DNA from: Styela clava
Taxonomy: Eukaryota > Chordata > Ascidiacea > Stolidobranchia > Styelidae
Length of the DNA: 64,000 nt
Assembly: GCF_964204865.1 (NCBI RefSeq)
Contig: NC_135252.1
Span: 11,243,383 to 11,307,382 of the forward strand
Direction: 5' to 3'
Each line of letters begins with the position of its first letter. The stretch's first letter is position 1. A program made the position numbers and the translations under genes. The notes below the pieces were generated by a model that did no database searches, was not told the DNA's origin, and was given only the letters and a program-made list of their open reading frames with translations. This document shows, piece by piece, positions 1 to 64,000 of the stretch.

Positions 1-326
1 GTCCCGTATAACTATTGAAGAGGGTCTACAGTGACATATCTTTCTCAGTGGCATGCCGTTATATTCGAAACAGAAAAAGTGAAGTTAAACAGAGCCACGT
101 CATGATAACAAGATGATATATAATAATACGCAACAAGCACTTACCCTATTGGACAGATCCGTTGTTGCTTTCAACCATTCAATATCAGTTCTAGATTCAC
201 GGCAAGCAATAATATAACAAAAAAATGTATATGACGCTGAAACATATCCGTTTTCTCGCTGTATCATTCTACATGTTGTAAGGTAGTCACGCTGACTGTT
301 TGCTTCTAGAGCGGTAATAATGTAGG

Positions 327-3300
327 ATGAGAAAGATTTTCAAGACGAAATGCATCCTTATGTTTCTGGTTACCATCCATGTCTTTTACCCAGCCAATAT
401 AATGCAATTATGGACGATTGTGACAAGGTAAGTTAGCTGATGTGACATACATGTATCATGTAAGTGTTAATAGTTCTGACCGAAAGAGACTGCACTCAAC
501 AACTCAAGAAACAGGCTGCACAGTATGCATGTAAGTGAACTATTATGTCACGGTTGTTCTGAACCGTCTCAGTTTATATTGACTACCTTCTACAATGGTT
601 CATAGTCATTGGCATTATTTGCAACACACAGGTATCGATGTCCTCATCGAAACACATTCCATGACTCGAAAGTTATTTCACAAGCATTGCAAGATTTCAC
701 GACAAGCGATGCGAAATACAAATTGCCAGAAGATGACGACAGTTGTGAAGGTGAGTGTAACTTATGTTGACGTGCTTTGGCGGTAAAATGAGAAAAGGGT
801 TCAAGAAAACGTTGGTGTCATGACCTTGTACGCCGAACCAAAAATGAAATATAATTTTACATCGCGAAACAACCAATGTATGGGCAAGTAGAGAATTGAA
901 TCGGTCAAGTAAGCCATTTTATAAACTACCCACGACCACACCTGCCATGCACAAACCAGCTTTAATCAAAATTATTTATATTAACAGTGAGATCAATGGG
1001 ATGTTTCCAATCTTTGCCTAAACTATTTGTACCGGATGTTGTATCAATTCGTCTTACACCGAACAGATGTTTTAATTTCTGTAACGAAATGTAAGTAAAA
1101 TGACATCCAGATATATGTTGAAACTTATAATACAGTACTTTAGTATATAAATATTTTGTATCGCCAGTCTCATTTAATTCACATTTTATGAAAATCGTTA
1201 AATTATAGTCGTTTTTATTTCAACTGTACCGATCAAGCATACTACGTGCTTTCACTGATCAAGTAAACAAAAATACGCTGGAAGAGAAACTGGAATTTTT
1301 TTTTGTATATGTTTTTATGTGATAGATTGTCGTCATCCACTCCAATAGTGTAATAATAATATGTCAGTGCCATACAACAAATGTTTCATCTGATTTGAAA
1401 GAAATCGATAGGATTATTTCGAAATAATTAATTGTTGGACACAAAGTGAACAAACATATGGATCGTTTTGCCGGGTTGATTCTTGATTGTAACTGTTGGA
1501 AAGAATCGCTTTTCTACTCGACTGTTGTAACGAACGCTAATAAATTAACCGAACTTAAAGATGTAAGAAGTCGCTAAAAATGTAGGCTATTTCTTTCATT
1601 TTTCTGAATCCTACTTGACATGACATTTCTACCAAAATTTTGTTTTAACCCACGGAAACACTGTTTGCACTTTATTCTGTCATGCCTGATTGTCGACTTT
1701 ATCACTATCGGTAAACCCGTTCTCAACTTATAAATGCGCCCAAGTTTGTGCCCATATATATCTGAGAAATGCTTCGTTGTTTTTCAGAGGAATGCTGTAC
1801 GCTTCTTTGTACAATGGTCAAACGTGTTACTGTGGAGAAAACTTTTTAGGTGTTGCACTGCTCACAATGTCACAGGACTGTAAAATAAAATGTTCCGGCG
1901 ATGGATTTAAGTATTGCGGCGGGAAACAAAGTTCCCAAGTTTATATGATCACCAACTGCAACAAAGGTGATCCAAAATATATTTGGTTTAATACGATTAC
2001 TGAAATTTTGTAATAGCTATTTTAAAAAGCATATTATTGTATTGAGGTTATTGCCCTAAATATAAAATTTATCCAGTCTTGCATTGAAGTTATATTCCTT
2101 TGGAACGTAAATTACTATTGTAATTTTATCTCAAAACCCATTTGCAGTGATGAAAAATGAAATATTAGAAGGCTGTTTAGTCAGAACAAAGAATGATTTA
2201 TTCAATCAAGAAGAACCACTGGACAAAGATGATTGCATAAAGATATGCGGAAAGGCGGGATTCACTGTCGCAGTGCCGGCAAAGAAGTGTGTCTGTGGTT
2301 ATCGACAAAATGTGTAAGAATAGTCTGATAGTACTCCTATAGTTAGGATTACCCGGACTAACTCCGCCATAACCGAGACGTATGGTAAGCCTACGTATAG
2401 CCATGAAACCTTTGATGTATTTCACATGTAAAATACATTGTTTTAAAATTTAAATTTATAAGGTGCTGATTGTATTGACAGATAACTTTGTAATTGTCCT
2501 ATGATCCAGGATATACGAGTGGTTATGACCTTGCCCCGGGCAAAAACTCAAATAAATTTTACAGTTTTCTATAAATTTAACTCATTTTATAACAACATTG
2601 AATATTTCATTTAGGAAAACCAACAGTAAAGGACAGGCTTGTGTCCGGGGAACTCCGTACAGAACACTTGCCCCTGATTCCAAATGTGATAACAAGACAT
2701 TGCTTCCAGCTGGGACGAACCCTCCAATTGCCCTCGCTAGTTTCCCGGGATCTGGTAATACTTGGTTTCGTCAGATGATTGAAACAGCAACAGGTGTATA
2801 TACAGGAAGTGTATACGACGAAGAACTGATTTTCGCCCATGGTGAGTGTAGCGAATGAACTTTTCGAATCATTTATTGGACACGAAATGGACACATGGAT
2901 CGTTTTGTCATTTTGTATTTTTCTTCTTCTTGTGAAAAACAACCTTTTTCATTAACTACGGGATCAATGCTTTGAATTTTAAATTTCTGTGTGATAACGT
3001 ATTCAAAATAATAAAATTCGCACCGTGACGTGGGTTTCGAGACCGCATTTCAGCGACTGCTTTCTTGTTATTATTAATTGGAAACGAACAAATATTGGTT
3101 ATGCACCAAATCATATGAAAATATCTGAGATTGTTCAACCATTCACTATGATGAAATACAACAGTCAAGGCTGCAAGTTTGCATAGAATTCGTGTTTTAT
3201 TCTATTTCTTGTAACCGTATGACGTCGCGAGACTTAATAAAATGAGACAAAGAGAGCATATATGGCAATTATGTAATATCATTAACTTACGCGAAACACG

Positions 3301-4374
3301 AAAATATCGGAAAGTCAACAATTTTAAAGTCAATGGAGTGAATGAAAGATATAATGTGAACTATTTTTCGAGAAGGTCGTCTAAATTTCCCCAGATGAAC
3401 AACGACTTTTCAACTGTGCTTGGCAGTGTCTTTATTTGATTTAATCTTTAAATGTTCTATATATACTTCAAATTTATGGTGCATACATATGTATATATAT
3501 AAATATATGAAATCATTTTTGCAGGTTTCATCGGAGAACGCTTGCCTGCTGATTCTGGCAAAACAGTTGTTATTAAAGATCATGTTCTTCATTCGTTAGA
3601 TGCATTCAAATATAAATCAGCAATATTACTTATCCGTGATCCTTATGATGCTATTTTAGCAGAATACAACAGATTCAGGACATTAGGCCATGTTGCGTCT
3701 GTAAGTGACGAGATGTTGAAATCCAGAGGTGAGATAACATAACAGTAATGTTTTAAAAACTTCGAGATGTTCATATTTTCTTGTGTATTACTCACCTGAT
3801 GCATGCATCCTTACCACCGAATATTACGATGCAACATCAGTACGCCTTCACTGCATTATCACATATTTGATATATAATAATGTTAGCCCTCTTGAGTTTT
3901 TTTTCTGCAGATTTTCATTTATTTGTCAACCGGAAAGCAACTACATGGAAGAACACATATAGTAAAATTATCCGAAGAGTACCTCGACTGTTACCAGTTT
4001 ACTTCGAAGACAGTGTCAAGGACGCGGTAACGCAAATTCGTCGTATCTTGGATTTCTTACCGGAATCATCATTTATTCACGGACCGGACTTGGAGACCCG
4101 TCTCCAATGTTTGGAAGTGGATGTACACAGCAAATTTAAACGTCCAAAAAGAAGTTTGATTTTTGACCCTTTCTCCCAGGATTTGAAACGGAAGATTAAT
4201 GATAATATAAGAGGCCTCAGACAGGAGCTAGAAAGAGTTAATATTTCGACTATGCCGAAGTACGAAAGACAAGGCGTCGAGAAGAAATTCGGTGGAAAAT
4301 CATCTGATAGAGGACAACGTAACAGACAGTTACAGAAAATAAGAATAAACGCCAAAGACAAAAATGGGGCTTAA
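327..4374 (+). CDS. WSCD: WSC-domain sulfotransferase (WSCD family, sialate O-sulfotransferase type)
   Basis: Spliced model: join(327..427, 632..750, 988..1090, 1788..1966, 2148..2313, 2615..2841, 3525..3728, 3911..4374); 1563 nt, 520 aa, all GT-AG and in frame. Residues about 9-30 form a type II signal anchor, placing the catalytic part in the Golgi lumen. A full WSC domain follows (about 76-160, with CYCGE and CGGKQ). A second, shorter WSC-like segment has [12 protein letters not shown] and CVCGY. The sulfotransferase domain carries the 5'-phosphosulfate loop PGSGNTW (about 266-272) and the PAPS 3'-phosphate motif [10 protein letters not shown] (about 334-343). Family members sulfate sialic acid on glycans; that role is by homology. 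The length is slightly below the vertebrate proteins (roughly 570 aa) because the second WSC domain is reduced. The start is the first ATG before the anchor. The weakest splice sites are the GTGATC donor after 1966 and the exon 1 assignment. Confidence 0.88.
1431..1535. repeat. dispersed repeat family R430, partial copy in WSCD intron 3
   Basis: It shares the block TTGGACAC...GGATCGTTTTG...TCGCTTTTCT with the longer copies at 8030, 10805 and 56105. Only the first quarter is recognisable. Confidence 0.5.
2874..3000. repeat. dispersed repeat family R430, partial copy in WSCD intron 6
   Basis: Same opening block as the other copies (TTGGACACGAAATGG, GGATCGTTTTG), followed by the Thr/Ala-like TTAACTACNGGATCAATGCTTTGA segment that matches ACTGNACCAATTGCTTTGA in the long copies. 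Confidence 0.5.
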
Positions 4375-4450
4375 CAAAATATTTAAGCATGTTTTGCCAC
4401 ACACATTACAGTGTAAAAAACGATCAACATTCGGAATAGAAATACAACAG

Positions 4451-4456
4451 AATAAA
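4451..4456 (+). terminator. polyadenylation signal AATAAA of the WSCD gene
   Basis: AATAAA lies 77 nt after the stop codon at 4374, the only canonical hexamer seen close behind it. It precedes the MITE fragment at 4521. Confidence 0.5.
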
Positions 4457-4520
4457 AAAAATGCGTTCGTGTTTATGATGAGAAATAGGTTTGGTGTGGA
4501 TAATTTATTGTGGTCCTTCC

Positions 4521-4558
4521 AGTGTCCGCCATCTTGGTACACATACTTCTGGAGCGCC
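4521..4558 (-). mobile_element. MITE end fragment (same family as 58329-58564)
   Basis: This stretch is nearly identical to the terminal arm of the MITE at 58329-58564, in reverse orientation: GTGTCCGCCATCTTGG, then TACACATACTTCTGG and GCGCC. Only one end is present, so it is a truncated copy downstream of the WSCD gene. Confidence 0.7.
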
Positions 4559-5216
4559 GAAAATTTATCTCAAATTTGGCCTTTTTACCAATTAATTAGC
4601 AATATATTCAAAAATATCGACTGTTTCAGAATTACTTCGAATAGTCAGTATGATGTTCTCAAAAATAATCAATATAAGGTGAAGTAAACGGAAATCTACA
4701 ATATGTTTTCGCGAAGAATGTTGAATAAGGTGAAAGAAAGGTACGAATCATGCTTTTTATAAATACAAGCATATCGAAATCGTTAGAAATGTAATACCTA
4801 TCCACATTTTCAGGTAGAACGTCGCCTTAATTGTCTTTTTATATATTGGAATAGCTACCCGGTTCATCATGAACGCCGCAGGTGACCAATGTAAAACGAA
4901 TACCCATAGTTGTCACAATTCTCTTACACATGATTGACACAAACGATATCGGACTACCTTATCTGCTAACGCTGAGATTTGACTTATATTATTCCATTGG
5001 TAGTACGGATGACAAACCTTTTCTGTAATACACATTTCTAACAATTGGGTGAATTTCTATGACATCACTCGAATAAACGATGAAAAAACTACAACTCAAT
5101 GCAACAAAAGGAACTATATTTGAAATCAAACAACTTGTGTTATTTATAGAATTTAGCAAGTTAGGTTGAACAATAACAATTACCATAATATCATATAACT
5201 GTCGCTGTTCAACTGT
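4559..5216. other. intergenic, no gene seen
   Basis: This stretch lies between two convergent genes. The open frames in it are short and have no domain or splice pattern. It probably holds the 3' UTR of the LCCL gene, which ends at 5217 on the minus strand, but no canonical AATAAA was found for it. Confidence 0.5.
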
Positions 5217-8200
5217 TTAATACGCATTTTGTGATGCTCCGGCTTTTTCCATCGATCTTGTCATCTTCTCGAGGAAGGCTTTAGAATCTATACAATTAGC
5301 GTATTTTTTATGTTATCAACTAAAATGGCTGGTTAAAATTTCCCATGTAATTCAATTCCAATCATTATACCGTAATTTGCTGTTATTAGTCAATGCTTGG
5401 GAAGAAATGTAAGAATGATTTAAAAATAAAACAAAAGAATACTCACATCTGAAAACGCGGATTCTCACATCGTCTCCTGACATTGACTGCAAAATCTTTG
5501 AAGGAACGGATCCGGCCTCCATACTTTCCAATCTAACAGCGTTCTGAACAAATCATGATTTCTTTGAACTGAATTCTATATTTTAATAGCTCTAGTATTT
5601 TATGGAATCGAGAGACCAAATCTTTTTCAAACGATTAGATTGGTCCTCTTCATATCAGCAACCTTCTTTGTACTTTTAGATTTAACACAGTCAAAACAGT
5701 TATGACATTTTTGATTATTCTCATCAACGACTCAACGAGGTTTGAAATTCGACAATTACTACATTGAGAGCGAAAGGGTTTGTCACAATTCCATTGATAC
5801 TTTCTAAAAGAAGCTTACAAAAAAAATACAAGTCGGAAAGTGAATGAATTTTGTGGTATCCTGGATTGGCACCTGAAATGTTATCGAATTGGTTCGAGAT
5901 TGATAGATTCCAATTTTTAAATTTGGGGAATAATTTAGGATAGTGCGTATTGAAAAGTTGTTTTCATCAATTGAAGTCTCACAGTATGACAAAGGGTCTT
6001 TATTCAAATTCCGAAAATTGTAGGCAGCCTATGTAGCAGGCAAATTACAATTTATCTTACATTTCTCGCATCTTCAAATCAAAAAGCAATGAATATTTTA
6101 ATTTCTGTGTTTTCTACGTCGAAATGACACAGTTTAGAATATATAGGACATTCCATATTGACAATGTAGTTTTAGATTGTATTCAAAATATTCTAGCAAT
6201 CTCGCTTGGAACCACAATCGATGTAAAATGTCGACAATTTTTCTGAATTTTATGAAGCTTTCCAACTCACTTCTACATTTGTTGCAAAATCTCCTTTTAT
6301 TTCAACTCCTATAATCACTCCAGCTTTAGTCGGTGGATGTATAATTTCACTGGGTACAACACCCCCAACGACAAATCCGTGTGCTGAAACGGCCGACTGA
6401 ATCTGCAAATGAACAACAACTTATATAAGAACTTATATACAACTTTTATAGGAAATCATATATGGTTAGGGAGTAGGGATGGAAAATTTGGAATATCAAT
6501 CAACTCCACACGTGAAAGGTAGGAAATAAATGCCGGTTAAAATATCGTGAAAAACATTTTCAATTTATAGTTAACTTTGCTTATGAGAACTTGCCAGGTG
6601 ATGTTTTTAAAAAGTGTTCGTAAAAGATTCGGAAATTAACTCTCGGAAAGAATTTCCCTGAAAAACAGTGTTTTTTCTTACTATCCTACTATATCTAGCC
6701 CTGCTATTTACCTTTGAAAGCACCATATCTGTCAATTGCTTTGCCTCGCTGGATTTCACGTTCGTCATTGATGGCCTATTTAAAATAATGGATTATTAGA
6801 TCTCCCATAGTTTTCGATGCATTGTTGCAAGTATTCCCTCTTTGCGTGTGATAAACATAGTATTAATGGAGGTTTAAATTTGTTTGTTCGTACAATGATA
6901 GTCTTAGGGTTGATAACATAGCTATCTATATAATTGCCAATTTGATATTATTCCGAAATAAGTCTTGCTTCACCCTAATTTCATATATATTCAGTTGATA
7001 CTGGCATCTCAGTGGTTTCCCGCAAATTTGCTCCGGGATGAGTCTCATCTACTTGTCAGTGAGTGCGCTTGCTTACAGATTTGATTTATCAAAAAATGAA
7101 TCAAATACTTTGAAATGTCTACTAATAAATAATTGTATGAAAATTATAGAAATGCACATACACAAAAGAGACGGGTTGTCCTCCAACAGTTAAATATTGC
7201 AAATACATGGTAAACATCACTTCGCCTGTTATAATAGCTCCACTGAACTGATTGGTTGATCCGGGACTGGGAGGGGGCTGAGCTGGATTGATGACTGGTC
7301 CAAAGCCTTGGGAAGACGATTGGAAGTAAAGAAAGATGAATGATTAGGAACTGTGGAATTGTTTCAAAAACCTATCGTCGTTTTTGTATACCAGATGTAT
7401 TCATCATTCGATGACTTATTAGAGTGATTTCATATATGAAAATCAGTACAAAGTTCCTTTATGTCACTAATTACTATGATAGTCCAAACAAGCAACTTTT
7501 ACTAACTAGGTCGTAAATTTATTGTCAAATAATTAATTATTTTGCTGCAATTAGGACAAATTGCGGTTAAAAAGTAATTTCGATAACCTGATTTTTTATA
7601 ATACAGTTTTCCCGATTATTATTCCAATTTTGTTCATACCAAACGATTAGTTATCTATATACAAATAACAACCTAAGTTACGGCCATTGGTAAATAGTCA
7701 ATACGAAAAAATTGAGACCCAAACAACCATTGTACCCGACCAATAAAACAACATAGAACTAAATCGTTTCAATTTTGTCGTTTAATATTTTCAATTTAAC
7801 CATTCGAACATACGGTTGGTCATCGGTATGAATTAATCAATAATAATCACTCACTTTTCACTTTAAATATTCTGACATCAAAAGGAATATTCCATGCTGT
7901 AACTCCATTCTTAACCCCAGCGCTTGTAACTTTACCCTCATTCAAATCTATCACTTCAACTAACCCTCCTTCATCCTGAAATGAAAAATTGTTCGTCAGA
8001 TGTTGTGGTTACTAAACGAACTTATGTCAGGAATGTGGACGAAGCGTACGCGTAGATCGTTTTGTTATGATGTTTTTAGTTGTTCTTTTGGTATTTTTTT
8101 TTGTCGTTATGAAAAAAAATCGTTTTTTACATCAACTACTGCACCAATTGCTTTGACATTTTCAGTGGTTAAAGATTGTATTTTATGCAACTTAGAAACG

Positions 8201-11200
8201 TTCTGTGATGACTTCTCCAAAATTAACAAAAAGTAGTTGTAGCGGTTCTGCGACCTCTCTCGTGCCACGCGAAAGACTTTTTTCACCGTACCGTACGTAC
8301 AGTAGACTAGGTCAAGTAGATATGTACTGTATAGGGTACGGTATACTACTGCTTTGTTTTGGCCTTCGTATCCATATATATATTTGAGCATTGTTCTTTT
8401 GCTGATAACTACCCACGACTCTGACAACAAAGTCCGCGTTATTTGCAAAACGACACCAGTCCCGAATTCTGTTTGAAAAAATTTTGAATCCGGCTTTTGA
8501 GTCAACAGAAATTTCCTACTCGCGAGCTTAAACTTGGCCACGTAGCCTAAACTTTTGCCGCATACAACCCTTTTTTAATTGTCTGTTGATGATGCTAAGC
8601 CAACTTGAATTCTTTTTTAGTTTCCATCAAAATTTTTTGACTTCAATTACCCCAAATAGAAGTATAAATTCCGGCGAATTTCAAAGTTCTGCTTCGGCTC
8701 CGACTCCGAGAAGTTTGAAAATGTAACCTCGGCTTCGACTCCAATATTAAAGAAAAAATACAAAACTCCCAACTTACAGCCTACAGTTATGATTATATTC
8801 TCAAAAGTATACACAAGCTGCTTGTTGATAGATAATTGACAAATCAGAGGCTACACCGTATGCAAATCTAAATTAAAAGAATTGCATTTGAAACGATTGA
8901 TGTACTATTTACTTAGCTTTACATTAGAACTCACAGTTGTAATTCCAGCATAGTAAGCTGCCAAGCAGAGGTTTGAATAGACTGCAAATATGTTATCTGT
9001 TCCTCCATAAATGTATGTCTGGGGTTGCACGCACGAAGAATCGCAAAGGCAAACTTTCGTTTTTGGTGAAATGTCATAACCGGTATCTTGGCAAGGACAG
9101 GGCTCTCCTGAAGGGGGGCGATGAAAAATTGACATTAAAATAACAATCAATATTTTTCCTCGTGAAATGTTTTCAAAAACAAACATTTTAGACGATATTT
9201 ATCCACAATCACCTGCATTTGCTGTAAACATGGTTTTTGCAGGTTTGATATGTTCTATCCAATTGATAACTCGACTAATTGATTTGGAATATAATGAATT
9301 TACGTCCTGATCAACATATAGAACCCAACGCACATGAAATACAGTAAGTTGTGTTGAACCCAGTGGCGTATCTAGGGTATGGCAGCCATGGGCGTCGTTT
9401 GAATTGGGGCGCGAATGGGGTAAAAAGTTTTAATCTAAAATGTTTCGATAAAATAATTTCAAACCGGAAATAACTTAAACTCGAATTTCTGCTTAAATAA
9501 TAACGTAGAAGTATCTCAATTCAACAACAGTCGTTAAAATTTATAATCAACGATCAAGGGGGTGCATTTTCAAACTTTGCCAGGGGCGCTATTTCACGTA
9601 GATACGCCACTGGTTGAACCATGGCCTCTTATCCTTGAAATTGAAATTTATTATTTAATTTTTACATTGAAACTGGATGGTTGCTACTTTTTGAATCTTT
9701 ATTAGTATCTAGGTGCACTACAGATTTAATGATCGTTATGTTATGCGAAAATTAGGTCTTGGGAGCCCAGATTTGTAATTCACAACAAATACAGATATAC
9801 CTTGTGGCGTTTGCATGGGCGGAGTTTGCATGAGAGACGGTTTATCCTCTATCGCCTTATACACGCTATCCATGAATTGAGGTTCGGCTGTAATATAAGT
9901 ATGAAATACTGATTTAGCAATGTGCAGATATTTAGTAAAGATAAAAGTATACTGGGGTATTTAAATTAATAAATGGTCAGAGCTAGGTAAGCTGTATCCA
10001 ACGCTTTCTCTATCACAACTCCATGATAGTATTCACTTTGAAATTTTAATGGTATTAACTATCAACAGAAAAAAAATGAACAAAACAGAGACGGAGCAGA
10101 AATGATTACAATACATTGTAGCGTTCCGATATAAATAGTAGTAAACGCTCGAGACACCAGCCGAGATTGTGCGATAAAGTTTTTAGTAGATTGCATCAAA
10201 AGCTATCAGGATAATTATTTTCTTTCGTCGCAACTTCTCTGTTATCGTCCCATATAAACATTTTTTTTTGACAAACTGGAACATTATTTCACTTGTACGT
10301 ATATAAGATAGATTGCTAATTTTTAATCAAGTCTGAAAAATCTTTTAAAATATATCGAGAGAAGCATATCTGATCAATAGTATCGCATTCAAGGATAGAA
10401 ATTTCATACAATGTAAATCTGGTTTAAGTTATAAATTAAATGCATTACATGTCAAGTTTAAACAACTCGGAATACTAATTGACGATCGAATACAAGCTGT
10501 CAAAAACATACGTTTTATTTCTTGGATACTGACACCAACACCTTCAGACGCCATTCTGGATTCTACCATATTAGACACCGAAGTCCATTGGCCGTTCGAT
10601 GACGTAAAAACAGCAGCATTTTTTGTGGGTGTCCCTTTCGTCTCAAATTTCATATTGACGTAACTAACGTCCGCATGCTGTAATCAGTCGAAAAAGAATA
10701 AAGTTACCGTAAATTTTGGTTTCATGACACTATGAAATAAAAGCATGACCACGAACATATAACAAAATATTTTTTGACGTATCTCCGTATTTCTAATCTA
10801 TAATATTATTTTTGGACACGTAGTGGGCATAGCGATCGTTTCAATATTATGTTGTTGTTCTTGTTCTTTGACACTTTTTGGACACCTAGTGGAAAATCTA
10901 AAAAGTCGCTTTTCTCTTTGATTACTGTACCAATTGCTCTGAAATTTTCAGTGGTTACAGATAAAAATTTTCTCCAGAAGGCTATTACTTTTATTTATTT
11001 CAAATATTTCTGTTAGCTCTGTGAGATTTTTTTTTGTTTGCTATGACGTCACCGAACGTTCTGCCGGCATCGGACGCCATTTTGTGTCCGACTGTACTGC
11101 TTCGCTTGGTGTGAATATATTTGTAGACTGTGATCTGACGGTACGGTAAACCGTACTGTACTGCGAACAGACGTGTCCATATATTTTGGCGTAGCTCTCT

Positions 11201-12803
11201 TGTTATTGTATGTCTTCGTATATACTTCAACCATGCATCCAAAAATAGGAAAAGCCCTTATTCTATCCCAAATTTGTCATAAATCGAACTTAATTTGACC
11301 GTTATGTTTAGATATTTTTATATTTGTAAAATTTAGTTTATTCTATTTCGTTTTCAAAATACTATGAAAAACTTACTTCAACAGTTTCCACTTCCATGCT
11401 GGTGATATCGTTTGGTGTCAAAGCACCTTCTGCGCTCTGAAATTGATCGGAGTCTCCCATGGATGAAAACACCGACCTTCCTCCTGCTTGAGCTGTTGAC
11501 TTCAGTTTTGTCGTTACTACTGTTTTTGGTTCAGCAGCTGTGAATCCTAGAATGTTTACCTCGTCTACCTCCACGCCTTCATCATGGAATGCTGACCTCA
11601 TCTGTTGATAAGAATGACACAATATGAATCTGACTGTGCCTTCGTTAAGAATTAGTCGAACTACGTCCAGTTTTCAATGTATATTCTATGTTTATAACGT
11701 AAAATTATGCCATTTCGTACCATTTAGTATGCCATTTCGTACCATTTAGTGACATCCTCAAATTTAACGTGGAATTATTAAATGCACTCACTCTTGAAGA
11801 CAAGGTTTTCTTCAGTGCTTGTGATTTTTCTGAATTGGGGTCGTTGTAGTCATCAGACCACGTCACCATTTCACCATCCAGTTCCTCCATTTGAAGGTCT
11901 CCCTGGAACTGCGGTATTGACATGTTGTATGATGATCCATAGTTTCCAGATGTTACTGTGAAATTATTGAATAATAAACTGTAATAGGAGTAAATTTATG
12001 CATCATAATATAAAAACGATCTCAGTCACTGCAAGGTATACTTGAATATGCTTTAGAATTGCCCAATAAATAAATCTATTGCAATACCCATGTGTCCACA
12101 AGTATATATAAACATGCGTATCAGCGTACACTCTAGCGAGTTATTTGTATATATGCACTACACTACAGTGCCGAAGTTTTTTTGCGCTGCTTCAACTTAT
12201 TGATCGAAGAATCCCTTGACATTATTTTACGTCGGCCCGAACTAATAGTGTAACAAGTAAAATTTTATCTACTTACTTAAAATTGCCCAATAAATAAATC
12301 TATTGCAATACCCATGTGTTCACAAGTATATATAAACATGCGTATCAGCGTACACTCTAGCGAGTTATTTATATATATGCACTACAGTACACTACAGTGC
12401 CGAAGTTTTTTTGCGCTGCTTCAACTTATTGATCGAAGAATCCTTCGACATTATTCTACCTCGGCCCGAACTAATAGTGTAACAAGTCAAATCTTATCTA
12501 CTTACCCATAACTATGGCAACCAATGAAACAATGCACAGTAACACTCCTGATGCAAGGACAATTTTTTTGGTGTTGTTGGGTGGCGGTGAAGCTGGCGCT
12601 TTACGTTTCATATCACCTGGAAAAATTATTAAATTACAACTGTGTGACATAAAATTCATAACCACAACAGACTACAGACCCAGAATCTTACCTCCTCCGC
12701 CAGTGGTGGCCATTTTTGATTTTTGCTTCGACTTCTGACCGTCAGGCCCAGAGGAAGCTGTTGGCATTCCATGTTCCATATCGCCTTTTGGCGAACGATC
12801 CAT
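5217..12803 (-). CDS. single-pass type II membrane protein with an LCCL domain
   Basis: Spliced model: complement(join(5217..5278, 5447..5543, 6271..6402, 6712..6775, 7162..7306, 7855..7975, 8935..9107, 9801..9887, 10512..10677, 11377..11601, 11792..11955, 12506..12616, 12692..12803)); 1659 nt, 552 aa, with phase kept across all 12 introns. The N-terminus (about 1-55) is basic and rich in Gly, Pro and Ser, ending in KK. One hydrophobic helix (about 56-73) follows, so the rest should be extracellular or lumenal. Residues about 290-386 resemble an LCCL domain: CPCQDTGYD, CLCDSSC, then IYGGTDNIFAVYSNLCLAAYYAG and DEGGLVEVIDLNEGK. LCCL domains occur in secreted matrix and LPS-binding proteins (cochlin, Lgl1, Limulus factor C). 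The flanks (75-288 and 387-552) match nothing I know. The start is the only ATG before the TM segment. Function is unknown; a cell-surface role is inference. Confidence 0.8.
8030..8420. repeat. dispersed repeat family R430, long copy in LCCL intron
   Basis: Shared landmarks with the copies at 10805 and 56105 are GATCGTTTTG near the start, ACCAATTGCTTTGA, ATTTTCAGTGGTTA, a run of GTACCGTACGTA-like words and a closing ATATTTGAGC with TCTTTTG. No reading frame is shared between copies, so it looks like a non-coding interspersed element. Confidence 0.6.
9361..9612. mobile_element. hAT-type MITE, 252 bp
   Basis: The terminal inverted repeats are CAGTGGCGTATCTA and its complement TACGTAGATACGCCACTG-like end. 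They are flanked by a perfect 8-bp target duplication, GTTGAACC, at 9353-9360 and 9613-9620. The 8-bp duplication and CAGTGG ends are typical of hAT elements. There is no coding capacity. It sits in an intron of the LCCL gene, between exons at 9107 and 9801. Confidence 0.9.
10805..11240. repeat. dispersed repeat family R430, long copy in LCCL intron
   Basis: It opens with TTGGACACGTAGTGG and GCGATCGTTTCAATATTATG, carries AGTCGCTTTTCTCTTTGATT and ACCAATTGCTCTGAAATTTT, and closes with GTAGCTCTCTTGTTATTG. It is the best-preserved copy together with 56105-56520. Confidence 0.65.
12057..12507. repeat. 224-bp direct tandem duplication over an LCCL splice donor
   Basis: Two near-identical copies lie head to tail, at about 12057-12280 and 12281-12507. 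Both start AATTGCCCAATAAATAAATC and end TCTACTTAC. The second copy ends in the splice donor of LCCL exon 2 (12506..12616, minus strand), so the duplicated unit carries a second GTAAGT in the intron. The copies differ at only a few positions, so the duplication is recent. Confidence 0.85.
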
Positions 12804-13888
12804 ATTTATGAGTCGGATATCGTGTTTCTTTGATAGAAGTTCTCTCTTTTATGCGCTACAATAATTCAAATTACTAAATACTAAGAATGTCTAAATTAAT
12901 CGATGGGTAAAATTCAAATACAAAAAGCGATGAAACACCGGGGGTCATGTAATGAAATATTTTGTATGCACATATATCGGTGATATTTCAGAATTCTATA
13001 TCTTGGTTAAAAACTCGCTTCTCGAATAAGTTGACACAAACTAACCTGCAAATGCCAGTGACTTAACCAATTCTTTTTAATGAGGCCTGTAGTAATCTAC
13101 TCAGGTAAACTGAAGCAAAATCGAAGACAGTCGCTGAATTATGTAAATACTTTGCTATCTTGATTCCTAATTATTTACACGGGCTGTCCTTATATGATCG
13201 GCTGTCCTGATTATATCGTGCGCTTTGCCACAGCATACTACCGCACCAGTTAGTAATTTTTCTTCAGTTTTTAGCAACTGCCGGCTGTCATATTATTGAG
13301 GCGATTCGGTTGAAAGTTTTGTCTTGAAAAATTTATTCGCTTTAAGAATTGATACTGTATACTACCATTTATTATAATATAATTTGATTTTAAACCGTTT
13401 AAATATATTTAATTAGATTAGCTGTTACGAATTCATAGCCTACAATAATTATAGATGAGTTCCAAGAAGATTCTGGCAACGATTGAAACAGTTTATAACA
13501 GTGTGTGTTACGTCATATTGAAGATCGTTTATATTCACCGCCTTGTCGCCATTGGCGTTGTGTACAACTCGTTAAGTATGTCGCATAGTGTGAAGTTGAC
13601 TTAGCTCAGATGTACGAACAAAAGATGACGAGATTTTAAGAAGTTAATATACAGATGCCATACGTAATGATAAGGTAAGTTAATAGCACATTTACTTGTT
13701 CTAATATGATGATAAGACTCCAATGTAACCTAGAAAACAGAAAAGCGCCGCGACTTTTCCGACCGGCCACTAGTTCCGGACCATAGAGAAGTTGTAGGGT
13801 AGTAGACCGTAACCGAAATGATTTTGGATGCTTCATTGTTCGTTTCTAAATTTCGTGATCCCCATCGTTTGGAACATGCATCATTGGT
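12804..13888. other. upstream region of the LCCL gene, no gene seen
   Basis: This presumably holds the promoter and 5' UTR of the minus-strand LCCL gene. No open frame with coding character and no TATA box of note was found. Confidence 0.4.
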
Positions 13889-15945
13889 GACTTGGACCAA
13901 TGAGCATATATACGAGTGGAAACTTCCAAATATTTGCTCATTAATCCATTGTGCCCCGCATTTTTTACGTCGTCCAGCTAAATGGTTCGTTGCATACGGA
14001 GAAAGCATCTCGCTCGCTGCAAAAATCCTTCGCTTCGGCCGCGCCGGGTGCGAAATTGGCCATATAGAGGCTTTTAATTTTTCGATTCGTGTTCGGTTTT
14101 GGGTTTCGAAGTATGGTACGTTGAAAGCATACTAACTATGAGCATATTCTTATTGGGAATGCATATATATTAGGCAGAAAACGTAGCTATAGCACAGAAT
14201 ATGAAGTCAGGTGCGGTTATTTCTAATTATAGCATTGGATTTAGGTACATATTTATCCAGGGGAAAGCAATGGCGATAAGAAGGCCTAAATGTATGGCGA
14301 ACCAAGGCTTCTCACAATCATAGTTTATAAGGTGCTCCATACGAATCCCCAGGGCTCCCCTATTTTGAATTACTCTGTCAGTCTGGAACATCTTGACATT
14401 AAAAACGGAGACAAAAATTCGAAGAATAGCAGGGAATCGGCTTTCCTCTCCACCTGGGTAAATATGTTAACCCCATCCTATATCAATGAATACAATGCCC
14501 CACGTCCCCGTTTACATGGGTCGCTTTCCGTTTGAGAAACTTTTTCATGCGAAACTTCTTCCACAAAAAAGCAGCATCGTCGTTTCACGGTCGCGCATTA
14601 TGGTTTCGTCAAAACGATATTATTCTGTGTATTATCACTGCAGCGCAATTAACACCGCCAGACTTTTTCATCTTTACGACATGTTATCTTTTTTAGTTGG
14701 CGCTAATAATGATAAATAAGAATGCGTGATTGTTATTCAGTAACGCGCAGTAACCGTCGTTTAGGGCGTTCAAAATGAAAGAAGGGTTATAAGCTAATTT
14801 AAGGACATTCTCTTTTATTTTAATACAAATACAGGGCGTATTAAAAGCAAAATAGAATTTATTGACATAAATTTACGACGAGTTACGTAAAATTTACCGA
14901 CGGCTATCGCCAACACGCAGAAACGATGAATGTGAGAATTTTTTGTTTTGTTTCATTTTTGCGCCATCATATTTTTCAATTTCTAATTTTGCGTAAATCG
15001 CGTCAACATCGTTTTTGTAAATTTAGAAACGTTGAATCAGATAAGCAAGGCATGTGAATAAGGTATTCTATGCAAATTTCCCGAGATATTGTGGAGAAAT
15101 AATATTTTGACCACGTAGACCATTATTGCTGATTTATTCACGTGTTAAGTATCAGTGTTTGAAACCAAAGCTGAGTTACGTGAATACTCAACAATTTGCG
15201 GAGTTTTTTAATTATTATTTAATACGAAAGTAACACGGAAACGAAATAAAATTAAAACATAAAAATTTCAACTATCAGCTTCACAAATATCGCATCCCGG
15301 GGTCAGTAAGGATAATATTGTTCGCTCAAAATTGGGACCGTAACTGTGATACAAATCCTACACAGAAGATAAAAATCAGAATAAAATTAATTTTTGTTGT
15401 GAATGCATTCCTTAATAGTTGTCTTTAACATCTTCGCCGACATTCGTTAAAATATTCGAATAATTTTATATAAAAAAATACGATTTTGCCCACCACTAAT
15501 CACGACGCATGTAAATAATCATTGAATGACAATAAAAAATCAACTTTATTAGCATTAAATTCCAAGTAAAAGTTCCACATTTCATGCATTCGATCGGCGC
15601 TACACGCGAGCGTGTTTTCGTATATATTCACCAAAACCGTCAGAGGCGAGCTACACGTAACTGTGGAATTTGGCTGTGAACGACGCATTGTTTTTAATTT
15701 ATTACCCGCCTTACGCCGTCATGAATTGAACTTTTGGTGCACTGTTTTAAAACCACCGCAATAGATATGCATTCCCGATATGCATATGCTCCTAGGTAGT
15801 ATGCTTTCAACGTACCATACTTCGAAACCTAAAACCGAACACGAATCGAAAAATTAAAAGCCTCAATACAGCCAATTTCACAATGGATTAATGAGCAAAT
15901 ATTTGGAAGTTTCCATTCATTGTATATATGCTCATTGCTTGGACT
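13889..15945. mobile_element. large inverted-repeat element, about 2.06 kb
   Basis: The arm at 13889-14131 is repeated in inverted orientation at 15798-15945. Shared blocks are TGGAAACTTCCAAATATTTG, CTCATTAATCCATTGTG, TTTTCGATTCGTGTTCGG and GTATGGTACGTTGAAAGC. The left arm has about 95 extra bases (13955-14049) missing from the right arm. The 1.67-kb interior has no intact transposase, only frames under 90 codons, so this is a non-autonomous or decayed DNA transposon, or a palindromic rearrangement. No clear target duplication was seen. Confidence 0.65.
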
Positions 15946-16831
15946 GATGATAGGATGGAAAGAGCGTATTTTGAAGTAGTATTATTTGCTTTTCCTGGAT
16001 AAATATGAAATTTTCAATCCTATTTTATTGATCTTCGAAAATCCAGTAACTAAAGTTTGAAAGGAAATGGAATATATCAACGAAAATGTAAAACGATTTA
16101 ACGAAAGGGGAAACGATGGCTCCCAGATAACGTCTGTATTTTTGAGATGCTGAATCGTTCCGGACACAATCCCATGGAAGTCCATGCCATTTCAATATCA
16201 AAACCCATTATTTAAGGGATTTTTAGTTTGGTGTCGATACTGGAAACTTCTCAATCAATGTAGATTGGTAAACCTTCTGTGTCGATCTTTCCGTGGTTCT
16301 GAGGGTTAGAACGTGAAGATGTTGCTCTACGAAACTATTAAAAATAACAAAAAAAAACTAGAAATTTTGCTAAGCACTCAAAAAATATCAGGCTGAATAT
16401 CAGCTGAACATGCTTTTTGGTTATTTGTGGATAATTTGAAACGATTACAGTGTGAGTGCATTCTAATTTTAATCGCATAAGTATCTAGAACTTACTAAAC
16501 TAGTGAATCAAATGTCTGCATTAAATGACATTGAAACGTTTTAAAATAATACTATATTTGAAAATCAGCATAAGTCGTAGAATTTAACAGGAAAATGCTA
16601 GCAGATAAAAATTAAGGAATAGTGACAGGGCGGGAGAGATAATCTCTCCTTTTACATATGTTTGGAGAGGTTACGGGCGTTTCTTAAATAAAGAATGTTA
16701 ACTCTTACTGACCAATCATATTAGAGCCATATTTATATTGAACGGTCAGACGGTACCGGTATCGCAAGAGTGTCCGGACAGCTGAGCAGCATTCTCCAAT
16801 AAATACTGTATGCACAATCAAAATTATATTA
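15946..16831. other. intergenic, no gene seen
   Basis: AT-rich, with only short open frames. It should contain the 3' UTR of the orphan gene that ends at 16832 on the minus strand. Confidence 0.4.
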
Positions 16832-18433
16832 TCACGAAGAAAAATTTACTATCATGTTATCTAAAATAGATTTTTTAACACCGCGTGGAGTTTTGGAGTT
16901 GTTGAAAATTGACCAGCATTCTTCTTTTAATTTTTCTTTGACGCCGTCCGGAACGGATTTTTTCATTAATATTTCACGAAAATATGAGTCTGTCACAGAT
17001 TCATCAACAAAATTGACATTATTTTTTGTGTCCGGTAGTTTTTCCATAAATGTGTCTTTGACTCCCCGACCTTGTCTCGCATGATACACATTATTAGCGG
17101 TGTATGGTGTGTTGAAGAACAATACCGGCTTTTTTGATTTTTTCGAACTGTGCTGCTCGTCTTTTCGACCCACTTCTAGTAGGTAGAGAAGAAAGGAATC
17201 GTCAGATTTTGTTTCTACTGGCTCCTGATGCCGTAGTTTCTCTTTGTTATCCGTCTCTGGTTTAGAAAGTGGTCGATGATTTGCAATCATATCTTCTTCT
17301 GTTCTGACTTTGTCTTCGAGACTTTGCATCTTGAGGGCGAATCGTTGAACGATACCTTTTGATGAATCACTCGGTTCTTCCTTGCACGTAACGTGGTTGC
17401 ATTGCTGATTTTGTATTTCTTTGTCAATGATGATTTGTGGTTTGCTTTCTTTAGGGATCCCTTTATTTTGGTCGTGAGAGATATCATACTGATTTTCATT
17501 GCGAGATTGCTTTGAGGCAACGTCTTTTATCAATTTCCACCGTTCTTGGCTGTTTTGCGAAGGGAAGGGCAATAAGGGTTTTTGTATGTGTTCTGAATCT
17601 TTGTCTCTTGTCTGCCACATTAGTCGAATAGATTTGATATGCGAAGTTGGGGCGTTCGTCTCTTCACCAGCTGAAACTCCACATTGGAAATTAGTCTTCT
17701 GTTGTCCATCTTCAGTTGTGCTGCTTGTCACCTCGGATTTTTGTTCGAAAATATCATTGTCCATTTCATCTTCATGTTCTGAAATTGTGTCCAAATCTGG
17801 AGCAAATGGACCATCATCGTCAATTTCGTCAGATTCTTCGCTACATGATGTTGAATCATCAGAGGTGGTTGAGCAATCACTGTCGGTATCTGATGCATCG
17901 CTATAAAAACCATCGCTTTTTGTCGAAAAACCAAGAGAACTTTCTGAACTAGTATCATATTTGGGCTCTTTTTTGATTTCTTCTTGCGGATCTGTTTTGC
18001 AGATTACGTCAGATTGTGGTTGTTCTTTTAATACCGACATCATATTGAATATATTTGGAGTTCTTTCCTGCATCTCCAAAGTTTTATCTCTGTCGCATTT
18101 CATAGAGTTTGTGCCATTCTTTGTGCTACTTATGCTCCGAGTGCTCGTACCATTTACGTGGCAATATGATTCTTTTTCACTAGATATATCTCGCTTCACA
18201 TTAATACATTTTTTGTTTGCTTCGTTTAAAATAGTTTTTCTGCTGCTATTGTCAATAGAATATTTTTGCACGCCACAGAACGACGTTTGGTTTGGTGTAT
18301 TAAATGCAGTTTTATTTTGAGTTGGAGCCATGCCGAAATCTCTTTCCAAGATCCACTGTGAATCAACGACAAAAGTCGGTTCTTCTTTTCGTGAAAACAC
18401 AGCGTTTCGTACTGCCTTGTATGCACTTTTCAT
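16832..18433 (-). CDS. acidic, low-complexity protein of unknown function, 533 aa
   Basis: One uninterrupted ATG-to-stop frame of 534 codons, far longer than chance allows in this AT-rich DNA. No signal peptide or TM segment. The protein is hydrophilic and probably largely disordered. Residues about 160-225 form a Ser/Asp/Glu-rich tract (SDTDSDCSTTSDDSTSCSEE), typical of a CK2-phosphorylated or PEST-like region. The C-terminal third looks more ordered: KKPVLFFNTPY, then three spaced GVK motifs (GRGVKDTF, PDGVKEKL, PRGVKKSI). KPVLF fits the loose PP1-docking pattern [RK]x[VI]x[FW], and VNFVDESVTDSYF recalls the region after the PP1 site in PPP1R15 (GADD34/CReP). The WxxxARDRxRF block of that family is absent, so I leave the family open. 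The terminal exon of a longer gene is possible, but the ATG suggests a complete coding exon. Confidence 0.75.
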   Translation of the reverse strand: MKSAYKAVRNAVFSRKEEPTFVVDSQWILERDFGMAPTQNKTAFNTPNQTSFCGVQKYSIDNSSRKTILNEANKKCINVKRDISSEKESYCHVNGTSTRSISSTKNGTNSMKCDRDKTLEMQERTPNIFNMMSVLKEQPQSDVICKTDPQEEIKKEPKYDTSSESSLGFSTKSDGFYSDASDTDSDCSTTSDDSTSCSEESDEIDDDGPFAPDLDTISEHEDEMDNDIFEQKSEVTSSTTEDGQQKTNFQCGVSAGEETNAPTSHIKSIRLMWQTRDKDSEHIQKPLLPFPSQNSQERWKLIKDVASKQSRNENQYDISHDQNKGIPKESKPQIIIDKEIQNQQCNHVTCKEEPSDSSKGIVQRFALKMQSLEDKVRTEEDMIANHRPLSKPETDNKEKLRHQEPVETKSDDSFLLYLLEVGRKDEQHSSKKSKKPVLFFNTPYTANNVYHARQGRGVKDTFMEKLPDTKNNVNFVDESVTDSYFREILMKKSVPDGVKEKLKEECWSIFNNSKTPRGVKKSILDNMIVNFSS

Positions 18434-20463
18434 CGTCGATGCTTGTTGACGTGTTTATTCTAGGCCTGTATGTTGTTTCTAAAGAACAAAAAATAACAAA
18501 TTAGCTAAGTTAAAACACATTTCATTAATATAAATTTTATCAAAATAAATTCTGAAAACTCTAAATTATGCGTTTAGAGATTTGTTCAATTTCAGGGGAT
18601 AAACATATACGGTCTCGATAAAAGAACCGCTTTAATCCGGGTTTCTTATCAGCAACGGGAGCGTCTTATGAGATGTCGAGAGGAACTTGTTGGGAAATTT
18701 TAGATTATTAATACTTCTGATGGTTGCGTCATTGGATTTTGCTGTAGCTTCTTTATAAATATTATCCTTACTTGAATTTTGATGAAATAAACTATTATTA
18801 ATACCTCAAAACTTTTCAGTAATCCCAGCGTAACAAATTACCTTCAGCTGGTTTCGATTTCACCGCATGTCCCTTGTTTGTGTGTTGTTTTCTATTCCTA
18901 TCTACTACACTCCAGACCTGATACTAAATCCTACCTCATAACACTTGCTATGTGTATCAAAAATCTCCAATCACCATTCGACGTATCTAATATGTTAAGT
19001 CGTTTGAATATTTGATTTGAGCAAAAAATATATTTACGTGTGCCAATTTGCACTGATGTGCGAAATTCGGTGGATTTTGTTTCGACTGCCTCCAATGCAT
19101 TAACGATGATTCTCTTTGTAGCTCCAAAATCCATCCAGCTGTGCGGGTTCCTATTTTACGAAACTACTATATTATTTTGGAGGCTGATATTACAATCTAA
19201 TTGATTTTATAATATATACTCTTTTATGTTACCTTTGTCGCGTAGTGGAAAGCAATTCTTATTGTTTTATATTTTCTGAAGAACTGTGACTTGAAGTTTA
19301 AGTGCACAAAGTTTAACTAGTAAACTCCAAAATATCTAACAAAAGAAAACCTGAATATCGTTTTTTGGTATAAATGTGACGACAGGGAACTTTCTGTGCA
19401 ATCCCTGAGTTACAAGTCTATTTTTCCATAAAGTCCGAAAAAAAAACTTCCCCTCAAGAGATGTCTACTCTGTACTGAGTATTTACAGCAGACTGTTCGT
19501 TTGTCAGTCGCAAAGGCGTTTCCGATCGATCAAATTCTTAAGTTATAGTCGACGGTTGCATTTTTCAAGATCCTGTTCTATCCTACTATATAACATAAAT
19601 CCAGAATCCAATTTAAACTTGTGTGACTATTCAGTCACTGGAAAGAAATTTGGACCCGTTTGAAATTCTACGTCCTAATTCCACGAACAAAAAACTCGAA
19701 AAATGTGTGTTTTTGACATTTGCGATATTGCATTCGCCTGAGGCCAAAGAATATTATTCGTAATATCTCATGTCATATTTCATGTATGCTTCTTCGTATA
19801 ATGCACGTAGATTTTGATAGACCATAGATCGCATATACCATCCGGGTATATATTGCTTCATTTCTTACTACCTCAAGTGGATTTTGAGAGGCCTTTGTAA
19901 TTAAATCATCATAACATTGATAATTATACCTGCAGCGAATATACCACTGGCTGTTGACTAAACAAAATAACGCAGTGTTATAGGCAATTCTAAGAAAATT
20001 GCTCTGAGCTCTGTTTTAACAACTAATACAAAAGATTGTTGCCAGTTGGATGAGCGAATACACACGCGCCATCATAAAATATTGAGTATGAACCGTGCGT
20101 TTGACGGGCGGATGTGTAATGCGGTTTGGTGTTGACCTTGACTGATAGGCAACGTACTCTTTAATCTAATGTATCGAACTCCTTATTTCAGTTGTTGATA
20201 ATGAGAATTGTTTTCGAATAGTTTTAGACGCGATTCATCTAAGACCGGGATATAGGATTTATATAGATATTCAATATCAAATGCGAATGCCTAAATGATC
20301 TGTAATTCGCGAAGAATCGATCTCTGAATAGTTAATCGATTATTGCGGACACCATCCTGGAGATTGATATATTGACGCTGATAATCCGCGACGACGAGCC
20401 GTATACAATGATCCAAGGAATAATGTACAACAATATGTGTTATGTGACATCATAAATTACCAA
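18434..20463. other. intergenic, no gene seen
   Basis: This lies between the 5' end of the orphan gene and the 3' end of the polytopic membrane protein gene. Short open frames occur, the longest plausible being a minus-strand ATG frame at 19134, but without partner exons. No repeat ends were recognised. Confidence 0.4.
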
Positions 20464-20469
20464 TTTATT
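20464..20469 (-). terminator. candidate polyadenylation signal of the polytopic membrane protein gene
   Basis: AATAAA on the minus strand, about 175 nt after the stop codon at 20645. Confidence 0.4.
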
Positions 20470-20644
20470 AAAGGCAGTTGATTTATTCAAAAATATTCAT
20501 AAATTTAAAACTGGAGATGTCCATTATATGACGTGTATAAATAGAATTCGAACAATCAAATGAAAAATAATAAAAACAGCTGAGAAAAGAATTCGAGTTT
20601 GACTATCATGATAGCATACCTATAATTTATACACAGTGATAAAT

Positions 20645-22367
20645 CTATAAGACAGTGGCAACAACCTGCTGTCTCGCGTTATCCTTTTGTCTTTGGTCTT
20701 CCAAGTCGACCTCTTGTGGGATTGTTTGGGTTATGTACAAAGGGTAGGTAAAGCATTTCCACACCACCAATGGAAGTCTTAGCACAAGAATGAAAAAGGC
20801 AGCGCAAAGGATAGACAAAGTTATGATTGTAACGTGCGACCACGGTCGAAAATGTCGTAACAGTATCGCCGCGCTTGCCCAGGATATAGTTGGATAAATG
20901 GAAAATGTATACCGCACCCAACGGTCAAGAATGAAAGTATCTAAAATGAACCAGAAAATCAATATAAACCCAAGGGCTCCCAATGCTGCGATTGATGTCA
21001 AATATGATGAAATTCTGCCATCGTAAGTCAGTAAGGAAGCTGTGTTGATGAGAAATAATACGGCACTCCATGTGCCAAACATTGTAATCCCGTTTTGCAC
21101 TAGTGTACGGCATACCCACAAATCCCAACGATGGTTTGCTTCCAAGAGAGCACCATTTCTGAAAAAAAATTATTATATGAAAACTTATGTCTATGCCAGA
21201 TGTTTGGTGATATTCAGATAATTTTGTGTTATTCTGAGTTTGGGGGAAAACACATTTTTTCATAGAATGTAATAAAAATAAGAGTAAGCTCCAAAAATAA
21301 TATATATATACGAGTATCACAGAATAAAAATTTTGTAACAAACCTGTCAACAGAGGAATGTGAAACATACAAACATCCGATGCAAGCAATGACAACAAAA
21401 GCTTGGAAGAAAACACTCCCAACTATAATTTCTCTGTCCCAGAAAAACATCCAGCACACGTGTGATATTCCGGCGAAAGCCCAGAAACAGTGAAAAATCG
21501 GCGGAAATGCGTTGACCGAACACGTTGTCGTGTCTTCTTCGGATTTTTCGGAAACTAAAAATAACATTACCATTTCAACACAAGCATCCTATTTTAAACT
21601 ATACTCACAGAAACATTGAAAAAAATTATGCTATGATATATGGACCGGTAATAGGAATGGATAGAATGAAATTTTTATTCTCTTGATGATGACGTGACGT
21701 GCAAATTAACAGTAAAATGCCTGCAAATTTATCAGTACTGAATAACTTGCGTAAAACTAAAGAAATATTTTATGGACCTTTCGTGATTAGAATGTCCAAT
21801 GACAATGCGCAATAATATCTAGAATACACTTATATATCACCAATCACATGTACTGGTAAATTCATTTGGTCTATTTGAAGTGTACGAAACATTGTATTTT
21901 TTACCTGGTCGACATGTGATTATGACACAGTATAAGGACCATAAGGTGTTCCACGTGTAGATAAATTCCCAAACGCAAAGTGACCACTTCGGAAGTGTAA
22001 TATCTATTGCCCACTTCTCCATAAGAATATGACTGTCGTTTCGAAATAAAACTGAAAAGAAAGAAATATGATGCAAAATCGGTTAATCTTGTACCGAGCA
22101 AAACTTAGTATGTTGTATTTATAACTAATCTGTTGACTATAAGCAAACTCTGAACCCCCCCAAAAAAGAAAAATAATTGTAAGCTTACTGGCTGCTTTAA
22201 GGGAATTTACACAAAGCAAATACATTTAACTTATACTTACTTTTCCGCACATCATGCGCCCAGCTTCCTCCACTGTTTTCCAATACGCCAACTGAGACTA
22301 CACAAAGCCACACCACTGCCGAGCCGAATGCAACAAAAGCTGAAGTCACAGCTGGATAACTTCGCAT
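20645..22367 (-). CDS. polytopic membrane protein of uncharacterised metazoan family, about 8 TM
   Basis: Spliced model: complement(join(20645..21158, 21344..21554, 21905..22051, 22241..22367)); 999 nt, 332 aa, phases consistent. The start is the ATG giving MRSYPAVTS; no upstream in-frame ATG was found. Hydrophobic segments lie at about residues 5-28, 66-88, 104-126, 128-150, 172-198, 207-227, 234-254 and 262-286. The C-terminus is short and polar (EDQRQKDNARQQ). The loop and helix around HRWDLWVCRTLVQNG, followed by GTW, is the most conserved-looking part. I recall a similar W-x-x-R-x-LVQNG signature in unannotated proteins of lancelets, molluscs and cnidarians, but cannot verify that here. 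Trp is frequent at helix ends (KWSLCVWEF, MFFWDRE). No enzyme or transporter motif is recognised. Confidence 0.85.
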
Positions 22368-24204
22368 TATTTCGTTCAACTATTTATTTTTCTCAATTCA
22401 AAATTTTCTACAATTCTAATATAAAAAAAATAAGCAGTTGAGTACAGTTCATGTTCTAGTATAGGCTTCTTGAAATAGGAAAAAGCGTTTTATTGTCTTT
22501 ATGTTGCGAATTTGTTTTCGTAAAATACTATCCGACTCTCTTGATTGCATTTTTGTCCCTCTACCAGGATACCCTTCATTCCGAAGTTAAAGTTTCTGAC
22601 AGCCGGCATTTAGCATGAAATATACTCTATTCTGTCGTTTGCCAGCGACACCTGTATTTATGGCGCCTGAAATTAATCGAAGTAATGCACATTACATTGC
22701 TATAAGAAGGTATTATAGAGAAAAAATTAAGATTATTGCAATGTATATGAGAGTACGATCCTATCTAATCGATTTCAGTGGACACCATTCTTACTACCAA
22801 AGTGTGCAGACTCTTAAAGATTATCGGCGATAAGCTCAGCATTAGAATGTTAAATCGAAATGTAGCACCGTCGGTAGTGGAACATATGCCATAGCCTGGT
22901 ATAGTAACCTCAATTAAAGTAATGGTATATAATCTACCGCTAAACATATAACTTCATTTTAATGCGCGTCGATACTGCTTAGACGCGCGATTTGGCCAGC
23001 CTGATGTCAAGAAGTAAAAAGCTTAATCGAAAAATTGTTGTAACGTTTTAGACTCCGTAGAATCAATGTTCTTGATACCTAAGTTCGACCAAAGAAAGCG
23101 CCATGGAAAGAGAACGGGCAAAGTCCGGAAATGTGTTTTAACTATATTTTTTCAATACTTGTAATATGTAATGTAGTGTAACAAACTTTTACTTCGCATT
23201 GCCTTGATTCATAGCAATTGAGCTGTGACTGGCTATTGCTGAGCATTTTATCACTAATGGCGAAGTAACTTAGTACCCTATCTGTGTGATATGACAGAAA
23301 TGGTTTAATTTTTCTTCTTCATTAAAAGACAATTTTGTTCTTCAATATCGTTGTAATAATTAACATGAAACAATTTATATTTTTAAATTTCATCTAAAAT
23401 TATTCGAAACGTAATATATATAGTCTTAGAATATCTGAAACGTGTGTTTATTGATTTCACTTACCTATCAGTCCCATATTTCGTGATTGCAACTTTCCGT
23501 ACAACATGTGACTAGTACGAAAACCAGAATTGCGTTTATATTATATACGGTGATGTTCAGCTGGTCTTTGACCAAAAAAAATTCTATGCATTACCATATG
23601 ATGGTTTTGGTCCTATTTCTGCGATTGTACTCTCGATTTTGTTTATGAAAACTAATTGGATTTGTATTCGAATAGTGTGCAAAACTTGCACGCCGCCGCG
23701 CGATCTCTTTCGGTACGTCGGTAAGTGGATGTGCTGAATAGTCCGACGTATTGGCTCTGATGAGTACCAGTAACCCTCTTCCAGACCAACAATCGTCTGT
23801 GAAAATTCACAATTGATGACAATTCACAGCGCTGATTTTTCTAATAAAATCGCCGATTGTTTTCGTCAGCGTGACGTGTTATTAGGCCGTCATGATTTTT
23901 ATTTCGGTGTTTATTCTCCCTAAATCACAAATTTCTGCATTATATGTCTTTTGCCACGAGGAAGATGAAAATTACAATTTTTGTTCTCGCACTGTAGTGA
24001 GAAAAACGAGTTAATATATAATCATCGGTTACGAGGTGCTAAAGACAAATAAAGGAGTGAATCAACAACCGAAATTTCCTAGATTGATAAGCCGGAATAT
24101 AAAATACTGAATTAAAACGGAAAACACCATAAGCTGTGACAGATTAAAAACGCCAGCGATAGATTAAAAACGCTTTCACAAAATTTCACATTATGACACT
24201 CAAG
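22368..24204. other. intergenic, no gene seen
   Basis: This lies between divergent genes and so includes the upstream regions of both the polytopic membrane gene and IA-2. No open frame with coding character. Confidence 0.4.
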
Positions 24205-24620
24205 TTGTGTTTTAAGGGGCCCGCGACAGATTGAAAACGTTTTCGCAAAATTTCACATTATCACAGTCAATTGTGCCACAAGAACAGCTCAGATTTGTCG
24301 AATTCGCGAAAATACGAAGCAAAACAAGATATAATCGGGCACTTTGCAACACATTTTTATGTCCACGGATTGCTGTGGTATTTTAGAGTAGTGATGTTTT
24401 ATTTTGTTGTAAGTCGCAACCACGGGTTACCTTGAACACAATTAAATTAATATAGAAAGAAATTTAAAATTCCTGTAGTTGTCGTATATTGAATATTTTG
24501 CGCCACAAAAAAGTAATTGAACGCTGAAAATGTCGGTTGTTTTAACGAACAAATAATCTCGGCGACCATCTCAGAAGCCGTTGCGTGGGAATTTCCGATA
24601 CTGATTTTGAACAAACGGCG
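24205..24620. repeat. relic of the hAT-type element found at 33717-35700
   Basis: It is homologous to the interior of that element: GCCCGCGACAG, CGCAAAATTTCACA, TCGAATTCGCGAAAATACG, CACATTTTTATGTCC, AAGTCGCAACCACGGGTTAC and ACACAATTAAATTAATAT all recur there. The CAGGGGCGGA ends were not found here, so this is a truncated copy. Confidence 0.7.
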
Positions 24621-26017
24621 ATTTTAATAACAAAATTAGTGCCGTAAAAATCGCAGTCGATCTTCCGAAAATTTCATAAAAGGGCGTTTCGAAACGGACG
24701 TCTGCTGTCACTTCTTGTAATACGGTTACGAATAGTTAGGCTGCTTTATCGAAATCATTCTATGCTTTTAATGGAGCGTCTCGCCTAGATTCGAAAACAG
24801 ACATGAGATATATTGTGTCCAATATATTCCTAAGTTGTGCAATGAATTATGAAAGGTACTTTGTTCACAACGTCGCAACAAAGTATGAGAAACAAGCGGA
24901 TTTATTCGAAGTTTACTACGAAAAACAATGTTCAATATAAACGGCTTTTGCAGATATTAGTAGCATCTTGCTTATTCGCTCGGCAATTTGTGAGTTTCAT
25001 TTTATTTTCTCTAATTGGTATAGCTATTTGTCCGTTTCATTTTGTCCGCCCAGTATCAGTTTATTCGAGTGATTTAAATGTACCGCAATGCTTGCCAGTT
25101 GCAACACGTGTCATCTTAATTTCATACTTTTTTCAACTGTAAAGTATGTATACGCATTGAATTTTCTACATTGCAACCATGATTTGTTATAAAAAAAAAA
25201 CACTGCTCGAAGTGTGCCATTTCGAAAAAGTTTCTGTTTCAATAATCTTGAAAGTATCTTGATTGGCTCCAACATCTTTGGTATTACAAGCTTGTAATGG
25301 CAACAGTTTGTATTTAATTCAGAAAAATAATTTATTTAGAGAATGTTTCATATTTTTGTTTTTTCAGTGCTATTGTAGAATAGTTTAGTATTCGGATACG
25401 GAGATTCCATACATAACCTATGTATACATTTTAGATTGCTGTCGAAGAAAGATACTTTTCATTAGCAAAAAACTCTATTTAAATACTATTTAAATGCTCC
25501 AAATTAGGCCTACGTCTCATTGTCATTGAAATTGCAAAAAAAATCAAGCACATTTTTCTTTCTGACAGATGTGCTTCACTACATCCAACCACACTAAATT
25601 TCCCAGTACTTCAATCAATGTTGCCTTAATTTTAGGTTATGATATTTAAAGAATGAAATTTTGAATCATATTTTCAGTCAAAAATAAGAGAAAATAAACT
25701 CATGAGCGAATCGTTCCACTTGAGCTCAGATATGAACATGCGTATATCAGCGGCAAACATAATTTTTTTTATGCATAATACTTTTTCTACTGCGAAATCA
25801 TATTACGCCTCTTGTTGAATGCACCAGAGGGCGATCGCGATCAGTAAATCAGAGGTTTTCGAATGTGTCGAACACCTGCGGGCTGCTGGTTTGTTTGGAT
25901 TTTATTCTTGTGAAACACACTAAGTCAGTTTTGTGGTTTACGTTTGCGTGACAGATATCAGTCGAAGTGAATGCGGGCGAAATTGGGGCTTTGTATCGAG
26001 GTAATGATTGCGTACAA
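24621..26017. other. upstream region of the IA-2 gene
   Basis: AT-rich. An ATG frame of 97 codons at 24849-25142 has no recognisable domain. The 5' UTR of IA-2, and any 5' UTR intron, should lie here. Confidence 0.4.
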
Positions 26018-28210
26018 ATGGCGTCGGTCTTATTCATTGTCCTGACATTACTGTCGGTTGCAGCCACCAGAGACAATGCCTTTTTGCATAAAAGATATGG
26101 CTGTAAGTTGGCTCCCAACATAATATGTACACCACCTGAACACTGTTTAGATGATGGTTTCGCGGGAAATTGTGAAGTATCACATAATAGTATTTGGAAA
26201 GATTTAACTGTGGCAGATCAACTGCGATTGCTGGAAGCTATCAGGGATCTCGAACTACAAGGATATGATTACAAGGATGTAGAAAATGCATTAAAATTTT
26301 CAAGTCCTACTAATCGTGCTATTTCAAAAGACTCAACTTTCAGTCTTGAGGATTATCTTACCGCCCTACAAATATTACGTCAAGATGAATCATTGAAGTT
26401 TGGGCAACCAAATGGAAATAATAGAGAAATCAAGTACAACTTGGAGCCAGAAAATAACTATAGGCAAGAATATCGTAGATCACAACCTCAAAGTTTGTCA
26501 GGTGATGCAGAGATTCGAAAAATGAAAGAAAAAGAACTTATTGAAGAAGCACGACAGATTCTCAGAAAAAGTGGAATGACCTTCGATGATCTCACAAGTC
26601 AAGAAATGAAAGGACTGGTGAAAATATTGGCCAAACATTTAATCAAAAATTCTGAACATAATGATAATAACAAAAATAATAGTGTGGAAGACGATGAAAA
26701 AGTGCCGAAGAATGAAAATGTTGAACATCAACAGCGTATCCAAAAAAGCGATATTGTGTCTAAATTCGAACCAGTCGCGTTTCCGGTGGAACCAAGTGAC
26801 AGTGGGATTAATTCTGCTGTGATCGCTTCTGATAAAGAAACTGCTAAGACTGACACTGAAATTGCTGATTCAGATCCTGCTCCGATTCATGAGGCTTCAA
26901 CAAATCAAAGACTAAAGAACAAAAATAAAACTCTTTACATTGTTATTATTGTTGTTGGAGCAACAGTTCTACTGATTATTATTGTCACTATTCTCAGCTG
27001 TGCTATTCATGCTTATCGAACCAAAGGCAAAGGTCATAGAAAATTCGTCGGTGCGACAGATAATGATGAATTAGGAGATGATTATCAGGAGCTTTGTCGT
27101 CAACACTATGCCACAAAAAATTCAGAACGTACTGAAAATGCTAAAGAAGTAATGAATGATTTATCAGGTGTACAAGAACCACTAACCACACGTTCTTATC
27201 CATTAACAAAACCAAATGAAGGTGAAACTAAACCCAGCATGCCTGTGCATTCTATTGGTCATGGAGAAGCAACACGAAATTCAAGTGTTTCTTCATCGTC
27301 TTGGAGTGAGGAACCTGTCACAGCCAGTCTAGATATTTCTACGGGACATGCAGTTCTTTCATACATGGAAGATCATCTTAATAATAAAGATCGTCTTGAT
27401 AAAGAATGGGAAGATATATGTGGATATGAAGCTGACAGCACAACAACAACAATTGCCATCACACCTCAAAACAGCAGAAAGAATCGATCTTTGGTTGCTT
27501 TACCTTATGATAACAACAGAATCAAATTAAATTCCAAGAACAATCATTTACAGAGTGACTACATTAATGCCAGTTCTATTATTGACAATGATCCCAGAAG
27601 ACCATTGTACATAGCTGGTCAAGGACCTTTGGCTTCTACAATTCCTGACTTCTGGCAAATGATGTGGGAAAATGGTTGTGTAGCAATTGTGATGTTGACC
27701 CCACTTGTCGAGGAAGGTGTCAATCAATGTGCTCGATATTGGCCTGATGAAGGCTCATGCACATACCATAATTTTGAAATTCATTTGGTTTCGGAACACA
27801 TATGGTGTGAAGATTATTTGGTTCGCAGTTTGTATTTGAAACATTTACCAAGCGGTGAAACAAGAACAGTGACTCAGTTCCATTTCTTGTCATGGCCAAA
27901 TGATCGTGTACCATCGACTGCTAAGCCTCTGTTGGAACTAAGAAGAAAAGTAACAAAATGCTATAAGGGACACAATGCTCCAGTACTTGTACATTGCAGT
28001 GATGGAGTCGGACGAACAGGTACTTACATTTTATTAGATCTGGTCATTGATAGAATGTTGAAAGGTGCAAAAGAAATTGATATAGCTGCAACATTGGAAC
28101 ATATACGCGATCAAAGAGTAGGGATGGTTCATACAAAAGAACAATTTGAATTTGCTTTGACTGCTGTGGCTGAAGAGGTAAATGCCATTTTAAAAGCATT
28201 ACTTCGCTGA
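26018..28210 (+). CDS. PTPRN: IA-2/phogrin: receptor-type protein tyrosine phosphatase-like, catalytically dead
   Basis: One intronless frame, 2193 nt, 730 aa, complete from signal peptide ([16 protein letters not shown]) to the family's C-terminal ending NAILKAL. The frame is open upstream but has no earlier ATG. The N-terminal RESP18-like part (about 22-100) has [22 protein letters not shown] and LELQGYDY. A mostly polar ectodomain follows, then a TM helix (about 306-332). The PTP domain runs from about 455 to 728, with SDYINAS and QGPLAST-type motifs. The signature loop is [10 protein letters not shown] (659-668): the usual Ala is Asp. The WPD loop reads WPN (626-628). Both changes predict loss of phosphatase activity, as in known IA-2 proteins. 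IA-2 sits in dense-core vesicle membranes of neuroendocrine cells and regulates hormone storage and secretion. Orthologs that I know have many introns, so the single exon is odd. Confidence 0.95.
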
Positions 28211-28320
28211 TCAAAATATTTTATATGACCAGCTATTTTTAGGGTATAGTTTAATATGTTGCATCGAGAGAGATTTTTAGTTATATTTTTGATCTTGTAA
28301 AATAGCTCAAACTTATTAAG

Positions 28321-28326
28321 ATTAAA
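28321..28326 (+). terminator. candidate polyadenylation signal ATTAAA of the IA-2 gene
   Basis: ATTAAA occurs 110 nt after the stop codon. The next canonical AATAAA downstream is at 29717-29722, so a long 3' UTR is an alternative. Confidence 0.4.
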
Positions 28327-31300
28327 AGTTCATTTATTCCATCCATACACATATTTTTGTTTATACTTGTTTTTTAGTCTTTACTCTCTATATGTTAATT
28401 AGATTCATTCCTTGTATTTAATGTAGTTTAATGCACTCTTGAGTATCTTGCACAAATATATTTTATAGTAGTTGAACTTTTTTTTATATTGCTAAAGTGC
28501 AGAATTTTATTTTATACTGTAGTTAATGGGAATCATATTTAATAATTTAATATATCTAAATACAGCAGTAGCAGTACTATTTCCTAATGTCGAGGACAAC
28601 TTCCCATGGCATTCGACCTAGTTATTATAATTATGTTCAAAGTATATTTCTTATATGCATTTAATTAATATAAAGGAAATTTGATACTATGATTTTTACA
28701 AGTTCCTCTCTGCCCTAAAGCATAAAAAATGTTCTCCCCGAGCTGACATTTGAGTTACAATATGTGCATTGTGCTGTTTCAAACTAATTGAAGATTATGT
28801 ACACATCATTCATCTTTCATATATCTTTGATTTTCAGGTAAGATGAATAAGAAGTCTATATATATATATATTATATATGTATATTTATTATTTTTGAAAA
28901 ATCTTATACATATTTAAGAGCAATATGAGATCCAATATTTCACATTTTTACTTTCTCAGCATTCTTTGAACTATTTAATGAGAAAATTGACAATATCTAT
29001 CCATGCTTAGATAATTATTGTTTAACCTAATTGGCATTCCTGATATATACATTTTATATCTTGTCAAGTGCCATGTTTCACTTTGGACAATCTGTAGAAC
29101 TTATTCTATGATTATCGATACTAAGATGCAGGTGTCATTTCCTGTACACACCATAGGTGCATGGCATCTATTTGCCTGTAGCATATTTTCTTTTGTAAAT
29201 CTAAGCCATTGATCTTATGTGCTTGTGTTTAGGTAGCAGTAATCAATTATTTGTATTCATGCTACATGGAATATGATGTGTAAGTATTTCACTTCAGCCC
29301 TTTCAGTTTATATATATATCTCAATTATGGGTCAATCTTTTATGATTATATGTTTCTGATTACTTCTTACACTGCTAATGTGTTTTCATTGTTCTGTCCT
29401 GAAATGCACTGTAAAAATGGCACCAAGCCATGGTTACAATTTGTTGAGTAGGCTTTCGTTCACTAGTATGAGTTTGCCCAATTGAACAAACCTTTTTCTT
29501 TCCCACATTGATATATTTTGTAAGTGAAATGGACACACCTTATTACCAATTTGAAAGAATTACAGGTTTCCAGAGATGGAAAGGTTTGTTTTGCGGTTTA
29601 GGTCATATTACCAATCATGCACACTCCGAATAAGTTTGTTTGATCACCATCTATTTGAGGATTCTGTTAGTTTCAGTCATAATATGTTGACTTGTGACGT
29701 TTGGCATTGTATTTTCAATAAAAAAATTATTCTGTTGACGCAGCTCCCGTTCGACGTATGAATTAATGAATACCCTGTAATGAATGTCCCGCTGCTTATT
29801 ATAGAAATAATTGGTTTCGAGGAAGAGCGCTACCAGTCGAAGGCGTAATACTACGATGAAGCTTGTTATTAGCATTTCTCGTGGCATTTTCATTCGCTTT
29901 GTATGTAGGCGTCCTTTTCCGTTTTGAATATTGGCAATTGTCTCTCTCCATCCGGTCTATTCTTCTTGAGTATTTCATTTCGCTAAGTTGAGACTTTTCG
30001 AGACAATTTACATCGTAATTTATTTCCTTATAATAATATACTTATAATAATTCGGGCGATAATGTTGAAGAATGAGTTGGTGCAATATTTTATTTTTTTC
30101 CAAATTGAATTATTGTATTCTACTATAAATATTACATATGTGTGTATATCTGTGACGTATCGTGATATCTCTTGTATTCGTAAACGGACTGTTTTAATAA
30201 ATGAATTTCGCACAGTTATGAAATATTATACTCTAGTCAAGTAAAGCTTGTGACGCTATCGGTATGAAGTGACTTATTAAATACGTGTTGACTTCATATC
30301 AATTACAGTGGGTTTATATACATCAGTATACCCAATATAGGCCGTACAATAGAAAAGGACTCAGTTCTTTGCAACACAGCGCCGTTTTTAGACTAGTAAT
30401 AAGTTGTACGTCAAAATTACTGGCTATTACTTTTGCTGCACAAGTTGTATTATTTTGTTGTGCATCCGTTTTATGTTTTAGCGCAAGTGACATTTCCGCC
30501 CAACGCGTCAACCTGTCACTGTCAGGAAATTGTGTCAACAGGTGAACTCCCATGACTGTAGATCAGGCCCAAAACGGATGATTTTTCGATTAGATGGCGG
30601 TAACTGCGACATAGAACAGTTCAGTAAATTGTCCATTGGCCAAATTTAATCCGAGAAGAACAATTTCCTTTCGACGCAATTACTGTTTTGGGATAATTAT
30701 AACGTACCATATGGTTTCCAATACGCCGATGGTACAGGCAATTAGCATGTTGGGAGGTAAGAATAGTAACGACTATCTATTTTAATCATAATTTTGGTAA
30801 TAAGAATTGAACGGTGGTCAGGCAAGATTTGTTAATCAGCCTGGCCTATGTTGAGTTACTCTAACAAGGAGCGAGTGTTGCAATTATCCCCTACAATTTA
30901 ACGGTGAAATTCGATTATTGTGATTAGCGATGATTTTAAATACTAGGTGAGTGGCAATTACTCAACTAGGTTGGCAAAGTACGATCCCTTCCGTGATTCG
31001 GCAACTTGGGGAATTTTGATGCGACGACCCTATTATAATCGCCCATCTATATTTTATTCCAATATGTGGAAACGAAGTCTGCTGAGCGAGAATATTGATG
31101 AGTTGTATTTACGTTCGTTGGAAACTCGATCATAAATATTCCTCAGAAAACATATGGCGAAATAGGCGTCATTCAGTCAACGTATGCGTCACTAGAGAAT
31201 TTGGTTTTTACATGCTTTGCTGTGTTTCCAATTGAATTTGCGAAATATCCGCTAACGTTATAATATTTTGTATAATGACAAGCTGGTGGTAACCCAACCG

Positions 31301-33708
31301 CAAGAATAACGACCGCTGCGCTCCATTCCTCCCACCATATCTATGAATTATGAATTGGTTGATACGGCGGCGATCGATAAAACACACAAGAACGCGCTGC
31401 TGTAGAAATGTCGGTCTAGTAACGGCACTATCGATCGAATTCATTTTATTTTCTCATTTAGAACGAATTTGAATTTCTGCATGTTTCATCGATTTCATGG
31501 TTGTTCGTCTATTTTCACCACTTGTCCAATAAAGAAGAAAACAAATAATTTGCGAGGAAATCTTAACGTGCTACCAATAATAATAGCTATAAGACCTAAA
31601 GTCCCAGATAAACATAATTATATATATATATATATTTGAACTTAAATGTGGAACGACAGGTGAAGAATTGTTTTGAAGATCTTTCAATGATTTTAATTTT
31701 GTGACACGATCCGTCATTGGCCTTACTATTATCGAAAACTCGATATACGTATCATGAAATCACGCAACTTATCATAACGAACAGCGTTATCATGTCATTA
31801 CGTGACGCACGTCAAACTTACGTCAGTCATTGTTTTGTTGTATGTCTTCAGGCAGAATGCATGCAAGTCGTAAAATAAGATTGATTCAAAGACACGCACT
31901 AGGTAAATAATACCTCTCGCTGTTGTCTATGAAAAGAATTTTAAGTTTCTTTTACGTTCATACAAAACAAACATGGGCGTTTTCGCGGTCCTCACCGATT
32001 TGAAAGTACTTTATATTTACCCAGACACGCAAAAGGCAAATTCCAGACCAAACCATATAACCGGACGTTTCAAGAGTATTCATGACATGCGATGTGTGAC
32101 TGCGGATGTATATTTTACCTGCAATACACAAAACTGTATAGGAAGACGGTGCCTGATCAAACTCTAAAAAACGAATTTCACACGGCAAGCGGCGACGGGA
32201 GACGAATCCAACTCTTTAGGGAACGTCTCCTGACTAATATCAGCTTTACAAAAATCTTGACACGCTTTTCGACTAAATAGCCTCTCCCTCAGACGTAAAC
32301 AATCCAACACATTCAATAAAGATTGTTGTAATATTAAGGTGTAGATTTCCACAAAGCAATGTATGTATGGAATAAATGATACGGTAATATTGTCTGCTGG
32401 GAAGATATAAAAATTACCTAATGAAATGAAACTGATGAATAAGCCATTGGCAATAAAGCGCACAATGAAATATTCTGTGGTTGTAATTTGCATAATAAAA
32501 CCAGAAAATTTCTTAATATAATACCACTCATATATCCAATTAATGAATTCCCCAGACGAATTGGACTAGACTTAGAGGGATATGTTATTGCTTACCTTCC
32601 ATATTTCTGAGGTATGGGAGAAATGAATATTCCAAACAGCTTGTATTAGGGTAAACCCTAAATTAGTATATGGACAGTACACGGCATTGAATTATTCATG
32701 CCGTTATTACACAAGATCAATTTGACATGAATCTAATTTACATACATTCAAATTGAATAGATTTGCAAATTATAAATGTGAGTGGTTACACAGGTTAAAT
32801 TATAAAACACTAATATGAATTATACATAACAAAACTTAACTCATTCAAAATCTTGGGTATTATTCGAAATGTGAATCAAAATTTATTACAAGCAAAATTT
32901 GTGACATTTTGATTCATTTCAAACCATCAGGTCACTAATTTTGTTAGTGATTTAATTAGATTATATGAAATTGGGAAGACCGACTATCAAAAATTGCATA
33001 AGACAGAGCGAAGATAAACTAATTACAATTTCAGCAGGGAAAATACATGTATCATGGCCTGTTTTACATTTTATAGAAATTACAGAAACATTCATAATGC
33101 TTGCAATAGTTATGTATCAGGCCAGGTTTTGTACAATAGTGTGAGATCTGCCCCAGGATAGTTCTACAATGTAGCATGAGGCCTCTGTCATTGTTAGGGT
33201 AAAACTTCTGCAACATTTTTATTTGCCCTCAATCGATTTTAAAGTTCAGGCCGAGGAGAATTCTTGAGAATGTGCATCATATGGCAGTAAAACTATAAAC
33301 ATGCTATAGAAACGCTCATAATCCTACTATACCTTTGTTCGTGCTTTATATGGAAAAGATTAAATTTTGAAGATAATTGGCTGCTGGCCAGGTGTTATTG
33401 GACTTCAACTTTAGTATGAAACAATCAAAGCAGGACCACTGTAAATGCAACTATGCAAGCAAAGCACACTATTTGACATGGAATCGGAACATACATTGTG
33501 TGACAGATCAAATTTTGATTCTCAAACTATACAGTTAATGGAAATACCTTTTCATAGTTGGAGTTTTAACAAGCTATTTTTATTCTTTTGAAAAGTTCAA
33601 AATTGATGCGAATGATGAAAAAATGAATTGATAATTTTGACAGCATCAAAAGGTCGTGATTGCTCATTTTTTTAGCTAAAAAACCATACACTTAACAAGA
33701 AGAATTAT
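28327..33708. other. intergenic, no confirmed gene
   Basis: AT-rich, with TA dinucleotide runs at about 28858-28882 and 31618-31637. A possible first exon starts with an ATG at 30711 and ends at a good donor (GGAG then GTAAGA), but no in-frame partner exon was found. Another open frame at 30947-31135 lacks a supported start. Confidence 0.4.
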
Positions 33709-33716
33709 CCCTTGAG

Positions 33717-35700
33717 CAGGGGCGGACACCCGGGGGGGGCGAGGGGGGGCGGTCGCCCCCCCAATAATTTCGCAAAAAAATTTAATACATGTTGTTTCCG
33801 CCTTACAAAATTATCATTTCCGAAAAGTGCGATAGTCAAGCGCAATTAAACGGTTAATAGTCACCGATATTATAACTGTTTTCTCACAATAATGTGGACC
33901 AGAGCGTTTTCACATTTTCGTGAAACATGCGCGCCCGCACGGGTAATACTCCGTCTTCAAACGCACCGCCGATCACGCGCCACGGTTTTGCACAACTGCT
34001 TCATTTTTGTACAATTTAATATGATTTTCTCATTGTCAAAATATTTCAATAGTGTTATTGTTCGCACTTGCGAGAGAAGTGAAAGAGGCAAACTGTGTTT
34101 CATTACAACAATTAATTATTATCGCTAAAAAATTAACTAGATCTAAAGTTGTTATAAACAATTTTCACCGCTGGACGTATCTTTTCACGTTATGGATTTC
34201 GTGCAAGGCCCAGCGTAATTTGCGGGCAAAGATCAAAGCATTTACTATGTCGAAAAGTTGAAAAGCGGCAATATAAAATACTAAAAATAAAACTGTAAAC
34301 AATATAGGTTTTGTTGAGGCCCGCGACAGTCTAAAAACGCTTTTCTAGGCATCGAAAATCGCAAAATTTCACAAATTATGTTTGCTTGACCTTTAAAAAC
34401 ATTTCGTCACTAAAATCGAAACACGGTCAATTGTGAGCGGGATTTGCCTTTTTATCCATTACTTTTAAATTGACGTCGAAAATTTTCGTGTTAACATTAA
34501 ACAAAGCTGACAACGCGACTTTTCCCCGGTTTGTGATGATATATAAGATAATTAAGTAATTAAATAAGTATTTTCGATCACTTTTTGTATTTATTTATGT
34601 ATTTTTATTGTACTGAAATAACTTTTACTACGTGAGAATTGACAAAAAATTTATGGATTTTTCGAAAGGTTTTATCTTTAAAAATAATCGGAGTGACAAC
34701 ATTGCGATTGGTGCCAGTGTTATAAGTAAATCTCAAATTTATCGAATTCGCAAAATAGCAAAAATACGGATCAAAACAATATATAAACGGGCAGTTTACC
34801 ACACATTTTTATGTCCGCGGATTGCCGTCGTGTGTTAGAATGGCTCTTGTTTTGTCGACTCAACCGTAGTTTAAATTGAAGACAATTAAAATAATAAATC
34901 AAGACATTTTGAATATGCCCGTATCGGTCTTTGATTGATTACTTTGCACAAGTGAAAAATCATTTTTCGTTGATAAAGTCGGCTCTTTTAACAAGTGGCG
35001 TAATCGCGGCGACTGTTCCGCGTGGATTTCGAGGCGGTGAATTTGTATTTTTGATTTACTAGTATACTTCATAATTATTTTCATTGTATGAAGTAAAATT
35101 GTACTATATGGGATTTTATATCAGATATCGAGATTTTTGTAACGGCGATAACGAGTTCGGAAGATTGCAAAAATACGTATCAAATTTAAATACATCAGGC
35201 AGCTTATCTCATATTTTTATTTCCCCATATCGCCGTGGTACTTTAGTAATATTTTTATTTTGACCTAAGAAGTCGCAACCGCGAGTTACGCTGCACACAA
35301 TTAAATTAATATGTAAGGACATTTTAGAATCTCGTGGCTGTCATGGATCGACAGAAAAAACATTATACGCTTAAATAGGCGGCTCTTTTAACTAGCGCGT
35401 AATCGCGGTGCTTGTTGCAGACGGCAATGGGAAGTTCCGACCTCAAATTTGTTATTTTCTGTTTGTTAGCAAGAGCCGTGGGCTAATTCTCGCGGAATTC
35501 AAGAAATTGGTTCAGTGACGCGCAAGTTCCGTGTCCGAGCAAAGCAGCCTAGGTAATCGATGTATGAGTAGCAAAATGACATGCTAATACTTAGAGAATG
35601 ACATCGACAGGTGATTGTTACGTGACGATACACGGCGCGGTGTTTTTCGGTAGGCGATCCAAGTTTGCCCCCCCAAAATTATGGAAAGTGTCCGCCCCTG
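33717..35700. mobile_element. hAT-type transposon, 1984 bp, non-autonomous
   Basis: It begins CAGGGGCGGACAC and ends GTGTCCGCCCCTG (13-bp perfect terminal inverted repeats). The 8-bp target duplication CCCTTGAG is exact at 33709-33716 and 35701-35708. The subterminal regions are G- and C-rich runs. The interior has at least two diverged repeats spaced about 410 bp (TTTTTATGTCCGCGG near 34805 and TTTTTATTTCCCCAT near 35215). No transposase frame is intact, the longest being about 78 codons. Confidence 0.9.
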
Positions 35701-35708
35701 CCCTTGAG

Positions 35709-36941
35709 AGAACTAGCCTGTAGCAACAGAGTGGTTAGGTAACAAGTTTATGAAACAAGATATAAACGATGAGATGTTGTGATAAAATAGTGCAAATGAA
35801 ATGATGGTAGTCTTCGAAATGCCAGTTCTCACCAAAGAGTAAATACTTCATAAATTAGAATTGAAGTATGAATGGTCGTAACAATAATATTATCATCTTC
35901 GAAACTTTAAAAAATGTTGATATACATGCAAAAAAAACATCACTATTTTAATTAACATATTCATCAAAATTACAGAACGAATCATAACAGTCAGGTTGTG
36001 ATAGCAAATTTTTAAAAAAAAATAGTAAAACACTAAAACTTCCATCCTGGTAAAAAAGCTTTGGAATATTAGATCAATTTTGAAACTCCCCGACTCGATA
36101 TGTCTTTTAATAAATTTTGTCTTGTAATAAAGTTGAATGTTTAGTTACATAGGAATTCAATTTTTTTGTATCAAGACATGGAAATTGTAACAACCGGAGA
36201 AGAGCCTTCGATCCCATCAATATGTGATTATTAACTACTGAGATAATATATAAACAGTCCCATGATGAAGTATGCAAAAAAATGACTACTGGTTATATAT
36301 ATATTATATAAGGTATAATTACATTAGTTATTCGTTTTTATTCAATTGCACACCATTGGTGATAATATTTTAATTACACACAGAATTCTCTTTTGAGAGA
36401 ACAGTACGGAAAAACAGTGCCAAAAAAGGTTAGATAGGCAGTATTAGGTATTCCAGCCAATATATTATATGGAGACGCACACAAGTTCCACAATACAGAA
36501 ACAATTCAATCGATCTTTTTCAACTGAAAGCCCAGATTGAAAGAGCTACAACAATTTTCTGAATTGATCTATACAATATATTTGACTGTGGTAACTTTTC
36601 TTTTTATTTTTCAATGATATTTAGGGTAAGAAAATTGTAATGAAACAATGTTAATCTAACAAAGAAGGTGAAACATTCGTACATGGTAAATCCAAAATAT
36701 TTCAAAATAAATGATGCCTTTTTAAAAATTTAGGTTATCGAAATTGGATGCGCACAAATTTCATAGATTGTAAAAAGATATAACCTTCTAAAAAATAATT
36801 CTATAGACAGTCTGATTGAACAACTTCAATACTCATTAGGACTGAAATTGACGATACTTGAAAAAACATCGTTGCTCGCACTGTGAAACTAAAAAACTAG
36901 CTAGATGACACTGGAAACAACTGCTTCAGACTGTTTCTCAA
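35709..36941. other. intergenic, downstream of endophilin
   Basis: AT-rich, with no open frame of interest. It is downstream of the endophilin 3' end on the minus strand. Confidence 0.4.
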
Positions 36942-36947
36942 TTTATT
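36942..36947 (-). terminator. candidate polyadenylation signal of the endophilin gene
   Basis: AATAAA on the minus strand, 113 nt after the stop codon at 37060. Confidence 0.5.
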
Positions 36948-37059
36948 ATAGATGTCAAATGCGTATTACTGAGTAAATTATTATTTGAAAATATTTGCTG
37001 TGCGTTATTTGATAAAAATCTGCGATTTGTAGCAGAAAGTTGACGAAACTTGCTTAAAG

Positions 37060-40000
37060 TTAAGGAAGGGGAACAACAACTTCAACATAGTTAACAGGAA
37101 AGAATCCCAACGATCCGTTAAGCATTCCTTCAAACCAATTTTCATCTATCTGTGAAGTGAGTATGATTTCGTCACCTTCCTGAAAACCAAGTTCTCCTTC
37201 ATTTTCAGCTTCAAAATCAAATAATGCTTTACAGCACGGCTGATCAGCTGGATGTAGAAAAATAAAAACATACATTAGCAAAATTAAAGTATAAACTGTT
37301 ACTGGCATATTTGTTTAATAAGTAAGACTATTTCATCACTATTTCATATGTAAGCTTATGCAAATAGATGGACTATCAATATTAAAGTTGCAAGCGCTGA
37401 TTTCCAAAGAGCTACACATGAAATTATTAGTGAATTTGTGGTCAGAATAGGACTCAAGGTATTTCAGGGCAATAAGGTCAACAGAATTTCTTTAAAAAAG
37501 CTGTGATGCATGATTTCGTTAATCAACTTGAACTTGCTCAAATATTCTCTTGTACAAACGATACCATTTCATTTTGGCTAGATTAAAACTACATTCGTAT
37601 CAAAAGTTTTCAATCGTTGTGAGACACTGCAGGAATAGCTTAATTTTTGGACTCAATAGCACCACCTGGAGGAAGTATTTCAAAGCTACAAAAAATACAA
37701 TATATGATAGTTTCGGTTTGTTATATCCATTGAATGCATGCTTGAAAAATGGTGTACAACAATTGATTCAGTTATTCAAAAACTAATAAATTGAAGGTGG
37801 GCTCAACATTTGGCACACGGTGGTGAGTGGTGACTGATGTGAGTGTCAACAATACGAGTACCATATCGTGAATGGTGAATCACCTGTTTTTTTAAAACCA
37901 AGGTTATGAGCACTCAATCGAATGCGTAAAGAGTGCTGAAAATTGAATTGCTACTGCAATTTTTTTTTAAGAACCCTAGTTTGGGGTGTTTAACCCCACA
38001 AAAATGATTATATTATATAAGAGAGGGTTTCTGGAACACAACTGATATATGACTGGTATTTGACTATTTGTGCCAACTTGTCAATAGAATGCCTACAGTA
38101 TTTTTCCTCCTATTTAGTTGATGTGTACACTTGACGACTCCCAGTCTCCCATGTCAATTGATACCTACCTTTTGGTTTAGGTTTAGTTGCAGGCGAGGGT
38201 GCACTATGCCTCGGACTTGCTTGCGGGGGAGAAACGAGAGTTGATTCACCTTGAGAACTGATTGAACTCCTTGTTTGTAATGTCTTCTTTGTTCTCTCCT
38301 GAATATTTTAAAATATACTTATAAAGAGGGGAAAGAATGAAACCCAGTGATAAATTATGATTACCTCATTTATTTTAATTCCAATTTCCTATTTGAAAAA
38401 AAAAATGCTCGATTATCAAATTATGCTACATCGGTGAGATTTTCAATCGATGTCACTTTTTTGGCACAGCTTAGACATAACTACATCAATTGCCAGCATA
38501 AAGCTGTTACCTAGCTCGATTCTTATCATATAAATCATAAAGAACATGAGAAGCATCTACTGTAAAATATAACTACTAAATCAAAAACATAGTCCTGTAA
38601 GAAGCAAGTGCTATGCATAAATATTTAAAATGATATAGATAAGGATAGTGGAGATGGGCATGAATGTCCTAAATCAGGGGTGATCAGGCAAACTGCAGCC
38701 CGCAAGCCAAATGCGGCCTACAAGAAAAAATTGTGCGGCCCGTGGAGAATGACGTGCGTCCTACGAAAAGAGCTTTTAATTGAGTTTAATCTGGTATGTG
38801 CGAGTGATTCCAATCCCTTTTTGTCATGGGCGGACACCCAGGGGTGTGGAGAGAGCCCTCCTGTATTAAAGGTTGCACACCCTTGTCCTGCTAAATCAGG
38901 GTCGTCCAACCTTTTTGGCCGACGGGCCATATTTTGTTTACTATTAATTGCGCGGGCCACATGGTAATTATGTTCTAGTTTTGCTACACTGACTAAAAGT
39001 TAATGAAAAAACAAACAAAACCCTTACACCAAACTTTTTCAATAATAAGAACAATAAAAAAAACGAAGATACAGTAAAGTCAACCAAGTTTTTTCTACAA
39101 GTAGACATTTTAGTGTGAAGTTTGGCACTGTTTTTCGCTAACAAGTTTGTCAATATTTGCTGAGATGGACGATGTAGCAATGCGAAGCGAATTTTCCATA
39201 TGACTGTCAGAAATTAGTGATCTCACAGGGGATTTGACATGGTTCATCTGTGAAAAAACTTGCTTGTACAAGTAAGTGCTGCCAAATAATGAGGTCATTA
39301 AAACTGCCCAAGGGTGTAAGCGACTACTTATGTATCGATATCTTCCAGTTGGTTTCTATCCAAAATGGCACTCATGGCTCGTTTGAAAGGGCCAGCAGAG
39401 CGTATTTCAGGAAAATGTACAAATTGTTTGTATCAAATCTTCATATTAACTACATCACTCGAAAAATAGAAGTTTTACTCCTTTTTTTATTTAATTCCGA
39501 AAATACAGCGCGGACCACTCGGAACTCCTTGGCGGGCCACATGTGGCCCGCGGGCCACGGGTTGGACGACCCTGTGCTAAATGAATCAAATCCATTAAAA
39601 TTGATTTTAAATTTTTTGATTTTAGGAATAATTCAGAATAGTTTTGATTGGAATATTAGAAATTTAAGCAATTGACGTAAAAATCAAATCAAAGGGGCCT
39701 TGCCTTGATTTCTGAACACTGAAAAACTAAAAATGACATGACATGACCAAATTTAGAATTTAATCGATATTCCATATTCAAAATAGCAAATTATAGTATT
39801 TAGTGATTGGATTGTTACAGTGAAGTAATTACATTGGGTCAGTGTACTAGTATCAAACCACTACAAGTTGTAAGGTATGCTAGAAGTCAAAAAAGTAGAA
39901 ATTTTAAATAAAATTGAGGCTTTTACCTTCCTAGGACCACTATTTATTTCATCAATCTTCCTCTGTAAATTTTCTTGAAGTGATTCTAATATATCGGCTG

Positions 40001-43000
40001 ATTGTCGATGAAATTCGAGTTGTGATTCTACCAGTGTAGCAAGTTGACTGACTTGTTCCACCTGAAGCAAACATATCAATTCGTTCAAAAAGCCTTTTCG
40101 AGGGCACATAATTAGTAATTAATGTACGAGTATGGTAAAGGAGAAAGATAAACAATTACCGAAAGTGATGTTTTCTAACCCATATTCTATATCAGTAACA
40201 CCTATTATTCACCAACAAGATTTATACTAAACAATATGATCAAGCATGTAATATTTTGATATAATTTCTTCCATTAGATATGGGGTTTTAAGTTTTACAA
40301 AACACATGAACATTTTACAAATGCCCTAAAAACTTTTATTAACCACATCGCATGTATTCGAAATAAAGCAAATCGGAATTCATAACCAATTTTCAATGTT
40401 TACAGCCTATAGCCACACACATTTATATATTCTATGAATGACAGGGGTGGGCAAAATTTTTTAGTACAAGAGCCGCATGAAGCAAGTCAGAAATATGTGA
40501 GAGCCGCATAATTTATGAAATTATTAATATTAGAGTTAACTAAATCATTTTGCATTGCAACTGTTACATTGGTACTAATTCTCGCGATGCGTCTTTGTGT
40601 AGTGCGGCAGGAAACCAGCGTTTGGTTATTAGTCGCTTCTTATTGTTGGAATTCAAGACTGCGGCAGCATCAGCAACAAAATCACAGTCAGTGTATAGCA
40701 CGAGAAATATTCCATGATATAACTAAACTAGCTTCAGCTACCGCTTAATAAATTTCAAAAAACTGTTACACTACAGTTCATCTTAGTTTGGATATAATCA
40801 ATGCTAGCGAGAAGAGCCGCACTAAATCTTTAGCAAGCCGCATGCGGCTCGCGAGCTGCGGTTTGCCCACCATTGATCTATGCAAACAACCCTAATCAAA
40901 CAAAATGATCTTCAATATAGCCTACATAACATCAATATTCATTTGATCCTAATTCAAACAAGAACAAATATCGCAAATTAGATGAATCAAACCTACATTC
41001 TATATTTGAGTCTATTTTATGATTCAAATCATTGAGACTAAAGTCAAAAAAAGCTAGAAGATTGCAGCATTCATTCGAAAACCAGTTTTTCTATTGTAAA
41101 ACAAAAACAAGCATGATCTATAGTACAATTTATCGAACTGCAATAGTTCAATTGTTTTTCAAATTTGCATTCATTATTTACTTGATTTAGAATAGTCTAT
41201 TCTTGTAGTAAAATTACAACAAAAGCTAATTTTACTTCAAAAACAACAAATTTTATTTCAAAATATATGTTCCTTCCAAATATATATTTTTTCAATCTAC
41301 GAAACAACCTTATTTTTCAAACATCCTCTATTTTGAAATGCACTAGGATGTTGCTGAATCAATTTATGGTACTCCTGAAGTATGTGCACCAAGATGTCGC
41401 ACAACCTCAACCGTAATCTGGTACACAACCTGAGTTCACGTTGTGCGAATACTTCAGGAGGTCCCAATTTATTATGTATTTGTGAGTTGGTGAATACATG
41501 AATCACAATCCAGAAATTCAAAACAGTACAAGTTTCATAAAATGTCATAGCAATATGCAGGGTGTTCATAAAGTCTTGCAATATTGAATTATGTAAGAGA
41601 ACTTTTGATTTGTTTTTGCAACTGACGGTGGATAAATAATAATGGTGCACCGTGCATTTAATGAAGCCTATGCATCTGAAAACAAAAATAACTGGCTCAC
41701 TAATCCCATACCCGAAATGAACTGGTAACTGGACGAGAGGCCACAGTTTACCACATTATTAACCCTTTCCGTGCGGTGGGCACGTATACGTACCCACGAC
41801 AAAACTCGCTAGATTGCGGCGGGTACGTTGATGTACTCCACTGTTTTATTTAGCAATCGGTCGCAAACTGTTGGTCTAGTTTTTCCGGGTTTTAGTTTAT
41901 TGATAAGAAGTCTTCTTCGAGATTAACATAAGTGACGGTAAATCTCGCTTTCGTTTACCATGGGAATTTTATTTGCGGCGAAACGAGGGAGTGTTTTTGA
42001 AATTTATGCAAATTTCGGTGTTTTTTGGGTGGTAATAGAAGACATATTATCCCTTCCATCTACCAAAGTATTTTGAGTTAGATAACGAAATTGCTACAGC
42101 AATATTATGCTATTGTTTGCCAACCAAGAAGCGGTAACAGTAAATGACTTAGCGAATATTTCTATTTTTTATCACGGTTTAAAGTTTCAACACCCAAGAA
42201 AAAAAATGCCTTTTTTCTATCCGGTTTGTGACTCAGGCCACCCCTTTTGAAAAAAAAATTGTTTTCAATCGCTAATCGCAAGCTCATTAAATAAGCTTTC
42301 CAAGGAGCCGTCAGTGGGCAGCAGAGGATCATTACTTTTTCGTTAGTCGATCGATTAGTTGTGGGGGTACAAATGCATAAAGTCGGCGTAGCAAATACGA
42401 TTATTTAATAAAAAATAAAAATCGCATGGAAAGGGTTAAACTGTCTCATCTGATTTGAATGAAACAAACCAGGTTAAGTTATATTGAGAACTGGCTTCAT
42501 ACCAATTTCAAAATTGTAACAGGACTATATGAAAACCCTGCAATCAATAATAAAAATACACTTACATCACCAGACAGCAAATTAAACATACTGCTGTCGG
42601 CAAGATCTAACGATTCTTGCAGTTTCTCTTCAGCTTGTCTTAATTCATCCGGTGGAACTTTACCTCCTAAATCACACAATTGTTAGAAATCCAAAACCAA
42701 TCAAAAACAGAAAAGTCACTAAGGCAAGGAGTAAGTCAAAGCATTAAAGTGTAATCAAGAAATCCTAACAAATCATAAGAAAAACTATATTAATTTTCAC
42801 TAAGAAAACCATTTTTTTCTACTCCAATCCACATCTACCTCATTATTTAGCAATTCAAACATAGACTTATCAGCCAGATCGTAAGATTCTGCTAATTTCT
42901 CTTCAGCAAGGTAGAGTTGATTTCTTGAAGTTTTTTCACCTTTTTGATATAATGAATTTAATAACTAACATCATTATTCAAATTACTTGATAAGATTTTA

Positions 43001-46000
43001 AACTATGAAAAATATTCAAGTTCAATGCATGACTAAAATCACAGTATACAATATGAGTGAGTAACAGTCACTAGCATCCTGCCTGGCAAAGTCGAAAATG
43101 AATTTGAATGAAGTCATAAAATGAATTTGATATTGCAAGTGTTTTGGTATAGTAGAACACAATAGATTAATAGATGATGTATTGATTGCAGTTTCGCTTT
43201 GAGAATTGAAGGAAATAGCGTGATTCTAGGTTTCAAGATCAAAACCGATAAGATACAATCTTTATGAATTTTGCATACAAAATCGAACGATAGTATACTT
43301 CGTCCAATCTGACCCATATTTTACACATCATAGTTAATGGTAATTTGAACAGCGATGGTTGGTTTTGACATATATCAGTGGTGTACATTTTTTGGGAAAT
43401 TCCAATCATTTCATCAAATAAAAGCCAGAGCAAAACTTACCCTTTTTCCTCTTGTAATCATAGTCAAGGCGTCTTCCGGATAATTTTTTTCGATGATGCT
43501 AATAAAAAAAACAGAAAATAAAGCGTGAAATAAATATCAAAGTAAATACCATAGCATACACTGGCATTTTTTCTGTCCTATCCTCACAATTGTCAAACTG
43601 AATAGTAAAGAAAATGCTGTCAAAGTAACATGCAGCTTGTTGACACCTCCCTAAGGTGAAGCTACGTTTTTATTGAGATCTGGAGCATATTATGAAATGT
43701 TTAAATAACCAAAGAAGAGGTATTTCAATTGGGAAAGTACAATGTACGCTTGTGAAATTAAACTCCTGGTAATATTTGCTACTTGAGTTTTATTAGGTCC
43801 AGTGGAAAAAACTATGTAAAATGATAGTCCAGTGCCATTTAAACTTGAGGAAATGGTGAAAAATTATCTTGAATAATGCAATATATAACAAAGAGCGTTG
43901 AATAGAAGTTTATAGGAATATCTTAATAAACAAAATTGTATGGACAACAATCCTTTCCCATAAACACTTGAGTCATGACATGGAAGCTCGCACATAAGTT
44001 GATTTTAGCAAAAATTTTGTTATGATAATAAAACAAATCAGATTCCTATATATAAGTTTTCGCAATTGCAATTTCAGTAAGTGTCCAAATAAGTTGCCTA
44101 ATATAATGTGTGAATAAAGTTTGACTTCCATACTACACTTCATTATTATTAAAATCAATAGTCATTCACTAGAAATCTTATTGATTCATGTAGCGAGCGA
44201 AACCAATGTACGTAACTTATTCTCTTGTCGTTGATGACGTGAAAGTACATGACTTGACATGAGTTAAACAAACTAATCTTTAGGTTGCATTTACATATCA
44301 AAGTACATCAGTCAAAGGTTATTTATAAAAAAAACTCTCTGACTGGACAAGTTAGAAAAACTACCGTATATAACATGGAGTACCGGTATTATCAAACTGT
44401 TTTTAATGCTGGTACTATGTATTGATATTTGATGTATCAGTAAATAAACAATGGATTTGTGATGCATATGAATTTCATATATTGACGTTAAACGATATAC
44501 ATCTGATTTTGTCACAATAAGTAGCCTAACCTTTCAATTTAAATATTCAGTATGAGCATCATTTATTAAATAGAAATGTCTATAACTTTTTGACAATATA
44601 TACATTGAGGACAATAAACAAGTTTATTTTAATAACAAGTTGTTCAGACAAAACTATACAAATTTTATGTTAATAAAAGTTTCAATGTGGTATTTACATA
44701 TTTCATACATTTTATTCCATTCACAGGACATCACGGAATATAGGGCGAACATTTAAAGAGTGTTCATTTAATGTTTGAAATTAAAAATTTGGAAAGATTA
44801 AATAAGATAGAAAAATAAATTCATAACATGTATAATCCTGACTTCAGTAATTCCCTAGATCTTTAATTGCTTAGATCAGTCATTCCCAATTGATTTGTCA
44901 GAAAGTTGTAAACCAACGTGAATAAAACCACAGTTATGTACTACTAGTTATGGTCTCTAGTCTCTACTAGAAACAATGACGTAAAATGTGCTCTATCAAG
45001 AATTTTTTCTCATATGGATAAGCTAATCAAAAATAAACAGTCCTATAATATTATACTTACCATGACTTCTTTAATATCTTTATCATAAAGTTGTTGTAAA
45101 GGATCAATAAAATTTTGTTTTACATTGATATCAAGTGAATCTTTAATCTCAGACATTTGTGTTAAAGCTTCCCCAACTTCGACCAAAGCCGATCCTGTGA
45201 AGAAAATTCCAATTTTTTCAAAATATTCAAACTCAAACAAAAACAATCTTAGAATTTGAGGTTTCATTTTTAGTACTAAACTCGGGTTAAAGCTTCCCCA
45301 ACTCCGACCAAAGCCGATCCTGTGAAGAAAATTCCAAGTTTATCAAAATATTCAAATTCAAACAAAATCAATCTTAGAATTTGAGGTTTCATTTTTAGTA
45401 CTAAACTCGGGAAAGGGTTTGGGAAATTTATAATTTTCACATAAAATTACTTGAAATCAAACAAATCGCAATGAACCCAAAGTAGAGCAAGCTTCAAAAC
45501 ATACTAAATCTTCTCCACAGGTTGTCAAAATTCCCATAAATTGGGAATATCATATTACACCTGTTAGTTCACCCACATATTGTTTTGTTTGTTTCCCAAG
45601 ACAAAGATACCAATGAATAAAGGAAGTCACATGACTTCATAAAGTAACACATACTAAATGAATCATCCTAACGCATAAACAGATAATTATAAACCATAAG
45701 CTATTTCAATGATGACATCACAAGCAGCAACTGAGAATGCAGGTTGATATTCAGTACATGAAACAATATTTGATTTTGGAATGTTTCACATACTTGTATA
45801 TAGTTATCCATTCCAAAGCATTGAAATTTGAACGACTAATACAACAACTTTGTATTGTTTCAAAAAATGTGAATAAATAATATTTACTTCTAGTGCTTTT
45901 CAATAATGAGTTTACTTATGTTTAAGAGATGATTATGATTAAGAGATTATGAATCACCGCAAGCATATATATAATATAAACCTATAATATAAATATTTCT

Positions 46001-49000
46001 ACGTAAAACAAAAACAGTCAACAATGACAAAAATCAAATTGTAGCACTTTAAAACCAAGACAATGATATCTAATTAAACAAAAGATGGGATAATCAATCT
46101 TATTTATAATGTAACTTATTATTTCAATCAATATTCTAATAAATTGATGAAAACATTGTGCTTTCACATATTAGCCTCAATCAAATGTTCTGAACATACA
46201 TACATACAGAGATGGCCACAACCGAATAATTTAGTATTTTGAATACATTCGGATTTCTGATTCAACAATATTTTTGAATATGAAATATCTTCTGATCGTT
46301 TCATAATCCACAGAAATTGCACTATTACTATGAATTCATAGTAGTTGGATTTTGGGATAGTAGATTAGTTGAAGTAAATATTGGATTGATTAATTTTCCG
46401 TATTCAAATATTCAGAAGTAGCAATCATATTTTGTCTGATCATCAGATGTAATATGCCTAACATAACAAATTTTCGTGCCAATTTGCTATGCGATCTTAG
46501 TGACTTTAGTATTAACCCAACTCTAACCCAACGATGACAGGGTTGGAAACTGAATTCTATGAGACTGTCTTTATGAGATTAACGCATACCAAGGCGGCAC
46601 CAAATTTCTATATGAAAACCTTTTATTTATTCCTAAAATCAATAATTCACTAAATTCAATATAACATATTATTCGGTTTATGATTTGTATGTTGTAGAAA
46701 CATTCACACCAGTGAGAGGTATGAACACTTCCAAACTTAAAAAGGGAAACTGATGTAATTGTGATTCATACATGTCAAATCTTGAAGAGGTTGCTATATG
46801 CTAATATCGGATTGACAATATTAAATTGGTAGGCCAAGTGTCACACATCACACTTATTACATTCAGTACATTACATTTGATGTTACATCGTTGTGTTCCT
46901 CAGTATGGATAAATCAACAAAATACAATAAAACAAAGGATAATTATTAATCAGTTAGACCCACGTTACTCAATAAGCAAAATAATGAATATGTTTGAGCA
47001 TTACCAAAGTGAGAATCAGTTCCTAATTCACCGCCATGTTTTTGCATACATTCGCCCAGTGTACCTTCTGGTTGAGGATATTTGATGTCTCTTTGCTTTC
47101 CCTGTAAAACATATTGCAAAGTTTGAAGTCTTTTTATCTCTACTTTCCATGAAACAATTATTGTGATCATCATTTTCAGGAAACATACATTCCAGTCATA
47201 GTCAAGTGCTGCAATATAAAAAATTGGGCAAAGAGGTAGCATAGTATTATAATGAACACTGAACTAAATCATAGTTGGAAATATTCTATGACCAATACTA
47301 ACCAATATAATATGCCAGAACTTATGAATTAATAGGTAATAAAATAAATCAGATGGTCACTACAGGCATCTGCTTGCAGTAAAACTAATGATGCACAAAG
47401 CAATAAAAATATGTGAAGAAACTCCCGAGGGACCACATGGAAACACATTATTATCATTCAGATTGCTAACCTGACATCCAAGTATCCCCTGAAATGAAGT
47501 AAACAATATGAAGCCTATGATGGGAATTATATCCCAGAAATACTAAAAAAATAGCAATGAAAAACCGCCATGTTCACTGATATGATGTCACAATATTACA
47601 AAATTTGAAATTGATGAGGTAAAATGTGTTTTATTCGTTTAACCCAATCAATATAAATAGTCGGGCATTGGCCATAAATGAATGGTACTCAAACAGAATA
47701 TGACATTGGAAAAATTTACCTGTAACTTTGATGCTGTATTCATCATGCTCAATTTAGCCCTTGATCCGGGGTTGGGTTGTAAATATTCTTTAGTAAACAG
47801 CATCACATCTTGTATGGCTTTGCTTGTTATGTCAACTTTCTGAGCAAGGAAATGGAATATTTCATAGGTAAGCCCATGTGACTGGTGCCACAGTCATTAC
47901 ATTGCACAATAAAAACAGTCAGTAATTTGATGACTTCCTTTTGTCGATGAAACAGAAGAAATATCAGGAACGAACTACGAGAGTAGAATCAATTGACCAA
48001 ACCAATAGATTGTTTCATCAAGTTCTCGTAGAGAATGAGGCATTATTATCATTTTATCACAACTTACGTTACAAGGTCTTAGCCTTGAATCGTGAAAGCT
48101 GCAAACTCTTAACAATCATACTCAATAGTTAAGGATAACTTGGAAGGTAGCAAGGTAAATAAACGTAAAAAAATTAGGTACCCTCTCCATTTCCACAAAT
48201 TCTCTATCCATTGTAGTTTTGTCATTCTCATTTCCAATCTTCTCTGACATATACTGTAAAAAATAACTAATTTTAAGTTAATTTTAACAATAGATTTTTA
48301 ATAAATATGCTCTTATATGCATCAGAACTTTATAAATCTTAGTCATACAATGTATGAATGAAAAAATAAAATCATCAATCGTAAATTATACGACAAATAA
48401 ATCAATAAAGAACTCAAAATTATTAATGAAAACCAGATTGAAAAAATTATTTGAAACAAGAAATTTTTTATGATGACAGTCAATAAGAGCTCACTCTTAC
48501 TAGTAAGGTTATTGTACATTTATATCATCAAGTAGAACTGAGATAATTTTAAAAAAACAGCAACATAGAGACATAACATTTCTTAAGGATATTAGTGTAT
48601 ATTTATTGGTACAAGATAATGGAATTGTTAAAAGCATCTCTATTTATGATATGAGTACACAATGCACAAAACAAAAGAGAGAATTGACATGAATTGAAGA
48701 TCAAAATAATGTAACCATTATTATGAAGTGAAGCAAGAAAAAAATAAAATAAAAGAACAAATTACTCATGACTGTAATTGAAAAAAAAGAACTAATGTAT
48801 AACCGAAAAAGAGGAAAATCTTAAAAACAGCATGACTTTCAAAGTACATAACAAACAATAGTATGCTCCTAAAACAAGTCTGAATCATGTATACATTGTG
48901 TCTTACACATTAAGTTATTTAAATTTAGGAAAACTGTGAATAAAAAAAAACTGATCAAAGGTCAACCACTTCCATGCCTATGCAAATTATACCATATAGG

Positions 49001-49125
49001 GCTATTTGGTAATGCATGTATAATTTTGCAGCATCCAATGTAATAGGCATTGCAACATCTCCATCCAGAATTACAAAATATTAAGTTTTACTGACCTGAC
49101 TCGCTTTGTGAAATTGTTTAATCAT
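37060..49125 (-). CDS. SH3GL: endophilin A (N-BAR and SH3 domain protein)
   Basis: Spliced model: complement(join(37060..37247, 38169..38298, 39927..40061, 42566..42666, 43441..43498, 45061..45194, 47005..47101, 47720..47839, 48182..48253, 49096..49125)); 1065 nt, 354 aa, against about 352 in vertebrates. N-terminal helix H0 is [10 protein letters not shown]. The BAR domain follows, with [51 protein letters not shown] and [15 protein letters not shown] Ser/Pro-rich linker comes next, then the SH3 domain ([39 protein letters not shown]). Endophilin bends membranes and recruits dynamin and synaptojanin in synaptic vesicle endocytosis (known family role). Exon 42839..42939 can replace 42566..42666, and exon 49350..49403 offers another N-terminus; these are listed separately. 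The true start remains uncertain because the frame is open upstream of 49125 to the acceptor at 49149. Confidence 0.93.
38675..38885. mobile_element. probable hAT MITE next to the 38897 element
   Basis: The ends are CAGGGGTGATCAGGCAAAC and GCACACCCTTG, imperfect inverted repeats of hAT style with a GC-rich subterminal GCGGCC. The flanks resemble each other (TCCTAAAT and TCCTGCTAAAT) but are not an exact duplication. It sits in the same endophilin intron as the next element, only 11 bp away. Confidence 0.45.
38897..39574 (-). mobile_element. hAT element with a transposase remnant, 678 bp
   Basis: Perfect 15-bp terminal inverted repeats (CAGGGTCGTCCAACC / GGTTGGACGACCCTG) and an exact 8-bp target duplication TGCTAAAT at 38889-38896 and 39575-39582. 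On the minus strand, 39298 to 39113 encodes [17 protein letters not shown], then [17 protein letters not shown] and [12 protein letters not shown], matching the C-terminal dimerisation region of hAT transposases of the Charlie/GTF2IRD2-like kind. The frame is broken upstream, so it is a fossil internal-deletion copy inside an endophilin intron. Confidence 0.88.
40442..40875. mobile_element. hAT-type MITE, 434 bp
   Basis: The ends are CAGGGGTGGGCAAA and TTTGCCCACCATTG, with GAGCCGCATG / GCATGCGGCTCG subterminal inverted repeats. The flanks ATGAATGA and ATCTATGC match at only 5 of 8, suggesting an old insertion. It lies in an endophilin intron. Confidence 0.7.
41368..41464. mobile_element. short MITE of the GGTACTCC family, 97 bp
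   Basis: The ends are GGTACTCCTGAAGTATG and TACTTCAGGAGGTCC, flanked by an exact 8-bp duplication CAATTTAT (41360-41367 and 41465-41472). It shares GAAGTATGTGCACCAAGATG with the copy at 58329-58564. It lies in an endophilin intron. Confidence 0.8.
41763..42435. mobile_element. piggyBac-type MITE, 673 bp
   Basis: It begins CCCTTTCCGTGCG and ends CGCATGGAAAGGG, and is flanked on both sides by TTAA (41759-41762, 42436-42439), the signature target of piggyBac transposons. No transposase frame. It lies about 130 bp from endophilin exon 42566..42666, on its downstream side. Confidence 0.85.
42839..42939 (-). CDS. SH3GL: alternative BAR-domain exon of endophilin, mutually exclusive with 42566-42666
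   Basis: It encodes, after the split Gly codon, [15 protein letters not shown] then [18 protein letters not shown]. The neighbouring exon at 42566-42666 encodes [15 protein letters not shown] then [18 protein letters not shown]. Both are exactly 101 nt, entered in phase 1 and left in phase 0, and share AEEKL, the DLAD core, SMF and LL. The 42566 exon is closer to the vertebrate sequence (PDEELRQAMEKFEES). If both were included, the second would be read out of frame and reach TAA at its ninth codon. The acceptor (ATATCAAAAAG) lacks a good pyrimidine tract, and the donor is GTAGAT, so this exon may be used in restricted tissues. Confidence 0.85.
45162..45411. repeat. 125-bp tandem duplication across an endophilin splice acceptor
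   Basis: Two copies in tandem, about 45162-45286 and 45287-45411. Both contain TTAAAGCTTCCCCAACT, GACCAAAGCCGATCCTGTG and TTTCATTTTTAGTACTAAAC. The real exon 45061..45194 begins inside the first copy. The second copy holds a duplicate acceptor (exon side at 45319) and about 32 nt of exon sequence. Confidence 0.9.
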
Positions 49126-49349
49126 GCTTTTGAGAACCTTGTTAAGCCACTATGAAGAAAAACCAGGAGAGACAAGATAGGAAATATCCGAGTGAAAACC
49201 ACAAATTAACTGTTGATATGAAACAAAAATTCTAATACACTGACACACAATGTGCCGTTATAATTCTAAATACCTAGTTCCCTGCGAAGAGAGAGATTGA
49301 GCTATTATTGATAATTATGTGACAAAAAGTCAGTGTGTATGTGACTTAC

Positions 49350-49403
49350 CAAGTTGAACTTAGGTGAAAGTTCAATCATAGTCTTCTGTGATTTTGACAA
49401 CAT
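49350..49403 (-). CDS. SH3GL: candidate alternative N-terminal exon of endophilin
   Basis: ATG to a strong donor (TTG then GTAAGTCAC), 54 nt, phase 0. It encodes MLSKSQKTMIELSPKFNL. The exon 49096..49149 is also 54 nt in phase 0 and encodes [18 protein letters not shown]. The two align without gaps, with L, K, K, MI and K in common. Either could join exon 48182..48253 in frame, or both could be used in series. No AG acceptor lies directly before the ATG, so if real this is a first coding exon with its own promoter, giving a different H0 helix. Confidence 0.5.
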
Positions 49404-49466
49404 ACCTTTAATAAAGACAAACCAATCAATGATTCACGGTACTATGATGTCACAGATTGTTTATAG

Positions 49467-49791
49467 CAGTGGTTCCCAAAAGGGACTTAGACATAGATAG
49501 AGAAATATCGAGTATAACACCTCGCTTTAAGCAGATGTGTTCAGAGAAGCTGCACACCTGTCATTAGGCTATATAAATAAGTGTAAATGTTATGATGTCA
49601 TGTTGGTTTGTTGACATTGCCTTTATTCCTAAGGCCTACATGTTTACAAACTTTAAAACTCATAAAATACACATTAACAATCCCAAAATTGAGTTTTATT
49701 CTAAAACAGCAATTTGTTTTGCATGGAAGTACTTCGTAGTTTTTTTCTTGAGAATTTGGTGCCGCATGAACAAAAAGTTTGGGAATTGCTG
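49467..49791. mobile_element. old hAT-type MITE, 325 bp
   Basis: It starts CAGTGGTTCCCAAA and ends TTTGGGAATTGCTG, an imperfect inverted repeat. The flanks GTTTATAG and CTTTATAC match at 6 of 8 positions. No coding content. Confidence 0.6.
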
Positions 49792-52075
49792 CTTTATACT
49801 ATAGTATTGACATAGCCTAAGGTTATTGAATGTAAAACCTACGATAAAGAGGCACTACTGGTTACATTTTGTGTTTTGCCTAAATGGGACATACCCATGC
49901 AAGGCTAATATCAGTGGTTTCAACCATTCAAACACTGTAGGAGTGGACACTTCTGATGGATTGCTTGAAAGTGGACAGACACCCTTTAGATCAGTGGTTT
50001 CCAGACCGCCAAACTAAGTGAATTAGTTCAATACTTTGGAGTGGGAGTGGTGACTCTTCTACGGCCCATGGGCCGGGGCCACGGCCCATCGAAACGGGCC
50101 TCGGCCCATCAGGCTATGGGCCGCGGCCCATCAAGTTGTGTAATGGGATGAAATAATGAAGACTAACAAATATGTAGTTCCTACCTAAATCGTACCCCCT
50201 CCCCGAACTTATAATAGAACTATAATGTGAAAAATCTGAACAAAGTTTTGTCCTAACCCTAACCTGGTACACATACTTCAGGTGTATCATTTTCTGTAGC
50301 TTAGTATTTTTCTTTATTTACCAGCACACAAAAACTGCGTTGAAGGAAGAGTATAATGAGTTTGTCTCATAAGAGGCCTATGAGTTTGAAAATCCTATGA
50401 TAACTCGAATAATTCATTGAAAGGAAATATAACTGTCCATTCATGCTGTTATATTTACAATGTGTTGAAATGAACTAATTCTATTAATTTCAAACCTGCA
50501 GCTACAGATGACAATCACTCAAGCATGAGTGATGTGTCATCTGCAAATACCTTATAAACATTTATATGACTTATGCAATATTCCCAGCCTATAATTTCCT
50601 GTTAATATTATTCAAAAATAGATAAATAGAACTATGAAGAAAGTAAACAGCATTAACTCATGCCTTTTGTTTAAATTTATTTCAGGTAAACATGCCTATC
50701 TATTCACATTTATTATACAATAATTTTATATAAAGAATTAATTAATTTATCTATTTTCAAATTTTTTATAATAAATAAATTGAGTAGATCTCTGTCTACC
50801 ATATCAGAAGATTTTTGTCAATCTACTAAAAAATAAGGAACGGTAAAATTTTTATTTATTTGCCTAATCTAATACAGTAATATATATTGTGTTCCAGGCA
50901 GTCCTGCAGTAACTAAGTCAGGGCAAGTTAGTGATAGCTTCTATATAACAAACGTAAACTTCAGAAATTGTTCTCAACTTCTTCCAAATTCAGGAATACA
51001 TTTTTTGGTAAAGCATTTAACTGTCTAAACTAGGTGTTTTATTTTAATAAAGTTATGCCACAGGCCCACAGCATAGGCTAATCAAGTTCATCAGCCAATA
51101 TTTCACTGTCCAAATAATTACAGAATTACAAAGTCTAATTATTCTAGTTAGCCTACTTGTTTAATATAATTTTCAATCAACATTTTCTGTACATTAAAAT
51201 CCAATTCCATAATTCAATATTCAGATACTGCAGATAGCCTGTTCTTGTTACGCTATTGCGCTAGTTCAAATTAATTCGGAAATTACAATACTATTCTGCT
51301 ATTGGTCTAGCAACAGTATCAACCTGAACTGTATAACATTATGGCCTGTTTTTCTTCACTTCTTAACACGTTAATCACGTGATCATTTCCCCCTCACCAC
51401 TTAGGCCTATGTTCTCTAAATTCAAAAAATATTTGAAAGATTCAGACCCCCCGAAATGGCCCTAGAACAGTAAATTTAAAAATTCGCATTTTCTTATATA
51501 CTGATTTGAGCCGATCCTAAAAACTGTTACACTTTCTAACAGCACACATACCTGCATTACTGCATACCTAGCTGTACCGGTACCCGTACTTTTTGACTGG
51601 GCTAATTTTTGTTATAAATTTTGAAATCAAAGAGCGGTGGCGCAAGAATACGTGCGCGATACCGTATTTGATATTCTTATTAAAACCAAAAAACTATATT
51701 CGAAGGTCACGATATAATAATCATATAATCAAGTTTTCGTTAGTTGACAATGCTACTCCTACTACTAACCGCTTTTACTGTTTTTTGTCTCAAAAAAAAA
51801 AATTTTAGGGTTTCGCATTGTGGATTCAAAACAGTTTTGTGAAAATAAATAAATTTTTGATCTTAAAAAAAAAAACAGTATTTAACTGTAACGTCAGCCC
51901 TATCTGCCCATCGTTCCGCAGTAGGTACGGGCAAGGGCCGGAGTGGGAGTGATCACTTTTTTGTGGCCCTGGGGCCGGGCCACTGAAATGGGGCCAGGCC
52001 ACGGAGAAATTGGGGCCAGGCCACGGAGAAATTGGGGCCAGGCCAGGCCATGGTGATATGCAGTAATATCTGAAT
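49792..52075. other. repeat-rich region without a gene
   Basis: This is AT-rich except for two related GC-rich clusters. One is at about 50038-50135 (repeated GGCCCAT/GGGCC words), the other at about 51937-52050 (three copies of GGGGCCAGGCCACGG-like units). Both clusters are introduced by GGAGTGGGAGTG. A MITE end similar to 58329 (CCTGGTACACATACTTCAGG) lies at about 50262-50283. Confidence 0.5.
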
Positions 52076-53800
52076 ATGGAGCCACACTCAAATTCTGTTA
52101 TGAAAAGTGGATTAGTCTTATTTTTTTTGTGTTCAACAGGTTAGTAATGATCTTGAAGGTACAGACAAACCCTCTTTGTGGAAAGAATACGCTTGAATCA
52201 CATTTAACCGAGAATTTATTGCCTGGAAATACAGGATATAAAATGGAGCCACAGACTTGAGTTCAGTAATATGGAGCCACACTCAAATTCGTTTCGAGAA
52301 GTGGATTAGTCTTATTTTTTGTGTGTTTAAGAGGTTAGTAATGATCTTGAAGGTACAGGCAAACCTTATTAATGAAAAGGAAACGCTTGAATCACATTCA
52401 ACTGAAAATTTATTGCCTGGAAATATAGGATAGAAAACGGAGCCACAGACTTGAGTTCAGTAATATGGAGCCACACTCAAATTCGTTTCGAGAAGTGGAT
52501 TAGTCTTATTTTTTGTATGTGTCAACAGGTTAGTAATGATCTTGAAGGTACAGGCAAACCTTATTAATGAAAAGGAAACGCTTGAATCACATTCAACTGA
52601 GAATTTATTGCCTGGAAATATAGGATAGAAAATGGAGCCACAGACTTGAGCAGTTCAGTAATATGGAGCCACACTCAAATTCGTTTTAAGAAGTGGATTA
52701 GACCTATTTTTTTGTGTGTTTAACAGGTTAGTAATGATCTTGAAGGTACAGGCAAACCTTATTAATAAAAAGGAAACGCTTGAATCACATTCAACTGAGA
52801 ATTTATAGCCTGGAAATATAGGATAGAAAATGGAGCCACAGACTTGAGTTCAGTAATATGGAGCCACACTCAAATTCGTTTCGAGAAGTGGATTAGTCTT
52901 ATTTTTTGTGTGTTTAACAGGTTAGTAATGATCTTGAAGGTACAGGCACACCTTATTAATGAAAAGGAAACGCTTGAATCACATTCAACTGAGAATTTAT
53001 TGCCTGGAAATATAGGATAGAAAATGGAGCCACAGACTTGAGCAGTTCAGTAATATGGAGCCACACTCAAATTCGTTTTAAGAAGTGGATTAGTCCTATT
53101 TTTTGTATGTGTCAACAGGTTAGTAATGATCTTGAAGGTACAGGCAAACCTTATTAGTGAAAAGAATACGCTTGGATCACATTTAACGGAGAATTTATTG
53201 CCTGGAAATACAGGATAGAAAATGGAGCCACAGACTTGAGCAGTTCATTAGTATGGAGCCACACTCAAATTCGTTTTGAGAAGTGGATTCGTCCTATTTT
53301 TTGTGTGTTTAACAGATTAGTAATGATCTTGAAGGTACAGGCAAACCTTATTAGCAAAAAGAATACGCTTGAATCACATTTAACGGAGAATTTATTGCCT
53401 GGAAATACAGGATAGAAAATGGAGCCACAGACTTGAGCAGTTCAGTAATATGGAGCCACACTCAAATTCTGTTATGAGGTGTGGATTAGTCTTATTTTTT
53501 GTGTGTTTAACAGATTAGTAATGATCTTAAAGGTACAGGCAAACCTCATTTGTGAAAAGAGTATGTTTGAATAGCATTTAACTGAGAATTTCTTGCCTGG
53601 AAGTACAGGATAGAAAATGGAGCCACACTCAATTTCTGTTATGAAAAGTGGATTAGTCCTATCTTTTGTGTGTCCAACAGGTTAGAAAAGATCTCGAAGG
53701 TGCAAGCAAACCTTAATAGTATAAAGAATCGAAATATATTTATATAATATATATTTAAGAGAAAAAATATTGCTTGGAAGTACTACATAAAAAACACGAG
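52076..53800. repeat. satellite array, about 195-bp units, nine copies
   Basis: Units start with TGGAGCCACACTCAAATT at about 52076, 52271, 52466, 52663, 52857, 53055, 53253, 53449 and 53617. Spacing is 194-198 bp except the last interval (about 168 bp). Each unit also carries AGTGGATTAGTC, TTAGTAATGATCTTGAAGG and TTATTGCCTGGAAATA. Units at the right edge are more diverged, and more decayed copies continue at 54179-54440. Confidence 0.93.
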
Positions 53801-53824
53801 ACATTAGCCATAGTGCTACTGTGT

Positions 53825-54165
53825 TTACCCGAAAAAAAGACCTAGCACGAATTTTAAAAATAATTTTAATATAAGCCTTCCCCATAAAATAAGACCAAGT
53901 CAATACCGCGAGATTTTTTTTATCCCCCTTACACGTTTTAAATGATTGATAATAATCTATGTTCTGCAGTTGTTTTGAATAAGAACGTGTTATTCATAAG
54001 TAAATGGTTATAAGTTTTCATAGTTTGTATATTTGAAAATCTCGTAATTTTTAATCTTGTTTTTTAATAAATAAAAATATAAGACATCCCCCGAAAATAA
54101 GCCCTAGTGTTATTTTTCGGAAGAAAATTGAAATAAGACCCAGTCCTATTTTGGGGGGAACATGG
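53825..54165. repeat. interspersed repeat with AATAAGACC motifs
   Basis: Repeated words CGAAAAAAAGACCTAGC, AAAATAAGACCAAGTC, CGAAAATAAGCCCTAG and AAATAAGACCCAGTCC occur within 340 bp. It interrupts the satellite array, with decayed satellite units on its right side. I recall similar AATAAGACC repeats in many animal genomes, but the family is not identified. Confidence 0.45.
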
Positions 54166-54178
54166 TATATCTGTATAT

Positions 54179-54440
54179 GGAGCCATACTTGATTTTGTAT
54201 TTTTTTTTTTTTCATGGCTTTCAACAGGCTGGTAAAGATCTTCAAGTTACAGGAAACCCTAATAGTATGAAATCATGTTTGACTGTCTGAAAAGTAAATA
54301 CTTTGAAAATTGTTGCCTGGAAGTGCAGTTTAAAAAGTGGATTCATACAGAGAGGTGATTCGGGGACGCAATGTCTGAATGTTGTTGGAAGTGGATTAGT
54401 CATAGTTTTATTGCATATAACAGGTTTGTAATGACGGTTA
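54179..54440. repeat. decayed satellite units
   Basis: TGGAGCCATACTTGATTTTG, TTTCAACAGGCTGGTAAAGA and GTTGCCTGGAAGTGCAG match the 195-bp unit at 52076-53800, with many changes. A further AGTGGATTAGTCATAG and ATAACAGGTTTGTAATGA follow. Confidence 0.7.
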
Positions 54441-56104
54441 AGTTACTTTAAAACAATAGTACCATAAGATTTGTTTCAAACTTATCGACACCTTGTGCCT
54501 TTTTGGGGAATTAATGTTTTTTGTTCAGTATATATATGCTGATATGAGTCATGATCGCAGAGAAACAGATACTACTCGATAACTGAGGAATGTATACAAG
54601 AATTAGGCTGTAAGAAGCTGGTATCATATCAATTTGATCATAGATTAAGAATAAGAAAGCTAATTTGTAGTTTACATTTACCAGGTTGGGAAAAATATTT
54701 CAAGCTTATCTTACTCAAACTATTTATAAGTAATACTCATATCAGACTGTATACATTTAAGCCTAATATTACAATGTATATTAATTATTCAGAGCATTCA
54801 TATTAGATAACATTAGCTTGCGCACTGGTCTTTTCATTTAAGACGGGTTTTGGGGAAAGCTTTGATTCACGCTTTTATATTCGTTCGTCATTCAAATGAT
54901 TAGAGTAGAGATTTCAGTATATATTTGTATTTGAGAATGTTCTGAAATGTTTTACGGTTGAGACAAAGCTAAAAATACTTAATTAATATTCCTTATATTT
55001 TTATATCCACCTGAAGCATGCATAACATATTTGTATTATATTCTTGTGATGATTACTACTACATACATAATTGGATCTGATTTCAGGGATAGTTTAAATT
55101 GATAATGAAACCAGGAATCAAGCGAAAAAGTTCTTCCGAGAAGACATAAAAATATATTCCGAACGAAATTCCATTACAAAGAATAAATACTAAAATAGAT
55201 GGTATAGTATAATGGTAAGATTTGGTATCATTTGCCTCGATCACATTATTGTAACAATAACTGTACAGATGAGACCTGAATACAACCTCCATGGTTGAAT
55301 TTTTTTGTTCCAGTCAAGATTGTGTCTAATAGTCAAGTCTGAATTTGCCACAAAAAAGTTATCACCCCTGTTGAAGGGCCGGCAACCAACTTGCCTAATG
55401 TTAAACAGGTTCATGGACGCCATCTTGTGCCATATTGGGAAAACGCGAAACAATGGAGTCTTATGGGAAATTTTTGTCGTGTTGTTGTATCGAATCCAAT
55501 GAGTCAGCTGTTATAAGGGCTAGAATAAAGCCGAAGGGTGGATTTTGAACTTTGAGCTATATGCTACCTAAATATATAACGCAATTCAAAATAAAAAACT
55601 ATCTAATGCGTTAAATTTGGCCACAAACACAACGTAGAACCATTTTTGGTCATCTTTTTGGAAACTTTTATAGTGATACGCCGATTTGACGGAGTATAAT
55701 GCCACCGCAACAATCCTACAACGTCATTTGGTCTTCTAGCGCAGCTCGGAGCTGAGCAGGCGGGCATTATGGAGCTTGACAGGCGAGAAAATGTTGACCC
55801 GAAAATAGAAACGGCCATTGAAGCGAATTTGAGTCCCAAGGTAATTTCGACGAATAACTACAACTGTCCATCTGTGACATCACAAAGAACGCCATTGTCA
55901 AATGGTCAATTATGACGATGTGCATTCATTGCATCGCATTCATTTTATTATTGTGAGGTAACCCTTAAATTTTGGTCTGAGATCAGTGATTGACTGATTA
56001 GTAGATTGTTTATAAGAAAACCACTGAAGAAACTTTATGGGTTCTGATGACATTCCTGATATACAAATTATCGTCTGTGTACTATTATCTGCCGCTTTCT
56101 TTTA
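54441..56104. other. intergenic, one weak coding candidate
   Basis: An ATG frame on the plus strand at 55771-55914 (47 aa, starting MELDRRENVDPKIETAIEA) sits in slightly more GC-rich DNA. It has a possible donor GTAATT after codon 24, but no downstream exon was found. Nothing else is supported. Confidence 0.3.
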
Positions 56105-56520
56105 TTGGACAAGTGAGTGGACCTATCGATTGTTTTGATATTATGTTGTTGTTCTTGTTGACATTTTTCTTCTTCGTCTCGATAAAATCGCTTTCCTCTT
56201 TGAATACTGGACCAATTTGAAATTATCAGTGGTTAAAAATTATTTTTTTTCCCCTGAAGGCTATTACTTTTATTTAATCCTAAATTTTTCCATGAATCCT
56301 ATGAGATCTAATATTTCTTCCAAAATTGCGCTGTATTACATTTTAATTATGGGAACACGGTTTTTAATCCGCCAAGCGTGACGGCTGACTGTGAAAATTC
56401 TTGCGACTCTGAACTCGGAAGTTGTTGAGGATACGGTACCGGTAACGTCAAAGGTAAGAACTGCTTCGCTCTGGGCCACGTGTTGATATATTTGAGCGTT
56501 GCTCTCTTGTTTATATATAT
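56105..56520. repeat. dispersed repeat family R430, long copy
   Basis: It opens TTGGACAAGTGAGTGG and TATTATGTTGTTGTTCTTGT, carries AAATCGCTTTCCTCTTTGAA, then GGCTATTACTTTTATTTA, and closes with TGAGCGTTGCTCTCTTGTT. It is closest to the copy at 10805-11240. Confidence 0.65.
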
Positions 56521-58320
56521 ATAGATGCCGGATCCTAAGGATAAACCAACCTTTGATGTTTTTTATTAAATTATTTATGATATTGGTGAATGAGAACTAA
56601 ATATCAATTAAAAGAAAAAATTGAATTTGTTTATACAATCGTGAATTGGTTGTATATTTTGCTATAAACTTTTTTTTCCCTTATTTGTTCAATTGTTATT
56701 TTTATATGGTATACAAGTATATATAAAAATTTGTGAGATTTTCTTTATTTTATTTCTTGTTTTTTGTAGTGTGACGACCCTTGTTTTGCCTGTTAAATGA
56801 CGTCATGTGATATCGTTTCCATATTTGGTATTCTAGCAGTTTAGACGCTGCGACCATTGATGACTTAACAATGGATAGAAAACTCATTGTCATCGCCACA
56901 GACGTAACACGCTTGAATGATCTTCTGTAAAATCATATTCCGGGAGGCGTAAACAATGCTTTTCTTATGGCGGAGCCGCCTGGAATTAAAGCCTGAAATC
57001 TCGTGAAATGGGGTATTATACCAGAAAAATTTAATGGTAAATATGTTTATACGGCCGTATTCATACACACTGTTGAAAAAGAAATTATATGCTTTATTCG
57101 GACAAATTTATAATTGGCCACAAGTGCGAACATGTGCGTGACATCGTATATTAAATCCAAAGTGGGATATGCGACCAGAGGGTGGTTTCTGAACAATTTG
57201 TGAGGATTGTGGAAATGTCTGAATTGCGTGTGATTGCATTTTGTTATATCAGCCGATTTTGTTATATTAGTGTGATCCGTAACGTTGGGATCTGAGCGCC
57301 TTCATGTCGTTATTTATTCTCGCTTAATTTCCCGCTGCAAACTCAACCCATTTCAGAATATTATTGTAAGCATCTTGTTCAATAAGTTGTTTTGTTCCGT
57401 ATTGTAACATATATAAAATGAAACGAAAAATATCTTTAGTTTCTTTAAGCTGGTGACATATTATTTTGTTAGCTTGTTTTAGTAATATGACCGTGGGTGG
57501 CACTCAGTTATTAATATAGGCTTTGTGAAAGAGAGAAAGATTAAAATTGCTTGCATGCACCAAATTAAATGATCTAAAACAACATTCAAAATTTAATGGC
57601 AGCACCATTCAAAATTCGCGCTTCTCCGCGAGCCCTACAAATTTTCTAATCGAGCGGCAGTTTGCACATCCCTGTTTTAAGGCATTCTGAAACTATCGTC
57701 GGGGCCACATGCAACTTTTACTCTGGTTATTATGGAATATAGGATAAATAATGTGGCCTAATGCATATTCAGTCAATATTTAATGTACTGAAATAAATCG
57801 TAGTTTTTTGATATTTTATCCGAGACCTAAGGATTTTTCTTGAAAATTAATAGGAGTGGCAGAGCGGAGTACCAATATAAATTTGGGTAGACTTTGGGAT
57901 TTTATCGTAGATCTTGGGATTTTTTTTTAAAAACGATATATTATGAATATATTCATAACTGGCTGTCAATACATTAGAAACTCTACCTACCAAATGAATT
58001 CGTTTTAGAAGCCCCATCTTAAGTAGAAAATTCTGTAAGTAAGGACGCAGTTTTCATATAAATGCCTTAATTCGTTCTAAGCCTACACAAAACTCCGACG
58101 TAACATAACATATAACATGTTAGAATTAAATTACCACATAATAAATAGAAAATGTACACATAGAAAGAATAGAGAAATAACCAATAAAAACTTCGAACGG
58201 TAGACCGTGGAGAGCGAGAGGATGGCGATCTGAGTTTTTTATTATTATTTCATTTTGCTCACTAAACCATTCGTTAATCCAAAAAAAAAACGCAAATAAT
58301 ATTACGCGATCATTTTCATA
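56521..58320. other. intergenic, no gene seen
   Basis: AT-rich; open frames here are short and without domains or splice partners. Confidence 0.4.
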
Positions 58321-58328
58321 ATCAAATG

Positions 58329-58564
58329 GGTACTCCCGAAGTATGTGTACCAAGATGGCGGACACCGGAACGTGGTATGTGTACCAGGTTAGGGTTGGGC
58401 CATAATTTCAGGTACAAATACTACGGGAGTCACTTGGCTAGTCCCGTAACGCATAATAGAACAAAAATGAGGGAAATTGTAATAAAATTGTGGCTGAACT
58501 CGAACCTGGTACACATACTACGTTCCGGTGTCCACAATCTTGGTGCATATACTTCTGGGGCGCC
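58329..58564. mobile_element. MITE with long inverted arms, 236 bp
   Basis: Arms of about 68 bp are inverted copies: GAAGTATGTGTACCAAGATG, then GCGGACACCGGAACGT and ATGTGTACCAGGTT on the left, the complement on the right. The flanks ATCAAATG and ATCAAATA match at 7 of 8, pointing to an 8-bp target duplication. The left arm contains CAAGATGGCGG, matching the core of the YY1 binding site. Confidence 0.85.
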
Positions 58565-59590
58565 ATCAAATAAGTGAATCCGATTCCTGAATTTCCATCC
58601 GTCAATGATGGTGAATTAAGACCGGAAATCGTGTTTTATTATTCGATTCAGTGCTGTTATAAATATTTCATGCCGGTAGTTATGGTTTTATTTTTGATTG
58701 TCATCAACGACGTCGGGAAAACGATAAAATTCGCAATAGATACTGAATAATATTTAAGAGCTATTCCACACGCTCTGAATTGCAGGGAATGAAAATTTTC
58801 CCGTAATGTACGGTCACTATCGAAATTGAGGATGAAAACGATAAATTGCGACACAATTTCCTTTTAGAATTATTGTCGATGCCGCACAAACTATCTCGAC
58901 TAAATTTTAAATGTACGATAATAATTTCGTATATTATTCGTAAATCTCCGACGTGTTATAACCAATTCAAGTCAGCGCTAATTGAAATCTTTCCATGTGG
59001 CTGTAATTTATTGCCTTGCGTACACGGCTGCCTTCGATTACGATAAAAATGAAGCATTTGTAAAATGTTTTTAATCGGAACATGGACCGCGGCGCTAGGA
59101 TATGTGCGCTTATAAACTCGAAAAAACGATATTCGAATGTCGCGATATTCAAATATTACATTCGAATTGGACATCCCTGATTCAAGCACTACATTAAATT
59201 AATCTCAAATTACACTACACGTGGTATTTAAGTTTTCGACCTTCCGTATGTTGACGATTTGAAAAGATCCGACTATTTTTACGAGTGGCGTAATTCGGCG
59301 AATGTTTCAGGACCCATTTCATGGAAATTTCCAAATTTTGATCTTCCCACCCCTTTGAAAATCTTGGCTGTGCCACCGAAAGTGTGTATTGTAACGTGTG
59401 TCTAATCGACCCTTTATTATGACATTTTGTGCCGGGATAATATGACAAATTTAGGTTAATCATGCTTAAGATAAGTATTTCGCAAGCTTTTGATACGGAA
59501 ATTGTTGGGATATCCAACCTCTGAAAAGCAATAGATTTTTACGATCACCGATTATTATCAAGATCCTCATTAGCTAAATCATTGAGCTGA

Positions 59591-59791
59591 ATGTCAAACT
59601 TTCTATTACTATCAAATATTCCACGTATCGTGCTTCAAAACATTAGATTTTTACAAAGTATGGTTGTCACTTCATCCATTAGTTTCCATGCATTCGCCGA
59701 CAAGAAATGCGTCGGAACAGAAGATCAGTCAAGCGTTAACTATCTGCAGCATAACAATGGTAAGACAATGGTCATTTTGATCCATTGTTAA
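59591..59791 (+). CDS. small ORF or possible exon, 66 aa, unsupported function
   Basis: ATG-to-stop frame. Inside it, a stretch from 59683 (after TCCATTAG) to a strong donor after AACAATG (GTAAGA) looks like an internal exon and encodes SFHAFADKKCVGTEDQSSVN. Neither reading can be tied to another exon. No family is recognised; it could be chance. Confidence 0.25.
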   Translation: MSNFLLLSNIPRIVLQNIRFLQSMVVTSSISFHAFADKKCVGTEDQSSVNYLQHNNGKTMVILIHC

Positions 59792-59799
59792 GGTATCAA

Positions 59800-60393
59800 T
59801 GCTGCGACACGGTCGATCGGTTCTCGGGGGCAGCGTGGTCTGTTGGTGTATGCTGTGTGTGACAGAGGGCAGTCGTCTGAGTGTTTCGGTTTGATTGGTG
59901 GGTTTTGAATGTCTGTGTGAATGCCGCTGGTCTTCAGGGATGTTTGTCTGTGTTGTGTGACTGTCGGATGTTTTGTGCTGGACAGTGGGCTGACGTAGGG
60001 ACCATGTTATTGTTTTTACCAGTACAGTGCCATTACAGTTCATTTACCGTAGTGTTGTATTTTCAGTTTTATCGTGGAATTAGCTTTCATCAGTATTGTT
60101 CAAATGTTGTGCACCTATAGAATTGTTCATAGTCTTTTTAAATGCCTGTCATAAGTTACTTTCGGCCTGTTTTGCAAATTGCAGTAGCTAGTTCATTGTA
60201 CCAGATTCTAGGAGTCATTTGGTTTTTTTATTCAGAGTTGTCTTGGATTTCAGGGTTGGTCAGTGTTTTTGTTGTGTATGTGGTCTTTCTTGCATTTTAC
60301 TGCCTGGTATCTGTTATTTTTATTTTATGCTTTTCGTTCCTTTGGGGAGTGTTTGGTTGTTTTGGATCGTTTACTGTTCGAGTTGTTAATAAA
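59800..60393. other. strand-asymmetric G/T-rich island ending in AATAAA
   Basis: The plus strand is markedly rich in G and T and poor in A and C, unlike its surroundings. It ends at AATAAA (60388-60393). Open frames here (59881-60120, 60142-60396 on plus, 59729-60043 on minus) appear to be products of the composition. It may be a 3' UTR, a long non-coding RNA or the A/C-rich strand of a retroelement remnant. Confidence 0.45.
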
Positions 60394-61305
60394 TGACATA
60401 AAATAGCATAAAGACTTGGACTATTGAGAGAAAACTTGACGTCAGATCATATTAGAGGATATTCTGAACCTGGATAATTATTTCATACATTGCCGGTACG
60501 CTACAGTAGCATATATAATTAAATTAAAACTGCAATATGTACATAAACTATGAAAAATTTTTTTTATGTCTGTATTGCTGATTACTAATGTTTATTTCAA
60601 TATCATTTTATTTTATAAATATCCAATAATAAAAATAAATGAATGAAAAGGGGCGACGGTGTTTTAAACTCGCGTGTTCGTTGGCTCGTCGCTACCAATG
60701 TGTTTTCCAACTTTCTAAGCTTTTTGGCAGTCGCGATTAAATAACTATTTTCCAACTATTATAATCAAACGTAAGAGCGCGTCAATTCTGCAATTGGACC
60801 ACAATAAAAGTTATCACTGCTCGACTAGGGTATGTTGATAATGTTAAAGACACGAAATGTACTTATTTAGATTGGGGAAACAGCTACGAGGGAAAACCTT
60901 CAGGGAAAACTTTTGGCATATGAATGCTGTTGACTGAAGAAAATGAATATTTTCACAACCATGCCTTGTTTATTTCGATGCTACGGCTACTCAAATAGAC
61001 GTTTAATGGGAAATCATAGCAGCACTCGTACACCGTTATCATTCGACGGATTGTCGGCATGTTTGTAAACGCCGACTCATTTTGGCAGTTCTGAGTGTGT
61101 TTAGCTATATGATCAAATACATGTATAACTTGAATATACTGTGCATTGAATCTCTCATTTTATCTGCGAAATACAACAGATTTAGTTGCAGTAATATAAA
61201 AGCCGAATAAACATGGCTAGTTGAATTATTAGTCAGTGTTTTTAAGTGCACCTGAATTGTATTTTAAAAAATTGATGATTTGAAAACGTTTGGACGCTTG
61301 CATTA

Positions 61306-61495
61306 TCTTTGCACCCACGTACATTTTCACTTATATACTTTTGCACCCGCCGATTTTAGCAACCCCATACAGATTGCCCCATGGACATTTGCACCCACGG
61401 ACGTTTTTATCCAGGGCATTCGCAACCGCGAACATGTGCACCCGCAACATTTGAACCCGTGGACATTAGTATCCACGTTCAACTGCGTTGTTCCA
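61306..61495. repeat. degenerate minisatellite with TGCACCC units
   Basis: Diverged copies of a roughly 18-20-bp unit, close to TTTGCACCCACGGACA, occur in a row: TTTGCACCCACGTACAT, TTTTGCACCCGCCGATTT, TTTGCACCCACGGACGT, ATGTGCACCCGCAACATT and TTGAACCCGTGGACATT. It is read through by a frame of 81 codons that shows no other coding sign. Confidence 0.65.
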
Positions 61496-61949
61496 TTTGT
61501 TTGTTTGTTTAGCTCTGGCGTCTGAACGACAGGACCGATCTGGATGAAATTTCCGACCCCAGTTATGTGCGTTTCACCAAAAGTCCGAATTGATGTTTCG
61601 TTTTCATGGCATTATCGTAAATGACAACGTAGTGTTTTCACAATTTGTCGCCCTTATCTCGTAAACTACCTCGAAAATCAAATTTTGAGATCGCTACCCC
61701 CGCAGGAGTAAATCAAGCCATTTTTCATCTCCTCAATTTATGAACTGGGGAATCCTTAGGAATGATTAATTATGAGTCGCAGTATTCCGCTCACGATTCA
61801 CGAAAAGGATACGACGAGACGCACAGCGTACAAATGAACTGGCGGTTTCGGATTCCCGGTAGAGTGCAATTTCGCGTCGATGGTAACGGTTTATAGGAAT
61901 GCCGACCGCCTAATGAATCAGCGGAGATCCTGGGCGCCTTCCGGCTTGT

Positions 61950-61980
61950 ATTATAAGATAAATGATTATTATCTTATAAT
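61950..61980. repeat. perfect 12-bp hairpin
   Basis: ATTATAAGATAA and its exact complement TTATCTTATAAT, separated by 7 nt. It lies at the end of a 400-bp block that is more GC-rich than its surroundings (61495-61945), perhaps the end of a mobile element. Confidence 0.5.
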
Positions 61981-62288
61981 TCAGTATACCAGAAAGAATT
62001 CGTTATTGGATATAGTCAATGTCACTTAGAGTATCAAAAATATGAAGATCAAATAAATATGTTTTTGTCTGGTCTACGAAAAAAATCAAATGTGTACCGT
62101 TGTCGCTTGTTATGTTTTAATGGCAGTTGCATAAAAGTAAAGCATAATCTTATCAAATTATTTACTTTAAACGCATGTTCTACATGTGGAAGCGAAAGAC
62201 AATACCAAGGTAAACATATTGCGAAACTTCTTTGAACGTTGCGTTGATGATTATTTTATTTTTAAAGCTCATTGTATGCCACAATTTT

Positions 62289-62291
<3 letters not shown>

Positions 62292-62322
<31 letters not shown>
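62292..62322. repeat. (AT)n microsatellite
   Basis: Uninterrupted alternation of A and T over 31 bp. Confidence 0.95.
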
Positions 62323-62325
<3 letters not shown>

Positions 62326-62555
62326 TCACATTTTTACTATCGTATGGCCGTTTGGCATCCAATAAAAAGTATAAAACAAAGTCCGATTATACGCTTATAT
62401 TAAACGGAGAACTTGAGCGCCCTCATTCATCCGAAGAAAATTCACTTACGTCGCTGACGTTTAAAATATGTAACGTGGGAACCGTTGCACCTGTTCGCAA
62501 AATATATATCAAGCAGTCCACGTAAATTATATATTCTGTGCTAGAAGATTGGGTT

Positions 62556-63965
62556 ATGGACATTTTATATTTGAAAAAAGTGTTACTTTTGTTGTTCGTA
62601 GTAGTGATATTCTTCAATAGTAAGGTACGTAACGAATTTCGTATGGGCTGCAGAAAAGGAGGTTGTTGTTCTTATCAAACTGTATAGAGTCACGAGGTGT
62701 ATACAATGAGTAGCTAGAATATTTTACTCTCTTACGAGTTATCGAATTGTAAATCCATTAAAACAGGTTTACGCATCTGGTTTGAAACGCGAAACGGGTT
62801 GGCTTCTACTCGTAACGATAACACAACAAGACACACGTGGTTATTATGTTTGCCAAACCAAGTTACTATAAACCTTCCAATCACATTTGGATGGTCATTC
62901 ATATATCATTTATAATTTTATATTATCGACTCACTTACTTCTACCATAATGATAATTTAATAAGATGATCGTTGATCGCTAGATTGCAAAATTTAAATTA
63001 GTGAAATGCTGTAGATGAAAATCCGATTCTTGATTCAGGGGAATGGAACATTGATGAAAAAGAATAGGACTAAGGTGAAGCATACTAATCGACCTCCCGG
63101 TGTCCCGTACAACAACAAGAAAATGCCTCTAGACTGCCACGGTATTATACTTCACTGTTTTTCATTGAATTCATATAGGGTCATTCATTTCTCGAAAAAG
63201 ATAATGTTGCAACCTAAGGTTCTGTAATCGGTGCGCAGCTCGCAAAAGCGCTGCACAGCCGCAACAGATGTGGAAGTACGAAAGGTTAATCATAAAGTTT
63301 GTATATAAGCGTTGTGATATGGATTTTATAAGTAACCATGCAGAGACTTAGTATTATTTCAAATAAAACAACATTTTATTTCAACAACAACTTTTCCGTC
63401 ATTTTTACACAGTATTAGGAATCATACAAGAACGTATTTCTGTAGTGTTAATAACAACAATATCTAAATCAGTATTGCTTTTTCTCTTTTCGCACGTGGC
63501 GAATATTAACATTTTCGTTTTGGAGCGGTGATTATAGAAATATAGCTCAAGTTATATGCGTTACAAAATGTAACTAAATTTCTGTATAATTTGTTTATAC
63601 AATATATAAGGGGAAACCTTACAATTTTAGCCAAAACGTCGTCAACAAGCGCAGGTATGATTAATTGATTGATTGAGGTAAACCAATAACTTAAAACAAA
63701 CATTACGATACTTATATTTGCATAGGAATTCTGATCTTTAATCTTAAGGTCGGGGTGAAAACCTTGATAAATCCTGTGCCTTCAAGTTTTTAACAAAATT
63801 TCGGCTGATTCTCCACTGATTTTTGAAGTTTGTAGAGTTGTGACAGAAGAAATTGAAAACATTATCAAGGACGACAAGAAACAACTTGACCCAGAAGGCG
63901 AGAAAAATAGGAAGAGGGAAAACAGAAGAAAAAAGAAGGATTCGTCAACTCAGAAATCAGAGTGA
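62556..63965 (+). CDS. tentative small 3-exon gene, secreted or signal-anchored basic protein
   Basis: Model: join(62556..62624, 63039..63141, 63838..63965); 300 nt, 99 aa. Exon 1 encodes a hydrophobic leader (MDILYLKKVLLLLFVVVIFF) and ends at a good donor (AAG then GTACGT). Exon 2 follows a GATTCAG acceptor and encodes NGTLMKKNRTKVKHTNRPP, with an N-glycosylation site. The last exon encodes TEEIENIIKDDKKQLDPEGE, then a very basic tail to a TGA stop. The last exon could start earlier, at about 63789, adding FNKISADSPLIFEVCR. Donor 2 (G then GTATTA) is weak and exons may be missing. Exon 1 alone also reads on to a stop at 62687 as a 43-aa Cys-containing peptide. The product is not recognised. 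Confidence 0.4.
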
Positions 63966-64000
63966 ATATCTTTCATATATATGCCTACCATTCCTGAGCC

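Follow-up and report, generated by a model that had tools for sequence, protein, structure and literature searches.

A predicted pair of mutually exclusive exons for the BAR-domain tip in an endophilin A gene

Endophilin A proteins bend membranes and contribute to the endocytosis of synaptic vesicles as well as to clathrin-independent receptor uptake. Several splice variants are reported for each of the human endophilin A proteins (PMC12457278). Tissue-specific splicing is further described as altering the N-BAR domain of endophilin B1 (SH3GLB1/Bif-1), in its b and c isoforms; unlike the exchange of homologous exons in an endophilin A gene considered here, these isoforms arise by the addition of microexons in a B-type endophilin (PMC5891588). 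Among invertebrate endophilin A genes, that of Daphnia is alternatively spliced at exon 8, but this is a case of exon skipping rather than of an exclusive pair, and the place of that exon in the protein is not given (PMC7318467). Equal length, equal phase, the same class of splice sites, homology and the absence of in-frame stops constitute published criteria for the prediction of mutually exclusive exon pairs, and on the fly X chromosome just 90 of 16,180 exons spliced in other ways displayed these pair features (PMC3228551). In human, criteria of this kind gave 6,541 candidates, of which 1,399 were confirmed, some of the remainder having lacked data (PMC5740500). One known safeguard of such exons is a frame shift coupled to nonsense-mediated decay (PMC9741552, PMC5740500).

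The DNA analysed here, a window of 64,000 nucleotides, contains a complete endophilin A gene with an N-BAR and an SH3 domain, which is distributed over ten exon positions from 49125 down to 37060 on the minus strand. The exon chain was rebuilt from tblastn pieces and splice borders, with a human endophilin A1 sequence as the query:

49096..49125, minus strand: E1, putative coding start, 10 residues, 5' end uncertain (tblastn pieces, splice borders)
48182..48253, minus strand: E2 (tblastn pieces, splice borders)
47720..47839, minus strand: E3 (tblastn pieces, splice borders)
47005..47101, minus strand: E4 (tblastn pieces, splice borders)
45061..45194, minus strand: E5 (tblastn pieces, splice borders)
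43441..43498, minus strand: E6, constant upstream exon whose 3' end encodes the basic KRKK cluster (tblastn, splice borders)
42839..42939, minus strand: E7a, alternative exon 7, divergent copy, 34 residues, with the first G in common with E6 (open frame, AG/GT borders)
42667..42838, minus strand: intron between E7a and E7b, 172 nt (direct reading)
42566..42666, minus strand: E7b, alternative exon 7, canonical copy, 34 residues, with the first G in common with E6 (length, phase, identities to human A1)
39927..40061, minus strand: E8, constant downstream exon, remainder of BAR helix 3 (tblastn, splice borders)
38169..38298, minus strand: E9, linker between BAR and SH3 (frame and splice borders alone, without a tblastn match of its own)
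37060..37247, minus strand: E10, SH3 domain and stop codon (tblastn, splice borders, profile)

Judged by eye, the first exon may start slightly further upstream than 49125, which bears on the N-terminal amphipathic helix H0. Joining of the exons with either version of exon 7 yields an intact frame of 354 residues followed by a stop. Profile searches recovered the BAR domain (PF03114) in both predicted isoforms, with 227 bits (3.3e-67) for that containing E7a and 239 bits (6.5e-71) for that containing E7b, as well as the SH3_1 domain at about 4e-12 in each, in the order N-BAR, linker and C-terminal SH3. Among proteins of solved structure, to which this comparison is confined, all six matches of the E7a version under an E-value of 0.001 and the best six of the 19 listed for the E7b version are SH3GL2 or SH3GL3; no endophilin B chain is among these matches. 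A spliced query of 98 residues, searched against the genome from which the window derives (376.6 Mb, 379 contigs) with all five candidates scored, recovered no second gene copy or retrocopy, and its four matches at E-values up to 10 are four exons of the endophilin A gene itself. Two further BAR-domain matches lie on another contig of this genome (C5:21371550-21372881) and presumably belong to another BAR gene.

The window and the genome hold several other features. On the plus strand, an uninterrupted frame of 752 residues at 25952-28210 contains a full tyrosine-phosphatase domain (2.6e-72), and from its look we take it to be an intronless receptor-type relative of PTPRN/IA-2; at 1690-4374 a WSC domain (8.6e-10) is followed by sulfotransferase-like frames, an arrangement that to us recalls the WSCD proteins, and the frames of 167 and 100 residues within this region have no Pfam match. 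A 540-residue frame at 16832-18454 on the minus strand likewise has no Pfam match, its C-terminal part presumably being akin to PPP1R15-type proteins, as judged by eye. Two endophilin introns, at 39600-38700 and 40870-40450 on the minus strand, include stretches rich in 'tggcccgc' or 'gcggctc', which we presume from inspection by eye to resemble hAT-type repeats. A dispersed repeat occupies 42400-42547 on the minus strand, beginning some 19 nt past the donor of E7b; of its genome matches 40 were scored from 399 candidates, and 39 of these are partial copies, the remaining one being the window itself. On contig C9 a cellulose-synthase-like frame (PF03552 8.6e-7, PF13632 1.9e-16; L009:7033-7854) lies about 1.8 kb from a glycosyl hydrolase family 6 frame on the same strand (9.9e-11; L009:9690-9971), a pairing that is a mark of tunicates and suggests a tunicate genome.

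The two versions of exon 7 had been picked out in an initial annotation of this DNA as alternative encodings of one BAR-domain segment. Direct reading bore out the coordinates given there: each exon is 101 nt long, starts in phase 1, ends in phase 0, is bordered by AG and GT, and contains no in-frame stop; the intervening intron, given as 170 nt, measures 172 nt. As adjacent internal exons of equal length and equal phase with compatible GT-AG sites, the two display the combination of features from which mutually exclusive pairs are predicted. The shared elements AEEKL, DLAD, SMF and LL that had been pointed out are present in both peptides, which are identical at 19 of 34 residues, with 61 of 101 nucleotides identical in the underlying DNA. 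In tblastn searches of the 64-kb window either peptide recovered its partner at E = 7e-8, the next best match outside the pair being at E = 0.16. When the E7a peptide was shuffled 200,000 times, the observed BLOSUM score was never reached, and local alignment of the two exons at the DNA level gave a score of 46 against a shuffle mean of 14.8, with none of 300 shuffles reaching the observed value. Judged by these comparisons the similarity is beyond chance, and the two exons can be regarded as encoding homologous peptides.

Comparison with the human proteins identifies E7b as the canonical version and E7a as the divergent copy, E7a being far less similar to them at its start. Thus, E7b is identical to human A1 at 7/11 of residues 1-11 and 13/20 of residues 12-31 (6/11 and 12/20 for A3), while the corresponding values for E7a are 2/11 and 11/20 (1/11 and 11/20 for A3); the helix part of E7a is hence nearly as similar to the human proteins as that of E7b. 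Five residues are common to E7a and E7b and occur in neither human protein, and a single residue is shared by E7a with a human protein against E7b. These few positions, taken without other invertebrate sequences, weakly hint that the exon duplication postdates the split from vertebrates. The duplication itself appears to be old, because synonymous divergence is high (dS 1.0 by NG86; dN 0.43 and dS 0.75 by LWL85; maximum likelihood gave an unusable dS of 29 and YN00 no value) and the introns flanking E7a and E7b retain no residual similarity to each other (p 0.86 and 0.79), for which reason the borders of the duplicated unit are unreadable. No relative was confirmed among 113 pattern matches in viral contigs and 173 in genome contigs, as expected for an animal gene.

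The reading frame bears on how the two exons might be used. When both are included, a TAA is encountered at the ninth codon of E7b, as had been claimed; this is codon 213 and lies 342 nt before the last junction. Skipping of both exons, a case that the initial annotation had left aside, also shifts the frame, and the stop then falls at codon 207, which precedes the last junction by 158 nt. Under the usual distance rule for nonsense-mediated decay, which derives from mammals, both stops would qualify. Together, the frame, the homology and the domain profiles support the earlier proposal of a frame-locked alternative pair in the BAR-encoding part of an endophilin A gene that is itself intact. 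It is probable that E7a and E7b form a mutually exclusive exon pair that tunes the tip of the BAR domain, with the frame and nonsense-mediated decay as the safeguard. According to this proposal, an old tandem duplication of exon 7 of endophilin A gave rise to E7a and E7b; the spliceosome would link E6 to one of the two and the chosen exon to E8, while messages with both exons or with neither would lose the frame, run into an early stop and be cleared by decay. Because the mis-spliced messages carry such stops and would be removed, only two proteins would be expected, namely the canonical protein specified by E7b and an isoform specified by E7a, in which helix 3 is largely unchanged and the distal tip of the BAR crescent differs.

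The same stop upon double inclusion, 342 nt before the last junction, also suits a scenario in which E7a is mainly a regulatory poison exon, whose inclusion together with E7b would send the message to decay and lower the level of endophilin. The 172-nt intron could be spliced, and no structure was found that would bar the joining of E7a to E7b. However, a pure poison exon needs neither a BAR-like helix nor an open frame into E8, both of which E7a keeps, and these retained features leave room for decay as a side effect of a coding exon; we therefore consider this scenario very unlikely. It is also conceivable that the pair is real and that the choice is enforced by other means than frame and decay, i.e. 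by docking and selector pairing between introns, by an intron too short for splicing or by a distant branch point. Structural exclusion of this kind is known from other pairs (PMC6071210), as are distant branch points from exons 4a/4b of OGDH (PMC7969005). At this locus, the competing base-pairing for which the initial annotation had suggested inspecting the intron between the exons did not stand out: 4 to 17 of 20 shuffles equalled the best duplexes in a scan of intron 6, of the intron separating the two exons and, within the 2,504-nt intron that follows, of the first 500 and last 300 nt, and no inverted repeats occur in 42300-43100. Nor was short-intron exclusion found, as a length of 172 nt suffices for splicing; moreover, the sites are of the GT-AG class and TTTCTAAC lies close before the E7b acceptor. 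Enforcement by such devices thus appears extremely improbable.

Rfam models at gathering thresholds had no match within the window. Eight types of regulator motif examined in five intron regions gave nothing significant among the 40 tests, the lowest p value (0.05, from 300 shuffles) belonging to YCAY within the 200 nt that precede E7a, with 8 occurrences against 4.6 expected. The splice sites themselves differ. Among the ten acceptors checked, that of E7a (ATATCAAAAAG) is alone in having an A at -3, and its longest pyrimidine run is 3, as against 4 to 8 in the others, although its overall pyrimidine count (12/21) is comparable to that of E7b (11/21). The donor of E7a matches the consensus at 6 of 9 positions and that of E7b at 7 of 9, while the predicted energy of pairing with U1 is -6.6 for E7a against -4.9 for E7b, the weakest of ten. 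Hence, E7a looks weaker than E7b at the acceptor only. Duplicated alternative exons of which one has poorer recognition sequences are also described for exons 3/Ab of U2AF1, in that case a splicing factor gene, and the abstract of that report contrasts the poorer recognition sequences with the expression of the corresponding isoform (PMC5224494). Given this precedent, weak sites alone are no proof of disuse. On the favoured reading, E7a would be a regulated choice, specific to a tissue or stage, and the one with the weaker acceptor.

Whether E7a is a functional exon or a decaying copy is best addressed by the distribution of its differences from E7b, which is uneven. Amino-acid identity between the two is 3/11 over codons 1-11, 16/20 over codons 12-31 and 0/3 over codons 32-34. 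The nucleotide differences amount to 18/33 in codons 1-11 and 17/60 in codons 12-31 (p 0.015), and of the residues that E7b has in common with both human endophilins compared, E7a keeps 1/6 in the tip part and 10/11 in the helix part (p 0.005), both p values being optimistic since the split into codons 1-11, 12-31 and 32-34 was set after viewing the alignment, with codons 32-34 left out. Over codons 12-31 dN/dS is 0.24 with a dS of 1.13, the 95% bootstrap interval for this ratio extending from 0 to 1.34 and 4% of the 1,000 replicates lying at or above 1. For the whole exon the interval is 0 to 1.41, with 10% of replicates at or above 1; in both cases replicates with saturated dS were scored as 0, a choice that favours constraint. 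When 17 changes, as observed, were placed neutrally in codons 12-31, none of 20,000 simulations retained 16 of the 20 residues, and for the whole exon a single one of 20,000 was both open and as similar to its partner as is observed. The helix part of E7a thus bears signs of constraint. In codons 1-11 dN is 0.90 and dS 1.33, and an identity of 3/11 is reached in 6,298 of 20,000 neutral simulations; this segment of E7a looks to be neutral or freely changed.

It may be argued that E7a is the dead remnant of an old duplication, no longer included in messages, whose frame has stayed open by luck because the exon is short. At this divergence the frame indeed survives in about one of four neutral simulations (5,029 and 5,562 of 20,000 in two runs), the acceptor of E7a is weak and its first 11 codons are near neutral. 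The helix part could likewise have survived by chance if few changes fell on the E7a branch: with just 7 to 9 of them on that branch, a neutral copy keeps 16 of the 20 residues with a probability of 0.19 to 0.03. Decay, however, should strike the tip and helix parts alike, which is at odds with the retention of almost all common residues in the helix part and loss of most in the tip part, as well as with the simulations described above. Furthermore, E7a has no indel, and both its frame and its GT-AG borders are intact. A young non-functional copy within the same gene presents a different picture: at 45161-45411 on the minus strand two copies of a 125-bp unit, with 96% matches, carry the 3' end of intron 4, acceptor included, together with the opening bases of E5, and the upstream copy runs, by eye, into a TAG. 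The uneven conservation is accordingly more readily explained by a swapped tip than by decay of the copy, and we regard a relic as unlikely and the use of E7a in mature messages as the favoured reading.

The exon 7 slot corresponds to residues 175-208 of endophilin A1 (in the chain numbering of 1zww, which agrees with the endophilin A1 sequence used as the query) and follows directly upon the basic KKKR cluster at 171-174, here KRKK. In endophilin A1 we take this cluster to mark the distal tips of the BAR dimer, and the placement of the exchanged segment is based on alignment to the solved endophilin chains, this position of KKKR and an analogy with pacsin. As the slot lies immediately after the KRKK of the tip, the exchanged start probably spans the turn that connects helix 2 with helix 3, together with the first turns of the latter. 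Just behind the cluster VPPDELRQ in E7b is replaced by TSRNQLYL in E7a; among its first 11 residues E7b has two prolines and two acidic residues and lacks Ser and Thr, while E7a lacks proline and has a single acidic residue, two Ser/Thr (in T-S-R) and one Y-L. The initial annotation had anticipated a change in the membrane-binding or dimer surface. Its expectation of an altered surface would hold mainly for the distal tip, and a change at the dimer interface was ranked behind this and appears less likely because 10 of the 11 common residues of the helix part are kept.

Some indication of what a changed tip might do comes from pacsin-2, where the tip loop between helices 2 and 3 binds filamin A, the phosphosite T181 in the tip inhibits oligomerisation and the tips join contacts between dimers, and from small-angle X-ray scattering, which in endophilin mapped the SH3 domains to the tips (PMC5487894). 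The pacsin loop is the matching site in another BAR-family protein, but it belongs to an F-BAR protein and is controlled by phosphorylation and partner binding rather than by exon choice (PMC5487894). As these observations concern the tips, we tentatively suggest, as an admittedly improbable extension of the exon-pair proposal, that the E7a isoform is a tip-switched endophilin with an altered tip-to-tip lattice, SH3-tip contact or membrane insertion, and with a phosphorylatable site in the tip, such that one gene might specify two endophilins differing in curvature or scaffolding strength by choice of exon. The changed tip would alter the contact of the dimer with the membrane, with other dimers or with the SH3 domain, whose reported location is near the tips; the new phosphorylatable T-S-R in E7a may mediate this. 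If the proposal holds, this natural exon swap would amount to an experiment in which the role of the BAR tip is separated from those of the dimer core, of H0 and of the SH3 domain. A single animal endophilin A gene would, moreover, have been diversified by splicing, humans instead possessing SH3GL1, SH3GL2 and SH3GL3.

Among the matches listed in a search of the open-access literature, there is no description of an exclusive exon pair in endophilin A, in agreement with the initial annotation, whose author knew of no described alternative version of this segment; supplements, subscription journals and genome-browser annotation lie outside the scope of that search, and the pair may therefore be annotated somewhere without discussion. 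Tandem exon pairs as such are a known kind, and it is for this gene and this place that a description was not found. The human and fly catalogues of tandem-duplicated mutually exclusive exons contain, as here, adjacent homologous exons that encode the same stretch of a folded domain in alternative forms (PMC9741552, PMC5740500), and the human genes with tandem exons are enriched for the glutamatergic synapse (PMC9741552). Unlike those entries, the present pair is predicted from sequence, and neither the BAR domain nor BIN1 is mentioned in the main text of the one (PMC9741552), nor SH3GL or endophilin in that of the other (PMC5740500). A further parallel is offered by exon 5 of SNAP25: there the pair belongs to a vertebrate SNARE protein, whereas here it is predicted for a BAR protein of a probable tunicate, but in SNAP25 too an ancient exon duplication provided a presynaptic protein with two mutually exclusive variants (PMC2581893).
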